NCBI GenBank assembly: GCA_013153145.1
Contig: JAADEY010000032.1
Coordinates: 1-51,656, forward strand
Source of the DNA: Thermoproteota archaeon
GTDB lineage: Archaea > Thermoproteota > Thermoprotei_A > Sulfolobales > Pyrodictiaceae
Direction: 5' to 3'
Length of the DNA: 51,656 bases
The position numbers and the translations under genes are program-made. Below, one piece after another: positions 1-51,656 of this stretch. Numbering within the stretch: the stretch's first letter is position 1; each line of letters opens with the position of its first letter. The notes under the pieces were generated by a model. That model did not search any database. It was not told the origin of the DNA and saw only the letters and a program-made list of their open reading frames with translations.

Positions 1-821
1 ACATGGTTGAGAGGATATACAAGGTTGCTATGGAGAGGATTAGGCGTGATGGTATGGAGGGTAAGGCTGGTATAGTGGTTATATGCCAGAAGGGTATCGA
101 CGAGGTCGCCCAGCACTTCCTAGCAAAGAAGGGCATAATGGCCGTAAGGAGGGTCAAGAGAAGCGACATGGAGAAACTCGAGATGGCGACTGGAGGCAAG
201 ATAGTAAGCAGCGTTAGGGATCTGACTCCCGACGACCTCGGCTTCGCAAAGCTAGTAGAGGAGAGGAGGGTCGGCAACGACAAGATGATATTCATTGAGG
301 GCTGCCCGCACCCCAAGGCGGTAACCATACTGCTTAGGGGCGCTAACGACATGATACTAGATGAGGCCGAGCGCAGCCTAAATGATGCGCTGAACGTGCT
401 ACGCAACGTGCTCCGCAAGCCACAGATAGTGCCCGGCGGCGGTGCAGTCGAGGTAGAGCTTGCTATGAGGCTGAGGAAGTACGCCAGCCAGGTCGGCGGC
501 AAGGAGCAGCTAGCCATAGAGGCGTTCGCGGACGCACTAGAGGAGATACCGATGATACTCGCTGAGAGTGCCGGCATGGATGCCCTCGAGACACTCATGG
601 AGCTGAGGAAGCTCCACGCGGAGGGCAAGAAGTTCGCCGGCGTCGACGTACTCGAGGGCAAGGTAGTCGAGGACATGCTCTCAAAGAACGTGATAGAGCC
701 TATACTTGTGAAGGAGCAGGTGCTAAAGAGCGCGACGGAGGCGGCGACAACGATACTGAAGATCGACGACGTGATAGCGGCGGCCCCGAAGAAGGAGGAG
801 AAGAAGGGCAAGAAGGAGTGA
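1..821 (+). CDS. Thermosome (group II chaperonin) subunit, 3' part
   Basis: This is the C-terminal half of a thermosome subunit, the ATP-driven cytosolic double-ring chaperonin of archaea. The frame is open at the left edge, so the gene starts outside the window. Visible family blocks include [17 protein letters not shown], the [16 protein letters not shown] segment and the PGGGAVE loop near the nucleotide site. The stretch between MVERI and [10 protein letters not shown] looks about ten residues longer than in the thermosomes I remember. The tail ends in a lysine/glutamate-rich segment instead of the Gly-Gly-Met repeats of some subunits. Alpha or beta type cannot be told from this fragment. 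No partner chaperonin gene is in view. Confidence 0.95.
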
Positions 822-910
822 ATCGATAAGTCTTTTCCCCGTACCCCGCACCCCTCAACATAAGTGTGGGCCGTGTTCTCGGTGCACCTAACCTCATAGT
901 CTAAGGGGTT

Positions 911-920
911 GTTTTTAAGG
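911..920 (+). promoter_or_regulatory. TATA-like promoter of rpoK-topA
   Basis: The T-rich box GTTTTTAAGG lies about 45 bases before the rpoK start. It would place transcription initiation near 940, followed by a purine-rich GGCGGTGA ribosome site just before the TTG start. The 140-base gap holds no gene. A pyrimidine run after the thermosome stop, around 831-840, may serve as its terminator. Confidence 0.5.
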
Positions 921-961
921 GGAGGCTATCCAGTAGGCCGAGTGGCAGGCGGTGATAGTCC

Positions 962-1273
962 TTGACTATCACGATCTATCGGAGAAGTGGTAGGGTCAAA
1001 ATAGGGCCACCGAGGCTTACAAGGTTTGAGCGTGCCAGGGTCATAGGTGCGAGGGCCCTCCAGATAAGCATGGGTGCGCCGCCACTCATAGACGTCGAGA
1101 CACTCCCACCCGATGTGCGTGAGGATCCCGTGAGGATAGCGAAGTATGAGCTTGAGGCAGGCATACTCCCCATGACTATTGTGAGGTATAAGAGGGGAGG
1201 AGAGATCCAGCTCATCCCTATACAGTGGCTTGTTAAGCCCTCCTCCGAGGAGGGACGGGAGCAGACCCCTTGA
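962..1273 (+). CDS. rpoK: DNA-directed RNA polymerase subunit K (omega/Rpb6 homolog)
   Basis: A 103-residue protein of the RpoK/Rpb6/omega family, which clamps and stabilises the largest RNA polymerase subunit. The signature is the [18 protein letters not shown] helix, followed by the acidic [21 protein letters not shown] segment typical of archaeal RpoK. The start is TTG at 962, preceded by GGCGGTGATAG. Its TGA stop overlaps the TTG start of topA in the tetranucleotide TTGA, so the two genes are almost certainly co-transcribed and translationally coupled. Length is normal for crenarchaeal RpoK. Confidence 0.93.
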
Positions 1274-3285
1274 CGCCGGTAGTCCTCATAATAGCGGAGA
1301 AGCCTCAGGCTGCCAGGCGTATAGCGGAGGCGCTTGGTGCAGGCCGTGGCAGTAGGCGTAGACTCTACGGTGTCACGTACTGGGAGTTTAGGTGTAGGCT
1401 TGGGGTCTGCGTTGTCGCGTCAAGTGTAGGTCATATCTTTGGCCTGGATGCCCCCTCGGGTCCTCCCCCGGTATTTGAGTATGAGTGGAAGCCGCTCTGG
1501 ATGATTGACCGGTCAGCGGCATACACGAGGAAATACTATAGTGTCTTGAAGAAGCTGAGTGGTAGGGCCTCAATATACATAAACGCGTGCGACTATGATA
1601 TTGAAGGCTCCCTCATAGGGTACCTGATAATACTGTTCCTCGGTGATCCTAGGAGAGCAAAGAGGATGAGGTTCTCGACGCTTACAAAGGAGGATATAGT
1701 TAGGGCGTTCAACAACCTCGAGCCATTAGACTACCCGATGATCGAGGCGGGCAAGGCGAGACACATCCTCGACTGGCTGTGGGGTATAAATGTCAGCAGA
1801 CTACTCATGGAAGCCGTCAAGAGGAGTAGTGGCCGCCGCATTATACTGAGCGCTGGCCGCGTACAGTCGCCCACACTGCTGGAGGTGCTTAGGAGGGATC
1901 TTGCAAACCGTCTTCATGTGCCGTTGCCCAGCTTCCGTGTCTCGGTGCGTGTGAGGCTGGGCGGCGTTGAGCGTGACATGAAGCTCTCACCGGCATTTGA
2001 GCGCAAACGCGACGCGGAGGAGGCAGCTGCCATGTTGAGAGCTAGCGGTGTGCTACGCGTGAAGCAAGTTAAGCGTGCGCTGAGACGTATGCCTCCGCCC
2101 CCGCCATTCAACCTTGGTGACCTTCAGGCCGAGGCTGCAAGAATCTACGGTATGTCGCCCTACAATGTCCAGCGCATCGCCGAGCAGCTCTACCTGGATG
2201 CCCTCATAAGCTATCCTAGGACAGACAGCCAGGTCATACCTCCGACCATTAATGTGAGGAGGATAGTGGAGGGCCTAGCTACGCAGCCAGAATACAGGGG
2301 GCTTGTAGGCAGGTTACTGAGGGAGACGCATGGGGTATTGACTCCCAGGAAGGGGCGCAAGACAGACCCGGCGCACCCGGCTATACATCCCACCGGGGTT
2401 GCGCCGGAGAGGAGATTGACGAGGGATGAGAGGAGGATCTACGATCTAGTTGTAAGACGGTTCCTTGCATCAATGGCAAAGCCTGCATTGATAGAATCTG
2501 CTGAGGCTCGCCTCGAGGGCGTGGGGGGACTGTACACGGTTGTGAGAGGGTTGAGGATTGTGGAGGAGGGCTGGCTGGCGTACTATCCTTACGCGGCCCC
2601 CGAGGAGAAGGCGGTGCCGCCGCTTAGACAAGGCATGGTGCTCCCGGTAAGCCGTGTCCGCGTTGTAGCGGAGTATACGGCTAAACCATCCCTTTACACG
2701 AAGGCGTCCCTTATCCGTTGGATGGAGAGCGTCAATATAGGCACGAAGTCTACAAGGGCGAGGATAGTCGAGTTGTTGATTAAGAGGAAATACATAGAGT
2801 CGAGGAGGAATGGGCTGAGGGTGACAGACCTAGGATATGCCGTTGCAACGGCGCTGGAGAGGAATGTACCAAAGCTGGTGAGCGTTGAACTCACTAGGGA
2901 GTTTGAGGAGATGCTGCAGGAGATAATGGAGGGCAGGAGATCAGTCAGGGATGTCGTCGAGGCCGCGAAGAAGCTCATAGCATCAATAGTTTCATCAGTC
3001 AATGGAGAGAAGATGACTGCGATTGGCAACGAGATAAGCATGTATGCTGGCCTCCTCAAGCCTAAGGCTAGATGCCCCATATGTGGGAGACCATCTACCG
3101 GCACCGGCCTCTGCGAGCTCCATCTAATGGCGGTCAGGGCGTTGAAGGATATGGAGAAGGAGTGGGCTAGGAGGATGGGCGAGGACGGCACCAGGTATCT
3201 TAGCAGGATGTGTAAGATGAGGTCCGCCGGCGAACTGGTCAGAGAGGCTGCCTGCTGGCTCCTCGAGAAAACGCAGCTATATTAG
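1270..3285 (+). CDS. topA: DNA topoisomerase IA
   Basis: A type IA topoisomerase (671 residues) that cuts one DNA strand through a 5'-phosphotyrosine and relaxes or decatenates DNA. The N-terminal toprim domain starts with [18 protein letters not shown] and carries the acidic motif [12 protein letters not shown]. The catalytic tyrosine is in SYPRTDSQ, about residue 315. A C-terminal zinc-finger-like cluster, [17 protein letters not shown], is near residue 610. It lacks a helicase domain, so it is not reverse gyrase. It overlaps rpoK by four bases upstream. It converges on the signal peptidase gene, with the 3' ends overlapping by 9 bases, so no classical terminator fits between them. Confidence 0.93.
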
Positions 3286-3774
3286 CTGCTTAAGCTCCAG
3301 CAGGATGCTTCCAAGCAGGGGTATCTTCACAACGTACTCGGTGCTGCCTATGCGTATCGTCAGAACCTTCCCGATAACCCTCTGCTCGGGTACGCCAGGC
3401 GCCCATAGGATGCAGTTCGCGGTTCTAAACTCGCCGAGGGCATTGTCAAGGTACGGGTTGTTGTCCCCCTTGGTCACGTAGAATACCTCTTGTCCCCTCC
3501 TAAGTATATCCACGACCCTATGTATGATGAAGCTCCCTGGGCTCGTGCAGGACTTATACACTATAATGTCGCCTATACGGACATTAGTAGCCTTGGTTGT
3601 TATCACCAGGTCGCCGCTAACGAGTAGTGGAAGCATACTCCGCCCTTCCACAACAACCAGGGGGTATTGGACTCCGAGTAGGCGTGGGACGATGAGCACG
3701 CTGAAGACGATCGCAACAACCACTATGAATGCGAGGAGGAGATCCGTTTTGTCGCTCAACCCGCTACGCCTCAT
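3277..3774 (-). CDS. Signal peptidase I, archaeal/ER type
   Basis: A 165-residue membrane peptidase of family S26 that removes signal peptides from Sec and Tat substrates at the outer face of the cytoplasmic membrane. One N-terminal membrane helix (about residues 12-35) is followed by the catalytic box EGRSMLP with Ser46, the IIHRVV box with His85, and the KGDNN box with Asp104. The use of histidine rather than lysine is typical of archaeal and ER SEC11-type enzymes. The C-terminus is hydrophobic. Its start overlaps the stop of the upstream zinc-ribbon gene by four bases, suggesting one operon. Confidence 0.9.
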   Translation of the reverse strand: MRRSGLSDKTDLLLAFIVVVAIVFSVLIVPRLLGVQYPLVVVEGRSMLPLLVSGDLVITTKATNVRIGDIIVYKSCTSPGSFIIHRVVDILRRGQEVFYVTKGDNNPYLDNALGEFRTANCILWAPGVPEQRVIGKVLTIRIGSTEYVVKIPLLGSILLELKQLI

Positions 3775-4052
3775 TCTTCATCAATATCTATCTCGAAGAC
3801 GGGCCCCTCCTCCCTGGCGGGCTCTCCACCACTGCCACTGCTGGTAGTCTCTGAGGCGCCGCCAACCTTCAGCTTTGACACGACGCCTCTCCACTTGTGC
3901 CCGCACTTCGGGCACTCAAAGCTACCCATTATGGTGACTGTTATCCTTCCTTTAGAGTCCGGGAATGGTGAGACCAGCTGCCATGTCTTCTTTGGCTCTG
4001 CGCGCGTCCCACATATGGGGCATGTGAACGGGTTCCTCTTCCTCCGTGGCAT
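3771..4052 (-). CDS. Conserved zinc-ribbon protein, Elf1-like
   Basis: A small protein with a four-cysteine zinc ribbon, CPICG then CPKCG, separated by a strand-rich segment. An acidic, serine/glycine-rich tail follows. This layout matches a crenarchaeal family that I recall as resembling the transcription elongation factor Elf1; the function is inferred. The ATG at 4052 is chosen over an upstream GTG at 4064 because a strong GGGAGGTG ribosome site sits 8-9 bases before the ATG and overlaps the GTG. Its stop overlaps the signal peptidase start by four bases. Confidence 0.75.
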   Translation of the reverse strand: MPRRKRNPFTCPICGTRAEPKKTWQLVSPFPDSKGRITVTIMGSFECPKCGHKWRGVVSKLKVGGASETTSSGSGGEPAREEGPVFEIDIDEE

Positions 4053-4108
4053 TTCCTGATCCACCTCCCTCCAGCTAGTGGGTCTCCGTGAGGGGGTTTG
4101 GGTTACAC

Positions 4109-4126
4109 GGTGGTACCCGTACCACC
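4109..4126. repeat. Perfect 8-bp hairpin between mscS and the zinc-ribbon gene
   Basis: GGTGGTAC and GTACCACC face each other across a two-base CC centre. The element lies 29 bases past the mscS stop and about 57 bases before the zinc-ribbon start, both on the minus strand. It could be an mscS terminator hairpin or an operator for the next gene. No T-run follows it, so the terminator reading is weak. Confidence 0.5.
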
Positions 4127-4154
4127 ACCGTCCTCGGAGCTATCTGGTGGATAT

Positions 4155-4994
4155 TCACGTCTTAACCTTTATCTCGGCCTTGTACTCTGCGAGTGCTGTT
4201 GCAAGCTGCTTCATTAGGCTATTGACCACTTGTTCTCTTCCCTCGAGGCCGACTATCGGCAGGCATACCTCGTACTCCGCTTCGTTGCCCGTGACGCGGC
4301 GGAGCACTATCTTCATTAACCTCGGCTTGACTATGTTCTTGAACCTTATCGTTATTGTGTCCCTGAGGCGTTTCTCCACGTCGGTTAGCGCTGACGTGTT
4401 GTCTGGCTTCACGCTCACCTCTAGGCAGACACTGGTTTCCTCGGGTGTGTGCCTCTTGAGCGGCTTCATTACAATGTAGTGGTTCGGTATGAATAGTAGC
4501 GCGCCGCTGCCAGTCTTTATCTTGGTATATGCTAGGCCTATGTCCGCGACCCTGCCCTTTATCGAGGTTTCAGGGACTTCTATGTAGTCGCCTATTCTTA
4601 GACCGACGGAGGTTGTCAGCATGAAGTATGAGATGAAGTCTGCGAGTATGCTCCAGTTGGCCAGCATGACTACTAATACCATTCCTATCCAGAGGTAGAG
4701 GAGCTCATGTACCCTTGTCAGCTCGTAGACTATTGTTAGGGCGACTATTAGGTAGACGGTGATCGAGATCGCCTTCTTTGCTCTCTCGGCTACCGGTTTG
4801 GGGATTATCCCTCTCTTCATAAGCCTTGAGATGAGCGAGTTTGTAAGCTTGAGTATTATGACCGCAATGATGATCGTCACGATGATCGATACTAGTATGT
4901 TGAAGAATGGCAGTAGTTCCGCACCATATATTGCCTTGACGAGGTCGGTGAGGTATTTCAAGCCCGTCATGTTGAGTATGTTCTCGCCGACCAT
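4155..4994 (-). CDS. Small-conductance mechanosensitive channel, MscS family
   Basis: A 279-residue MscS-type channel that opens under membrane tension to release ions and solutes during osmotic downshock. Three or four hydrophobic helices occupy roughly residues 25-135. The last (ANWSILADFISYFMLTTSVG) is the pore-lining region, and the beta domain RIGDYIEVPETSIKGRVADIGLAYTKI follows. A soluble alpha/beta C-terminal domain ends the protein. The start is ATG at 4994. It lies 41 bases behind the TrkA stop on the same strand, so co-transcription and a joint role in ion or turgor control are plausible. Confidence 0.9.
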   Translation of the reverse strand: MVGENILNMTGLKYLTDLVKAIYGAELLPFFNILVSIIVTIIIAVIILKLTNSLISRLMKRGIIPKPVAERAKKAISITVYLIVALTIVYELTRVHELLYLWIGMVLVVMLANWSILADFISYFMLTTSVGLRIGDYIEVPETSIKGRVADIGLAYTKIKTGSGALLFIPNHYIVMKPLKRHTPEETSVCLEVSVKPDNTSALTDVEKRLRDTITIRFKNIVKPRLMKIVLRRVTGNEAEYEVCLPIVGLEGREQVVNSLMKQLATALAEYKAEIKVKT

Positions 4995-5035
4995 GGCTCG
5001 TCGGCCCGGGTTAGCATTAGTCTCAGCGGGTGCGG

Positions 5036-5692
5036 CTATCTAAAAGCTTGAATGAAGTCTTCGATTGAATCCTTCCGCACGAGTGCTATGACCTCGTAGT
5101 TTGGCCTCAACGCCTCCACCTCCATTGGGTCTGCGAACCGGTCGCCGGTGAAGACAGCCAGTATCTTTGCCCGGTCGCGCGGGTAGGGTATCTCGTCGAG
5201 GGGTCTGCCGACGCAGGAGTCGTTCTCCGTTATTGTTAGTGATACCAGCACATAGTTGCCGGTGAATATGGGGACTATCTGTATGACTCCATACTTGCCC
5301 TCTATGATCGACTCTATCGTCTTTGCTGTTAGTAGGGGTTCCACTATCACGAATTCCACTCCGAGCTTTTCGAAGAGTAGTGCTGTTCTCGGGTCACGCA
5401 CTCTCGCTATGATTCTCGGGACTCCATAGTCCCTTGCTATCATTGAGGCTAGGAGGTTGACTTCATCTCTGTTGGTAACGGCTACTACTATGTCCATGGT
5501 TGCTAGGTCTATCTCCTCGTAGAGGGCTGGGTCTGTCGCGTCCCTGGCTATGGCTTGTACATCGACCTCTGAGGCTAGGGCTTCGCATCTCTCGCTGTCC
5601 TTGTCGACTATTATTACGTCGTGCCCCCTCTCGACAAGCATCTTTGCGAGGTTCGAGCCGACCTGCCCAGCTCCAATGATTAATATACGCAT
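5036..5692 (-). CDS. trkA: TrkA-type K+ channel/transporter regulatory protein (RCK N and C domains)
   Basis: A soluble NAD-binding regulator with an N-terminal Rossmann RCK domain (RILIIGAGQVGSNLAKML, acidic DKD after strand 2) and a C-terminal TrkA-C domain (about residues 130-218). Such proteins gate Trk/Ktr transporters or MthK-like channels. No transporter partner is nearby, and the adjacent downstream gene is mscS. The ATG at 5692 puts MRILIIGAG at the usual family N-terminus; an in-frame GTG at 5701 would add three residues. The gene diverges from eno with only about 33 bases between start codons. Confidence 0.88.
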   Translation of the reverse strand: MRILIIGAGQVGSNLAKMLVERGHDVIIVDKDSERCEALASEVDVQAIARDATDPALYEEIDLATMDIVVAVTNRDEVNLLASMIARDYGVPRIIARVRDPRTALLFEKLGVEFVIVEPLLTAKTIESIIEGKYGVIQIVPIFTGNYVLVSLTITENDSCVGRPLDEIPYPRDRAKILAVFTGDRFADPMEVEALRPNYEVIALVRKDSIEDFIQAFR

Positions 5693-5748
5693 TGCGTACA
5701 CCCACTCACGGAGGCTCAGCAGGCTATGGGTAGAGAAGCTTACTTAAT
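5679..5748. promoter_or_regulatory. Crossed divergent promoters of trkA and eno
   Basis: A plus-strand TATA-like box ATTAATATAC at 5679-5688 lies inside the first codons of trkA and would start eno mRNA near 5710. A minus-strand box ATTAAGTAAG at 5739-5748 lies inside the first codons of eno and would start trkA mRNA near 5717. Each promoter is embedded in the other gene and both leaders are short. The eno ribosome site GGAGGC at 5710-5715 fits the short leader. Confidence 0.5.
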
Positions 5749-7027
5749 CTCTGCTGTAAGGGCCCGCATGATTCTAGACTCGCGTGGTAACCCAACGGTA
5801 GAGGTTGATGTGCTTACCCAGGGTGGGGGTTTCGGCAGGGCTGCGGCCCCTGCTGGTGCATCTAGGGGCAAGCACGAGGCTGTCGAGGTGAGGGATGGGG
5901 GCAAGGAGTTTCACGGTAAGGGTGTGAGTAAGGCTGTCCGGAACGTCAACGAGGTCATAGGACCGGCTATTATAGGCATGGATGTGAGAATGCAGAGGAG
6001 GATCGATAGGAGAATGATAGAGCTTGATGGCACACCCAACAAGTCTAGGCTCGGTGGAAACGCTATTGTAGCGACATCACTCGCAGTAGCCAAGGCAGCT
6101 GCATGCACTCTTGGTATCCCCTTGTACAGGTACATTGGCGGATGTAATGCGCGTGTTATGCCCGTCCCGATGCTGAACATAATTAATGGAGGTGTACATG
6201 CAGGGAATGAGCTTGCCTTCCAGGAATTCATGATAGTCCCGGTGAACGCAGAGAGGTTCTCCGATGCGCTGCGTATCGCCGTAGAGGTCTACCATGAACT
6301 TAAATCATTGTTGAAGGAGAGGTATGGGGCATCCGCGATCAACGTCGGTGACGAGGGCGGCTTCGCACCCCCCATGAGGGAGTCTAGGGAGGCGCTGAGG
6401 GCTCTTGTTGAGGCTATAAAGCGTGCCGGCTATGGTGCAGGCGAGGATGTCGTGTTGGCTATTGATGCAGCGGCATCCCAGTTCTATAGTAATGGTGTAT
6501 ACCGTGTTGATGGAAGAGAGTTTGATACCGACGGCTTGCTGGAGTATTATGTGGAGCTTGTGGAGGAGTTCCCGATTAGAAGTATAGAGGATCCGTTTAT
6601 GGAGGAGGATTTCGAGGCGTTTGCCAGGCTGCGGAGCCGCATTGGTGATAGGGTGCTGATTGTCGGTGACGACCTCTACGTGACTAATACTTCGAGGCTC
6701 CGGAAGGGCATAGAGATGGGCTCAACGACGGCGGCAATAGTTAAGGTTAACCAGGTTGGCACGCTAAGCGAGGCGCTAGACTTCATAGAGATGCTGCATA
6801 GGAATGGTATGCGGGCCATAGTGAGTCATAGGAGCGGCGAGACGGAGGATACAACCATAGCCCATATAGCTGTCGCCGTGAACTCTGGCCTAATCAAGAC
6901 TGGTGCTCCCGCACGTGGAGAGAGGACTGCTAAGTATAATGAGCTCTTGAGGATAGAGGAGGACTTAGCGGGTGATGCGAGGTTTCCGGGGATCAATGCG
7001 CTGAGGCCGGGCGTCTGGCTAGGGTAA
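5726..7027 (+). CDS. eno: Enolase (phosphopyruvate hydratase)
   Basis: A 433-residue glycolytic/gluconeogenic enzyme converting 2-phosphoglycerate to phosphoenolpyruvate, Mg-dependent and cytosolic. Family blocks in order: ARMILDSRGNPTVEVDV, the mobile loop AGASRGKHEAVEVRDG, GNELAFQEFMIVP, DEGGFAPPM, SIEDPFMEEDF, GDDLYVTN, the general-base region KVNQVGT (Lys340), SHRSGETED and KTGAPARGERTAKYNELLRIEE. Length is full. The ATG at 5726 follows a GGAGGC ribosome site. It stands alone on the plus strand with nth directly downstream. Confidence 0.97.
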   Translation: MGREAYLISAVRARMILDSRGNPTVEVDVLTQGGGFGRAAAPAGASRGKHEAVEVRDGGKEFHGKGVSKAVRNVNEVIGPAIIGMDVRMQRRIDRRMIELDGTPNKSRLGGNAIVATSLAVAKAAACTLGIPLYRYIGGCNARVMPVPMLNIINGGVHAGNELAFQEFMIVPVNAERFSDALRIAVEVYHELKSLLKERYGASAINVGDEGGFAPPMRESREALRALVEAIKRAGYGAGEDVVLAIDAAASQFYSNGVYRVDGREFDTDGLLEYYVELVEEFPIRSIEDPFMEEDFEAFARLRSRIGDRVLIVGDDLYVTNTSRLRKGIEMGSTTAAIVKVNQVGTLSEALDFIEMLHRNGMRAIVSHRSGETEDTTIAHIAVAVNSGLIKTGAPARGERTAKYNELLRIEEDLAGDARFPGINALRPGVWLG

Positions 7028-7062
7028 GGTGTGTTGTTGAAGCCCTACGCTCCTGGGATAGA

Positions 7063-7698
7063 GTGCATGGCGTCTTTGTAGCCCCTCACGCCCTAAGATA
7101 TGGTCTTTTCGGCTTCATTGTCGGCGTTATGTTGTCGCAGAACACTAATGATAGGAACGCGTTGCGGGCTTTTACGGCACTGGCGTCGACAACGGGTATG
7201 GATCCTCGGCGGGTCCTTGAGTTGGGTGTCGATGGTGTTGAGGATTTGATTAGGGTGGCGGGGCTTGCGAGGCAGAGGGCTGAAAGGATTATTGGTCTTG
7301 CAAGGATGTTTATTGAGGGTAGACTGGGCGACTGGATATGCAGGCTCGGGGTGGAGGAGGCTAGACGGCTACTGTTATCGATAAAGGGTGTTGGCGAGAA
7401 GACCGCCGACCTTGTACTCCTAATGTATTGTAGGTTGCCAGCATTCCCAATCGACACTCATATCAGGAGGGTGTCTTCACGCATCTCTATAGGAGGGAGC
7501 TACTCCACTATAAGGCGCTCATTCCTAGAAGTCTTGAATGATGTTGAGGAGCTTATAGCGGTTCATGTAAAGCTGATAAGCATTGGCCGCCTCTTCTGTA
7601 AGCCTAAGAGGCCTAGGTGTAGTGAGTGCCCGTTGAGGGAGTGTTGTAGCTATGCAGCTGAGCGTGGTGGCGACAGCTGCTCCAAGAAAGGTGGCTAG
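7063..7698 (+). CDS. nth: Endonuclease III-like DNA glycosylase/AP lyase
   Basis: A base-excision repair enzyme of the HhH-GPD family. It removes oxidised pyrimidines and nicks the resulting abasic site. Residues seen from the GTG at 7063: the MLSQNTNDRNA helix, the helix-hairpin-helix IKGVGEKTAD with catalytic Lys113, catalytic Asp131 in PIDTHIRR, and a [4Fe-4S] loop with the CX6CX2CX5C pattern (Cys179, 186, 189, 195). The reading frame upstream of the GTG stays coding-like (VVEALRSWDRV) back to about 7030 but has no ATG, GTG or TTG. The true start is therefore unresolved. The 3' end overlaps the next gene by 47 bases. Confidence 0.9.
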   Translation: MHGVFVAPHALRYGLFGFIVGVMLSQNTNDRNALRAFTALASTTGMDPRRVLELGVDGVEDLIRVAGLARQRAERIIGLARMFIEGRLGDWICRLGVEEARRLLLSIKGVGEKTADLVLLMYCRLPAFPIDTHIRRVSSRISIGGSYSTIRRSFLEVLNDVEELIAVHVKLISIGRLFCKPKRPRCSECPLRECCSYAAERGGDSCSKKGG

Positions 7699-8206
7699 GG
7701 CTGCCCTCGAGATAGGAGACTCCGTTTACCCCTATGACGAGCTGGTCTATGTCAGAGTTTGTAGTAGACCTTCTACTAGGATGCTTGTATGGAGTAGGCT
7801 TAGTCCTGAAAGGCTCATCGGCGTGCTTGCAAGGAATCCGCCAGCCTATGTTAACCGTGTAATGCCGGTGGTCGGTGTGCTGGGGGTGGAGTATGCGCGG
7901 TCTATTCTCAGGGGTTTGGTTGGGGAGCTGGCTAGGCGTCTTGAGGGTCTTGGAGTGGTGAGGGTTGAGTCTGATGCGAGGCTGAGAAGGCTTCTTGAAG
8001 GCATTTCCGGTGGTAGGAGGAGGCCGGATATCGTGATTGAGGTGTTATTGTGTGATGAACTGGTAGTGTTGACTTCCTATCCTTACGGCCTTGATAGGGT
8101 CTCGAGGTGGAGGGGTAGTAGTGTTGCTGTGGGCCGTCTTGTTGATGGTTTAGCGCCGGTCATCTCTAGGTTGATAGGGGTGAAGCTAGAAAAGGTATTA
8201 CAGTAG
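7652..8206 (+). CDS. Conserved archaeal protein, possible THUMP-like RNA-binding domain
   Basis: A 184-residue protein that I do not firmly recognise. The middle part (RLSPERLIGVLARNPPAYVNRVMPVVGVL, about 48-76) resembles the THUMP/Tan1 pattern in which a hydrophobic strand precedes an R-x-x-P-V segment. THUMP domains deliver tRNA or rRNA to modifying enzymes. The C-terminal half (RRPDIVIEVLLCDELVVLTSYPYG) could supply the domain's last strands. No catalytic domain is visible. It starts at ATG 7652 inside the nth gene, so the two are probably co-transcribed. Confidence 0.65.
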   Translation: MQLSVVATAAPRKVARAALEIGDSVYPYDELVYVRVCSRPSTRMLVWSRLSPERLIGVLARNPPAYVNRVMPVVGVLGVEYARSILRGLVGELARRLEGLGVVRVESDARLRRLLEGISGGRRRPDIVIEVLLCDELVVLTSYPYGLDRVSRWRGSSVAVGRLVDGLAPVISRLIGVKLEKVLQ

Positions 8207-8232
8207 CTCCTCCAGACGGGTTAGCCGAAACT

Positions 8233-9474
8233 ATGCATACCGCACGCGACATAATCGAAAGTGTTCTAGAGAAGCCATCTGTCTTCAAGAGCAAGGAGAA
8301 GCTCTTCCCAGAGTACGTGCCGAAATACCTACCACATAGGGAGCAGCAGCTCAAGCAACTAGCAAGCCTATTCAAACCACTCCTCACAGACCCTGGCTCA
8401 ATCTCGCAGCGCGCCCTCCTAGTCGGCGGCATAGGAACCGGTAAGACCGTGACGGCTAGGAGATTCGGCATAGACTTCAAGCTCCTGGCGCGGAGGAGAG
8501 GTGTTAAGCTAGAGTACGTGCATGTAAACTGTCACAGGGATAGGACACTCTACCTAGTGATGCAGGAAATAGCCAGGCAGCTGCACATACCGGTTCCACA
8601 GCGCGGCCTATCAGCGCAGGAGATGTATGGTAACATACTGAAGGACATAGATGAGAGGGACATATACGTCATAATAACCTTTGACGAGTTCGACTACTTC
8701 ATAGATGTCGCCGGCAACGATGCCGTGTACTTCCTCATAAGGACGTACGATGAGTACCCCGACATGACCAAGAGGATCAACTTCATATTCATAACAAGAG
8801 ACATGTACAACCTAGGCAAACTAGACTCTGCAACAGAGAGCTACCTAATAAGAAACGTCATACACTTCGAGCCATACACGAGCAGCGAGCTCTACGACAT
8901 ACTAGCGAAGAGAGCAGAGGAGGCGTTCTACGAGGGCACCATAGGGGACGACGTCATACAGTACGTAGCAGACATAGTGGGCGTAGACAAGGGAGGCAGG
9001 GGCAACGCGAGGCTCGCGCTCGAGATACTCCTCATAGCGGGAGAACTCGCCGATCAAGAGGGTGCACAGCGCGTAACAATAGAGCATGTACGAAGGGCAT
9101 ACGTGAAGGCAGAGCCAGACATAGTAGTCATCTACGACAGCCTACTCTACCTGCCACTCCACGAGCTCCTAATCCTACTGGCAGCAATAAGGGCCCTAAG
9201 CAGCAAGGGAGAGGCATATGTCAGGATAGGGGAGGTCGAGCAGGAGTACCAGCAGATATGCGAGGAGTTTAACGAGAAGCCGAGACGCCACACCCAGGTC
9301 TACGAGTACGTCATGGACCTCAAAAGACTAGGCATAATAGATGCAAGGGTATCCGGCCGCGGGTACCGCGGCAAGAGCACACTAATAGGCGTAAGAGTCG
9401 GCCCCCTAGAGGCCCTAGAAGAGAAGGTGCTCGAGATAATCAATAAGAGGTACAGGGAGGCGAGACGGATGTGA
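8233..9474 (+). CDS. cdc6: Orc1/Cdc6 replication initiator
   Basis: A 413-residue AAA+ initiator that recognises origin repeats and loads MCM. Walker A is GGIGTGKT (about residues 66-73), Walker B is TFDEFD (about 148-153), and the sensor-1 region is FIFITRD. The C-terminal winged helix (about 320-410) contacts DNA, with SGRGYRGKSTLIGV as its wing. It starts at ATG 8233 with no room for a long leader. Its stop overlaps the following winged-helix gene in GTGA. I looked for origin recognition box-like repeats around it and saw none, so it need not sit at its own origin. Confidence 0.95.
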   Translation: MHTARDIIESVLEKPSVFKSKEKLFPEYVPKYLPHREQQLKQLASLFKPLLTDPGSISQRALLVGGIGTGKTVTARRFGIDFKLLARRRGVKLEYVHVNCHRDRTLYLVMQEIARQLHIPVPQRGLSAQEMYGNILKDIDERDIYVIITFDEFDYFIDVAGNDAVYFLIRTYDEYPDMTKRINFIFITRDMYNLGKLDSATESYLIRNVIHFEPYTSSELYDILAKRAEEAFYEGTIGDDVIQYVADIVGVDKGGRGNARLALEILLIAGELADQEGAQRVTIEHVRRAYVKAEPDIVVIYDSLLYLPLHELLILLAAIRALSSKGEAYVRIGEVEQEYQQICEEFNEKPRRHTQVYEYVMDLKRLGIIDARVSGRGYRGKSTLIGVRVGPLEALEEKVLEIINKRYREARRM

Positions 9475-9758
9475 CTGGCATAGCGGGGAGAGACTACGCA
9501 ACAAAGATACTTGGAAGCAAGGTCAAGATAAAAATAATACTTGCATTGATGAGGCTCGGAGAAGCCAATATATCGAGGATAGTGAAGGAGACATCATCCC
9601 ACTACTACACGGTCGAGAAACACTTGAGAGAACTCGAAGAACTCGGAATAGTCGATGAACGCCGCCTCGGAAGAGTTCGCGTCTTCTCCCTAAACTATGA
9701 GAACCCAAGGGTACCCGTAATATTGGAGCTCATAAAGTCCCTAAACAGTGGAGACTAA
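9471..9758 (+). CDS. Winged-helix transcriptional regulator, ArsR/MarR-like
   Basis: A 95-residue protein consisting of a single winged helix: KVKIKIILALMRLGEANISRIVKETSSHYYTVEKHLRELEELGIVDERRLGRVRVFSLN. The recognition helix is near residues 45-58 and the wing near 62-72. It has no ligand domain. The GTG start overlaps the cdc6 TGA by four bases, so the two are made from one transcript. It may autoregulate the operon or act as a replication accessory; both are inference from position. Confidence 0.85.
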   Translation: MTGIAGRDYATKILGSKVKIKIILALMRLGEANISRIVKETSSHYYTVEKHLRELEELGIVDERRLGRVRVFSLNYENPRVPVILELIKSLNSGD

Positions 9759-9761
9759 ACC

Positions 9762-10211
9762 TTGACTAAGCCCCCAAGGATGATCGATATATCGGGGAAA
9801 CCAGTAGTCCACCGGGAAGCCATAGCATATGGCCGCATAAGGTTGAGGAGGACAACAATCGAGCGGATAAGGAAAGGCCTTATAGAGAAGGGAGACCCCC
9901 TAACCCTAGCACCATACGCCGGCATAATGTCTGCCAAGCTCACACCAATACTAATACCATTCTGCCACCCCATACCAATAACGAACGTAAAGATAGAGTG
10001 TAGAATCGAGGACGACGAACACATAGGCTGCACAGCACTAGTAAAGGCCGACGCGAAGACGGGTGTCGAGATGGAGGCACTAACAGCCCTCACAGTCACA
10101 CTACTCAATATATGGGATATAGTGAAGAAGTATGAGAAGGACGAAGCAGGACAATACCCTTACACGGTAGTCGAAGAGATCAAAGTGGTTGAGAAGAGGA
10201 AGGAAGGCTAG
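9762..10211 (+). CDS. moaC: Cyclic pyranopterin monophosphate synthase
   Basis: A 149-residue MoaC that, with the radical SAM enzyme MoaA, makes cyclic pyranopterin monophosphate in molybdopterin/tungstopterin biosynthesis. Family motifs: [32 protein letters not shown], and the [27 protein letters not shown] block. The start is TTG at 9762, three bases after the stop of the winged-helix gene, so it probably belongs to the cdc6 transcript although its function is unrelated. It converges on rfcL with a four-base 3' overlap. Confidence 0.95.
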
Positions 10212-11677
10212 AAGAGCGTGGTCTGCCTACTACTACTCGTCTTCCTCCGCCTACGCCTCGTAGTTCTCCTCGTCGTCGAGCGCCTCCTCCTATGGCTGTG
10301 TGCCTCCTCTGCAGTAGTGGTAGCCGTTGCTGGAGCAGTAGTGGTAGTCCTCGGGGCATGCTCGGTGACCTTACTAGGCTTCTCCATCCTCATGAGCAGC
10401 ATGTTCACATGCTCCATGACCTCGTTTGCCGCAGGTCCAGCGAGGTACTTCACCATCCTCTCAGTCAACCCATACCCTATCGCTATACGCGCAGCATAGT
10501 CGGGCCTCTCACGGAATATTATGCTTAGGAATGGGAGCACCTCAAGCTTAACCTTAGCCTTAGACACGTGGAGCCTCGAAGCCAGGTGCGCGGCGAGAGC
10601 CTCTCTAACCTCCCTGACCTCCTTGGTGCGTGCAAGCATCACTATCCTCTGCGGGAAGCTATACTTCACCCACTTGAACTTGCTCTTCTTCCTAGCAAGA
10701 GCAACGCCGGGCCCCATCATATCAAACACATAGCTCAGGAGATCCCAGGACATAGACCTCTTTATCCTCCCCAGATACACGCTGGCTCTCGAGAGAGCCT
10801 CATACGCTCTCCACACGTCCTCGGGATCCGTATACTGGTTCGGTATGTTCTCGTTTATCCACTGCATCATCGTGTCGTAGTCTACATTGCTATGCGTGAC
10901 GGCACGCTTAGCCTGCCACGCATACTTAGACATAAAGAGGTGCCGGAGGGCCTCGAAGGGACTATACTCCCTATCCCTGCTAGCAACAATACCCTCAACT
11001 ATATCAAGAGTTACCTTGCCATAGCCCTCAGCAATAGCCTGCAGATCGTTAATCGCAGACCTAAGATCACCCTCAGCTCTCTTAGCTATATACATCAATG
11101 CCGCCCGCTCACAATACACGTGCTCTGCCTCACATATCCTCGACAAGACCTCTACAACAACTCTATTGGAAAGCCTATTGAAGGGCACGAGAAGCGAGGC
11201 CTCACGGAGGCTCCTAAGCCTCTGGCTCCACGGGTCATTAGCAGTCATAACAACAGGGTGGCGCGTCACCCTTATCAGCTCAAGAATCGCCTCGAGGCCA
11301 CCCCTGTCGGCAGTCCCAGAGATACCGTCAACCTCGTCGAGGAGTATGATCCTACGCCTACCGAACAAGCTGAGCTGTGTAGCAGCAGTCTTCGCTATAC
11401 GCTCTATATCCTCCTTCCTCCTGAAATCAGAGGCATTCATCTCTATAAGCTCGAGCTTATACTCGTGCGCAGCGGCCTCAACAAGGCTCGTCTTACCGCA
11501 GCCAGGCGGGCCGTAGAACAATGCAGCCTTCTTTTCCGGTATCCTGCCGCGCAGCCAGGACTGTAGCCATGGTATGAAGAGCTTCTTGGCCTGCTCCTGG
11601 TTAGCGACATCGCTTATACGTTTAGGCCTATACTTGATAACCCATGGAAGACGCTCGCCAGGCAATAGCCTCATCAC
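10208..11677 (-). CDS. rfcL: Replication factor C large subunit
   Basis: The large subunit (489 residues) of the clamp loader that opens PCNA and places it on primed DNA. It has Walker A GPPGCGKT, Walker B LLDEVDG, an AAA+ lid domain and a helical collar. A threonine/alanine-rich linker and an Arg-rich segment precede the C-terminal PCNA-binding box RQTTLF. It overlaps the upstream rfcS by four bases, giving a coupled rfcS-rfcL operon. It overlaps convergent moaC by four bases at the 3' end. Confidence 0.96.
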
Positions 11678-12663
11678 TCCCCGGCAGCCCTTAGCTTACG
11701 GCCTAGCAGCGCCAGCCATGCAAGGAACGCGTTGAGCTGTATCTCGTCATCTCCCCCCTCAACAAGCCTATACTGTATCTCCCCCGCGTAGTCAGCTATC
11801 ATTACCTTAACGTCCTCTGGGAGCTTAAACTCCGGCCCAAAGACCTCACGGTGGATCTGCTTTATCACGTCTATGCCGCTCAGGCCGTAATTGACCATCA
11901 ACTTCCTAAGCTCGTTCCTAGCCTCAGTAAACCTCCCTTCAAGCGCCAGCTTAAGCATCATCCTTATCTCCTGCGGCCTTGCAAGCCCAACGACCTTGTA
12001 GACTATATCGACCGTTATCTTTCCGAGGGCAGCAGCGGCCTGGAGTATGTTTATTGCGCGCCTCATATCGCCCTCGCTAATCTCGTATATCACCTCAAGC
12101 GCCTCCTCGTCATACTCGCAGCCCTCCTGGCTGCATATCCACTTCAACCTTGCAACAACATCCTCTTTCTTGAGTGGGGTGAACCTGAACAAGGCGCATC
12201 TCGACTGTATAGGCTCTATTATCTTGCTCGGATAGTTCGCTATCAGTATGAACCTCGTGCTGACAGTGTACATCTCCATCAACCTCCTCAACGCCTGCTG
12301 AGCATCAGCAGTCATGTTGTCAGCCTCGTCAAGCAGCACGATCTTAAACGGTATATTTGGCGGCGTCTTGCTCCTAGCGAACTCCTTCACCTTAGTCCTT
12401 ATAGTGTCTATACCCCTCTCATCACTAGCATTGAGCTCCAGCATGTACTGCATGTAATTCTCCCCAAACATGTCATGTGCCAGGCAGTGAGCCGCAGTAG
12501 TCTTCCCGGTTCCCGGCGGCCCAACGAAGAGCAGGTGAGGCATATTCTTCTCCTCGACGAACTTCTGCAGCCTCTTCACTATCTCCTCCTGGTTCACCAT
12601 CTCCTTCAACGATCTAGGCCTATACTTCTCAGCCCACAACAGCTCTGCTAGCTGAGAAGACAC
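11674..12663 (-). CDS. rfcS: Replication factor C small subunit
   Basis: The small subunit of the clamp loader, normally present in four copies per complex. It has [15 protein letters not shown] at the N-terminus, Walker A GPPGTGKT, Walker B LLDEADNM, sensor 1 LIANYPSKI, the SRC arginine-finger motif in [10 protein letters not shown], and the C-terminal collar. The GTG at 12663 gives [14 protein letters not shown] and follows a G-rich ribosome site; a TTG at 12675 would add four residues. It diverges from gins23 across about 60 bases that contain TATA-like boxes for both directions (12681-12690 and 12701-12710). Confidence 0.96.
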
Positions 12664-12786
12664 CGTAACCCCCAAAACACTAATTCACAGAGCACGCCCG
12701 GTGTTATTAACCTAGTAGGGGGGATCCTGAGCGAGGAGGTATCACAAGCTAGAGCGTATAAGTACTTCGACGCCCTGATAGAGTCG

Positions 12787-13323
12787 GTGAGGATATCATT
12801 CCTTGCAAAGAAGGTTAGGGTGATGGTCCTCAAGGACCTAGGCAATGTAAGGGCTGACGGAGAGGTATACGAACTGAGAAAGGGGACGGAAGTCGAACTC
12901 CCCCGGTGGCTCGCACGCACCCTACAACAGCAGGGCATAGTGAAGATACTTGAAACACCCCTAACGATAGACGATATAGCCAGGGTACACTTCAACGTCT
13001 TCAATGCTAGAAGCCTACGCGAGCTAGAGGCGGTGCCCGAATACTTCTACCTGCAGGTACAGGAGTACCTCGAGGAACTCTCACGCCGGATAAGGGAGGA
13101 GTTCAATGCAGCTCTCCTGGATGAACGGCGGAAGGCGGAACTCTACATGCTCGAAATAGTCAGCAGGAGGATAACGGCGCTCCTGCAGGCACTACGCAGC
13201 CCCGCGGCGGTCGCCGAGATATCATCGAAGCTGTCTATGGAGGAGCGGGTATTGGCGGATGCCATGAAGAGCCTGCTCGACGACTGGCTCAAGACCGTCG
13301 TAAAAAGTAATACTGCTCCTTGA
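12787..13323 (+). CDS. gins23: GINS complex subunit Gins23 (Psf2/Psf3 type)
   Basis: A subunit of the archaeal GINS complex, which joins MCM and Cdc45/GAN in the replicative helicase. The small beta domain comes first (VRVMVLKDLGNVRADGEVYELRKGTEVELPRWLARTLQQQGIVKI), followed by the larger helical domain. This B-then-A order marks the Psf2/Psf3 (Gins23) type. It lies directly before mcm, as known in other Crenarchaeota. Coding-like sequence (AYKYFDALIES) extends upstream of the GTG at 12787 to about 12727 with no standard start codon in frame. The true N-terminus probably lies upstream and is unresolved. Confidence 0.85.
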   Translation: MRISFLAKKVRVMVLKDLGNVRADGEVYELRKGTEVELPRWLARTLQQQGIVKILETPLTIDDIARVHFNVFNARSLRELEAVPEYFYLQVQEYLEELSRRIREEFNAALLDERRKAELYMLEIVSRRITALLQALRSPAAVAEISSKLSMEERVLADAMKSLLDDWLKTVVKSNTAP

Positions 13324-13373
13324 CGACTTATAGAGGGGTTTTCACCCTAAACCTACCCATAGGAGTCTCGATT

Positions 13374-15470
13374 ATGGCGATACAAGTATCCCTAGAGCAG
13401 CCGGAGCCCCTAGACATCAAGGAGAGGATATACGAGTTCATAAGGACTTTCAGGGATAAGAACGGAGAATACAAGTACTTGAACAGGCTTAGACAAATGA
13501 TAACAATGGGTCAACGCAGCCTCCTCATAGACTTCAACGACCTCTACCTCTTCGACAACAAGCTCGCACGCCTCCTGATAGAGCAGCCGGACAAAGTACT
13601 CCGCGAGGCCCGCGAAGCACTCAAGGAGCTCGTCGCAAGCGAGGCACCGGAATACGTTGAGCCCGGGAAGAGATTCAACGTCATGATAAGGAGGCTGCCA
13701 GTCTCAGTACCCCTCCGCAGGCTCCGCAGCGACTACATAGGCAAGCTAGTAATGCTTGAAGGGATCCTGGTAAGGTCAACTCCGATAAAAGAGAAGATAG
13801 TCAAGGCCAGATTCATCCACTGCAGCGAGGGAGACTGCCACGAGTTCGACTGGCCACCCGAAGGCGAGCTAATAGGAGAGGTCATCGAGAAGCCACAAGT
13901 ATGCCCCGTCTGCGGGAAGAGCAGCGGGCAGTTCAAGCTAGTCCCTGAAGAATCCGTTATGGTTGACTGGCAGCGCATAGTGCTCCAAGAGAAGCCGGAG
14001 GAGGTGCCTTCAGGTCAGCTGCCGAGGAGCATAGAGGTCGTCCTTCAGGACGACCTAGTAGACCTAGCAAGGCCCGGCGATAGGGTCACGGTGGTGGGTA
14101 TTGTTAGGGTCAGGCCTGAGTCGATAAGCAAGCGCAAGGCCCTCTTCGAGATATACATCGAGGCTAACCACCTGGAGGTCTCGCAGAGGGTTCTGGAGGA
14201 GGTAGTTATAACGAGGGAGGATGAGGAGAAGATAAGGATGCTTGCAAGGGATCCCTGGGTGAGGAAGAAGATTATAGCCAGCATAGCCCCGGCGATCTAC
14301 GGTCACTGGGACATAAAGGAGGCAATAGCACTGGCCCTCTTCGGAGGAGTACCCAAGCAGACGAAGGACGGGCACCGGACGAGAGGCGACATACATATAC
14401 TCCTAATAGGAGACCCGGGCACGGCAAAGAGCCAGCTCCTGCAATACGTCGTGAGGATAGCGCCCAGAAGCATATACACCACGGGTAAGGGCGCCACGGC
14501 AGCAGGCCTCACAGCCGCCGTGATAAGAGACAAGACCACCGGGGAATACTACCTCGAGGCAGGCGCACTTGTCCTAGCCGACGGCGGCGTGGCAGCGATA
14601 GACGAGATAGACAAGATGAGGGACGAGGACCGCTCAGTGATCCACGAGGCCATGGAGCAGCAGACCGTAAGCATAACGAAGGCGGGTATAGTGGCCAGGC
14701 TCAACGCCCGCACAACGATAATAGCTGCAGGAAACCCGAAGTTCGGCCGCTACCTCACCAACCGTACACTCGCGGAGAACATAAACCTGCCAGTAACAAT
14801 ACTCTCAAGGTTTGACCTCATATTCATACTGAAGGACAGGCCTATGCCGGAGGAGGATAGGAAGCTAGCACTACACGTCCTACGCGTGCACAGCGAGCCC
14901 GAAAAGATAACCCCAGAGATAGAGCCATCACTACTGAAGAAATACATAAGCTATGCACGCCGCTACATAAGGCCGAGGCTAACCGAGGAGGCAATGAAGC
15001 TACTCGCAGACTTCTACGTCGAGATGAGGAAGCTAGGCGCTGAAAGCCCAGAAGCACCCATAGCTATCACTGCAAGGCAGCTAGAGGCGCTCGTCAGGCT
15101 CGCCGAGGCACATGCAAGGATGAAGCTCAAGGAGTACGTAACTGAGGAGGATGCAGAGGCGGCTATAAGGCTCATGAAGAGGTTCCTGGAGAGCGCAGGG
15201 ATAGACGTCGAGACAGGAAAGATAGACATAGACGTCATTATGACCGGGAAGCCTAAGAGCAAGAGGCAGAAGCTCACAAGGATAGTCGAGATAATAGAGG
15301 AGCTGGAGTCGGAGAGCAGTGAGGGCTGTGCAAAGATCAAGGACATACAGCGCCGCGCGATAGAGGAGGGTATAGAATCAAGGTTCGTCGAGGAAGCCAT
15401 AAGGATACTCAGGAGGGACGGAATAATCTACATGAAGGACTTCGGCTGCTACTCGGTCGTCAGAGACTAA
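13374..15470 (+). CDS. mcm: Replicative DNA helicase MCM
   Basis: The hexameric 3'-5' helicase that unwinds DNA ahead of the fork. The N-terminal domain has a zinc-binding cluster (C-x4-C then CPVCG, about residues 150-185). The AAA+ core has Walker A GDPGTAKS (about 346), Walker B AIDEIDKM (about 409), the presensor/helix-2 insert region and an arginine finger in SRFDLIF (about 477). A C-terminal winged helix ends the protein. The ATG at 13374 is preferred because AGGAG lies eight bases upstream; a TTG at 13320 overlapping the gins23 stop would add 18 residues of non-family sequence. Its 3' end overlaps a convergent small gene by four bases. Confidence 0.97.
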   Translation: MAIQVSLEQPEPLDIKERIYEFIRTFRDKNGEYKYLNRLRQMITMGQRSLLIDFNDLYLFDNKLARLLIEQPDKVLREAREALKELVASEAPEYVEPGKRFNVMIRRLPVSVPLRRLRSDYIGKLVMLEGILVRSTPIKEKIVKARFIHCSEGDCHEFDWPPEGELIGEVIEKPQVCPVCGKSSGQFKLVPEESVMVDWQRIVLQEKPEEVPSGQLPRSIEVVLQDDLVDLARPGDRVTVVGIVRVRPESISKRKALFEIYIEANHLEVSQRVLEEVVITREDEEKIRMLARDPWVRKKIIASIAPAIYGHWDIKEAIALALFGGVPKQTKDGHRTRGDIHILLIGDPGTAKSQLLQYVVRIAPRSIYTTGKGATAAGLTAAVIRDKTTGEYYLEAGALVLADGGVAAIDEIDKMRDEDRSVIHEAMEQQTVSITKAGIVARLNARTTIIAAGNPKFGRYLTNRTLAENINLPVTILSRFDLIFILKDRPMPEEDRKLALHVLRVHSEPEKITPEIEPSLLKKYISYARRYIRPRLTEEAMKLLADFYVEMRKLGAESPEAPIAITARQLEALVRLAEAHARMKLKEYVTEEDAEAAIRLMKRFLESAGIDVETGKIDIDVIMTGKPKSKRQKLTRIVEIIEELESESSEGCAKIKDIQRRAIEEGIESRFVEEAIRILRRDGIIYMKDFGCYSVVRD

Positions 15471-15736
15471 GCCTCCGCCGCCTCACTCTCACTAATACAG
15501 CCCTCCTTCTTAAGCCTCAGAATCCACATAGTCAACGGAGTCCAAAGAGCCCATGCAGGCACCTTCTTCACCACCTCATACGCCTCCTCCCATGTCTCCA
15601 GCCCAAGCCTCCTAGCAAGCTCCTCGAGGCTCATGGGGCGGTGCAGGTACTCGTGCAGAACCCTCATGACGTCGGGGCCTAGGAAGATCTCCTTATCGCC
15701 AACCCTAATGACATACTTCCTGCACTCCTCACTCAT
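15467..15736 (-). CDS. Small conserved crenarchaeal protein, function unknown
   Basis: An 89-residue protein with two parts. A short strand-rich N-terminus (RVGDKEIFLGPDVMRVLHEYL) leads into a predicted helix-turn-helix-like segment (MSLEELARRLGLETWEEAYEVVKKVPAWALW). A hydrophobic helix and acidic tail follow. This could be a winged-helix-like fold, but I cannot name a family. ATG at 15736 is preferred over GTG at 15745 because of a GGGGTG box upstream. A minus-strand TATA-like AGTAATTTACC is at about 15770-15780. It is convergent with mcm, overlapping four bases. Confidence 0.65.
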   Translation of the reverse strand: MSEECRKYVIRVGDKEIFLGPDVMRVLHEYLHRPMSLEELARRLGLETWEEAYEVVKKVPAWALWTPLTMWILRLKKEGCISESEAAEA

Positions 15737-15800
15737 ACACCGCACCCCAACGCAGCTGGGAGACCTAGGGGTAAATTACTTCCCTCCCTGGCGGGTCCCT

Positions 15801-15829
15801 GGGGCGGAAGGTAGCCACATCACCGCCCC
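15801..15829. repeat. GC hairpin after the THEP1 gene
   Basis: GGGGCGG and CCGCCCC pair around a 15-base loop, 23 bases beyond the THEP1 stop on the minus strand and upstream of the promoter of the next small gene. A terminator-like role is possible, but no T-run follows. Confidence 0.35.
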
Positions 15830-15851
15830 GGCTCAGCGCTGGAACGCGCGG

Positions 15852-16403
15852 TCACCCCTTGATACACGGCGCGATACGGGCAACCTCCGTATAAACCCTG
15901 TCCGGCAGCGCATCCCTATTCTCAAGGGTAACCCAGAACCAGACACCCTCACGCCTCAACACGGGGTATATCTCTGGGTCGCTCAGCCTACGGTGGACGA
16001 CGAAGAGGCCGGGCTTCCCAGCCCCAATAGCCTTCAGTATTACGTTCCTAACCGCCGGCATCCTAAGCTCCATAGGCCCGATCTCATCTATAGCTATCAC
16101 ATCAGCCTCCGAGAACAGGCCAGCAACGTACTCGGCGACCCTGGCAGCCTCACTGCACAACCTATACCTACCGACACGTCCTCCACTACAAAGGCTCACA
16201 TGGGCAAGCCAAGCCTCCATACCGCCATCAAGACTCCTTATACGGAACCCGACCCTACGCCCCCCAACCCTTACCTCGGGGCAGACGAAGCCAACGACCC
16301 TGCAGCCCCCGCTCCTCAGCCTCTCAACGACCCTAGAGAAGATGGTGGTCTTGCCGACTCCAGGCCTACCCGTTATGACGACGAAGCGTGGCCCCCCGCT
16401 CAA
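15852..16403 (-). CDS. Nucleoside-triphosphatase, THEP1 family
   Basis: A 183-residue P-loop NTPase of the THEP1/NTPCR family, which hydrolyses NTPs broadly and slowly; its cellular role is unsettled. Walker A is ITGRPGVGKTT near the N-terminus. GFVCPEVRVGGRRVGFRIRSLDGG is the typical second block, and IAIDEIGPMELR is the Walker B region. Its start overlaps the upstream GTPase stop by four bases, indicating a two-gene operon. Confidence 0.9.
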   Translation of the reverse strand: MSGGPRFVVITGRPGVGKTTIFSRVVERLRSGGCRVVGFVCPEVRVGGRRVGFRIRSLDGGMEAWLAHVSLCSGGRVGRYRLCSEAARVAEYVAGLFSEADVIAIDEIGPMELRMPAVRNVILKAIGAGKPGLFVVHRRLSDPEIYPVLRREGVWFWVTLENRDALPDRVYTEVARIAPCIKG

Positions 16404-17212
16404 CGAGTTGCACCCCTCTGCTCGGCTAAGGCCTCCCAGGGAGGCACATAGAACAATAACTTGCCCTTATGATAGTCCCTGATAACAGTCCTAGCAGCCT
16501 CCTCGACAAGAGGCTCGCCAGTAGACTTGTAGCGCCAGCCCCGCCTCAGCGCAATAGCCTCCAGGATCCTATAAGGGTCGGTCTCAGCAATGCCATAGGC
16601 ATCGAGCACGCAGCGCGGGTTGTAGCGGAGAGCCTTCTCCAGAAGCTTCACGGCGACACCGACCGGATCCCTCAGCTCCTCGGGAGGCCTACCACGTATC
16701 GCGGCCTCCAACCCCCCGCCCTCAACCGGTATGACGCCGGGAGTGTCTATGAGGTAAAGGCCTCCAGGTGCACGATAGAGTTGCGCATGATGTGTATAGC
16801 CGGGCGACCCTGGTACGGGGCTCGTAGAGGCAGAGTGCCTGCCCTTCAGTGCGTTGATTATACTGGACTTCCCCGTCTTAGGGAACCCCACTACAGCGAC
16901 CACAATGGGCGTGACATCAACGACCCTCTTAATCGCCTTCCTGAGCTTACGCGTACCGAGCCTATGCCTCGCGGCGATATAGACTGCGTTATAGCCGCGG
17001 TCACGGAGCAGCCTAACCCATCCCTCAGCCACGCTCCTCGGCACTAGGTCAGCCTTATTGAGAACCACTACGAGCTTCTTATCGAGCGACCTTACGAGCC
17101 TCTCAAGCTTCCTACTCATGGTTGACGGCGGATCCCTTATATCAACTACCTCGAGGACAACGTCAGCCCTACGCACCAGCCACGCTATATTCCTCCACGA
17201 TGCCAGTATCAT
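16400..17212 (-). CDS. Circularly permuted ribosome-biogenesis GTPase (YlqF/YawG/Lsg1-like)
   Basis: A 270-residue GTPase whose G motifs run in permuted order. NKAD (G4, residues 52-55) comes first, then GFPKTGKS (G1, about 109-116), a threonine-containing switch region around 140, and DTPG (G3, 156-159). This order defines the YlqF/YawG family, which acts in large ribosomal subunit assembly. The C-terminal domain (about 175-265) is helical. It heads a small operon with the THEP1 NTPase and sits downstream of polB on the same strand, separated by about 58 bases. Confidence 0.9.
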   Translation of the reverse strand: MILASWRNIAWLVRRADVVLEVVDIRDPPSTMSRKLERLVRSLDKKLVVVLNKADLVPRSVAEGWVRLLRDRGYNAVYIAARHRLGTRKLRKAIKRVVDVTPIVVAVVGFPKTGKSSIINALKGRHSASTSPVPGSPGYTHHAQLYRAPGGLYLIDTPGVIPVEGGGLEAAIRGRPPEELRDPVGVAVKLLEKALRYNPRCVLDAYGIAETDPYRILEAIALRRGWRYKSTGEPLVEEAARTVIRDYHKGKLLFYVPPWEALAEQRGATR

Positions 17213-17270
17213 GGTGTACCCTAGCCCTCCTCAACACCCTAGCCGGTCTAACCCCTCTTCAACCCTTCCC

Positions 17271-19673
17271 CTATCTCTTCTTCGCGAAGAAGTCGAAGAG
17301 GCTGCGCTGGCCCTCGGCGCCAGCCTTTATCCTCTTCTCTGATACACCGAAGTAGCCGAGTATCCTCATAACAGCTGGTATGAGCTGGTGGTCGATGTAG
17401 TAGTTCACGTCGATATCCTCCTTCTTGACCATGAAGTAGGGGTATGCTCTCTGCGACAGCCTCCCAGTACCCTTGACTATAACATAGCCTATCTTATCGC
17501 CCACACTGACCTTGAACCCCTTCTGTATCATGCGCTTAGCCGCCGCTATATGGGGCGCCTCTACACTATACTCCTCAAGCTTCTTGGTGATAGTCTTCCA
17601 TATTATGAGCTTCTCTATAGGTATCTTGCACTCCTTCAACTGCTTTACAACCTCCCTAACATACTTAATAGCCTTCTCTATGTCACCTGTCTTGAGCACT
17701 ATCTCAGCAACCTTAGCCTGCACCTCCTTGGCTAGCTCGCACCAATCACCCCTCACAGCCTCAAAGCCAACAATATCTATCCTGCCATCAGCCAGTAGGC
17801 CGGCATACCTCTTCTTGGCCTCAGTGAAGAAGACCCTCTTGTATATCTTGTCTATCTTTATCTCGAAGCCGAGCTCGTTCTCAACGAAGTCTATCAGTTT
17901 CTTAACCTTATCAGGGATGTAGGTCACAAAGAGCGAGTCCGTGTCACCATAGATCACCTTAAGCCCAAGCTTCCTAGCATACTCGATAACAGTCCTTATG
18001 AGGTTCCTACCCCAGGCAGTCACAGCCTCCGCGCACTCCCTACAATACCACCGTGCAGCAGTCCACCCCATGTAGCCATAGGTCGCATTCGCAAGCACCT
18101 TCACCGCCTTCTGCCTCTCATCAAGCACCCTGTACTCCGGCGTGTCGGGCGGGTACTTCTTCATCTCAGCCTTGATCCTCTTCCTCAGCTCCAGCAGCCT
18201 CACGAGAACCTGCTTGAAGAAGCCCGGCGGGTGCTTCCTAAACTTGTGCCCGACCTCCGGCGCTACATAGACCTCGTCCGGGTTATAGGGCTCCCCGGGC
18301 CTCACGAGGGTGTCTGGGCCTACATTGTACTTTATCATTATGTTGGGGTACATCGAGCTGAAGTCGAGCACAGCTATGTTTTCATGGATTCCGCGCAGGG
18401 GCTCGAGTACTATCGCACCGCGGTAGCTCTCCTCCCTCCTCTCAACCCTGTTAGGCACAAGCTCATTCATCGTGTAGGCCGCACGCATGAGGTACCATTC
18501 AAGCCTGAAGCCGACACTCATCGCGCCTACCTGATCCAGGGGTATCCCAGTCACATATGATAGCTGGATCGCGAAGGGCAGGATCTTCTCCCCTATACCA
18601 TACGTCGAGCGTACATCGTCGAGGGCGTATTGGAGCAGTAGCTTCCTCTTCCTCTCCTTATCGTCCCAGTAGCTGGGTATCTCCCACCAGGGTATGAGGA
18701 CACGCTCATCCTTTCTCATAACGCCGAGGTACTCCGCGACCTCCTCGAGTGTCTTCACTTTTATCTCGTGCATCTCCTCGGCATAATCGTATAGGTCGAC
18801 GTTCAGCCTACCGGCGACAGATACATGGCCGTAGACGCTGGTTGTCGGCTCTGCGCCAACCCTCCTAGTGACGTCAAGCCTCATGCCTAGGTAGTGGGCC
18901 CTGGCGAGCAGGTATGGCCAGTCGAACTTGTTGCTGTTATACCCTATTATTATGTCGGGGTCGTAGCTCTTAACATAGTTGATGAACTCCCTTATGACGC
19001 CCCTATCGTCATGGTCGTTGGCTGTTAGTAGCTTCTCCTCCCCATCGCTATTACGGAGGCTTATTATGATGACTGGGTCGCGCTGGGGCCTCGGCGTACC
19101 ATACTTGTTGTAGACCTCGATGTCGAAGGCCAGTATCTTCAGCTCCGGCAGCTTCCTCTCGCCAAGCTCAACGGGGTCCTCAACAACCCTGTAGACCTTG
19201 TCAACCCTGAAGCCAGCCGCCCCAGTAACCTCTTCGACCTTGACCCTGTACCAGTGGAAGGGGTACATCAGCTTGTCTATCAAATACCTCATAGCGAACC
19301 TTATATCAGCCTCCAAGACCTCTACGTCGCCGATACGCTTAGCCTCCTCCCTATACTCCCTAACAGCCTCCGGGAGGAGGGTTACAACCTTCAACGCCTT
19401 ACACGGCTTGCCGAAGTACTTCTTGTCGACGACGTCGACGCGCAGAATAGGGCTCCTGGGCTTGCTCAGCCCCCTAACCCTCTGTGCAACCCTCTCCAAG
19501 TCCCCGCTACGCGGCAACACGTAGAAGTATGGGCGAAACCTCCTATCGAGCAGTATAACCCTCCTACCCTCCCCATCAATGCCCCAGAGGAGTACTATAG
19601 GCTCCCTACCAACAACCTCGTAGCTCGAGTCGAGAAGCATGAAGTCTATCTCGCTGGGCAACCCGCATCCCAT
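17271..19673 (-). CDS. polB: Family B DNA polymerase
   Basis: An 800-residue replicative polymerase with 3'-5' proofreading. Exo I is FDIEVY (Asp184, Glu186), Exo II is GYNSNKFDWPY, and Exo III is YALDDVRSTYG. Polymerase motif A is DFSSMYPNIMIKYNV, motif B is KVLANATYGYMG, and motif C is YGDTDS at about residue 570. A C-terminal PCNA-binding box QRSLFDFF ends the protein. The sequence resembles the Pyrodictium polymerase I remember. No intein interrupts the motifs. ATG at 19673 is at or a few bases from the predicted transcription start, so the mRNA is probably leaderless, with a palindrome over the start codon. Confidence 0.97.
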   Translation of the reverse strand: MGCGLPSEIDFMLLDSSYEVVGREPIVLLWGIDGEGRRVILLDRRFRPYFYVLPRSGDLERVAQRVRGLSKPRSPILRVDVVDKKYFGKPCKALKVVTLLPEAVREYREEAKRIGDVEVLEADIRFAMRYLIDKLMYPFHWYRVKVEEVTGAAGFRVDKVYRVVEDPVELGERKLPELKILAFDIEVYNKYGTPRPQRDPVIIISLRNSDGEEKLLTANDHDDRGVIREFINYVKSYDPDIIIGYNSNKFDWPYLLARAHYLGMRLDVTRRVGAEPTTSVYGHVSVAGRLNVDLYDYAEEMHEIKVKTLEEVAEYLGVMRKDERVLIPWWEIPSYWDDKERKRKLLLQYALDDVRSTYGIGEKILPFAIQLSYVTGIPLDQVGAMSVGFRLEWYLMRAAYTMNELVPNRVERREESYRGAIVLEPLRGIHENIAVLDFSSMYPNIMIKYNVGPDTLVRPGEPYNPDEVYVAPEVGHKFRKHPPGFFKQVLVRLLELRKRIKAEMKKYPPDTPEYRVLDERQKAVKVLANATYGYMGWTAARWYCRECAEAVTAWGRNLIRTVIEYARKLGLKVIYGDTDSLFVTYIPDKVKKLIDFVENELGFEIKIDKIYKRVFFTEAKKRYAGLLADGRIDIVGFEAVRGDWCELAKEVQAKVAEIVLKTGDIEKAIKYVREVVKQLKECKIPIEKLIIWKTITKKLEEYSVEAPHIAAAKRMIQKGFKVSVGDKIGYVIVKGTGRLSQRAYPYFMVKKEDIDVNYYIDHQLIPAVMRILGYFGVSEKRIKAGAEGQRSLFDFFAKKR

Positions 19674-19702
19674 AGTCTATGGGATCCTGCATACTTATTA
19701 CT
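19667..19702 (-). promoter_or_regulatory. polB promoter with a palindrome over the start codon
   Basis: A minus-strand TATA-like box (TAATAAGTAT, within 19690-19702) precedes the polB ATG by about 23 bases, predicting a leaderless mRNA. Between box and start lies the 19-bp palindrome ATCCCATAGTCTATGGGAT (19667-19685), with 8-bp arms and a 3-bp centre covering the start codon. Position and symmetry suggest a repressor operator; no regulator is known from the sequence. Confidence 0.55.
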
Positions 19703-19704
19703 CT

Positions 19705-20169
19705 CTAGCCTTCAAGCACCTTCACCATCAGTATAGCCGGCCTCCCAGGCCCATAGTAGTCCGGGAGGAAGACGGCATAACGGTAGCCATGGGCCAGGTA
19801 GAGGCGCTGTGCAGGCCAGTTATACGCATCAACCTCCAGCATGACACCACGCGCCCCCTCCAGCCTACAAGCCTCCTCAATACTCGCAAGGAGCACGTGC
19901 CCATTCCCCTTACCCCTGCACTCGGGCCTCACAGCAATCGAGACTACGTGACAGACACCACCGATACGCTGGAGGGCAACAACATAGCCCACCAGGAAGC
20001 CATCACTATTGAACCCTCCCAGGAACAAGCCACCACTCATCATGTAGAGTAGCCGGAAATACCAGAAAGCATAGGGCTCCCGAAACGATTCCCGCTCAAT
20101 CCTGTAAGCCTCCCAGAGCTCCCTATCCCCCTCAACCCCACGCACCAGCACGATACTACAATTACACAC
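19705..20169 (-). CDS. GNAT-family N-acetyltransferase (RimI-like)
   Basis: A single-domain GNAT enzyme transferring an acetyl group from acetyl-CoA, perhaps to protein N-termini as archaeal RimI/Ard1 does. The acetyl-CoA loop is SIAVRPECRGKGNGHVLLASIEEACR, and the fold ends with EVDAYNWPAQRLYLAHGYRYAVFLPDYYG. The GTG at 20169 (about 154 residues) is preferred. The open frame runs further upstream, but that part is not family-like and overlaps the pelota gene, and a GGGGGAG site lies six bases before this GTG. It lies directly upstream of polB with a 31-base gap. Confidence 0.85.
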   Translation of the reverse strand: MCNCSIVLVRGVEGDRELWEAYRIERESFREPYAFWYFRLLYMMSGGLFLGGFNSDGFLVGYVVALQRIGGVCHVVSIAVRPECRGKGNGHVLLASIEEACRLEGARGVMLEVDAYNWPAQRLYLAHGYRYAVFLPDYYGPGRPAILMVKVLEG

Positions 20170-20206
20170 CAAGCACTCCCCCAGTCCACCTGGAGGGCAT
20201 GAGAGG

Positions 20207-21313
20207 GTGAAGATACTAGGCTTCGACGAGAAGAGGGGGGAGCTGAGGCTCAGGGTAGAGTCCATGGATGATGTATGGCTGTTATCGCTGATAATAAGGC
20301 CGGGCGACTACGTCAGAGCACTCACCGTGCGTGAGATAAAGTTCGGCGAGCGCGGCTCAGGCAGGTCATCCAGGGTCGCAATGACGCTGACTATTAGGGT
20401 TAGAAGCGTAGAGTTTCAGCCATTTACAAACAAGATAAGGATAAGAGGGATTGTTATTGAGGGCCCGGAGAGGTTCGGCGTGAAAGGGAAACACCACACA
20501 ATAAGCATAGGCGTCGGTAACGAGCTAACAATCATACGTGAGGATGGATGGCCCGGATACGTGCTCCGCAAGATACGTGATGCAGGGCTCAGGGTCAAGG
20601 TGGTCGTCGTAGCAGTCGACTACGACGACTACGCCATAGCAATTGTACGTGGACAGGGGGTACGCGTCGTAGTTGAGGGCTCACTCCACCTGCCCGGCAA
20701 GGACGATCCATCCTGGGAGGAGGGGCTAAGGAAAGCAGTCACGGTCATTGCGAAGCAGGCTGTACAGGCGATGAAGTCCGCGGAGGCAGACGCGGTGGTA
20801 GTAGTCGGCCCCGGGAGAGTCAAGAACCTCGTTGCGGAGAAGATACGGGAGCTAGCAGGCCCTGGAGCCAGGATAATAGTGGAGTCAGCCTCTATGGGCG
20901 GGGAGGCTGGCGTTAGGGAGGCGATAAGGAGGGGACTCATAGAGAGGGTTGCGAAGGAGGCAGAGATAACGGCGGCCGAGCGGCTCCTAGACGAGCTAAA
21001 CCTCCTCATAGTCAAGAACCCCGAGCAGGTGGCGTACGGGCTGCCTGACGTAGAGTATGCGGTGGAGTGTAACGCTGTGCGTGAGCTCCTGGTCCTAGAC
21101 ACCCTCCTATACTCGGAGGATCCGGAGAAGAGGAGGAGGGTAGAGGAGCTCCTCGAGAAGGCGGACAAGAGGGCTGCAAGGATAAGGATAGTACCAGTAC
21201 ATTCCCCTGCCGGGATGAGGCTCAAGAGCCTCGGCGGGATTGCAGCCATCCTACGCTACCCGCTCCCGCGGCAACGCACCGAGACCCTGGGGAGCCGCGA
21301 CCTTGAAGGATAG
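20207..21313 (+). CDS. pelA: Pelota/Dom34 mRNA surveillance and ribosome-rescue factor
   Basis: A 368-residue eRF1-like protein that, with aEF1alpha and ABCE1, recycles stalled ribosomes. The N-terminal Sm-like domain occupies about 1-130 (WLLSLIIRPGDYVRALTVREIK, with the FGVKGKHHTISIGVGNELTI block). The central domain follows (AVDYDDYAIAIVRGQGV), then a C-terminal L7Ae-like domain (ELLVLDTLLYS...VPVHSPAGMRLKSLGGIAAILRYPL). The GTG at 20207 has GGAGGG upstream. The last 17 or so residues extend past the usual family end and overlap the convergent radical SAM gene by 58 bases. Confidence 0.95.
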   Translation: MKILGFDEKRGELRLRVESMDDVWLLSLIIRPGDYVRALTVREIKFGERGSGRSSRVAMTLTIRVRSVEFQPFTNKIRIRGIVIEGPERFGVKGKHHTISIGVGNELTIIREDGWPGYVLRKIRDAGLRVKVVVVAVDYDDYAIAIVRGQGVRVVVEGSLHLPGKDDPSWEEGLRKAVTVIAKQAVQAMKSAEADAVVVVGPGRVKNLVAEKIRELAGPGARIIVESASMGGEAGVREAIRRGLIERVAKEAEITAAERLLDELNLLIVKNPEQVAYGLPDVEYAVECNAVRELLVLDTLLYSEDPEKRRRVEELLEKADKRAARIRIVPVHSPAGMRLKSLGGIAAILRYPLPRQRTETLGSRDLEG

Positions 21314-22269
21314 GCCTCGACAATACAGCCCTCTACGCCTATACACGGCCAGCACCTTGACAAGTCAATAGAGCAGTAGTCCTCAAACCCTATGGGGGGC
21401 CTGCCCGGCTCGAGGAACGCCACAAGCCCCTCAACCTCCTCAACCTCGTAGCCCCTCCTCGACCTCAACGCCTTCCTATAATTCCTCATCCTCAGCTGAA
21501 CCCTATCCTTGTACAAGCTACTACAATAGTGAACCATGATCCTCCTAGTACTAGAGGCTACCTCCCCGAGAACCCGGACAGCCTCCTCCCAGCTCCCCTC
21601 AACAGCCCCGTGATCACCTAGACGGAACCCCATCTCCCTAAGCCTTGTAGCGGTGTGCGGCGCCCACTCCAATTCGTTAAGGTTTACGAAGTCGACGCCG
21701 ACGCTGTCAAGCCTCCTTATCCAGTATACCAGCTCGTCGCCCCGCCCGGGTATCACGGGAACCTCTACTCCAAGCGATACATCCAGCCCCTCAAGACCCC
21801 TATACTCAGCAAGCCTAACAACATGCTCCCACTGAGCCCTACTACGCGGATGAACCCTAACCTCGTCGACTAGGCGCGAGAGCCAGCGCAGCATACTCCT
21901 AGACAGCAGCGACCCGCCGGTATAGAGGTGTATGTGGAACTCGTCCCCATATACATCCTTCAACATCCTCGAGACAACCTCTATGCGTCGTGGCTCTAGG
22001 AGCGGCTCGCCGCCAGTAAAGCTAGCCCCCTCAGCACCTATCGCATCCGCCTCCTCAAGGATCTCGCTGAGCTTCTCAACCCTCTCCTCATCGGCAAACA
22101 CGAGTCTCCGCCCCATCCTCGAGGGCGATATCGGGCAGTAGAAGCACCCCTCCGGGCACACGCCTGTTAGGAATATGACTAGCTTTGAACCCCTCATACA
22201 GAGCCTACATCCCTCGGGGATACCCCTAAGGAAGAGGCTCAGCCTAGGCGAGGAGCGAGCCACGCTCAA
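21256..22269 (-). CDS. Radical SAM protein, substrate unknown
   Basis: A 337-residue radical SAM enzyme. The [4Fe-4S] motif is CPEGCFYC (Cys38, 42, 45), and the glycine-rich SAM motif is FTGGEPLL. Extra cysteines precede the motif (CRLC, 21 and 24), and a cysteine-rich C-terminus (DYCSIDLSRCWPCIGVEGC) may bind an auxiliary cluster. I recall related uncharacterised archaeal proteins annotated only as radical SAM; no reaction can be assigned. It starts with TTG at 22269 (or GTG 22263) inside the 3' end of the nucleotidyltransferase gene. Its own 3' end overlaps pelA. Confidence 0.85.
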   Translation of the reverse strand: MSVARSSPRLSLFLRGIPEGCRLCMRGSKLVIFLTGVCPEGCFYCPISPSRMGRRLVFADEERVEKLSEILEEADAIGAEGASFTGGEPLLEPRRIEVVSRMLKDVYGDEFHIHLYTGGSLLSRSMLRWLSRLVDEVRVHPRSRAQWEHVVRLAEYRGLEGLDVSLGVEVPVIPGRGDELVYWIRRLDSVGVDFVNLNELEWAPHTATRLREMGFRLGDHGAVEGSWEEAVRVLGEVASSTRRIMVHYCSSLYKDRVQLRMRNYRKALRSRRGYEVEEVEGLVAFLEPGRPPIGFEDYCSIDLSRCWPCIGVEGCIVEAYPSRSRLPRVSVRCRGSG

Positions 22270-22975
22270 GCAACACCCTCCTAAGGTGAGGGTTTGACGA
22301 GGCAGCCTCCCTCACTGCCTCCTCTATGTTCTGTCCAGGCCCAAGCACTAGTTTGACGAAGACACCCGTTCTCCCCTTCTCATCCCTCCGGGTTAGAACC
22401 CTCACCCTCTCCCGGACAGTCTCTATGCTTATGCCGAGTATCCTGGCAACTATAGCCTCGCGGCCTATCACCGGCGACTCCATGTGGCCATCGCTCGTCG
22501 GCTCTATTAGGACTAGCCTCTTATCGACGCCAGGTCTGCGTATGCCACGCTCGATATCCTCGCTGGTGACGACGCCGCCGAAGTAGTAGAACTCATACTC
22601 ACTGCGCATCGGCTTGGCCAGGGGAAAGGATACCACAACCCTCTCCTCCGGGTCGAGTACAAGGTATGCTTTTGGAGTCATAGAGGGAGTTGCCTGCACA
22701 ACCATCTTGTAATATATCCTGTACCCGGCGGACTCCAGTGCAAGCTCAACCCTATAAGACGGCACCGGATATGGTATGAAGACATCTATATCGCTCCCCG
22801 GGTGTACATCGCCACGAGCTATACTGCCATGCGCTATAGGCCTAAGACCCGCAGCCTCAAGGCTCCTCATAAGCCTAAGAGCCTCACTCCTAAGCCTCCT
22901 CAGCAGAGCCCAGTGCTCCTCATCGTAAACGACATGCCGGTACTCGTGCCTACGCTCAACCTTCTCCCTAACCAT
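22244..22975 (-). CDS. Nucleotidyltransferase of the DNA polymerase beta superfamily
   Basis: A 243-residue protein with the polymerase-beta-type active site HGSIARGDVHPGSDIDVF, i.e. the GS motif followed by a D-x-D metal pair. After the catalytic domain comes GREAIVARILGISIETVRERVRVLTRRDEKGRTGVF, possibly a nucleic-acid-binding helix-turn-helix segment. It is a conserved archaeal family without an assigned substrate; the overlapping radical SAM gene (26 bases) suggests a shared pathway such as RNA modification, which is inference. A TATA-like box at about 23020-23032 on the minus strand would give a leader of about 25 bases. Confidence 0.85.
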   Translation of the reverse strand: MVREKVERRHEYRHVVYDEEHWALLRRLRSEALRLMRSLEAAGLRPIAHGSIARGDVHPGSDIDVFIPYPVPSYRVELALESAGYRIYYKMVVQATPSMTPKAYLVLDPEERVVVSFPLAKPMRSEYEFYYFGGVVTSEDIERGIRRPGVDKRLVLIEPTSDGHMESPVIGREAIVARILGISIETVRERVRVLTRRDEKGRTGVFVKLVLGPGQNIEEAVREAASSNPHLRRVLLERGSLLA

Positions 22976-23156
22976 GACGCGGCACCGTCAGCCCTCAAAG
23001 CCATCAAGGCAGCCTCCACATGTATAACCAATTCGCCACGGACCACAAGGCCCCGGAGGGTATCTCCAAGGCTCTATGCGGCACTAGGAAGCATATTTCA
23101 CCTCCCGGCGGCGAAGCGCGTCAAACCAGCCCAGTATCCGGGGGGCCAACGATCCC

Positions 23157-24275
23157 TTGATCACGTGGATAGTTGCATGGATGATTGCATGGAGCATGGC
23201 GGCTACGCTGCTCTACATAGTTCAGCGTAGGAGGGGATCCACTGAAGAGTCTAGGCTGGTCTTCTACCCGGCAATAGTCTTCGTAAGGCTTGCAAGGCTC
23301 CCTGAGAGGCTTGAGAAGCTCTACGGCAGCAGGCTTCTACGCATAGTATTCGACATCGGGGTCATAGCGATGCTGCTCTCCCTAGGCCAGTTCTACATGA
23401 TAACGGTGCAGGGTCTTGTGAGGAGACTAGTCGCGCCAGCCACAGCTGTGCCAGCGTTCCAGCCCATACTGCCGGGGGTCACTATAGGGATAGAGACATT
23501 CCTTGCAATGATACCCTCGATCCCAATAGCAGTGGCTGTGCATGAGTTCGCACACGCAGTCGCAATGTATGTCGACGGTGTCCGGGCCAAGTTCACCGGC
23601 ATATTCCTAGCCCTGGGAGTGATAGGGGGGGCCTTCGTAGAGCCGGATGAAGAGAGCCTTGAGAAGGCAAGCCTACCCGCTAGGCTAAGGATATACTCGG
23701 CGGGTGTCGCGGCGAACGCGCTCACAGCACTGCTGGCGGCGGCACTCCTAGCACACCTAGCAGCACCACTAGCAGTAATGATAGTCGGCATACAGCCGGG
23801 CAGCCCAGCCGCCAAGGCCGGGCTCCAGCCAGGGGACATAATACTCCAGGTTGACGGAAAACCAATACACACGATCGAGGATCTACACGAAGCCCTAGTC
23901 AAGACACCACTACACAACGGCAAGAGATGCAATGATATCCTGGTGCAGAGGGGCAAGGAGAAGATAGTGATACATGTCTGCCGTGAACGCGGACAGAAAT
24001 ACATTGGAGTCTATGTTAAGCAGATACCATACAACCTAGTCCAACAATACGGTCTCAAGGAGGCTGAATACATCTACAACGTGGTACTATGGTTCTTCAT
24101 ACTAAACGCGAGCCTCGCAATACTGAACGCAGCCCCACTATTCATAACCGACGGAGCCAAATTCATACACGATATACTCGTCAAATACCTCGGAGAAGCA
24201 GGCGAGTACATCTCGACGGCGATACAATTCGCGACACTAGTCCTACTACTGCTGAACCTCCGGCTACCAATATGA
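23157..24275 (+). CDS. Site-2 protease-type membrane metallopeptidase with PDZ domain (M50)
   Basis: A 372-residue intramembrane protease that cleaves transmembrane helices, for example of regulators. The zinc motif is HEFAH at residues 129-133 within a membrane helix, and the third ligand is Asp332 in NAAPLFITDGAK. A PDZ domain lies at about 205-287 (GIQPGSPAAKAGLQPGDIILQVDGKPI) and several hydrophobic helices flank it. Start TTG at 23157, after GGGGGG. The 181-base divergent gap before it holds a plausible TATA-like GCATATTTC near 23092 and no gene that I can support. The substrate is unknown. Confidence 0.9.
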   Translation: MITWIVAWMIAWSMAATLLYIVQRRRGSTEESRLVFYPAIVFVRLARLPERLEKLYGSRLLRIVFDIGVIAMLLSLGQFYMITVQGLVRRLVAPATAVPAFQPILPGVTIGIETFLAMIPSIPIAVAVHEFAHAVAMYVDGVRAKFTGIFLALGVIGGAFVEPDEESLEKASLPARLRIYSAGVAANALTALLAAALLAHLAAPLAVMIVGIQPGSPAAKAGLQPGDIILQVDGKPIHTIEDLHEALVKTPLHNGKRCNDILVQRGKEKIVIHVCRERGQKYIGVYVKQIPYNLVQQYGLKEAEYIYNVVLWFFILNASLAILNAAPLFITDGAKFIHDILVKYLGEAGEYISTAIQFATLVLLLLNLRLPI

Positions 24276-24336
24276 CCCCGACAAGCGTTAATGCGGTTGA
24301 GCCAGGGGAAGAGGGGGAAAAGAAGAGGGTTAATGA

Positions 24337-25557
24337 TCAGGGTGTGAGGATGTCGTCGAAGGTCAGCATCTGTACGCCCTGAGGCCTCCTCTCTATGCTT
24401 CCTATCTTAGTTGCTATCAGCAGCTTTATCCCCTTCTCAGCCGCTATGTCGAGCATGCGCTGCGTTATAATACCATCATATATAACTGCATACGCCTTGC
24501 CAGGCTCCATCTTGGCAAGCGTGTCATACAGATCCTTGACGGGTACGCGGGCGACCAGGTTCCACTTATCATCGTATATGAGTGCCTCAAGGGTGCCCGG
24601 GAGCTCCTTGGCCTTCTCAAGCACCTCCTTCGGCAGCTCGACCACGGCAGTGACGGGTGCGGCGGCAGTGGGCTGGGGAGGCGTAGGGGGTGCAGTAGGC
24701 TTGGCGACGGCACGGGCAGGCTTTCCACGCTCCCTCCTCTTCTCCATCAGTTCGAGGTACTGCCTTGCGGGTATGAGGTTCTTGAGCGCCTTCGCTATCT
24801 CCTTCCCAGTCAGCTCTTCAACTTCCTTGCCCGGCGGCGCCCTAGCGATGTAGTCTATGTCTGCGTGCTTGAGCACCTCCCTTATGATGAGGTCCCCGCC
24901 GTGGTCGCCGTCGACGAAGAGTATGGCCTTCTTCTCGCGTGCAAGCTTGATTATAGTCTCGGGTATCTTGCCTCCCCTTGCACCCTCAAGCGCTATCACA
25001 TTCCGGTACCCGTACCTAAGCAGGTTTATGACGTCGGCCCTTCCCTCGACGATGATTATCTCGTCAGCCTTCCCTACGTCTGGTCCCGCCGGCAGCCTCT
25101 CCGGCCCATAGGTCGTTATCTCGGCCCTCTTGACCGCCTCGGCTACCTGCCTCAGCACCTCCTTGAGATCGGGCGCCTTCTCCTGTATGTAGAGGCGTAG
25201 TATCTCCCTGGCCCTCTCTATGATCTTCTTTATCTTCTCCGCCCTCACGTCTATGATGTCGTAGACCCTTATCCTCGCCCGGTAGGGGCCAACCTTGTCC
25301 ACAGCCTCGAGCATGGAGGCGAGCAGCGCCGTCTCAACCCTGTCCAGATTGGAGGGCACAGTCACCTCACCGACAGTCTTGTCGCCAACATGCTTTATGT
25401 CGACCTGTATCCTCCCTATCCTACCCCGCTCCTGCAGCTCCCTTAGGTCGAAGTCCTGGCCGAAGAGGTTCTCGGTCTGCCCGAAGATGGCCCCGATGAC
25501 GTCGTGCTTGTCTACGGGGCCCTCGACCTCTAGTTTCGCCTTAATGAGATACTTCAT
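24337..25557 (-). CDS. dnaG: Archaeal DnaG (toprim primase-like, exosome-associated)
   Basis: A 406-residue archaeal DnaG. In vitro it can prime DNA, and in vivo it is known as a subunit of the archaeal RNA exosome. The toprim domain (about 165-245) shows IIVEGRADVINLL with Glu171, and the metal-binding LFVDGDHGGD with Asp216/218/222. An Ala/Pro-rich linker (about 285-305) leads to a C-terminal domain. It is convergent with the site-2 protease gene across a 61-base gap rich in purines. ATG at 25557 fits the family N-terminus MKYLIKAKLEVEGPVDKHDVIGAIFGQTE. Confidence 0.95.
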   Translation of the reverse strand: MKYLIKAKLEVEGPVDKHDVIGAIFGQTENLFGQDFDLRELQERGRIGRIQVDIKHVGDKTVGEVTVPSNLDRVETALLASMLEAVDKVGPYRARIRVYDIIDVRAEKIKKIIERAREILRLYIQEKAPDLKEVLRQVAEAVKRAEITTYGPERLPAGPDVGKADEIIIVEGRADVINLLRYGYRNVIALEGARGGKIPETIIKLAREKKAILFVDGDHGGDLIIREVLKHADIDYIARAPPGKEVEELTGKEIAKALKNLIPARQYLELMEKRRERGKPARAVAKPTAPPTPPQPTAAAPVTAVVELPKEVLEKAKELPGTLEALIYDDKWNLVARVPVKDLYDTLAKMEPGKAYAVIYDGIITQRMLDIAAEKGIKLLIATKIGSIERRPQGVQMLTFDDILTP

Positions 25558-25631
25558 GTCCTTTCACCTGGCACTACAGCCCCACGCGACCAACCCTATG
25601 GCAGTCCCGGCATACGCTCCCCTTCTAGGCG

Positions 25632-25681
25632 GGGTGCGCACCCATGCTGAACCTTATAGACTCCTCCTTGTAAACTTATAG
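25632..25681 (-). promoter_or_regulatory. dnaG promoter region with a 12-bp palindrome
   Basis: Two minus-strand TATA-like boxes are visible, TCTATAAGG (25652-25660) and CTATAAGTTTA (25671-25681). Just downstream lies the perfect palindrome GGGTGCGCACCC (25632-25643), at or just before the predicted starts (about 25630 or 25650). The dnaG leader would be 70-95 bases, long for this genome. The palindrome is an operator candidate. Nothing else is seen in the 25558-25700 gap. Confidence 0.45.
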
Positions 25682-25700
25682 CCACACGTCTGCGGCTGTA

Positions 25701-26795
25701 CTACCTCCGCTTAACCTGCGCCTTCTCCAGCTCCTCTATGATGGCTCTTGCCTCGGGGTCTCCTAGCAGCCTCTCCCTTACCGGCTTGAGGAACTCTGCA
25801 AGCGCCTTAGCAACGGCGTTCTTGAGGTCGAGGGGGTGTAGCTTCCCCTCTTTGTACGTCTTCTCGAGCTCCTCGTAGCTCTCAAACACTACTGTCCCAC
25901 CGTACTTCTCCGGCCTCTCCACGACAAGCTTGAAGCCCGGCTGGGCGAAGAGGATGTATCTCGCTATCTCCATGACGGGGTTGTACTCGACGACCCTGGC
26001 GGGGCAGTAGGCGGCACGTATCTTCCTCGCTATCGCCTCCGGCGGGTCGTGTACGAATATGCATGTCTCGGGCTTAGACTTACTCATCTTCAACTCGATA
26101 GCTATAGTATCCTCATCCAGCCCCTCCACGCGCTTTAGCTTAGATGCGCCCTGCAGCCCCGTGAGCAGCGGCGTGTGGAGCGCTATGACCTTCTTCCGTC
26201 CAAGCTTCCTCGCTACATCCCTTGCAAGCATGTGCACCTTCCTCTGATCGGTGCCGCCCAGGGCTATGTCGACGTCAAGGTAGAATATGTCGGCAGCCTG
26301 CATAGCGGGGTAGATTAGCTTGGAGAAGTCCATCTCCCCCTCCTCAGCCCTCCTACCCATAATGGTTAACGCCCTCTTAATCCTAGCAAGCGTTGACGAC
26401 TTGGCGACGCGCAGCACTGTAGCCCAGTAATCCTTATCCGAGACCAAGTCCTCCGCGTCAACCACGCGTATAACGCCAGGCCCCACCCCGAGGGCATCAA
26501 GAACCTGTAGAACGTGCCTCGCAGCCTTCCTTATGAGCGTCATATCTCCTCCAAACTTGTCGTTAATCCATGCATGCCAGGAGCCCACGAGAAGCGTGAA
26601 CTCCACCCCCGCCCTAACCAGATCCCTAACCTTCAGCGCCCATATCATCCACCCTAGGTGGAAGAGGCCGCTGGGCTCGAAGCCGAGGTACGCCTTCAGC
26701 CTCTCACCAGACTCCAGCTTCTCCCTCAACTCATCAAGGGTAACAACCTCAGCCACGTTCCTAGTTATCAGCTTCAACCTCTCCTCAACATCCAT
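25701..26795 (-). CDS. tyrS: Tyrosine-tRNA ligase
   Basis: A 364-residue class I aminoacyl-tRNA synthetase charging tRNA-Tyr. The HIGH-type motif is HLGW (46-49), and the second signature is KMSKS (236-240). YPAMQAADIFYLDVDIALGGTDQRKVHML is the archaeal/eukaryotic tyrosine-binding region. It lacks a bacterial-type S4 domain, as expected for archaea. ATG at 26795 follows GAGGAGAG. A TATA-like CTTTTAATAG at 26836-26845 would give a leader of about 20 bases. Confidence 0.95.
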   Translation of the reverse strand: MDVEERLKLITRNVAEVVTLDELREKLESGERLKAYLGFEPSGLFHLGWMIWALKVRDLVRAGVEFTLLVGSWHAWINDKFGGDMTLIRKAARHVLQVLDALGVGPGVIRVVDAEDLVSDKDYWATVLRVAKSSTLARIKRALTIMGRRAEEGEMDFSKLIYPAMQAADIFYLDVDIALGGTDQRKVHMLARDVARKLGRKKVIALHTPLLTGLQGASKLKRVEGLDEDTIAIELKMSKSKPETCIFVHDPPEAIARKIRAAYCPARVVEYNPVMEIARYILFAQPGFKLVVERPEKYGGTVVFESYEELEKTYKEGKLHPLDLKNAVAKALAEFLKPVRERLLGDPEARAIIEELEKAQVKRR

Positions 26796-26863
26796 GCCCG
26801 CTCTCCTCGCGGAAGAGTAGGGCAGGGATTAGCCCTATTAAAAGAGAAACCCTACAGCAGGCC

Positions 26864-27005
26864 GGGGCCCGGCGACAACCAGGCCCCAGGATGGAGGGGG
26901 GAGCCCGCGCCGCCCCACCCCCGTCTTGAGGAGCCTGGGCGACAACCCTCCGACGGAGGGCTCTATGGGCCCAGGTGTTAGGGGCGGGGGACAGCGGGCT
27001 CCCCC
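26864..27005. ncRNA. Highly self-complementary intergenic element, candidate structured RNA
   Basis: Between the pheT stop and the tyrS promoter lies a GC-rich stretch with nested complementary segments. A perfect 12-bp outer stem pairs 26897-26908 with 26994-27005. Inside are 26910-26916 with 26981-26987 (7 bp), 26934-26940 with 26969-26975 (7 bp), and a tip hairpin 26946-26951 with 26955-26960 (6 bp, GAC loop). A separate hairpin pairs 26864-26869 with 26882-26887. GGCGACAACC occurs twice in unpaired positions (26871-26880, 26938-26947). On the minus strand a T-rich tract (26839-26852) follows, so it could be a pheT 3' end or an independent RNA. On the plus strand an ACA triplet follows the outer stem. 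It matches no RNA family that I can name. Confidence 0.45.
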
Positions 27006-27019
27006 ACAAAACAGTGATC

Positions 27020-28651
27020 CTAGCGCCTAGGCTGGAGCCCCGTGTAGTCGAGCTCGGCGGCGGCCACGGGGTATGTGGCGCCTAGTTCGGCTAGTAGCGA
27101 TGGCTTGACCTCCCCTAGCACCCCACGTATACCCTGCCTCGTCTCTATGCATGCCGTCCTACCCTCTATGAGGGCTGGGTGACTGCATGGTTTCACGGAC
27201 TCAATGCTATCGCCTAGGAGCTCTAGGAGGCCATAGACGTAGCTCTGTATATCCTCGTAGCCGGCCTTCTCATCCATCAGGAGCATAGCCAGGTGCCTCT
27301 CGAGCCTCGCATCCGGCGGAGGATACACCTCGCCTACCTCGAAGACGCGTACACCCGGCCGGTCAGCCCTAGCGACAGCCTCCAATAGTGACGGTAGGAG
27401 AGATGGCCGGATACATGCATGCTCCTCGGATACGGGGTTCTCCAGGGCCACCGGCCTGGCCCCATACACTCTCTCGGCGAGGCTGCACTTCACAAGGGTG
27501 AATGTGAGCAGCTCCACGAACCCATACCCTGCAAGTATGTCCCTTGCAACCCGCTCCCATGTACGCTGGGGTAGCTCGGCCGGCCGCATCAGGAGACGTG
27601 GCTTCCGGAGGGGTACACGGCCTATACCCCTGACAATCATCACCTCCTCGGCGAGGTCAACCCAGTGGAGGACGTCGACACGGTAGCGGGGCACCGAGAC
27701 CATGACCGCATCACCGCCCCTATGTACTGCATCCATCCTAGCCCTTTCAAGGGCGTCAACAACCTCCTCCACTCCAAGCTCCACGCCAAGCAGTCTTGAG
27801 GCTTCACTGACCCTCAGCTCCATGGCCCGCGGCTCCATGTCCGGCGTCTTCCTAGCCCAATCCCTCGCCTCGACGCTTACAAGCCCTATCCGGCCGTCTC
27901 CACGGTCGGCCAGGCTCGCCGCCAACACGGCCAGCGTGTCGAGGACCCCCCTCCAGTCGGTACCGGTTACATCGACGAAGATGTTCCTTGTACCCGGCTC
28001 AACCCTGGTGAGCTCAGCGTTGATCACGGGGGGTACGGAGATCACCTCGTCTCCACTATACAGTACAGGGTGCCTCTCCCCGCTGAGTGATATAGAGCCA
28101 TACTTGACGCCCTGCTCTGTCGCTGCAAGAACCTCCCGGAGGCTCATGCGCCTCGTGTGACCGAGAGGGGTGAAGTAGACTTCATCGATATCCTTGAACG
28201 AGTATCTGAGCGTCTTCGAAGGTAGTTTGTCCAGGTCGTGTATACCTATTGCTACACGCCTCCTCCTCCCGCCGAGGCTGTTGTGGAGCTTCTCCTGCAG
28301 CTGTATCAGCTCCTCAAGGTAGTCCTCGTCTACGTTAACCCCCCATGCGACGAGCCCGCCGATGTAGGGGCGGGTCTTGACGTCCTCGACGATTATCGTG
28401 TACCCGGAGTCGACGAGCCCGTATCTGGGTGAGCCGCGTTCGAGGCCGAGTACACCGCGTAGGTACCTTGCAACCCCCTCAGCGATGTACATGTCGGGCC
28501 TATCAACCTCAAGCTCTATCTCCACGTACTCCTCGTTGACATCCTCCACCTCCGCCTTAACACTCTCCAGGAGGCTTGCCAGCTCCTCAAGGCCTAGTCT
28601 AGGGTTTATGAGGCTAAGCAGCCTGTACGTCTTAAACCTCAACACCGGCAT
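27020..28651 (-). CDS. pheT: Phenylalanine-tRNA ligase beta subunit
   Basis: The 543-residue beta subunit of the heterotetrameric class II PheRS. It holds the B3/4 editing domain, the B5 DNA-binding-like fold and the catalytic-like module. Visible signatures are the N-terminal VEIELEVDRPDMYIAEGVARYLRG, GTDWRGVLDTLAVLAASLAD, and VDLAEEVMIVRGIGRVPLRKP followed by ENPVSEEHACIRPSLLPSLLEAV. Length suits the archaeal type. ATG 28651 lies 20 bases inside the end of pheS, so the two subunits are made from overlapping genes. Confidence 0.96.
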   Translation of the reverse strand: MPVLRFKTYRLLSLINPRLGLEELASLLESVKAEVEDVNEEYVEIELEVDRPDMYIAEGVARYLRGVLGLERGSPRYGLVDSGYTIIVEDVKTRPYIGGLVAWGVNVDEDYLEELIQLQEKLHNSLGGRRRRVAIGIHDLDKLPSKTLRYSFKDIDEVYFTPLGHTRRMSLREVLAATEQGVKYGSISLSGERHPVLYSGDEVISVPPVINAELTRVEPGTRNIFVDVTGTDWRGVLDTLAVLAASLADRGDGRIGLVSVEARDWARKTPDMEPRAMELRVSEASRLLGVELGVEEVVDALERARMDAVHRGGDAVMVSVPRYRVDVLHWVDLAEEVMIVRGIGRVPLRKPRLLMRPAELPQRTWERVARDILAGYGFVELLTFTLVKCSLAERVYGARPVALENPVSEEHACIRPSLLPSLLEAVARADRPGVRVFEVGEVYPPPDARLERHLAMLLMDEKAGYEDIQSYVYGLLELLGDSIESVKPCSHPALIEGRTACIETRQGIRGVLGEVKPSLLAELGATYPVAAAELDYTGLQPRR

Positions 28652-30125
28652 ATATCCACCACCTCAACGGGGTAGATCTCGCCTTGTCTACGTCGAGGGT
28701 ATAGAGATCCCTTATGTCGCGGAGCCCATAGAGGCTGGCCATGAGCCTCTCAACGCCGATACCCCAGGCGGCCACCTCGCCGCCGCTATAACCGGCAGAG
28801 GCCAGCACCTCCGGCCTAAACATGCCGCACCCGCCAACCTCTATCCATGTACCAGCCACCTTCGCATACACCTCTGCTGAGGGCTCCGTGAAGGGGAAGT
28901 ATGCAGGCCTAAACCTATACTCCTTTATGCCGAGCCTCTCAAATATCTCTGCGATCATGCCGAGGAGCGATGAGAATGACGTATTGTCCTCGCTCATAAT
29001 GCCGTCGAACTGGTGGAACTCAACCAGGTGGCGTGGATCCGGCTTCTCAACACGATACACTCTCCCAAGTACATAGTAGCGGAAGGGCGGCCTGGGCTTA
29101 AGCTCGGCAAGCGCCCTTATGGTTACAGCCGTGGTGTGCGACCTAAGGATCCTCATGGAGGCCTTCTCGCGGCTCCACTTATACCCCCACCCTATGCTGC
29201 CGGCGATACCCTCTTCATGCGCCCTCCTAACCCGCTCAACCAGGTCCTCGTCGGCATCGATGCCGGTGGCTTTAGTGGAGACGTAGAAGGTGTCTGTAGG
29301 GAAGCGGGCTGGGTGGAACTGTGGCTGGAAGAGTATATCGTAGTTCCAGAACTCGGTCACAACTATGCTCCAGCCCTCAAGCTCCCTGAACCCAAGCTCC
29401 CGCAGCACATCCCTTATCCTGTAGAGGAACTCTGCGAAGAAGTGCTTCCTGCCCGGCAGCCTCCTCGGGGGAGCAGCGGCCACATTGTAGGGGCGCAGCC
29501 TAAGCCTCCTCCACCTACCCGTGGCGAGATCCTCATGTGTCAGTGCGCCTACCTCGACGCGCACCTCTCGGAGCACATCACTGAGGCTCCTGGGCACCTC
29601 TACGAGCGTCTCCCTGCGGCGGACGACGCGTACAAGCCCCCTCCTCCGCAGGAGCCTTACCACGTCACCCCCGGGCCTACCTCCCGCGAGGATCTCCTGC
29701 AGCGCCCTCCTCTCCTCTTCGCATACGCCTCCCCCGAGGAGCTCTATGCGCCCCTCCCTCACCCTGACCCAGCCCTTCCTCGCAGCGTTGCTCATCGCTA
29801 TCCCGAAGCGCTTCCCAAGCAGCCTCCTAGCCTCCTCGACGCTTACACTACCACCCCTCTCCCGGAGGAGCTCTACAAGCTCCTCCTCCGGGAACCTACC
29901 CCGCAGGTATGCGAGCCCCTCCTCGGTTACGACTAGATCCTCCCTAACCCTATCCTCTACGCCTATCACTCCCTTCGAGGCCAGGAGCCTTACGAGCGCC
30001 TCCAGCCTACTCCTATCAACCCCGAGCCTCTCAGCGAGCTCACGCGTAGTATACCTTCCCGGCTCCAGCCCAGCCAGCTTCTCGAGCAGCTCGTACTCGG
30101 CCTGCGAGACTATGATCGGGCTCAT
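28632..30125 (-). CDS. pheS: Phenylalanine-tRNA ligase alpha subunit
   Basis: The 497-residue catalytic alpha subunit of PheRS. The N-terminal third holds winged-helix-like repeats typical of archaeal/eukaryotic alpha chains. The class II core begins near residue 240 (HFFAEFLYRIRDVLRELGF) and includes FQPQFHPARFPTDTFYV (motif 1/2 region), RILRSHTTAVTIRAL, RPPFRYYVLGRVYRVEKPDPRHLVEFHQFDG, and motif 3 in AAWGIGVERLMASLYG. Its start overlaps the asd stop by four bases and its end overlaps pheT by 20, giving an asd-pheS-pheT operon. Confidence 0.96.
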   Translation of the reverse strand: MSPIIVSQAEYELLEKLAGLEPGRYTTRELAERLGVDRSRLEALVRLLASKGVIGVEDRVREDLVVTEEGLAYLRGRFPEEELVELLRERGGSVSVEEARRLLGKRFGIAMSNAARKGWVRVREGRIELLGGGVCEEERRALQEILAGGRPGGDVVRLLRRRGLVRVVRRRETLVEVPRSLSDVLREVRVEVGALTHEDLATGRWRRLRLRPYNVAAAPPRRLPGRKHFFAEFLYRIRDVLRELGFRELEGWSIVVTEFWNYDILFQPQFHPARFPTDTFYVSTKATGIDADEDLVERVRRAHEEGIAGSIGWGYKWSREKASMRILRSHTTAVTIRALAELKPRPPFRYYVLGRVYRVEKPDPRHLVEFHQFDGIMSEDNTSFSSLLGMIAEIFERLGIKEYRFRPAYFPFTEPSAEVYAKVAGTWIEVGGCGMFRPEVLASAGYSGGEVAAWGIGVERLMASLYGLRDIRDLYTLDVDKARSTPLRWWIYAGVEV

Positions 30126-31171
30126 AGCAACCCCTCCCTATACATCATCTCCGCTATCAGTATCGTGTTGCCGGCCGCCCCCCTCACGAGGTTGTGGCCG
30201 AGGACTATGTAGCGTAGCAGCCTCTCACTGTAGAGCGTGTACCTTCCAACGCTGACCGACATGCCTCCGCCGGCGTCCCGGTCGAGCCTCGTCTGCGGCC
30301 TATCAGCCTCCCTCCTAACGATGACAGGCTTAGCGGGCGCTGTTGGTAGGCCTTCAAGCCCCCTGAACTCCTCCCAGGCAGCCAATACATCCTCGATGGA
30401 TGCGCTCCTAGCGAGCCTGGCGTAGACCGTCTCCATGTGGCCATTTATGACCGGCGCCCTCGTGCAGGTCGCATAGATGCGGAAGCTTGCAGGCTCCACG
30501 TGGTCGCCGCGCAGCGTGCCGAGGATCTTCCTAGACTCATTCATAACCTTCTCCTCCTCGTTCCTGATGAACGGTATTATGTTATCAATTATGGCCACCG
30601 AGGGAACCCCCCGGTAACCAGCGCCGCTGACGGCCTGCATCGTGGAGACGAAGACCTCCTCAAGGCCAAACCGGTCAAGGAGAGGCTTGAGGCTCAGGGT
30701 AAGTATAGCGGTCGTACAATTAGAGTTCTTGACTATGGCTCCCCTCCAACCCCTCCTCCTACGCTGAACCTCCAGCAGCCTGATATGATCCCAGTTTATC
30801 TCCGGTATTATGAGCGGCACGTCGGCCTCGAGGCGTAGGGGGCTAGCATTAGACACTACGGTGAAGCCCCGGCGCGCCGCCCCAACCTCCACGTCGAGGG
30901 CAACCGAGGAGGGGAGGGCGGAGAACACGAGCTCGACATCCCCCGGTATGGCGTCCGGCTTGACCAGGCCCACGGTGAGGTCGGCCACCTCGCCTGGTGG
31001 ATCCCCGCCCAGTACCCAGTTCACAGCCTCAACGTACCGCTTCCCGGCGCTCCTCTCTGAGGCGGCGAGGTATGCTATCTCGAAGAATGGGTGCCCGGAT
31101 AACAGCTTGACGAAGACCTGGCCTACGAGCCCCGTGGCGCCCAGTACAGCGACCTTCACCCTGTCAGCCAT
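30122..31171 (-). CDS. asd: Aspartate-semialdehyde dehydrogenase
   Basis: A 349-residue NADP-dependent enzyme reducing aspartyl phosphate to the semialdehyde, the second step towards threonine, methionine and lysine. The Rossmann motif is VLGATGLVGQ. The catalytic cysteine is Cys152 in KNSNCTTA, and the acid/base is probably His245 in NGHMETVY. Close relatives in Sulfolobales act as malonyl-CoA reductase. With aspartokinase encoded 6 kb away, the aspartate pathway role is the simpler reading. It leads the asd-pheS-pheT operon and diverges from the flavoprotein gene. Confidence 0.92.
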   Translation of the reverse strand: MADRVKVAVLGATGLVGQVFVKLLSGHPFFEIAYLAASERSAGKRYVEAVNWVLGGDPPGEVADLTVGLVKPDAIPGDVELVFSALPSSVALDVEVGAARRGFTVVSNASPLRLEADVPLIIPEINWDHIRLLEVQRRRRGWRGAIVKNSNCTTAILTLSLKPLLDRFGLEEVFVSTMQAVSGAGYRGVPSVAIIDNIIPFIRNEEEKVMNESRKILGTLRGDHVEPASFRIYATCTRAPVINGHMETVYARLARSASIEDVLAAWEEFRGLEGLPTAPAKPVIVRREADRPQTRLDRDAGGGMSVSVGRYTLYSERLLRYIVLGHNLVRGAAGNTILIAEMMYREGLL

Positions 31172-31183
31172 TTATCCGCCCCT

Positions 31184-31217
31184 CTTTTAAGGCCGGAGCC
31201 CCACCCGATATAATTAT
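31184..31217. promoter_or_regulatory. Compact divergent promoter asd / iron-sulfur flavoprotein
   Basis: In the 57-base divergent gap, a plus-strand box CTTTTAAGG (31184-31192) would start the flavoprotein mRNA near 31214. A minus-strand box reading ATAATTATATC (31207-31217) would start asd near 31186. Each predicted start lies on top of the other gene's TATA box, so the two promoters could exclude each other. Confidence 0.5.
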
Positions 31218-31228
31218 GGTGCATCTAC

Positions 31229-31894
31229 ATGGCCTCGGTGAAGGTTCTCGGGATACTGGGGTCTCCGAGGAAGAATGGAGAGACCTATAAATTGCTGAGG
31301 GTCGCGCTCCATGCAGCCGAGAAGATGGGGGCTGAGACGAGGCTGGTGAGGCTCTACGACTACAACATAAAGCCCTGTATAGGCTGTGTCTCGGAGGATG
31401 TCAAGAAGTGTAAGTATCCGTGCGACATCCTCGGCGACGACTTCCCTCAGCTGGCAAAAATGGTGCTGGAGTCGGATGCCCTAATCTTTGCAACACCCAT
31501 CTACTGGTACATGGCTAGCGGTGTAATGAAGAACTTCATAGATAGGCTCACGTGTTTCGAGAACATGATACACCACACCGGCCGCAGCCTCCTAGAAGGA
31601 AAGGTGGCGGCATTCATAGCCGTAGGCAACGACACCGGAGCCATAATGGCGATCTCCTGGCTCATGGTCACGCTAAACTCGATGGGGGCCCATATACCGC
31701 CATGGGCGCTAGCATACTACCACCGCCCAGAGGGAGACGTCCTAAGCGAGGAGAACGCGCTCCTAGACGCCGCGAACATAGGCAAGATAGTGGTGCAGGC
31801 GGCGCGCCTCCTAAAGAACGCGGGCGAATGGTATGATGCAGGCCTAAAGAAACTCGTCGAGGAAGCCGTCAGCGAGCTGAGGGGCAGGGCTTGA
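31229..31894 (+). CDS. Iron-sulfur flavoprotein / NADPH-dependent FMN reductase family
   Basis: A 221-residue flavodoxin-fold protein. The FMN phosphate loop is GSPRKNGET (11-19) and the isoalloxazine region is FATPIYWYMASGVMKNFIDR. A cysteine cluster, C50-x2-C53-x7-C61-x3-C65, sits where iron-sulfur flavoproteins carry a [4Fe-4S] centre, although the spacing differs from the compact classical motif. A redox role with ferredoxin or NAD(P)H is likely; the electron partner is unknown. Its stop overlaps the next gene's TTG start by four bases. Confidence 0.85.
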   Translation: MASVKVLGILGSPRKNGETYKLLRVALHAAEKMGAETRLVRLYDYNIKPCIGCVSEDVKKCKYPCDILGDDFPQLAKMVLESDALIFATPIYWYMASGVMKNFIDRLTCFENMIHHTGRSLLEGKVAAFIAVGNDTGAIMAISWLMVTLNSMGAHIPPWALAYYHRPEGDVLSEENALLDAANIGKIVVQAARLLKNAGEWYDAGLKKLVEEAVSELRGRA

Positions 31895-32811
31895 AGATAA
31901 TAAGCTACAAGGGCCTCAAGACACCGGCAATAATACTCCATGGCGGCGCCGGCCGCTGGCTCAGCAGGGCCAGAAGCGGCCTCATAGCCGAGGCGCTTGC
32001 ATACATGGTTCTAGCTGCGGTAGAAGCGCTGAAGGCACAGACCCCCGTGGAGATGGTGGTCGAGGCCGTAGCGGTCATGGAGGACAGCGGAGTATTCAAT
32101 GCTGGTGTCGGAAGCGTGCTCAACTATGACGGCGAGGTAGAGATGGATGCCGGCTTGATGAGCAGCGACGGCCTAGCGGGAGCGGTTGCTGCGACAAGGT
32201 ATCCGAGGAACCCCATCCGGCTAGCACTAGAGGTCGCGAGGAGGACAAGCCACGTGATAATCTCCGGTAGGGGGGCCGACAAACTAGCCCAGAAGCTAGG
32301 CCTCCCACAACACCCAGGCCCCCACCCACGCCAGCTCAAGAGGTATCGCCAGCTCATAGCATCAAGGGATAAGCCTGCATGGGCGAGGAGGCTGGACGAG
32401 ATATACGGCTCAGACACCGTAGGCGCAGCGGCGGCAACAAGCAAGGAGACGGCGGCAGCAGCCAGCACCGGCGGCATAACACTCAAACACCCAGGAAGAA
32501 TCGGCGACTCAGCGATACCAGGCGCGGGCTTCTACGCGTCAAGACTAGCAGCGTGCAGCGCGACGGGGATAGGCGAGCAAATGATACTCCTATCGACGTG
32601 CAGGAGGATCGTGGAGGCGATAGAGAAGGGGACAGACCCCAGGGAGGCGGCGGCAAGTATAGTTGAGGAGCATAATAGGAGGTTCGGCCCCGGAGGGCTA
32701 GGCGTAATAATCATAACCACGTGGGGCGAGGCAGTAGCAGCCATAAACACCGAGGCGATGCCCGTCTGCATCGCCGATGCATCGTCGGTGTCGGCATTCC
32801 TGCTGCACTAA
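31891..32811 (+). CDS. Type 2 (plant-type) L-asparaginase / isoaspartyl peptidase
   Basis: A 306-residue Ntn hydrolase that self-cleaves into alpha and beta chains and hydrolyses L-asparagine and isoaspartyl peptides, the latter important for protein repair at high temperature. The N-terminal ILHGGAG motif is present, followed by VFNAGVGSVLNYDGEVEMDAGLM. Cleavage is expected before Thr176 in SDTVGAAAATS, the nucleophile, and GDSAIPGAGFYAS plus ATGIGEQMI form the substrate site. The TTG start overlaps the upstream flavoprotein stop (TTGA). Confidence 0.92.
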   Translation: MKIISYKGLKTPAIILHGGAGRWLSRARSGLIAEALAYMVLAAVEALKAQTPVEMVVEAVAVMEDSGVFNAGVGSVLNYDGEVEMDAGLMSSDGLAGAVAATRYPRNPIRLALEVARRTSHVIISGRGADKLAQKLGLPQHPGPHPRQLKRYRQLIASRDKPAWARRLDEIYGSDTVGAAAATSKETAAAASTGGITLKHPGRIGDSAIPGAGFYASRLAACSATGIGEQMILLSTCRRIVEAIEKGTDPREAAASIVEEHNRRFGPGGLGVIIITTWGEAVAAINTEAMPVCIADASSVSAFLLH

Positions 32812-32825
32812 GGGAATACCGCAGA

Positions 32826-32850
32826 ATGTTTGATAATTTTTGTAAAACAT
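32826..32850. terminator. Bidirectional terminator between asparaginase and rpl12
   Basis: ATGTTT and AAACAT arms enclose an AT-rich core with a run of five Ts on the plus strand and TTTT on the minus strand. It fills the 50-base gap between two convergent genes. The shift from GC-rich coding sequence to this AT-rich core is sharp. Confidence 0.5.
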
Positions 32851-32861
32851 GCGCCGGCTCG

Positions 32862-33194
32862 CTAGAAGCCGAAGAGGGACTCCAGGCCTGCTGCGAGCTC
32901 CTCCTCGCTGACAGCCTCCTTCTTCTCCTCTTCCTCTTCCTTCTTCTCTTCCTCCTTCTTCTCCTCAGCAGCCGCAGGCGCCGCGCCAGCCGGCACGCCG
33001 ACCGGGGCGGCCGGCATAGCCGTCGCAGCCTTCACGACCTCGTCAATGTTTATCTCCTTTAGCGCGGCGACGACGGCCTTAAGGCGTACCTCGTCAACTT
33101 GTATCCCCGCGGCCTCCAGGACCCTCTTGAGGGCATCCTCTGTTATCTCCTTCCCAGCCGCGTGCAACATTAGGCTTGCATATATGTACTCCAT
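32862..33194 (-). CDS. rpl12: Large ribosomal subunit protein P1/L12
   Basis: The 110-residue acidic stalk protein of the large ribosomal subunit, which binds translation factors through its tail. The N-terminal dimerisation domain ([31 protein letters not shown]) is followed by an alanine/proline hinge and a Lys/Glu-rich stretch (about 75-95). The conserved C-terminal tip LESLFGF ends it. L1 and L10, usual operon partners, are not next to it. A hairpin-bearing leader precedes the ATG at 33194. Confidence 0.96.
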
Positions 33195-33215
33195 CCCCTA
33201 ATCCCTCCTCTCCCG

Positions 33216-33238
33216 TGTCTCCAGGCTACGCGGAGACA
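33216..33238 (-). promoter_or_regulatory. Hairpin in the rpl12 leader
   Basis: TGTCTCC and GGAGACA form a perfect 7-bp stem with a 9-base loop, 22 bases upstream of the rpl12 ATG and just before its GGAGGG ribosome site. Ribosomal-protein leaders are common autoregulatory targets, so translational control is possible. No clear match to the known L1 site is seen. Confidence 0.35.
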
Positions 33239-33282
33239 ACCAGGCCTAATGGTTTTTCACTCTTTCCCTCTGCCCCCCGGCA

Positions 33283-34086
33283 TTACAGCATCGACAAGCT
33301 CCGCGAAGCATACCTTGCGGACAGCTCCCTCACAACGATCTTCCTCAACTCCTCGGAGACGTTGACTGCGAGCTTAACCAGCCTAACCCCGGGCCTGCCC
33401 CCCTTAAGCCGCGCCATAACCCATTCATGTATCCTCGAGGAGGCCTCGTTGAGTATGCTGCAGGCCTCCTCGCCGAGCGGCTGGACACCAAGTGCTATGG
33501 CCTCGTAGAGGGGGTCAACGACATCCCAGTAGATGTAGCTGGCGGTCGCCCCAGCTATACTACTCTTCTCGTCATAGTACTCCAGGTAGGCCTTAGAGGC
33601 CCCGTGCACACCATACACGTACACAGCATAGTCGAGGAGCCTCGAGAACTGCTCAACTATCCCGAGCCTATGGAGGCTCAGGATACGCTCCCTCCTCGCA
33701 TGGTACGCGTACCACTTAACCCACTGGGGGAGCAGCCACCCCGGCGCCAGATCCTCGCACGCCGACAAGACACTAGTCTTCAACAACGTGTTATACGTCG
33801 TGGCAACACTATTCCTCCCGGCACCCTCGGGGATCAATTCGCTGCAGAGGCCGTCATCCTCCCCGCCGAACCTGCAGCTAGCCTCCCAGCGGAGCCAAGA
33901 ACCCATAATGTTTATGAATGACGCCCAGTGGACTGCTACGAGCTCGCCGATGCCCGCCTCAAGGATGCTCGTCATAGCCTTTGAGAAGGATTGGGGGTCG
34001 AGGCCGAGAATATACTCTATCGCGTGCAGCGTGCCCCTAGCCTGTACACTCCTACGCCCCTGCGCCACTGTATCCCTTGGGGTCAC
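33283..34086 (-). CDS. Hypothetical protein, largely helical
   Basis: A 267-residue protein I do not recognise. It is predicted mostly helical, with many aromatic residues (LLPQWVKWYAYHARRERILSLHRLG; YIYWDVVDPLYEAIALG) and a few cysteines without a clear metal motif. There is no signal peptide, P-loop or membrane helix. It starts at GTG 34086 behind CGGTGAAC and lies between the RuvB-like ATPase gene and rpl12, all on the minus strand. The first 20 residues may not be part of the protein, as downstream starts are possible. Confidence 0.6.
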   Translation of the reverse strand: MTPRDTVAQGRRSVQARGTLHAIEYILGLDPQSFSKAMTSILEAGIGELVAVHWASFINIMGSWLRWEASCRFGGEDDGLCSELIPEGAGRNSVATTYNTLLKTSVLSACEDLAPGWLLPQWVKWYAYHARRERILSLHRLGIVEQFSRLLDYAVYVYGVHGASKAYLEYYDEKSSIAGATASYIYWDVVDPLYEAIALGVQPLGEEACSILNEASSRIHEWVMARLKGGRPGVRLVKLAVNVSEELRKIVVRELSARYASRSLSML

Positions 34087-34136
34087 CGGTTCACCGTAGA
34101 GTCGACGTATGCCCGGTAGGCCTAGTTATGGCTTGC

Positions 34137-35492
34137 CTACCTCATGAACATTGACTCGAACTTCTTTATGTACTCAATGCTCTCCCTGACATCCGCGAAG
34201 TACTCGGCAGCCTTCCTCACATGCTCAGCCCTAACCTTAGCCTCGCCCTCCCGCTCAGCAAGTATACGTGCAGGCTCCATGAGCTGGACAGCGTAGCGTA
34301 GACTATGCTTGACAGCCATGTTTGTCAGCTCCTCGAGCGCATCCTCGGTCAACGGTACACCCTCCTCCTCAGACCTTATCCTGATTATCTCACGCAGCTC
34401 CTCCCTGCTGTATGGCCTAAGCTTGATTATCAGTAGGCGGTCGAGGAGGTCGAGCGGTATGCCATGTGGGGACTCGACATCAGTCCCCCTTATCCTCGTC
34501 ATGCCCCTGTTCGTCGCGAGTATCAGTATCGGTGCGAGGTCGCTCTCCATAGCCCTTGAGAGGAAGCTGAACGCCTCTATGTCTAGCATGTGGGCGTCAT
34601 CTATGAAGAGGACTCCGGGGACCAGCTCGGCCCTACCCTCATCAATCAGTTTCTTGACCTGCTTGTCGACCTCCTCCCTAACCTCGGCGGGGATCTCCCT
34701 CTCAACGCCTAGGCCGAGGAGCGCCGATATGGCTGCCCTCTGAGCCGCCACAGCGGTGTCTAGGTCGTGTAGCGTCATGGTGTGCACTATCTCCTTCTCC
34801 TTCTTCACGGGCCCCCTAGGCACCTCGACGACGCGGTAGACGTCGACGTCGAATCTACGCTTAGCCCTCTTAGCCCTGCCGACCTTGTGTACGGCGCCGG
34901 TCTCCGCGTCGATCCATATGACGTCTCCGCGTCTTACACCCAGCTGCAGCAGCTGCGCGGCGACCTCTCCTCCAACTGTCAGTGTGAGCTCGTCGTCCTC
35001 TGTTGCGAGCGTCAGCCTGGCCTCCCTCGGTATCTTCACGTAGGGGTTCATCGGGTGCCTGGTGAACGCTATCCTCAGCTCCTCGACAACGCCCTCGTAG
35101 ATCAGCCTCCTCTCCTTAATCCTCACGCCTATAGCCTTCCTTATGGCCTGCATCAATACCTCGGTCTTCTTCATGTCGCTGCTGTATATCTCCGACCCCG
35201 ACATCGCCACGAAGGGGGTGTCCTCGCCGAGCTCCTTTGCAATCGCTATCGCCAGCGCGGTCTTCCCCGTCCCCGGGGGGCCTACGAAGAGTATCCCCCT
35301 GCCAGCCATCTTGCCCTCCTTGATCATCTTAACGACTACTCCCGCCGCCTCCCTGGCCTCCACCTGGCCTACGAGGCCATCTCCTATGAACTTGGCCTTG
35401 CCGTTCTCGTCTAGCCCTAGGCCGTGTATGTGGCTGTGGGCGCCTATCCTCCTAGGCCTCTTGGGTATCTCGTGGATCTCTATGCGCGGCAT
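34137..35492 (-). CDS. RuvB-like (TIP49/Pontin-Reptin family) AAA+ ATPase
   Basis: A 451-residue TIP49-family ATPase, related to the eukaryotic Pontin and Reptin helicases of chromatin and snoRNP complexes; its archaeal role is poorly known. Walker A is GPPGTGKT (71-78). An inserted OB-like domain II covers about 120-235. Walker B reads FIDDAH (Asp298-Asp299) instead of the common FIDEVH. Sensor 1 is ILATNRG, followed by the arginine-finger region LLDRLLIIKL. ATG 35492 follows GGAGGGGCGG. It diverges from the inositol-phosphate synthase gene across 224 bases. Confidence 0.93.
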   Translation of the reverse strand: MPRIEIHEIPKRPRRIGAHSHIHGLGLDENGKAKFIGDGLVGQVEAREAAGVVVKMIKEGKMAGRGILFVGPPGTGKTALAIAIAKELGEDTPFVAMSGSEIYSSDMKKTEVLMQAIRKAIGVRIKERRLIYEGVVEELRIAFTRHPMNPYVKIPREARLTLATEDDELTLTVGGEVAAQLLQLGVRRGDVIWIDAETGAVHKVGRAKRAKRRFDVDVYRVVEVPRGPVKKEKEIVHTMTLHDLDTAVAAQRAAISALLGLGVEREIPAEVREEVDKQVKKLIDEGRAELVPGVLFIDDAHMLDIEAFSFLSRAMESDLAPILILATNRGMTRIRGTDVESPHGIPLDLLDRLLIIKLRPYSREELREIIRIRSEEEGVPLTEDALEELTNMAVKHSLRYAVQLMEPARILAEREGEAKVRAEHVRKAAEYFADVRESIEYIKKFESMFMR

Positions 35493-35595
35493 TGCGTCCC
35501 CGCCCCTCCTGCCTGCCGTTGATGGTTTCTCGTCTGACTCGCTTCTACATAAGCCTTGTTGTTAATTATTCATCATTACTGCCGTGAAATCCAAA

Positions 35596-35605
35596 CATAT
35601 AAATA
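35596..35605 (+). promoter_or_regulatory. Strong TATA box of the inositol-phosphate synthase gene
   Basis: CATATAAATA, preceded by an A-rich BRE-like stretch, is among the best archaeal promoter matches in the window. It predicts initiation near 35626, about 90 bases before the ATG. Confidence 0.65.
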
Positions 35606-35625
35606 CCGGTTGCTCTGCCTACTAT

Positions 35626-35716
35626 AGATACCCTAATATGGAAGTCTACTGGCAGCTTTATGCTGCCCCAGCAGACGCATACAAAGCCCACAATATTGTA
35701 TGGGAGGTGAATAGCC
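35626..35716 (+). promoter_or_regulatory. Long structured 5' leader of the inositol-phosphate synthase gene
   Basis: The predicted 90-base leader holds two hairpins. The first (35644-35676) has GGCAGC/GCTGCC around TTTAT, extended by GTCTACT against AGCAGAC with one mismatch and a two-base bulge. The second pairs ATACAA (35679-35684) with TTGTAT (35696-35701) and abuts the ribosome site GGGAGGTG (35702-35709). The arrangement could let a switch in the leader open or close the ribosome site. I match it to no known riboswitch class. Confidence 0.4.
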
Positions 35717-36928
35717 ATGCCCAGGATAAATGTAGGCCTCATAGGCCAGGGATACGTGGCGACCACCCTCGCACTGGGAGTCGAGCGTATAAAGAAGGGC
35801 AGCATAAAGCCCTACGGAGTCCCCTTCGCAGACGCCGAGATGGAGTACAGGATAGAGGACATAGTGTTCACATCGAGCCTCGACGTAGACGAGTCCAAGA
35901 TAGGCAAGACACTCGCAGAGGTAGCAGCCCAGTACTACCCCGACCTAGACATACCCGAGACCCTCAAGGAGGTCGTAGTCGAGAGGGGAGTCCACCTAGG
36001 CAGCACAAGGGGCCTGCCGATAAACGCCCGCGGCCTAGAGGAGGGGGAGGCATCGCTAGAGGAGGCCGTAGAGAGGATAGTCAAGCTATGGGAGAAGACG
36101 AAGCCAGACGTGCTAGTGCACCTCATAACAACCGAGAAGACAGGCAAGCTCTCCTCCTGGAAGGAGCTAGAGGAGAAGATAAAGCATGGAGACGTGAAGA
36201 GCCTCTCGGCAAGCCAGGTATACTTCTACGCGGCAATGCTCTACGCGGAGACAGTCAAGCCGGTGGCATTCATCAACGCCATACCAGCCACACTGGCAAG
36301 AGACCCCGTGGTAGTTGAGGCCGCTTCGGCAAGGAAGAGCCTCATACTAGGCGACGACGGCGCCAGCGGCGCTACACCCTTGACAAGCGACCTACTGGAA
36401 CACCTCGCCGAGAGGAACCGCCACGTCCTCGGAGTGGTGCAGTTCAACATAGGAGGCAACATGGACTTCTACGCCCTACTAGACCCTAACAGGAACGTCG
36501 CCAAGGAGGAGACGAAGAGCAGCATAGTGAAGGACATACTGGGCTACGACGCACCACACTTCATAAAGCCGACGGGCTACCTCGAGCCCCTCGGAGACAA
36601 GAAGTTCGTGTCGATGCTCATCGAGTACATAAGCTTCAACGGGGCCAAGGACGAGCTAATAGTAAACGCCAGGATAAACGACAGCCCAGCCCTTGCAGGG
36701 CTACTCGTGGACGTGATAAGGCTTGCAAAGTCAGCGCTCGACAGGGGCTACAAGGGCACGATATACGAGATAAACGCCTTCTTCATGAAGAGCCCAGGCC
36801 CCGCAGGCTCCAAGTCGATATCGAGGATAGTGGCCTACCAGGTGCTCGTCGACTGGATGCTAAGGAACAAGATAATACCGAGGCCGCCGAGGTACTCAGT
36901 CCACGACTTCATACCCTGCAAGCCCTAG
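35717..36928 (+). CDS. Myo-inositol-1-phosphate synthase
   Basis: A 403-residue NAD-dependent enzyme that turns glucose 6-phosphate into inositol 1-phosphate, used for archaeal phosphoinositide lipids and, in many hyperthermophiles, for di-myo-inositol phosphate as heat and salt protectant. Family features are the N-terminal Rossmann motif VGLIGQGYVATTLALGVERIKKG, FINAIPATLARDPV, the GDDGASGATPLTSDLL block, VVQFNIGGNMDF, and catalytic-region lysines in NRNVAKEETKSSIVKDIL. ATG 35717 follows GGGAGGTG. A strong TATA box and a long leader stand in front. It is monocistronic. Confidence 0.93.
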   Translation: MPRINVGLIGQGYVATTLALGVERIKKGSIKPYGVPFADAEMEYRIEDIVFTSSLDVDESKIGKTLAEVAAQYYPDLDIPETLKEVVVERGVHLGSTRGLPINARGLEEGEASLEEAVERIVKLWEKTKPDVLVHLITTEKTGKLSSWKELEEKIKHGDVKSLSASQVYFYAAMLYAETVKPVAFINAIPATLARDPVVVEAASARKSLILGDDGASGATPLTSDLLEHLAERNRHVLGVVQFNIGGNMDFYALLDPNRNVAKEETKSSIVKDILGYDAPHFIKPTGYLEPLGDKKFVSMLIEYISFNGAKDELIVNARINDSPALAGLLVDVIRLAKSALDRGYKGTIYEINAFFMKSPGPAGSKSISRIVAYQVLVDWMLRNKIIPRPPRYSVHDFIPCKP

Positions 36929-36947
36929 CCACAATCTTTTACAAAGC

Positions 36948-36989
36948 CCCCACCACACTGTGGGAGCGAAACCCCACGGTGTGGTGGGG
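36948..36989. repeat. 17-bp inverted repeat directly upstream of aspartokinase
   Basis: Arms 36948-36964 and 36973-36989 are complementary over 17 pairs with a single T-G wobble, around the 8-base loop AGCGAAAC. It lies 19 bases past the inositol-phosphate synthase stop and ends five bases before the aspartokinase GTG start, so the likely ribosome site is inside the right arm. It could be an attenuating RNA hairpin, a terminator for the upstream gene or an operator. A weak TATA-like CTTTTACA lies at 36936-36943. Confidence 0.65.
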
Positions 36990-36994
36990 CGACG

Positions 36995-38398
36995 GTGGTG
37001 CTCAAGCCCCTCGTGGTCGCCAAGTTCGGCGGGTCGGTGCTGAACTCACCGGAGGCTTATGTGAGGGTCGCGGAGGTCATTGAGAGGCTTAACAAGGAGT
37101 ACACGGTAGCAGTTGTAGTATCGGCCATGAAGGGGGTCACTGACAAGCTTATCAGGATTCTCGAGAACCCGCAGGATCTCGAGAAGGAGTTGTCGGCGCT
37201 CACAACCAGTCATGTGCGTGTCCTCGAGAAGACCGTTGATGATATGAATATCTTCGGTGAGGCTTTCGCCTACATAACCAGGCTCTCCGACGAGCTCGCG
37301 CGCATACTCTGGGCGGTGAGGTACCTCCGCCTAATAACGCCGAAGCTTAGGGATTACGTGTTGAGCTTCGGTGAACGCTTCTCAGCCAAACTCCTCGAAG
37401 CCGTCCTACGCGCCCGCGGCCTCGACGCAGTCATGCTGACAGGCTGGGAGGCCGGTATAGTGACTGATGACAGGTTTGGCGAGGCTAACCCAGTGATGGA
37501 GGAGACTGTCCCGAGGGTTAGGAGTAGGCTCGGCAAGGTCCTCGAGGATGGAAAGATACCGGTCATCACCGGCTTCATAGCTGCTACGAAGAACGGCGAG
37601 ATAACGACGCTCGGGAGGGGGGGCAGCGACTTCACAGCGAGCCTCCTAGCATCGATCCTCGGGGCACACGCCATAATATTCTACACCGACGTGCCTGGAG
37701 TCATGTCGACCGATCCTAGAATAGCCGGCAACGCGGTGACCGTGCCGAGGCTCTGCATAGAGGAGGCATTCGAGTTTGCAAGGGCCGGAGGCAAGAAGTT
37801 CCACCCCAGGACCTTCGAGCCACTGCGCGAGGCCGCAACCCAGACGATCATAACCAACATCAACGAGGAGAACAGGACGCTTGTCGAGAAACAGTGCCGG
37901 CCAGGAGCCAAGACGGTGGCGCTGCTCCAGGGCTACGCTATGGTGAACATCGAGGGCGGATACATGGCCGGCAGGGTCGGGACAGCGGCACTCGTAACGG
38001 GTACAGCGGCCAGGCTAGGCGTAAACCTCGCAGCATTCTCCCAGCCCGTGACAGAGACAAGGATATCACTACTAGTCAAACTCGAAGACGTGGACTCATT
38101 CACATCAGAGCTTGAAAGAGTCTTCGACCGCGAGGGGCTCCCACTGAGGCTGAGCGTCGAGAGAGGCATAGCTGCAATAACAGTGATAGGGGACGGAATC
38201 CTCTCAGCCCACTACATGCGCCGCATCCTAGAAGAAGCGATGAAGGCCGGCTGCAACGTATACTCCGTCAGCCCAGGTGCAAAGGACAAGAGCCTATGCC
38301 TACTCGTAGACGAGCCCTGCAGCATAGAGGCAGTTAAAAGAATACACGACAACATAGTACTCCCCGACGTCGAACGCCTAATGAAGGAGCAGGCTTAG
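36995..38398 (+). CDS. lysC: Aspartate kinase
   Basis: A 467-residue enzyme phosphorylating aspartate, the first step to threonine, methionine, isoleucine and possibly lysine. The kinase domain begins VVAKFGGSVLNSPEAY and contains VSAMKGVTDKL, SFGERFSAKLL, TLGRGGSDFTASLLAS and YTDVPGVMSTDPR. Two C-terminal ACT domains (about 310-465) are expected to bind an amino-acid effector. The gene starts at GTG 36995 directly behind a long inverted repeat. Together with asd it gives the first two steps of the pathway within this window. Confidence 0.95.
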   Translation: MVLKPLVVAKFGGSVLNSPEAYVRVAEVIERLNKEYTVAVVVSAMKGVTDKLIRILENPQDLEKELSALTTSHVRVLEKTVDDMNIFGEAFAYITRLSDELARILWAVRYLRLITPKLRDYVLSFGERFSAKLLEAVLRARGLDAVMLTGWEAGIVTDDRFGEANPVMEETVPRVRSRLGKVLEDGKIPVITGFIAATKNGEITTLGRGGSDFTASLLASILGAHAIIFYTDVPGVMSTDPRIAGNAVTVPRLCIEEAFEFARAGGKKFHPRTFEPLREAATQTIITNINEENRTLVEKQCRPGAKTVALLQGYAMVNIEGGYMAGRVGTAALVTGTAARLGVNLAAFSQPVTETRISLLVKLEDVDSFTSELERVFDREGLPLRLSVERGIAAITVIGDGILSAHYMRRILEEAMKAGCNVYSVSPGAKDKSLCLLVDEPCSIEAVKRIHDNIVLPDVERLMKEQA

Positions 38399-38399
38399 G

Positions 38400-38532
38400 T
38401 TTATTTCCAGTAGGTTGGGAGCTCAGCCAACCGAACCCTCCCTCCCCGGGGGCGTAGGGGCCAGTCCCTCGGAGAGGCGGGGGTTGCGCCGGGTAGCCGG
38501 TGAAGGGGCCTGATCGAGGGAGAGGCTGAGAC
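38400..38532 (+). promoter_or_regulatory. Promoter and structured leader of the DedA-like gene
   Basis: A TATA-like GTTTATTT (38400-38407) follows the aspartokinase stop. GGTTGG/CCAACC (38413-38418, 38427-38432) lies between it and the predicted start near 38430. Further in, TCCCTCG (38465-38471) pairs with CGAGGGA (38515-38521) around a GC-rich segment that contains GGCG/CGCC and two CCGG blocks. The gap of 134 bases holds no ORF. It may be a regulatory leader or a small RNA. Confidence 0.4.
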
Positions 38533-39246
38533 TTGACGTGGAACCCGCTAGTGAGGCTTATAGACTACATAGCGGGCGTCGTGAACAGCAACCCCGTCCT
38601 CTTCGCGTTCGCGTTGTCCTTCGCGAGCAACGCTATACCATACATGACCGTCCCCTACCTAATAGCCATAGCTATAATGGCCGGCAACATAAAGGGCATA
38701 GTGTTGAAGACGTTGATAGTAGTGGCTGCAGGCGTAGGCGCTGGCATAGGGAAGGTTGTCGTGTACTTCATGGGGAGAGGCGTGCACCGCGTCCTCCCAG
38801 AGTCGACCCGTGAGAACCTGGAAGTATTCTCAAAGCTCTTCGAGAAAAGCATGTTCATAGCAGTACTCCTATTCGCAGCACTCCCACTGCCAGACGACCT
38901 ACTATACATACCCCTCGGCGTCGCAGGCTACAGCATCAAGCTCTTCACGGTGGCCGTGATCATAGGCAAGATAATAATAACAGCTATGGCAGCGGCCTTC
39001 GGCACAGCAGTCTCAAGCCTAGTAGGCGAGGCGGGCGCATCATCAATGATAGCCACCATAGTGATCCTCGTGGTGAGCATAATAATCACGATAATGGTGA
39101 TAAGGATAGACTGGATGAAGGTCGCGAAGGCATACGCGGAGAAGGGCTTCTGGGAGGGAACAAGAATACTACTCATAGAAGCAGCCGAATCACTCAAGCC
39201 TAAAAGGAGGAGGCCACGCAGAGAGGCCTACCAGAGCCCCGGCTAA
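38533..39246 (+). CDS. DedA/VTT-like integral membrane protein
   Basis: A 237-residue membrane protein with about five or six hydrophobic helices. The VTT/DedA-like pattern shows in ALSFASNAIPYMTVPYLIAIAIMAG, VVVAAGVGAGIGKVVVYFMGRG and LPLPDDLLYIPLGVAGYSIKLF. The family includes lipid scramblase/flippase-like and ion-coupled transporters; a specific substrate cannot be given. The C-terminus is basic and cytosolic (KPKRRRPRRE). It starts with TTG 38533 after GAGGCTGAG. It is convergent with tatA, five bases apart. Confidence 0.8.
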   Translation: MTWNPLVRLIDYIAGVVNSNPVLFAFALSFASNAIPYMTVPYLIAIAIMAGNIKGIVLKTLIVVAAGVGAGIGKVVVYFMGRGVHRVLPESTRENLEVFSKLFEKSMFIAVLLFAALPLPDDLLYIPLGVAGYSIKLFTVAVIIGKIIITAMAAAFGTAVSSLVGEAGASSMIATIVILVVSIIITIMVIRIDWMKVAKAYAEKGFWEGTRILLIEAAESLKPKRRRPRREAYQSPG

Positions 39247-39251
39247 CCCCC

Positions 39252-39653
39252 TTACTGGCTGCCGGCGGCAGCCTGCCCAGCAGCAGTCCCAGCAGCCTTC
39301 TCCTCGCCGCCCAGCAGTCCCTGCTTCTTAGCTAGCTCGATCACCTCCTTGAGCAGATCCTCCCTGCTCTTCCCCTCAGTGGTTATGCCGAGCTTGGCCG
39401 CGAGCTGCTTCAAGAGCTCATCGCTAATCTCAGTCGTCCCCGTAGAAGACTTGGCCTCGGCCGAGGGCTTCGCCGCGGCGGGCTTCTTTTTCTTCTCTTC
39501 CTCCTCCTCAACAAGACCCTGTGAAGCCCTCCTAAACTCGTATAGGGCTTTACCCAGTCCCCTGGCCAGCTGTGGCAGCTTTGTCGGGCCGAAGATCAGC
39601 AGTATTATGAAGAGAATTATTACCCACTCCATACCCTGAAATCCGAACGCCAA
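39252..39653 (-). CDS. tatA: Twin-arginine translocase subunit TatA, with an extra C-terminal domain
   Basis: The pore-forming Tat component that exports folded, often cofactor-bearing proteins. The single N-terminal helix is MEWVIILFIILLIFGPTKLPQLARGLGKALYEFRRA, including the FGPTKLP hinge and amphipathic helix. After an acidic/lysine-rich linker comes a short helical domain (about 76-118: SDELLKQLAAKLGITTEGKSREDLLKEVIELAKKQGLL) and an Ala/Gly tail. These are additions to a typical TatA of roughly 60-90 residues. TTG 39653 follows GGTGGA. tatC lies 1.6 kb away. Confidence 0.9.
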   Translation of the reverse strand: MAFGFQGMEWVIILFIILLIFGPTKLPQLARGLGKALYEFRRASQGLVEEEEEKKKKPAAAKPSAEAKSSTGTTEISDELLKQLAAKLGITTEGKSREDLLKEVIELAKKQGLLGGEEKAAGTAAGQAAAGSQ

Positions 39654-39692
39654 GGCTCCACCTACACCTCATACCCGGTCTTCATTCATGTA

Positions 39693-39720
39693 CCGGATTC
39701 CGGGCAATCATGTTTTTATT
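39693..39720 (-). promoter_or_regulatory. tatA promoter with an 11-bp palindrome
   Basis: A minus-strand TATA-like box AATAAAAACA (39711-39720) would start transcription near 39690. CCGGATTCCGG (39693-39703), with 5-bp arms, sits just upstream of that point. The rest of the 114-base gap to hypE shows nothing else. Confidence 0.4.
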
Positions 39721-39767
39721 GGTTTCCCCGAAGACGGGTTTACCACTGTCAATTTCATCCATGCGTT

Positions 39768-40808
39768 CTAGCATATCCGCGGGACTATTTCCCCGCTCGG
39801 AGGCTCAACCAGGCGCAGGCCCCCGGCCCTGGTCCTCATTATGACTACCCCCTTCAGCCTCGCCGGCTCCCTGACCCTCCCGATAACCCTGGCCTCACTG
39901 TACCCGAGGCTGTGTATCTGCTCCAGAACCTCATCTGCCTTTGAGGGGTCGACTGCAAGGACTGCGACGCCCTCCGAGGCTAGTGTTAGTGGGTCTACTC
40001 CGAGCATCTCGGCGTATTTCCTCACAGCCTCCCTCACCGGTATCTCCGCCTCGTCAATGACTATGTTTAGGCTGGTGGAGGAGGCCCACTCGTTGAGCGT
40101 CATGGCAAGCCCTCCCCTCGTCGGGTCGCGTGCGGCGTGTATGGCGTCCCTATAGCTCTCGAGCAGTGGTATCATGAGGTCTGTTAATGGCTTGGAGTCG
40201 CTCCGGAGCTCCGGGCTTTCTATGCCGAGCCTGGCGGCTAGTATGGCTGCGCCGTGCTCGGCGATGGGCCCGGTGACTATTATTACGTCGCCGGGCCTAA
40301 GCTCCCTATCCACTATGGGCTTCTTGTCCGTGAAGCCTATCACGGTTGTGGATACCACTATCTTGTCTATACTGCCCCTAGGCATTACCTTGAAGTCGCC
40401 TCCTATGACGGAGACGTTGTTGTCTCGGAACACTCTCAGCATCGAGTCAACTATTCTCTCGAGATCGCCTAGCGGGAACCCCTCCTCAACAACTATACCG
40501 TCCAGTGCAGCGATAGGCCTGGCGCCCATCATGAGCACATCATTTATGCTCCCGGACGCCGCCAGGTGGCCTATGTCGCCTCCAGGGAAGAACGGCGGGT
40601 TAACCGTGTAGGAGTCGGTGCTGACGACTATGAAGCCGTCACCGGTCTTTATGGCTGCGGCGTCGTCTAGCACGTCGAGGCCGTAGCCGCCCGGAGTCCT
40701 CTTAAGCGCGTCGGGCAGCCTCGAGACCAGCAGGTACTCAACTATCTCGGCGGTCTCCCTCCCACCGCCGCCGTGCGCGAGCGTCACTTTATCCCATCTA
40801 GGCTTCAA
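39768..40808 (-). CDS. hypE: Hydrogenase maturation protein HypE
   Basis: A 346-residue ATP-dependent dehydratase that converts a thiocarbamate on its own C-terminal cysteine to the cyanide ligand of the [NiFe] hydrogenase iron. LAHGGGGRETAEIV at the N-terminus, GGDFKVMPRG, and AARDPTRGGLAMTLNEWA are family motifs. The protein ends PRIC, with the carrier Cys346 as the last residue. It overlaps hypC by 11 bases. Between tatA and tatC it suggests an exported hydrogenase. Confidence 0.96.
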   Translation of the reverse strand: MKPRWDKVTLAHGGGGRETAEIVEYLLVSRLPDALKRTPGGYGLDVLDDAAAIKTGDGFIVVSTDSYTVNPPFFPGGDIGHLAASGSINDVLMMGARPIAALDGIVVEEGFPLGDLERIVDSMLRVFRDNNVSVIGGDFKVMPRGSIDKIVVSTTVIGFTDKKPIVDRELRPGDVIIVTGPIAEHGAAILAARLGIESPELRSDSKPLTDLMIPLLESYRDAIHAARDPTRGGLAMTLNEWASSTSLNIVIDEAEIPVREAVRKYAEMLGVDPLTLASEGVAVLAVDPSKADEVLEQIHSLGYSEARVIGRVREPARLKGVVIMRTRAGGLRLVEPPSGEIVPRIC

Positions 40809-41064
40809 GCTCGGCCCCCTCCTCCTCTATGAGCTTCATCATCTCCTCCATCAACTGCTGGTGTAGCTCGAGGTACCGCTTACCCTCCTCGGGGTCTAGG
40901 CGCGCTATGATTATGCCGGCGTGCACGATTACATAGTCTCCGGGCTTCACCGGTGTCGGCGAAGTCGTAGCGTCCACCTCGTGTATGAATCCGCCGCCGA
41001 AGTCGACCTCAGCTATACCATCCTCCCTGACCCTGACAACCCTGCCGGGGACCCCGAGGCACAT
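40798..41064 (-). CDS. hypC: Hydrogenase maturation chaperone HypC
   Basis: An 88-residue HypC/HybG-type chaperone. The N-terminal MCLGVPGRVV provides Cys2, which binds the Fe(CN)2CO unit and the hydrogenase large-subunit precursor; PVKPGDYVIVHAGIIIARLDPEE is the family body. The C-terminus is a charged helix. Its end overlaps the hypE start. A TATA-like GTATAC at about 41107-41113 on the minus strand would give a short leader. HypA, B, D and F are not in the window. Confidence 0.95.
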   Translation of the reverse strand: MCLGVPGRVVRVREDGIAEVDFGGGFIHEVDATTSPTPVKPGDYVIVHAGIIIARLDPEEGKRYLELHQQLMEEMMKLIEEEGAELEA

Positions 41065-41166
41065 GATTATGCATCCTGCGGGTATCTACCTGGATTCGAC
41101 GGGGCGTATACAGTGTTGCCCTCAGGTCACCTGGCATGGAGATTTGTAACCACGTAACCCTAGGAA

Positions 41167-41217
41167 GGCTATGTTTTATACGCTGGTTGAGCGCCGTTCA
41201 ATCACCGGTTGTGATTG
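41167..41217 (+). promoter_or_regulatory. tatC promoter with inverted repeat at the start
   Basis: TATA-like GTTTTATACG is at 41173-41182. CAATCAC and GTGATTG (41199-41205, 41211-41217) form a perfect 7-bp inverted repeat with a 5-bp spacer that covers the predicted transcription start and the first start codon. The same gap carries GTAACC twice (41146, 41154) and the palindrome CAGGTCACCTG at 41123-41133 on the hypC side. Confidence 0.45.
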
Positions 41218-42129
41218 TTGGTGGTTGGCGAGGAGTCTGAGGAGCAGCGCGGGGAGGGGCAGGGGGAGGCTGAGGAGCCTATCTGGGAGCACGTCTACGA
41301 GTTGATAATAAGGCTTAGGAAGGCATTGATAGCTGTTGTAGTGGCTGCGGTGGTGCTCTCCGCAATCCCTATCGAGACTCATAGCTGGGCGCCGCTGATA
41401 GTGGTCTTCCCGAGGCTCATCATAAAGTATGTCGTGCCGAAGCAGGTGTCAATATTCGGCTCCACCTACAACGTGACCATAATGCCGGAGACACCGTTCG
41501 AGAGCTTCGAGGTCATCCTCTACTCGGCTATACTCCTCGGAGTAATCGGCGCATCCCCCGTCATAGCGTATGAGATCTGGGCATATATCAAGCCGGCCCT
41601 CTACCCCCACGAGGAGAAAATGATAAAGAAGTATGTCGGCCTCTCGGTGCTACTCTTCCTCATGGGCGTCGGGCTTGCAGTCGGCTTCCTTGCGCCCGTG
41701 ACGTACAGGATAACGCTCTCACTATACCCGCTCCTTGCACCCGCCGGCTACCCTGTAATAGTGAGGGTCTCCGTGAAGGACGTAGTAACATTCACCGTGC
41801 TGCTGGCGCTTGCAAGCGGCCTCGTCTTCGAGATACCACTGATAATATACCTGCTGCTCGCCAACGGGGTCATAGACCCGGACTTCTTCAAGCCAGAGAC
41901 GATGAAGTTTGCCCTGCTCGCGATAGCGATAGTTGCCGCCCTCCTCTCCCCAGACCCAAGCGGGATGGGCATGCTGATGCTAACCATATCACTCTACCTC
42001 CCATTCTACATCGCCGTGAAGCTAGGCAAGAAAGCATACTATGAGAGGCAGAAGAAGCTGGAGGAAGAGGAGGGTGGTGAGGGTGAAGGAGTGCGAGAGG
42101 CTGAACAGAGAGCTGGGCTACCAGCCTAA
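41215..42129 (+). CDS. tatC: Twin-arginine translocase subunit TatC
   Basis: A 304-residue TatC that recognises twin-arginine signal peptides and recruits TatA. Six membrane helices are expected between residues 40 and 275. Family blocks are EHVYELIIRLRKAL, the PETPFESFEVILYSAILLG region, IAYEIWAYIKPALYPHEEK, and LLSPDPSGMGMLMLTISLYLPFYIAV. The N-terminal 25 residues and the C-terminal tail are acidic. It starts at TTG 41215, with TTG or GTG codons just after as alternatives. It overlaps the following gene. Confidence 0.94.
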   Translation: MLVVGEESEEQRGEGQGEAEEPIWEHVYELIIRLRKALIAVVVAAVVLSAIPIETHSWAPLIVVFPRLIIKYVVPKQVSIFGSTYNVTIMPETPFESFEVILYSAILLGVIGASPVIAYEIWAYIKPALYPHEEKMIKKYVGLSVLLFLMGVGLAVGFLAPVTYRITLSLYPLLAPAGYPVIVRVSVKDVVTFTVLLALASGLVFEIPLIIYLLLANGVIDPDFFKPETMKFALLAIAIVAALLSPDPSGMGMLMLTISLYLPFYIAVKLGKKAYYERQKKLEEEEGGEGEGVREAEQRAGLPA

Positions 42130-42613
42130 CGAGGAGGAGCTCTGCCGCCTAGCCCTCCTCGGGCTCGGCGTGGTGGCGCCGCTGCTGAGGAGGATAGGCG
42201 CCAGGGATGCCAAGCCGGTGGAGGCGTCCTTCGACCCGGAGGCGCCCAGGCTCCTCCTAAAGGCCGAGGCGCCGGGATACCGGGTTAGCGTCGACGTGGC
42301 CCCTGACGGCGTGGAGGAGACTGTGGAGGTGCCTGGCCTGCCTAGGGGCCTCGACGAGGACTCAGCCGAGGACTCGGCAGCCGAGGTTATTGAGGAGTGG
42401 GGTGAGGCGGAGGGAGTGGAGGAGTACGACGTCGACTACGACTCCGGGGAGGGCCTATTAGTAGTCACGCTGAGGGCCAGGCTGGCGGAGGATCTACCCC
42501 CGCTCGACGTGCTGGTTGACAGGGTGAGGCAGAGGCTGACGGCGATGGGGACTGCTAACGCGTCTGAGCCCCGCGGCGGTGATGACGCCCTCGATCACCG
42601 ACAAGCCTCCTAG
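42083..42613 (+). CDS. Hypothetical acidic protein downstream of tatC
   Basis: A protein of about 176 residues with no family I recognise. It has a short helical N-terminus (ECERLNRELGYQPNEEELCRLALLGLGVVAPLLRRIG). Strand-rich segments (RLLLKAEAPGYRVSVDVAPDGV; GEGLLVVTLRARL) surround a very acidic middle (EDSAEDSAAEVIEEWGEAEGVEEYDVDYDSGEG). GTG at 42083 is chosen because AGGAGG lies nine bases upstream; the frame is open earlier within tatC. It overlaps tatC by 47 bases and the convergent Mut7-C gene by 59, which supports coupling to tatC. Confidence 0.65.
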   Translation: MKECERLNRELGYQPNEEELCRLALLGLGVVAPLLRRIGARDAKPVEASFDPEAPRLLLKAEAPGYRVSVDVAPDGVEETVEVPGLPRGLDEDSAEDSAAEVIEEWGEAEGVEEYDVDYDSGEGLLVVTLRARLAEDLPPLDVLVDRVRQRLTAMGTANASEPRGGDDALDHRQAS

Positions 42614-43076
42614 CCTTCTCGAGTATCAGCTCTATCCCCCTCCAGTGCCTGCCCTTCCAGTATACCTGTCCGCAGCCCGTGCAGATCCAGAACTCGCTCC
42701 TAGTCTCGTACACCCTCCTCGGAACCCTGCCCCGCACCTCGCTCTTCAACGCTCTACGGAGCGGCGCGTTGCAGAGGGGGCATCTCGACTCGTCGGGGTT
42801 GAGCTCTAGTCTTATCCCAAGCCTTGAGGCCACTATCGCTATCCTCTCCGCTATATCCGTCGTATCCACCGGTATCACTGGCACGCCCTTCTTACGCGCC
42901 CTTATATAGAGCCCCCTATCCCTCGTCAAGAGTATCCTGTGCTCCTTGGCTGCCTTCTCGACTATGAGGGAGTCCGGGAGATCCCTAGCGTATACCGTGT
43001 CGTAGCCGAGCATCCTAAGCCATCTAGCCAGGTCGCCCAGCATAGCGTCCGCTATGAAGCGCAGCCTCCTCGGCAT
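42555..43076 (-). CDS. Mut7-C RNase-domain protein with zinc ribbon
   Basis: A 173-residue member of the Mut7-C (DUF82) family, a PIN-like nuclease fold fused to a zinc ribbon. The N-terminus RFIADAMLGDLARWLRMLGYDTVYARDLPDS and TRDRGLYIRARKKGVPVIPV carry the acidic residues of the nuclease site. CPLCNAPL and CTGCGQVYWKGRHW form the four-cysteine ribbon. An RNA-processing role is inferred from the fold. Its 5' end overlaps the oxidoreductase gene by 53 bases. Confidence 0.88.
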   Translation of the reverse strand: MPRRLRFIADAMLGDLARWLRMLGYDTVYARDLPDSLIVEKAAKEHRILLTRDRGLYIRARKKGVPVIPVDTTDIAERIAIVASRLGIRLELNPDESRCPLCNAPLRRALKSEVRGRVPRRVYETRSEFWICTGCGQVYWKGRHWRGIELILEKARRLVGDRGRHHRRGAQTR

Positions 43077-43974
43077 GGCCTGCCTCCTCTAATACTCTGA
43101 GGGCTCTGACGGCGTCCCATAGGCTTGGCTGTGCCCAGAGGGATTCATGACCCTTACCCTCAACCCTTGCTATGAACGCCTCTAGCTCGGCTAGGAGCGG
43201 CTCCTTGCCGTTGAGGCTTATCCTTCTCGGCGGGGCCCAGTGGCGGTGGAGTATCACCTCAAGCTTATCCGTGTCGGCCTCCACGAGCTCATCCATCGTG
43301 ACAACGGTTATCCTCCTGTACTTCACGGGTGATAGGCCGCTCACATGTATCAATGCAGTTCTCTCACCACTCCTAAGCGTTATGTGCACAGCCTCATCGA
43401 TACTGGTCTTGACCCTCGTCATTGAAGCCTCCTCAACCCCGCCGAGCATCCACAAGGCCATGTCTATATCGTGTATGGCTAGGTCGAGTGCTATAGGCGT
43501 TGACTTCAGGTGGTCCGGCCTCTGGCTCAGCCGGTAGAAGTACGCCTCCACAACGCCACTCCAAGCTATGCTCCGCTTCAGCCACTGCACCACGGGGTTG
43601 AACCTCATGATGAAGCCCGGTACAGCGACAAGCCCCCTAGACTCGGCGAGCCTTGCGAGCTCCTCAGCCTCCCTACTAGTATAGGCCACCGGCTTCTCGA
43701 CGAAGACGTGCAGGCCAGCGTTCAACGCGTCCCTGGCGACCCTCGCCAGCTGGGAGGGAGTCACAGCTATCACTGCGGCATCGGCGCCGCAGCCCCTGAT
43801 AGCCTCCAAGTGGCTATAGTACGGCTTCGCGGCGTAGAGGCTGCTGAGCTCGTCTGCAGCCTCCCTACGGACATCAGCTATGCATAGGAGCTCGGCGTCG
43901 GGTATCCTCGAGAGGGCACGGGCTATGTTCCTCGCCCACCTCCCAGCACCTATGAGGAGCACGCCCACTGCCAA
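43024..43974 (-). CDS. Gfo/Idh/MocA-family NAD(P)-dependent oxidoreductase
   Basis: A 316-residue dehydrogenase acting on a sugar or related polyol. The Rossmann motif is LIGAGRWARNIARAL, and the catalytic-site signature is EKPVAYTSREAEEL with its conserved Glu-Lys-Pro. A C-terminal substrate domain includes DLAIHDIDMALWMLGG. The substrate cannot be read from the sequence. It lies downstream of the TldD-like gene with a 33-base gap and overlaps the Mut7-C gene, so it may be the tail of a long minus-strand transcript. Confidence 0.88.
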   Translation of the reverse strand: MAVGVLLIGAGRWARNIARALSRIPDAELLCIADVRREAADELSSLYAAKPYYSHLEAIRGCGADAAVIAVTPSQLARVARDALNAGLHVFVEKPVAYTSREAEELARLAESRGLVAVPGFIMRFNPVVQWLKRSIAWSGVVEAYFYRLSQRPDHLKSTPIALDLAIHDIDMALWMLGGVEEASMTRVKTSIDEAVHITLRSGERTALIHVSGLSPVKYRRITVVTMDELVEADTDKLEVILHRHWAPPRRISLNGKEPLLAELEAFIARVEGKGHESLWAQPSLWDAVRALRVLEEAGHAEEAALHSGRYAGRPG

Positions 43975-44007
43975 GCCTCAGCATCCAGGACTCCAGGCAG
44001 CCACGGC

Positions 44008-45225
44008 CTAGTCTACATAGGCTTTCAGCCTAACAGTAGGGGCAGCCTCAGCCACCACGTAGCCCTTCTCAAGCCCGACCCTAAGCCACCTCCTCCGCCC
44101 AATAGCGTCGATGGATGAGAGGTCGCGCAGCCTAACCCTAACCCTGGAGACGCGCAGGGGTGTGAGCGAGCCACGCTCAACATACCAGGCCGACTCGGGG
44201 ACGATCGTTATGACACCCTTATCGTCGAGCCATGCCTCCGCAACAGAGTCCACCATTATCCCCCTCCTGGTCTCCTCAAGCACCTCATCCTCCCTCCAGT
44301 CGCCCTGCTTCATGACAAGCGTCGACCACCCGGGGAAGGGGCGGTGGAAGAGGCCCACCGCGTTACCCGGCCTGCCGCCGGTCCTGCATGCAGTCTCCCT
44401 GGTCTCGAGCCACTCCCTGACAACGCCATCCTCGACAAGAGTCTTCCTCCTAGCCTCAACGCCCTCGTCGTCGAAGAGCCTGGCCGCCGGGCTGCCGGGG
44501 TAGAACGGGTCATCGATTATGGTTAGCTCCTCGTGGAGCCTAGCCCCCCGCGGCAGCTTGGATGGATTGCTTGCCTGTAGGCAATGCCCTATCTCGTGTA
44601 GGAGTGCGGCGGAGGCATCACGCGTGAGTATGACGTCCCAGCGGCCCGAGGCTAGGGGGTTAAGCATCCCCGCCTTCGCCTGGAGGGACGCCCTATACTT
44701 CAACTCCTCAACAATCCTCCTCAGCGCCACCACGTGCTCCGACCTGGGGGCCCCGAGGAACCCGACACTGGCCGAGACGGCGCCCCGCCCGGCGGCAGCA
44801 GCCAGGGTGACCACGGTAAACCTCTTATCCTCTACTGCCTCGCCGCCGCGGGGCCATCTTATGGCCCTCCTAACATGATACATTGACGCGACGAGCTCGA
44901 CGTCGCCCTCGCCTACAACCCGCTCGACGAGCCTAACAACATCCTCTACACCGCCCTCGCCGCCGATGCATGCCCTGCCGTGGTACATCCTCGCCTCCGC
45001 TAGGCACCCCCTCCCCCGGTAGACCGGGGTGTGGACGGTTAGCTCGCCGAGCTCCTCGACGCGGGGCGCTGAGGTGATTATCCATGCACCGTTGTAGACG
45101 CGTTGAGCGATGCTACCATACCTATAGCTATTGACTTCTACCGAGCCAAGCCTCCACGCGGCATCAACCACGTGGATCGTGTAGGAGACAGTATCCATAT
45201 ACTGTAGGGTGCACGCGGGGGTCAT
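44008..45225 (-). CDS. TldD/PmbA-like metalloprotease, divergent
   Basis: A 405-residue relative of TldD, which with TldE degrades or matures small peptides. Family blocks are LIIDDPFYPG-like IIDDPFYPGSPAARLFDDEGVEARRKTLVEDGVVREWLETRETA. The zinc motif here is LLHEIGHCLQ (His210, His214), i.e. HEXXH, whereas TldD as I remember it has HEXXXH. The C-terminal cysteine ligand of TldD is not apparent. No TldE partner gene is nearby. A TATA-like box near 45252-45262 predicts an almost leaderless start at ATG 45225. Confidence 0.82.
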   Translation of the reverse strand: MTPACTLQYMDTVSYTIHVVDAAWRLGSVEVNSYRYGSIAQRVYNGAWIITSAPRVEELGELTVHTPVYRGRGCLAEARMYHGRACIGGEGGVEDVVRLVERVVGEGDVELVASMYHVRRAIRWPRGGEAVEDKRFTVVTLAAAAGRGAVSASVGFLGAPRSEHVVALRRIVEELKYRASLQAKAGMLNPLASGRWDVILTRDASAALLHEIGHCLQASNPSKLPRGARLHEELTIIDDPFYPGSPAARLFDDEGVEARRKTLVEDGVVREWLETRETACRTGGRPGNAVGLFHRPFPGWSTLVMKQGDWREDEVLEETRRGIMVDSVAEAWLDDKGVITIVPESAWYVERGSLTPLRVSRVRVRLRDLSSIDAIGRRRWLRVGLEKGYVVAEAAPTVRLKAYVD

Positions 45226-45304
45226 ACCGTGGTCTGGTTAGCCCCCGGGAACACTATAATTACGATAACCCGTCCAGGGAGAATGGTTTAGGGTAGAAAG
45301 AGGT

Positions 45305-46114
45305 TTACTTGGCGTGCAGGGTGACCATCTTCAGTAGCTCTATGAGCGTTATTACACCCATTATCTTGTCTCCCTGTACAACTATGGCTCCCTTGCTGTT
45401 CTTCCTCCTCATCCTCTCATAGACCTCCGGCAGGGGGTCGTCGGGCGCGGCGACCGGCGGCCTAGGCCTCATTATATCCGCTACCAGTAGGTGCTCGATC
45501 CTCTCCTTCCGATACTTCTCCGGCACTATCTCGTGGAAGGCGAACAGGGCGTCAGCGACCTCGTCCACGGTTACATAGCCTATCGGTTTACCCTCATCAT
45601 CTATGACCGGGAGGAATAGCAGGTTGTACTGAGTTAGCAGCTTCCTTGCATGGAGAACCTTATCAGTCATCTTGAGGGCGAACGGCAGCGTGGCCGCAGC
45701 CTCTATAGCCTTCAAGTCCTCCCTATCCCTTATGAGCGCCGCAGCCTCCCACCTAGTAACCAGGCCAACTAGCTCGCCAGCCTCATTCAGCACCGGTAGG
45801 CTCCCTATACCCTTGCCGAGCATGACCTCCGCGGCCTTGACCGCCTCCTCGGTATCCCTTATAGTGACCGGGTCTATGCTCATGAAGCTCGACACGTGGA
45901 GCCTGCCGGGCACCAGGCGCCTCGTCCTCAACGTTGCAAGCTTCATCATTATATCCTTCTTAGTCATAATCCCTACGAGCTTGCCCTTCTCAACGACCAC
46001 AACCCTGTCGGTATCATACCTCCTCATAACTCTAACGGCGTGCTCCAGCGTCTCATCCTTATCGACTACAGGGAAGTCCTTAAGCATTATATCGCGTACC
46101 AGGAGGCCCGCCAT
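45305..46114 (-). CDS. Stand-alone CBS-domain protein, four CBS motifs
   Basis: A 269-residue protein built only of CBS motifs. The repeats start near residues 5 (VRDIMLKDFPVVDKDETLEHAVRVM), 76 (FMSIDPVTIRDTEEAVKAAEVM), 143 (degenerate) and 213 (VADIMRPRPPVAAPDDPLPEVYERM). Each carries the GI-x-T/L end pattern such as LVGIMTKKDIM and LVGLVTRWEA. Paired CBS motifs bind adenosine compounds, SAM or nucleic acid. No catalytic domain is attached, so it is probably a sensor or adaptor. It is last of four adjacent CBS genes; the gap to the previous one is 13 bases. Confidence 0.9.
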   Translation of the reverse strand: MAGLLVRDIMLKDFPVVDKDETLEHAVRVMRRYDTDRVVVVEKGKLVGIMTKKDIMMKLATLRTRRLVPGRLHVSSFMSIDPVTIRDTEEAVKAAEVMLGKGIGSLPVLNEAGELVGLVTRWEAAALIRDREDLKAIEAAATLPFALKMTDKVLHARKLLTQYNLLFLPVIDDEGKPIGYVTVDEVADALFAFHEIVPEKYRKERIEHLLVADIMRPRPPVAAPDDPLPEVYERMRRKNSKGAIVVQGDKIMGVITLIELLKMVTLHAK

Positions 46115-46127
46115 GACCCATCCTCTC

Positions 46128-46958
46128 CTAAAGCCTTGTCAAAGCCTCCAAGATATTATGCTTTGTCACTATACCCCTCACAACACCCTCAGAGTCTACG
46201 ACGGGCAGGCTGCTGAAGCCATGCCTCACCATTAGCCTGGCCGCGTCCGCCAGGTCGGCGTCCGGCGCTATAGTTATCGGGTCCGGGGTCATGACGTCCG
46301 CGGCGACAAGTATATCCGGCGCCGGTATCTTGGCGGGGAACGCCTTCACTCCTGGGACGCGCTGGGTCTTCTTACTCCTCTTCTGAGGCGCGGGCCTAGC
46401 GAGGAACGCTATGTCGGAGGGGGCTATGATGCCCACGAGCCTCTCGCCGTCAAAGACGAGCACGCGCTTACTCGGGGTGGACTCCATGAGCCTCGCGACA
46501 TAGGCTATGCTGTGCAGCGGCGACGCCCTCGCCACCTCCCTATACATGTACTCCTCGACCCTGCACTTGCCGCGGCACTTCTCCATAAACGCGTGGACTA
46601 GGTCAGTCTTCGATATAATGCCTATAAGCTTGCCATCCTCATCGACGACCGGCAGTCCCCCAACACCCTTCTCGACCATCAGCCTCGCAGCAGTCTTCAG
46701 CGAGTCACTGGGCTTAACCGTCACCGGATCCCTAGTCATGTACTCCAACACCCTAATGGAGTCAAGTGAACGATCACCAGCACTCCTCATAGCCCTGGCG
46801 ACGTCGTAGAGCGTTATTATGCCGACAACCCTCCCAGCCTCATCTATGACTGGGAGCCTCCCAACCTCATACCGGAGCATGAGCCTCCTCGCGTGCGCAA
46901 GCGTGTCTCCCGGCCTAACGACCACAACCGGGCTAGTCATGTACTCCTCGACGCGCAT
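46128..46958 (-). CDS. Stand-alone CBS-domain protein, four CBS motifs
   Basis: A 276-residue protein of four CBS motifs: EYMTSPVVVVRPGDTLAHARRLM near the N-terminus, EYMTRDPVTVKPSDSLKTAARLM near 72, a weaker one near 135 (EEYMYREVARASPLHSIAYVARLM), and ADVMTPDPITIAPDADLADAARLM near 218. A basic linker (RPAPQKRSKKTQR, about 188-200) separates the third and fourth. Ends such as VVGIITLYDVA and LIGIISKTDLV are classic. It follows the third CBS gene by only 7 bases and is presumably co-transcribed. Its ligand and partner are unknown. Confidence 0.9.
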   Translation of the reverse strand: MRVEEYMTSPVVVVRPGDTLAHARRLMLRYEVGRLPVIDEAGRVVGIITLYDVARAMRSAGDRSLDSIRVLEYMTRDPVTVKPSDSLKTAARLMVEKGVGGLPVVDEDGKLIGIISKTDLVHAFMEKCRGKCRVEEYMYREVARASPLHSIAYVARLMESTPSKRVLVFDGERLVGIIAPSDIAFLARPAPQKRSKKTQRVPGVKAFPAKIPAPDILVAADVMTPDPITIAPDADLADAARLMVRHGFSSLPVVDSEGVVRGIVTKHNILEALTRL

Positions 46959-46965
46959 CCCCCGT

Positions 46966-47904
46966 TCACCCCGTCGTCGCTAGTCCGTAGAGCACGTCCC
47001 TCTCAGTCACTATCCCGACGACCCTACCCTCGCTGACGACGAGGAGGCAGCCGACGCCCTCCCTTATCATCAGTGTTGCGGCGTCGCCGACGTCGACGTC
47101 GGGCTCTACGGTGACATAGGATCTTGTGCCGACGAGCTTGACCGGTGCCTTCATCATGTCCTCTAGTAGGGGGCTCTCGGTGAACCTGAACGCGTCGTGG
47201 CTTCCGAAGAACTTGACTATGTGTTTCGCAGTGATAAGCCCCCATATGCTTCCATCATCCTCTATGACTGGGAGCCTCCTAACCGAATACTTAATCATGG
47301 TCTTGGCGGCCTCCATGATGGTCGCGCTGGAGTTTATCGATATGACGTTGCTGGTCATGACCTCCCTCACTGTCTTGCCTACGTGCTTCTCGACTAGGTG
47401 TTTAACGAGGTCGTGCTCCGTTATAATCCCATATATCTTGCCGTCGGGCTTGACGACTGGGAGCACGCCAACATTCCTAGTAACCATTATCTCCAGTATC
47501 TTCTCGAGCCTATCACTCACCGTCACGTAGTACGGGTTGGGGTTCATTATGCTCTCGACCTTCTCATCGTTCAACGCCTTATACGCGTTGCCACCATACC
47601 TCTTCACGACGATGTTGTATAGCTCGCCGCCTCCGAGATAGTTAACATAGTCCATGACGGTCGTCATTCCCTCGAGCAGCTTGGTCGCAGGGTGGGATAC
47701 CGGCAGCGCCCTGATATTCTTCTCCGCTATCAGCTCCATTGCCTCAAGTATGCTGGTCGTACGGGTGACCGTGTAGACGGGCCTGGTAGCCAGCAGCTGC
47801 GCGTCGCCAGGCTTCCTGTGTATCCTGTCACCGAAGTTAGGCTTACCATCACTCCTAAGCCAGCGGATGCCCTCCGGCCTACGAGGGGGTATTATGCGTC
47901 TCAA
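46966..47904 (-). CDS. Stand-alone CBS-domain protein with basic N-terminus
   Basis: A 312-residue protein with an Arg-rich N-terminal 30 residues (RRIIPPRRPEGIRWLRSDGKPNFGDRIHRK) followed by four CBS motifs. They are TRPVYTVTRTTSILEAMELI, ESIMNPNPYYVTVSDRLEKILEIM, REVMTSNVISINSSATIMEAAKTM and EDMMKAPVKLVGTRSYVTVEPDVDVGDAATLM. The basic tail could bind nucleic acid; that is inference. The TTG start at 47904 lacks an obvious ribosome site. A perfect 12-bp inverted repeat lies just upstream, and a weak minus-strand TATA-like sequence (CTTCTTTACC) lies between its arms. Confidence 0.88.
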   Translation of the reverse strand: MRRIIPPRRPEGIRWLRSDGKPNFGDRIHRKPGDAQLLATRPVYTVTRTTSILEAMELIAEKNIRALPVSHPATKLLEGMTTVMDYVNYLGGGELYNIVVKRYGGNAYKALNDEKVESIMNPNPYYVTVSDRLEKILEIMVTRNVGVLPVVKPDGKIYGIITEHDLVKHLVEKHVGKTVREVMTSNVISINSSATIMEAAKTMIKYSVRRLPVIEDDGSIWGLITAKHIVKFFGSHDAFRFTESPLLEDMMKAPVKLVGTRSYVTVEPDVDVGDAATLMIREGVGCLLVVSEGRVVGIVTERDVLYGLATTG

Positions 47905-47915
47905 GCTGAAGGGGC

Positions 47916-47969
47916 ACCCGGGGCTAGAAGGTGAGTCTTGCTGGTAAAGAAGCCTCCCTAGCCCCGGGT
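47916..47969. repeat. Perfect 12-bp inverted repeat inside the CBS gene cluster
   Basis: ACCCGGGGCTAG (47916-47927) is repeated as its exact complement CTAGCCCCGGGT (47958-47969) across a 30-base spacer. It fills most of the 75-base gap between the fourth and third CBS genes. It could be an operator with half-sites flanking a TATA-like box, or an RNA hairpin with a 30-base loop controlling readthrough. Confidence 0.6.
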
Positions 47970-47979
47970 AGACGGTGTG

Positions 47980-48438
47980 CTACTCCTCCCCCTCCTCCTC
48001 GGCAGGCCTCTCCGAGCCGCTCACGACGTAGAGGTACTCTATTAGGCCGGGGGCTATCCTCACTATATCCGTCCTCGTTATGACGCCCTTCAGCCTCCCA
48101 GCCTTGTCGACTACGGGTAGGTGGCCGATCCCCCTCTCCCTCATGATGTCTGCCGCGACACGTAGCGGTGTATCCTCCTCAACTATTATCGGGTTCCTCG
48201 TCATGACCTCCTCGACGAGCGTCTCCGAGGGGTTCAAGCCCCTGGCTACAACCCTCTTCACTATATCGCTCTCGGTGAGCACGCCGACCACGCGGCTCCG
48301 GTCATACTTGTCAACAACTATCACGCTGCCGACATCATTCTCAGCCATCTTCCTAGCGGCGTCGACGACAGTCTCATCGGGGAATGCCACTACAAGGTCG
48401 CGTGACATTACATCCGATACCCTAAGCTCCTCCGACAA
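47980..48438 (-). CDS. Stand-alone CBS-domain protein, two CBS motifs
   Basis: A 152-residue protein with one CBS pair: SDVMSRDLVVAFPDETVVDAARKM (about 8-32) ending in VVGVLTESDIVKRV, and EEVMTRNPIIVEEDTPLRVAADIM (about 76-99) ending in LKGVITRTDIVRI. An acidic tail follows. A single pair is the minimal nucleotide-binding unit. The start is TTG 48438 with GGGAG five bases before it. It is the first of four consecutive CBS genes and lies 53 bases behind the TYW3 gene. Confidence 0.9.
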   Translation of the reverse strand: MSEELRVSDVMSRDLVVAFPDETVVDAARKMAENDVGSVIVVDKYDRSRVVGVLTESDIVKRVVARGLNPSETLVEEVMTRNPIIVEEDTPLRVAADIMRERGIGHLPVVDKAGRLKGVITRTDIVRIAPGLIEYLYVVSGSERPAEEEGEE

Positions 48439-48491
48439 GTAGTCTCCCGGGTGAGCCTCTCACCGCAGCCCTAGGGCTTCAAATAGCTTCC

Positions 48492-49109
48492 TCAACGTAG
48501 GCGGCTGGCAGCAGGCCCCCAAAGGGTCTTCGGCCTCCTCGCCCTCAGGGCCTCCAGGAGCCTCACGTTCCTCTCCTTGGCCTCTACCAGGGCCCGGTTC
48601 GCGAGCCTGACGAGGGCGTCCAGGTCAGCTACATACACTGCGTCCCGGTCGATGAGGGGGGCTGCCACCCTTATCCCCGTGCGGAGCTCTAGGAGCAGCC
48701 GGTCCCCGGAGGCTACCATGACGCCGCTGTGCTTGAAGCCCGCCTCCCTAGCGGCTTCAAGCACCTCGTTCGCCTCCTCAAGGTCTTTCACGTAGACATG
48801 GTATATCGGGCCTTGAACCGAGAGCCACAGCCTATACCTATAGGGCCTCTCCATGACGGCGCGCAGCTCCTCTACGCGGAGCGGCCGGTGAACCTTGTAT
48901 ACTATTGTCGCGTCGTCCTTCCTCCAGGGGTACTCCGCGTCTATCACCGTTATCCTCCCACTGCAGCTACTCGATGTATACGCCTTCGGCCTCGCAAACA
49001 ACTCCACTATCACCGGCAGGGCGTCCTCGTCCAGGTATCCTATCTCTAGATCCTCCCACAGCCTCCTCCACAGCGCCAGCTTATCCTCGTCCCAGCCCGC
49101 CACATGCAC
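48492..49109 (-). CDS. tRNA wybutosine-synthesis protein TYW3-like
   Basis: A protein of about 205 residues of the TYW3 family, which methylates N4 of the wye base at position 37 of tRNA-Phe using SAM. The hallmark SSSCSGRITVID is near residues 46-57, followed by HRPLRVEELRAVMERPYRYRLWLSVQGPIYHVYV and the GVMVASGDRLLLELRTG block. The open frame runs further upstream, but that part is unlike the family. GTG 49109 (or 49103) is chosen because a minus-strand TATA-like CCTTTATC at about 49138-49145 predicts initiation near 49115. TYW1 and TYW2 are not in view. Confidence 0.85.
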   Translation of the reverse strand: MHVAGWDEDKLALWRRLWEDLEIGYLDEDALPVIVELFARPKAYTSSSCSGRITVIDAEYPWRKDDATIVYKVHRPLRVEELRAVMERPYRYRLWLSVQGPIYHVYVKDLEEANEVLEAAREAGFKHSGVMVASGDRLLLELRTGIRVAAPLIDRDAVYVADLDALVRLANRALVEAKERNVRLLEALRARRPKTLWGPAASRLR

Positions 49110-49206
49110 CGCCAGGAGGCTGGTTAAGGGAGGGTTGATAAAGGGGCTCTGCGTGGTTGGGGAGGAGTAAACGGATGAGACCTGACAAGGGGGGAGGGGT
49201 GGCGTC

Positions 49207-50364
49207 ATGGCTTCCCTGCTGGAGAAGCTGAAGCCTATGAGCCGCGGCCAGGAAGAGATGCTCGAGGCCTTGAAGTCCAAGGAGTATGATATAGTGGGCT
49301 TGTTCGGGCCCACGGGGAGCGGTAAGAGCCTCTTCAGCATACTCTACGGCATAGATGCAGTCCTAAACGGCGACTACAAGAGACTGATAATATCGAGGCC
49401 CGTGATAGACGTCGTCACCGGCAGGGAGTTGACGGCGCAGGAGCTCGGCCCACAGTACTATGAGATAATGTCGATGTACCTCCGCGACATACTAAGCGGC
49501 TTCATAGAGTGGGAGAAGGTAGAGGAGCTTATGAAGGAGGGTAAAGTGATACTCGCAGACACACACTACCTCCGCGGCAGAACCTTCGACGAGTCAATAA
49601 TATTCCTCGACGACGCGCAGAACGTGCCACCCGAGAGCAGCATAGAGATACTCATGAGGATAGGCAGGGACAGCAAGTTCGTCGTAGCTGGCGACCCCGT
49701 CTTCCAGAAGCCATACGGCGTCGAGAGGGACGGGGCAACGGTGCTCAGGGAGCTGCTCATAGGAGAGGAGGACGCCAAGGTAGTCGACCTAGGCCTCAAG
49801 GACATCGTGAGGCCCGGCGCCAGGAGGGGTATAAGGCTATTGATAGAGATGAGGATGAGGAACAGGCCGCTCAGCGAGACCGAGAAGAAGGTCGTCGAGG
49901 CAGCCAAGATATACGCCCCGGACGCCGACGTTATAACAGTGGTCGAGTTCAGGGACTACAAGCAGCAGTTCGAGATAAAGTCCGAGAACGTGCCCGACGC
50001 AGTCATAATAGTGAAGGAGGGCTACCTCGGCCGCCTGGTCGGCAGGGGCGGGGAGAGGATACAGAAGATGGAGGAGGACACCGGCCTCAAGCTGAGAGCC
50101 GTGGAGCTGACACTAGACTTCACCAACATAATAAGGGCAATACACCCGGTCGCATGGATACACAAACACATAGTGGACGTCGACTTCAAGGGCCCATACC
50201 TAGCAGTAGCAGTCAAGAGCAGCGAGTTCGGCGCCTTCGTCGGACAGAAAGGCTTCTACGTGAAGTTCCTCGACGCGGTGTTCAGGAGGCTTATGGGGAT
50301 AGGGGTAAGGGCATACGAGGTCGCCGAGGAGAGGGGAGGCAGGAGGCACCGGAGGCGCCGCTAA
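49207..50364 (+). CDS. PhoH-like ATPase fused to tandem KH RNA-binding domains
   Basis: A 385-residue protein. The PhoH-type P-loop domain has Walker A GPTGSGKS (34-41), Walker B FLDDAQN (Asp135-Asp136) and the GDPVFQKPYG region. From about residue 262, a KH domain has the GRGG loop (279-282) in EGYLGRLVGRGGERIQKMEEDTG. A second KH-like unit has GQKG (346-349). The end is Arg-rich. PhoH ATPases act with RNases or as RNA helicases, and the KH pair points to RNA binding. It diverges from TYW3. ATG 49207 follows GGGGAGGGG. Confidence 0.9.
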   Translation: MASLLEKLKPMSRGQEEMLEALKSKEYDIVGLFGPTGSGKSLFSILYGIDAVLNGDYKRLIISRPVIDVVTGRELTAQELGPQYYEIMSMYLRDILSGFIEWEKVEELMKEGKVILADTHYLRGRTFDESIIFLDDAQNVPPESSIEILMRIGRDSKFVVAGDPVFQKPYGVERDGATVLRELLIGEEDAKVVDLGLKDIVRPGARRGIRLLIEMRMRNRPLSETEKKVVEAAKIYAPDADVITVVEFRDYKQQFEIKSENVPDAVIIVKEGYLGRLVGRGGERIQKMEEDTGLKLRAVELTLDFTNIIRAIHPVAWIHKHIVDVDFKGPYLAVAVKSSEFGAFVGQKGFYVKFLDAVFRRLMGIGVRAYEVAEERGGRRHRRRR

Positions 50365-50393
50365 GGCCCTCTCAGCGCCATGCAGCATTTTAC

Positions 50394-50408
50394 CTCCCCC
50401 TCGGGGAG
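50394..50408. repeat. 6-bp hairpin ahead of the metallopeptidase gene
   Basis: CTCCCC and GGGGAG with a CTC loop follow a TATA-like CATTTTACC (50385-50393). It may be the PhoH-KH terminator or an operator between box and start of the next gene. Nothing else is seen in the 82-base gap. Confidence 0.35.
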
Positions 50409-50446
50409 CCGGGTTCGCCGTCAGCATGCCTCATGGGTAGGCCTCC

Positions 50447-50869
50447 TTGCCCGGGATCCGGTACTATAACTGTCCAGGCCTAACCCGCATATTATTGAGG
50501 ATCGCAGGCTCGATAGGAGTCAAGGGCGTTGACGAGGGGAACTTGAGGGGTGTTGTTAGTAGGGGGTCGCGCAGCACGGCCTATGCGAGGATATGGGCGC
50601 TCCCCCGCCCATTCATAGTGGCCTTCGGCTGGAGGCCCAGCTACGTGGTCGAGGTGATCTATGAGAGGTGGGGGAGGCTTAGCTGCGAGGAGAAGCTTGC
50701 CGTGCTTGTGCATGAGCTCCTCCATGTACCGAGGAGGCCCGGGGGAGGCCTTAGGAGGCATGGTGAGTGGAGCCGCTGGGGTAGGCTCCTCGAGGCCGCT
50801 AGGCCTCTGGCCAGCCTCTGCGGGGAGCTCGAGGAGGCTGTGGCTTCATGTATCGGTGGGAAGGGGTAA
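50447..50869 (+). CDS. Small predicted metallopeptidase (HEXXH type)
   Basis: A 140-residue protein with HELLHVPRRPGGGLRRHG, a zincin-like HEXXH motif followed by a third histidine, as in a family of archaeal predicted metallopeptidases (I recall COG4900). The N-terminal half (RPFIVAFGWRPSYVVEVIYERWGRLSCEEKLAVLVHELLH) fits that family. The substrate is unknown. The start is TTG 50447, the first possible codon after an in-frame stop at 50438; the ribosome site GGGTAGG is weak. No signal peptide is seen. Confidence 0.8.
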   Translation: MPGIRYYNCPGLTRILLRIAGSIGVKGVDEGNLRGVVSRGSRSTAYARIWALPRPFIVAFGWRPSYVVEVIYERWGRLSCEEKLAVLVHELLHVPRRPGGGLRRHGEWSRWGRLLEAARPLASLCGELEEAVASCIGGKG

Positions 50870-50918
50870 TTAGCCCCTGGTAGCAGCGTCACCGGTTTTG
50901 TTGAAGGGGTGGACGCGT

Positions 50919-51656
50919 ATGCCTAGGCTGTACGTGCTGAGGGAGCCGACCGGGGAGAAGGAGTGGGACATATACTGTCTCCGGGAGGCCGCGAGGCTGA
51001 AGAAGTGGCTGCTCGGCGTCTACTACAGCCCCCGGCACGGCAGGCTGTTCGCGGTCTTCAAGCCCCCGCCGGGCACCCATGTAAACATGCTCGTCTTCGA
51101 GGAGGCTCCGCCGAGGCTGCTTGAGAACAGCTACAGGATGGTCTGCATGCCGGGGTGTGGTAGGTGCTGCGTGGCGCATAGCGGGGCGTTCATACTCGAC
51201 GTGGAGCTCCGCGACATGCCGTACAAGTACCGCTCGATGGTTGAGATGCAGCCCAGCGAGCTTGTACGCACACCTGGCGGCCCAGTCCGCGTATACCGGC
51301 TCGGCACCGGGAGCCTCGGTAGATGCATATTCTTCGACGAGTCGAAGGCGGGCTGCATGATAGAGGAGTATAAGCCGATAATATGCCGGCTGACCTACTG
51401 CACCGTGTTCGCCGAGAAGAACGGCAAGATCTACCTCAAGGTAGCCGGGAGGGTGAGGGGCTCGAGGGCCGAGATGATATACAGGGAGGCGTCGCCCGAG
51501 GAGGTGAGGGCCGCGGTGCAGAGAATGGCGTCCATGCTTAGGAAGTATAGGCGTGCACTCCGCCTAGCGATGCTGCGGGGAGAGGAGCTTGAAACTCCTA
51601 CTACTGGGGGTCTCCGGGGCGAGCGGCGTAGTTTACGCGGTGAGGCTGGCGGAGGA
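50919..51656 (+). CDS. YkgJ-type cysteine-cluster (Zn/Fe-chelating) protein, 3' truncated by window
   Basis: A frame open from ATG 50919 to the window end (about 245 residues seen) with GGGGTG as ribosome site. The centre carries the YkgJ/UPF0153 signature: CMPGCGRCC (about residues 70-78), then RCIFFDESKAGCMIEEYKPIICRLTYC (about 132-158). This is a cysteine pattern thought to bind zinc or an iron-sulfur cluster. The N-terminal 65 residues are family-unknown. The C-terminal helical part is basic. Its frame overlaps the UbiX-like start at 51589 without meeting a stop. Function is unknown. Confidence 0.82.
   Translation, partial: MPRLYVLREPTGEKEWDIYCLREAARLKKWLLGVYYSPRHGRLFAVFKPPPGTHVNMLVFEEAPPRLLENSYRMVCMPGCGRCCVAHSGAFILDVELRDMPYKYRSMVEMQPSELVRTPGGPVRVYRLGTGSLGRCIFFDESKAGCMIEEYKPIICRLTYCTVFAEKNGKIYLKVAGRVRGSRAEMIYREASPEEVRAAVQRMASMLRKYRRALRLAMLRGEELETPTTGGLRGERRSLRGEAGGG
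51589..51656 (+). CDS. Flavin prenyltransferase UbiX-like, N-terminus only
   Basis: From TTG 51589 the frame reads MKLLLLGVSGASGVVYAVRLAE and runs off the window. GVSGASG followed by Y-x-V-R-L is the N-terminal flavin-binding signature of UbiX/Pad1, which prenylates FMN for UbiD decarboxylases. GAGAGGAG lies just before the start. It overlaps the end of the upstream YkgJ-type gene by at least 68 bases in another frame. Confidence 0.7.
   Translation, partial: MKLLLLGVSGASGVVYAVRLAE

Follow-up and report, generated by a model that had tools for sequence, protein, structure and literature searches.

A Pyrodictiaceae cluster of CBS-domain genes encoding candidate ribosome hibernation factors

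The Sri proteins of Methanosarcina acetivorans comprise four families of proteins with four CBS domains each, and they are named in the titles of three 70S ribosome structures, with SriA and SriB in 9ZNF, with SriC and SriD in 9ZNI, and with SriD in 9ZNG. The uL2 and uS19 sequences of these entries are common to other M. acetivorans ribosome entries, and the solved proteins occupy 70S ribosomes singly or in pairs. The proteins designated CM-1 to CM-6 are likewise stand-alone proteins of four CBS domains, and the study describing them proposes CM-1, CM-2, CM-4 and CM-5 as hibernation factors that cluster and exclude HibA (Madru et al. 2026, PMC13324472). HibA, a CBS module fused to an HPF/RaiA domain, is related to the 4-CBS module, has the same proposed role, and is reported in PMC13324472 to protect idle ribosomes. 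The same text gives the cluster order as CM-5/4/1/2, describes Dri as a fusion of CM-5 and CM-1, reports a long loop between CBS3 and CBS4 in both HibA and Dri, and cites the detection of CM-1 and CM-4 in dormant M. acetivorans ribosomes.

Here, we describe a block of four CBS-domain genes in the window, a stretch of 51,656 nucleotides from a hyperthermophilic member of the Pyrodictiaceae (Thermoproteota). We present evidence that three of these genes most likely encode candidate ribosome hibernation factors of this known kind, and that the window lacks one of the set.

Composition of the block

The initial annotation had described four minus-strand genes made only of CBS domains. ORF, Pfam and whole-assembly scans bear this out (Table 1): the 152-, 312-, 276- and 269-residue proteins contain two, four, four and four CBS stretches, respectively, and Pfam CBS is the sole domain in each. 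Gaps of 7 and 13 bases separate the 276 gene from the 312 and 269 genes, respectively, and 75 bases separate the 312 and 152 genes. Fourteen of the 32 CBS motifs of the assembly fall in this 3.1-kb block, all 14 above the curated cut-off. Four of the ten CBS-bearing ORFs of the genome are likewise found here, an arrangement expected at ~1.5e-5 under random placement, and chance is excluded as the source of the grouping. Stronger evidence than this figure is the conservation of the block across other families of the order, which shows that the genes, as had been proposed, form a conserved unit and are not a dispersed collection of CBS proteins without relation to one another.

In three of the genes, four CBS domains make up the entire domain content, while the 152-residue protein, with two, is a non-member of the Sri/CM families. 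Compared with the Sri system, the window has three of the four 4-CBS families, lacks a gene related to 9ZNF chain 4, and has an added 2-CBS gene in a hyperthermophilic host. A bacterial-type promoter and terminator scan was uninformative for this archaeal DNA.

Table 1. Features of the CBS block and its surroundings; CM numbers are provisional and follow from tree topology
Feature	Position	Strand	Evidence
Mut7-C RNase-domain gene, sole downstream neighbour kept in several families	42555..43076	-	PF01927 E 5.9e-50
269-aa protein, 4 CBS, SriD-type CBS module (putative CM-4)	45305..46114	-	structure match, tree, adjacency
276-aa protein, 4 CBS, SriC / Dri-C-type CBS module (putative CM-1)	46128..46958	-	alignment, tree, model
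Basic linker joining CBS3 to CBS4 in the 276-aa protein (residues 187-215)	46314..46400	-	pLDDT <50
312-aa protein, 4 CBS, orthologous to chain 5 of 9ZNF (putative CM-2)	46966..47904	-	alignment, profile, tree
N-terminal tail motif of 312-aa protein, residues 13-27 (IRWLRSDGKPNFGDR)	47824..47868	-	conservation, predicted disorder
75-base gap; relatives have SriA-type (Dri-N / CM-5-like) 4-CBS gene there	47905..47979	-	gene order in related loci
152-aa protein, 2 CBS, conserved cluster companion	47980..48438	-	upstream in related loci

Relationship to ribosome-bound proteins

MJ1225 aside, the solved structures that best match the three 4-CBS proteins over their full length are 9znf_5, 9zni_6 and 9zng_7, at identities to the M. 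acetivorans proteins of roughly 25-35% only. The 269 protein matches 9zng_7 and 9zni_7 over its full length (E 4.5e-26 and 5.9e-26) and groups with SriD in the tree (support 96/89). Residues 1-272 of the 276 protein, whose model has a pLDDT of 85.7, align to residues 1-279 of 9zni_6 (E 3e-25), and in the tree a clade supported at 100/99 unites this protein with SriC and Dri-C, the C half of Dri. SriC is nearer to Dri-C than to the 276 family, the alternative topology being only borderline rejected (p-AU 0.046), and the 276 family may fall short of strict orthology to SriC. Residues 22-308 of the 312 protein align to residues 47-331 of 9znf_5 (E 1.3e-46; profile E 3.8e-75), in a clade that also holds MJ1225 (support 96/82); this protein corresponds to SriA or SriB, and gene order makes SriB the probable one. 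Among solved structures, the 152-residue protein finds only generic CBS matches. Dri of Pyrobaculum calidifontis (9E6Q, 9E7F) differs from the single modules of the window in its two fused CBS modules (eight CBS domains), of which the C half groups with the 276 protein and the N half, like 9znf_4, with the family of the missing SriA-type gene.

MJ1225 and AMPK gamma, which have the disc-like fold in common with these proteins, rank high in a fold search. MJ1225 is described as an AMPK-gamma homologue, and its place within the 312 clade makes a non-ribosomal role possible.

The basic N-terminus of the 312 protein and the basic linker of the 276 protein, in which the initial annotation had seen hints of nucleic acid contact, are real and conserved in position in the alignments, and both fit contact with the ribosome, rRNA being the putative target. 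In an alignment with one row per genus, few 15-residue stretches are as conserved as the tail motif of the 312 protein (the commonest residue has a mean frequency of 0.81, against 0.55 for the CBS core), yet this motif is predicted to be disordered (pLDDT 33-38). When M. acetivorans was examined for the complete RWLRSDG tail, the profile match started only at PNF/PSF, so that sharing of the upstream part of the tail with this organism is unsupported. The loop between CBS3 and CBS4 is basic and disordered in the 276 protein, where its position matches that of the long basic loop in SriC and Dri-C, and short in the 269 protein; the 312 protein has its conserved tail instead. Retained S/T-x-x-D motifs, together with family membership, make adenylate sensing plausible.

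Gene order and distribution among genomes

The usual order in relatives is 2-CBS gene, SriA-type gene, 312, 276 and 269 genes. In 34 of 41 related loci the SriA-type gene is the immediate upstream, same-strand neighbour of the 312 gene; in 25 of the 41 the 2-CBS gene is found upstream in the same orientation, and the 269 gene adjoins the 312 and 276 genes in most families of the order. The 2-CBS protein is thus a conserved partner of the cluster. By topology the order of the window would read CM-5/2/1/4 with CM-5 lost, as opposed to CM-5/4/1/2 in PMC13324472; the available part of that source makes no mention of 2-CBS or Mut7-C neighbours for CM clusters.

In the window this SriA-type gene has been lost. 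When a remnant was sought, only the 75-base gap was found at its place, and at E 1e-30 the genome held no related stretch other than the N half of a Dri orthologue, a separate 627-residue ORF on another contig (E 1.8e-57) whose N half falls in the SriA-type clade. Neither the missing member nor Dri lay within the view of the initial annotation. Dri is present in five of eight genomes without the SriA-type gene, which suggests that it substitutes for the lost protein; this is a suggestion only, because the f9/g16 genomes have lost the gene and are without Dri.

The distribution of the 312 gene is mutually exclusive with that of HibA, as predicted for hibernation factors. Among 127 genomes, 78 have the 312 gene, 39 have HibA and none has both (78/0/39/10 for 312 gene alone, both, HibA alone and neither), and in a set of 58 genomes the overlap is again zero (42/0/10/6), these counts being phylogenetically non-independent and HibA being confined to three lineages. 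The 269 protein is found in 38 genomes, none of them among the HibA genomes. Unlike HibA, the cluster encodes no C-terminal HPF/RaiA domain: PF02482 had no match in the cluster, the genome or the family.

The Mut7-C gene follows the cluster in the same orientation in five families (f1, f4, f8, f9 and f10), whereas TYW3 adjoins the cluster only in the window's own family of organisms (f1), and TldD and oxidoreductase neighbours are limited to the window and a single relative. TYW3, PhoH-KH and Mut7-C are RNA-related neighbours in the window's family. No kinase-type partner is encoded near the cluster.

Interpretation of the cluster

Because the three 4-CBS proteins are related to ribosome-bound proteins, the block most likely encodes off switches for the ribosome under low energy. 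We place at roughly 0.8 the probability that it is the form which the archaeal sri / CBS-module cluster takes in the Pyrodictiaceae and encodes ribosome hibernation factors. Each 4-CBS protein has the AMPK-gamma-like fold, a disc built of two Bateman pairs. As energy falls and ribosomes empty, these proteins would most likely fill the vacant tRNA and mRNA sites on the 70S particle, and their disordered basic segments, namely the loop that separates CBS3 from CBS4 in the 276 protein and the tail at the N-terminus of the 312 protein, would insert into rRNA. The ribosome would thereby be silenced and protected until growth resumes, and bound AMP or ATP may tune the binding. The analysis establishes the families, the conservation of the cluster, the position of the relatives on 70S ribosomes, the exclusion with HibA and the conserved disordered peptides; ribosome binding by the window proteins themselves, the exact sites, the adenylate control and the Dri substitution are inferred.

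We consider doubtful an elaborated version of this system, in which the 312 protein is paired with Dri in place of the lost SriA-type protein, the 2-CBS protein contributes a fifth component that reads adenylates, and the Mut7-C RNase also has a function, for instance in trimming RNA at or near parked ribosomes. It is distinctly improbable that the proteins act on the ribosome of growing cells as biogenesis, subunit-joining or quality-control factors. The RNA-related neighbours would suit such a role, and the hibernation label rests on Dri, HibA and the PDB titles of relatives; opposed to this are the exclusion with HibA, a factor that protects idle ribosomes, and the presence of CM-1 and CM-4 in dormant M. 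acetivorans ribosomes, as cited in PMC13324472.

A shade less probable still is the proposal of the initial annotation, a multi-subunit, AMPK-gamma-like adenylate sensor that steers enzymes of the same transcript. The fold search, the co-directional genes and the conserved Mut7-C neighbour agree with it, and its adenylate-sensing element is plausible. A self-contained sensor acting on neighbouring enzymes is unsupported: the solved relatives are bound to the 70S ribosome, kinase-type partners are absent nearby, unlike for AMPK gamma, and the ribosome is the target suggested by the strong mutual exclusion with HibA. TYW3, TldD and the oxidoreductase are rejected as clients, their neighbourhood not being conserved, and Mut7-C, although a neighbour in several families, is unsupported as a client of such a sensor.

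Least probable of all are transcription regulators resembling HhpR (CM-3) that act through nucleic-acid-binding basic segments. HhpR is itself an archaeal protein that consists of four CBS domains, with a loop between CBS3 and CBS4 (PMC13324472), and sub-threshold NCBIfam matches to it exist. These matches, at 57-84 bits for the 4-CBS proteins and 58 bits for the 152-residue protein, lie far under the 520 bits that NF053603 requires. CM-3 is described in PMC13324472 as lacking the HibA exclusion seen for the 312 and 269 genes, and the nearest solved relatives are ribosome-bound. The anti-phage CBS protein DS11 (NF053863) was also rejected, at no more than 91 bits against a cut-off of 260.

Read as a hibernation cluster, four "CBS domain proteins" become three candidate ribosome hibernation factors and a conserved companion in a hyperthermophile lineage. 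The exclusion counts replicate independently, with the window's own gene, the claim that archaea retain one or the other, HibA or the set of CBS modules. The conserved but disordered tail of the 312 family provides a specific, testable prediction of ribosome contact, and the presence of Dri alongside a cluster that has lost one member would constitute a natural experiment on the interchangeability of these modules.

Four CBS-only proteins, three of them related to ribosome-bound factors

The four adjacent genes of the block, designated here by the length of their products, were initially annotated as composed of CBS domains only. All four ORFs are confirmed, and Pfam CBS is indeed the sole domain in each (2, 4, 4 and 4 stretches). 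Of 32 CBS motifs in the assembly, 14 lie within the block, all above the curated cut-off, and the recorded tight spacing holds: 13 bases separate the 269 and 276 genes and 7 the 276 and 312 genes, with 75 between 312 and 152. Solved relatives were sought by phmmer against all PDB chains. The 312 protein matches 9znf_5 (E 1.3e-46, residues 22-308), the 269 protein matches 9zng_7 (E 4.5e-26), and the 276 protein matches MJ1225, the hibernation factor Dri and 9zni_6, the last in an end-to-end alignment (E 3e-25). Relatives have one more gene, located between 152 and 312 and here called SriA-type, whose product matches 9znf_4 (E 6e-28). According to the PDB titles, obtained via fold search, these entries are Methanosarcina acetivorans 70S ribosomes with SriA and SriB (9ZNF), SriC and SriD (9ZNI) and SriD (9ZNG). 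Independently of the titles, they have exactly the uL2 and uS19 sequences found in further M. acetivorans ribosome entries (PMC12605026). Because SriD is alone in 9ZNG, SriD is assigned to chain 7 and SriC to chain 6; 9znf chains 4 and 5 are SriA and SriB, one each, and the gene order of the block would fit A-B-C-D.

A tree of 98 CBS modules, built by maximum likelihood, places the 312 family with 9znf_5 and MJ1225 (support 96/82) and the 269 family with SriD (96/89). The 276 family falls with SriC and the C-terminal half of Dri (100/99), and the SriA-type family with 9znf_4 and the N-terminal half of Dri (100/98). A constraint that unites 276 and SriC without Dri-C is 6.4 log units worse (p-AU 0.046), so the 276 protein may not be a strict SriC orthologue. 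Dri combines the CBS-module families CM-5 and CM-1 (Madru et al., PMC13324472). In this nomenclature, the SriA-type gene would be CM-5 and 276 CM-1, and tree topology would make 269 CM-4 and 312 CM-2. Elsewhere in the genome, a further four-CBS protein is sister to the 312/MJ1225 clade and is perhaps the CM-6 family of PMC13324472.

Conservation of the block and its exclusion with HibA

Gene order was compared across 41 related loci from the window's own family (f1) and seven others (f2, f4, f5, f6, f8, f9 and f10). On the same strand as the 312 gene, the SriA-type gene lies immediately upstream in 34 of the 41, the 276 and 269 genes lie downstream in 31 each, and a 2-CBS gene lies upstream in 25. 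Departures are mainly losses; the 276 gene is inverted in f5, and the 269 gene is located elsewhere in f6 and one further genome (G055). Rather than being scattered and independently inherited, which would have counted against the initial reading, the genes form a conserved unit. The clients proposed for them mostly fail: TYW3 is a neighbour only in f1, as is PhoH, and the TldD-like and oxidoreductase genes only in the window and in G002, a relative from the same family. The exception is Mut7-C, a conserved downstream neighbour in five families that might work with the hibernation cluster as an RNase. The TldD-like and Gfo/Idh/MocA pair (see table) has a distribution suggesting a lineage-specific insertion.

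Locations of the block, its neighbours and related genes of the same genome
Feature	Location	Remarks
Mut7-C RNase-domain gene	42555-43076	sole downstream neighbour kept in several families (f1, f4, f8, f9, f10)
TldD-like and Gfo/Idh/MocA genes	43024-45225	between cluster and Mut7-C only in window and G002
CBS block	45305-48438, minus strand	
2-CBS gene	47980-48438	conserved companion of cluster in several families; outside ribosome-bound families
TYW3 ORF, as listed	48492-49340	
PhoH-KH gene, then putative metallopeptidase (PF18894)	49207-50869	divergent from TYW3; kept in family
Four-CBS protein, 304 aa	L075:3252-4166, contig C37	
Dri orthologue, 627-aa ORF	L074:3918-5801, contig C40	matches P. 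calidifontis Dri at E 1.8e-57 (residues 81-610)

The listed TYW3 frame extends into the 5' end of PhoH, which is divergently oriented. Since the Pfam match in TYW3 begins only at residue 87 of 282, the true start is probably near 49100. The PhoH-KH and metallopeptidase pair presumably resembles the bacterial phoH-ybeY arrangement.

HPF/RaiA (PF02482) was found in 10 of 58 relatives, each time in a frame of roughly 380-393 aa, which fits the hibernation factor HibA. The 312 gene alone is present in 42 relatives, HibA alone in 10, neither in 6 and both in none (Fisher p 1.5e-7). At class level the corresponding numbers among 127 genomes are 78, 39, 10 and 0. The Sulfolobaceae-like family f11 matches the 312 profile only more weakly and in part, mostly from near residue 105, and these matches were counted as paralogues; one 312-positive genome is a fragment. 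Within f5, HibA is found in one genus and the 312 gene in its sister genus. The 269 gene behaves like 312, occurring in 38 genomes and in none with HibA. All these counts are phylogenetically non-independent, with HibA present in three lineages. The proposal of PMC13324472 rests on mutual exclusion with HibA, a pattern that is replicated here on genomes chosen around the window.

Absence of the SriA-type gene and presence of Dri

Where relatives carry the SriA-type gene, the window has only 75 bases. At E 1e-30 the profile of this family found nothing in the assembly besides the N half of the Dri orthologue; the assembly (1.19 Mb) is 78.8% complete, which tempers conclusions about absent genes. 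Dri and the cluster occur together in most f1 members and also in f4, f6 and f10, and Dri possibly substitutes for the lost gene. One relative (G008) has two Dri copies, and in another (G037) Dri is split into two frames of 225 and 416 aa. Three f7 genomes (G025, G035 and G054) have neither HibA nor the 312 gene. They encode relatives of the Dri N half (38-39% identity), which may represent another variant of hibernation.

Conserved basic segments and a proposed role in hibernation

In the predicted model of the 276 protein (mean pLDDT 85.7 overall), the basic linker between CBS3 and CBS4 (residues 187-215) is disordered; in alignment it corresponds to long basic loops in SriC and Dri-C. The KGR motif of this linker, present in most family members, is lost from the window copy, which remains basic. 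HibA and Dri have a long loop at the same position (PMC13324472). In the 312 protein, the basic N-terminal residues 13-27 belong to the most conserved 15-residue stretches of the family (mean commonest-residue frequency 0.81 vs 0.55 in the core, each genus entered once) and yet are predicted to be disordered (pLDDT 33-38); the M. acetivorans match to the family starts only at PNF/PSF. Because this peptide is conserved but disordered alone, it suggests a tail that folds on a large partner, presumably rRNA. The S/T-x-x-D signature of CBS domains, which contacts the nucleotide ribose, is retained in three of four domains of 312, two of 276, one of 269 and, read from sequence, both of 152, making adenylate binding plausible. 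HibA binds AMP, and a clear effect on ribosome binding was not found (PMC13324472).

From the protein identities, the cluster, the HibA exclusion and the conserved disordered peptides, all observed, we infer a function in this organism. Most likely, a fall in energy would cause the proteins to accumulate or be freed, and they would then occupy vacant tRNA and mRNA sites on idle 70S ribosomes, where loop and tail would plug into rRNA, leaving the ribosome silenced and protected. As a relative of Dri-C, the 276 protein would act on the mRNA channel of the small subunit. The block is real, conserved and biologically meaningful, and its kind was described only in 2025-2026. What is new is the Pyrodictiaceae variant, which has lost the SriA-type gene and has Dri, together with the conservation of the 2-CBS and Mut7-C genes as companions and of the N-terminal tail in the 312 family.
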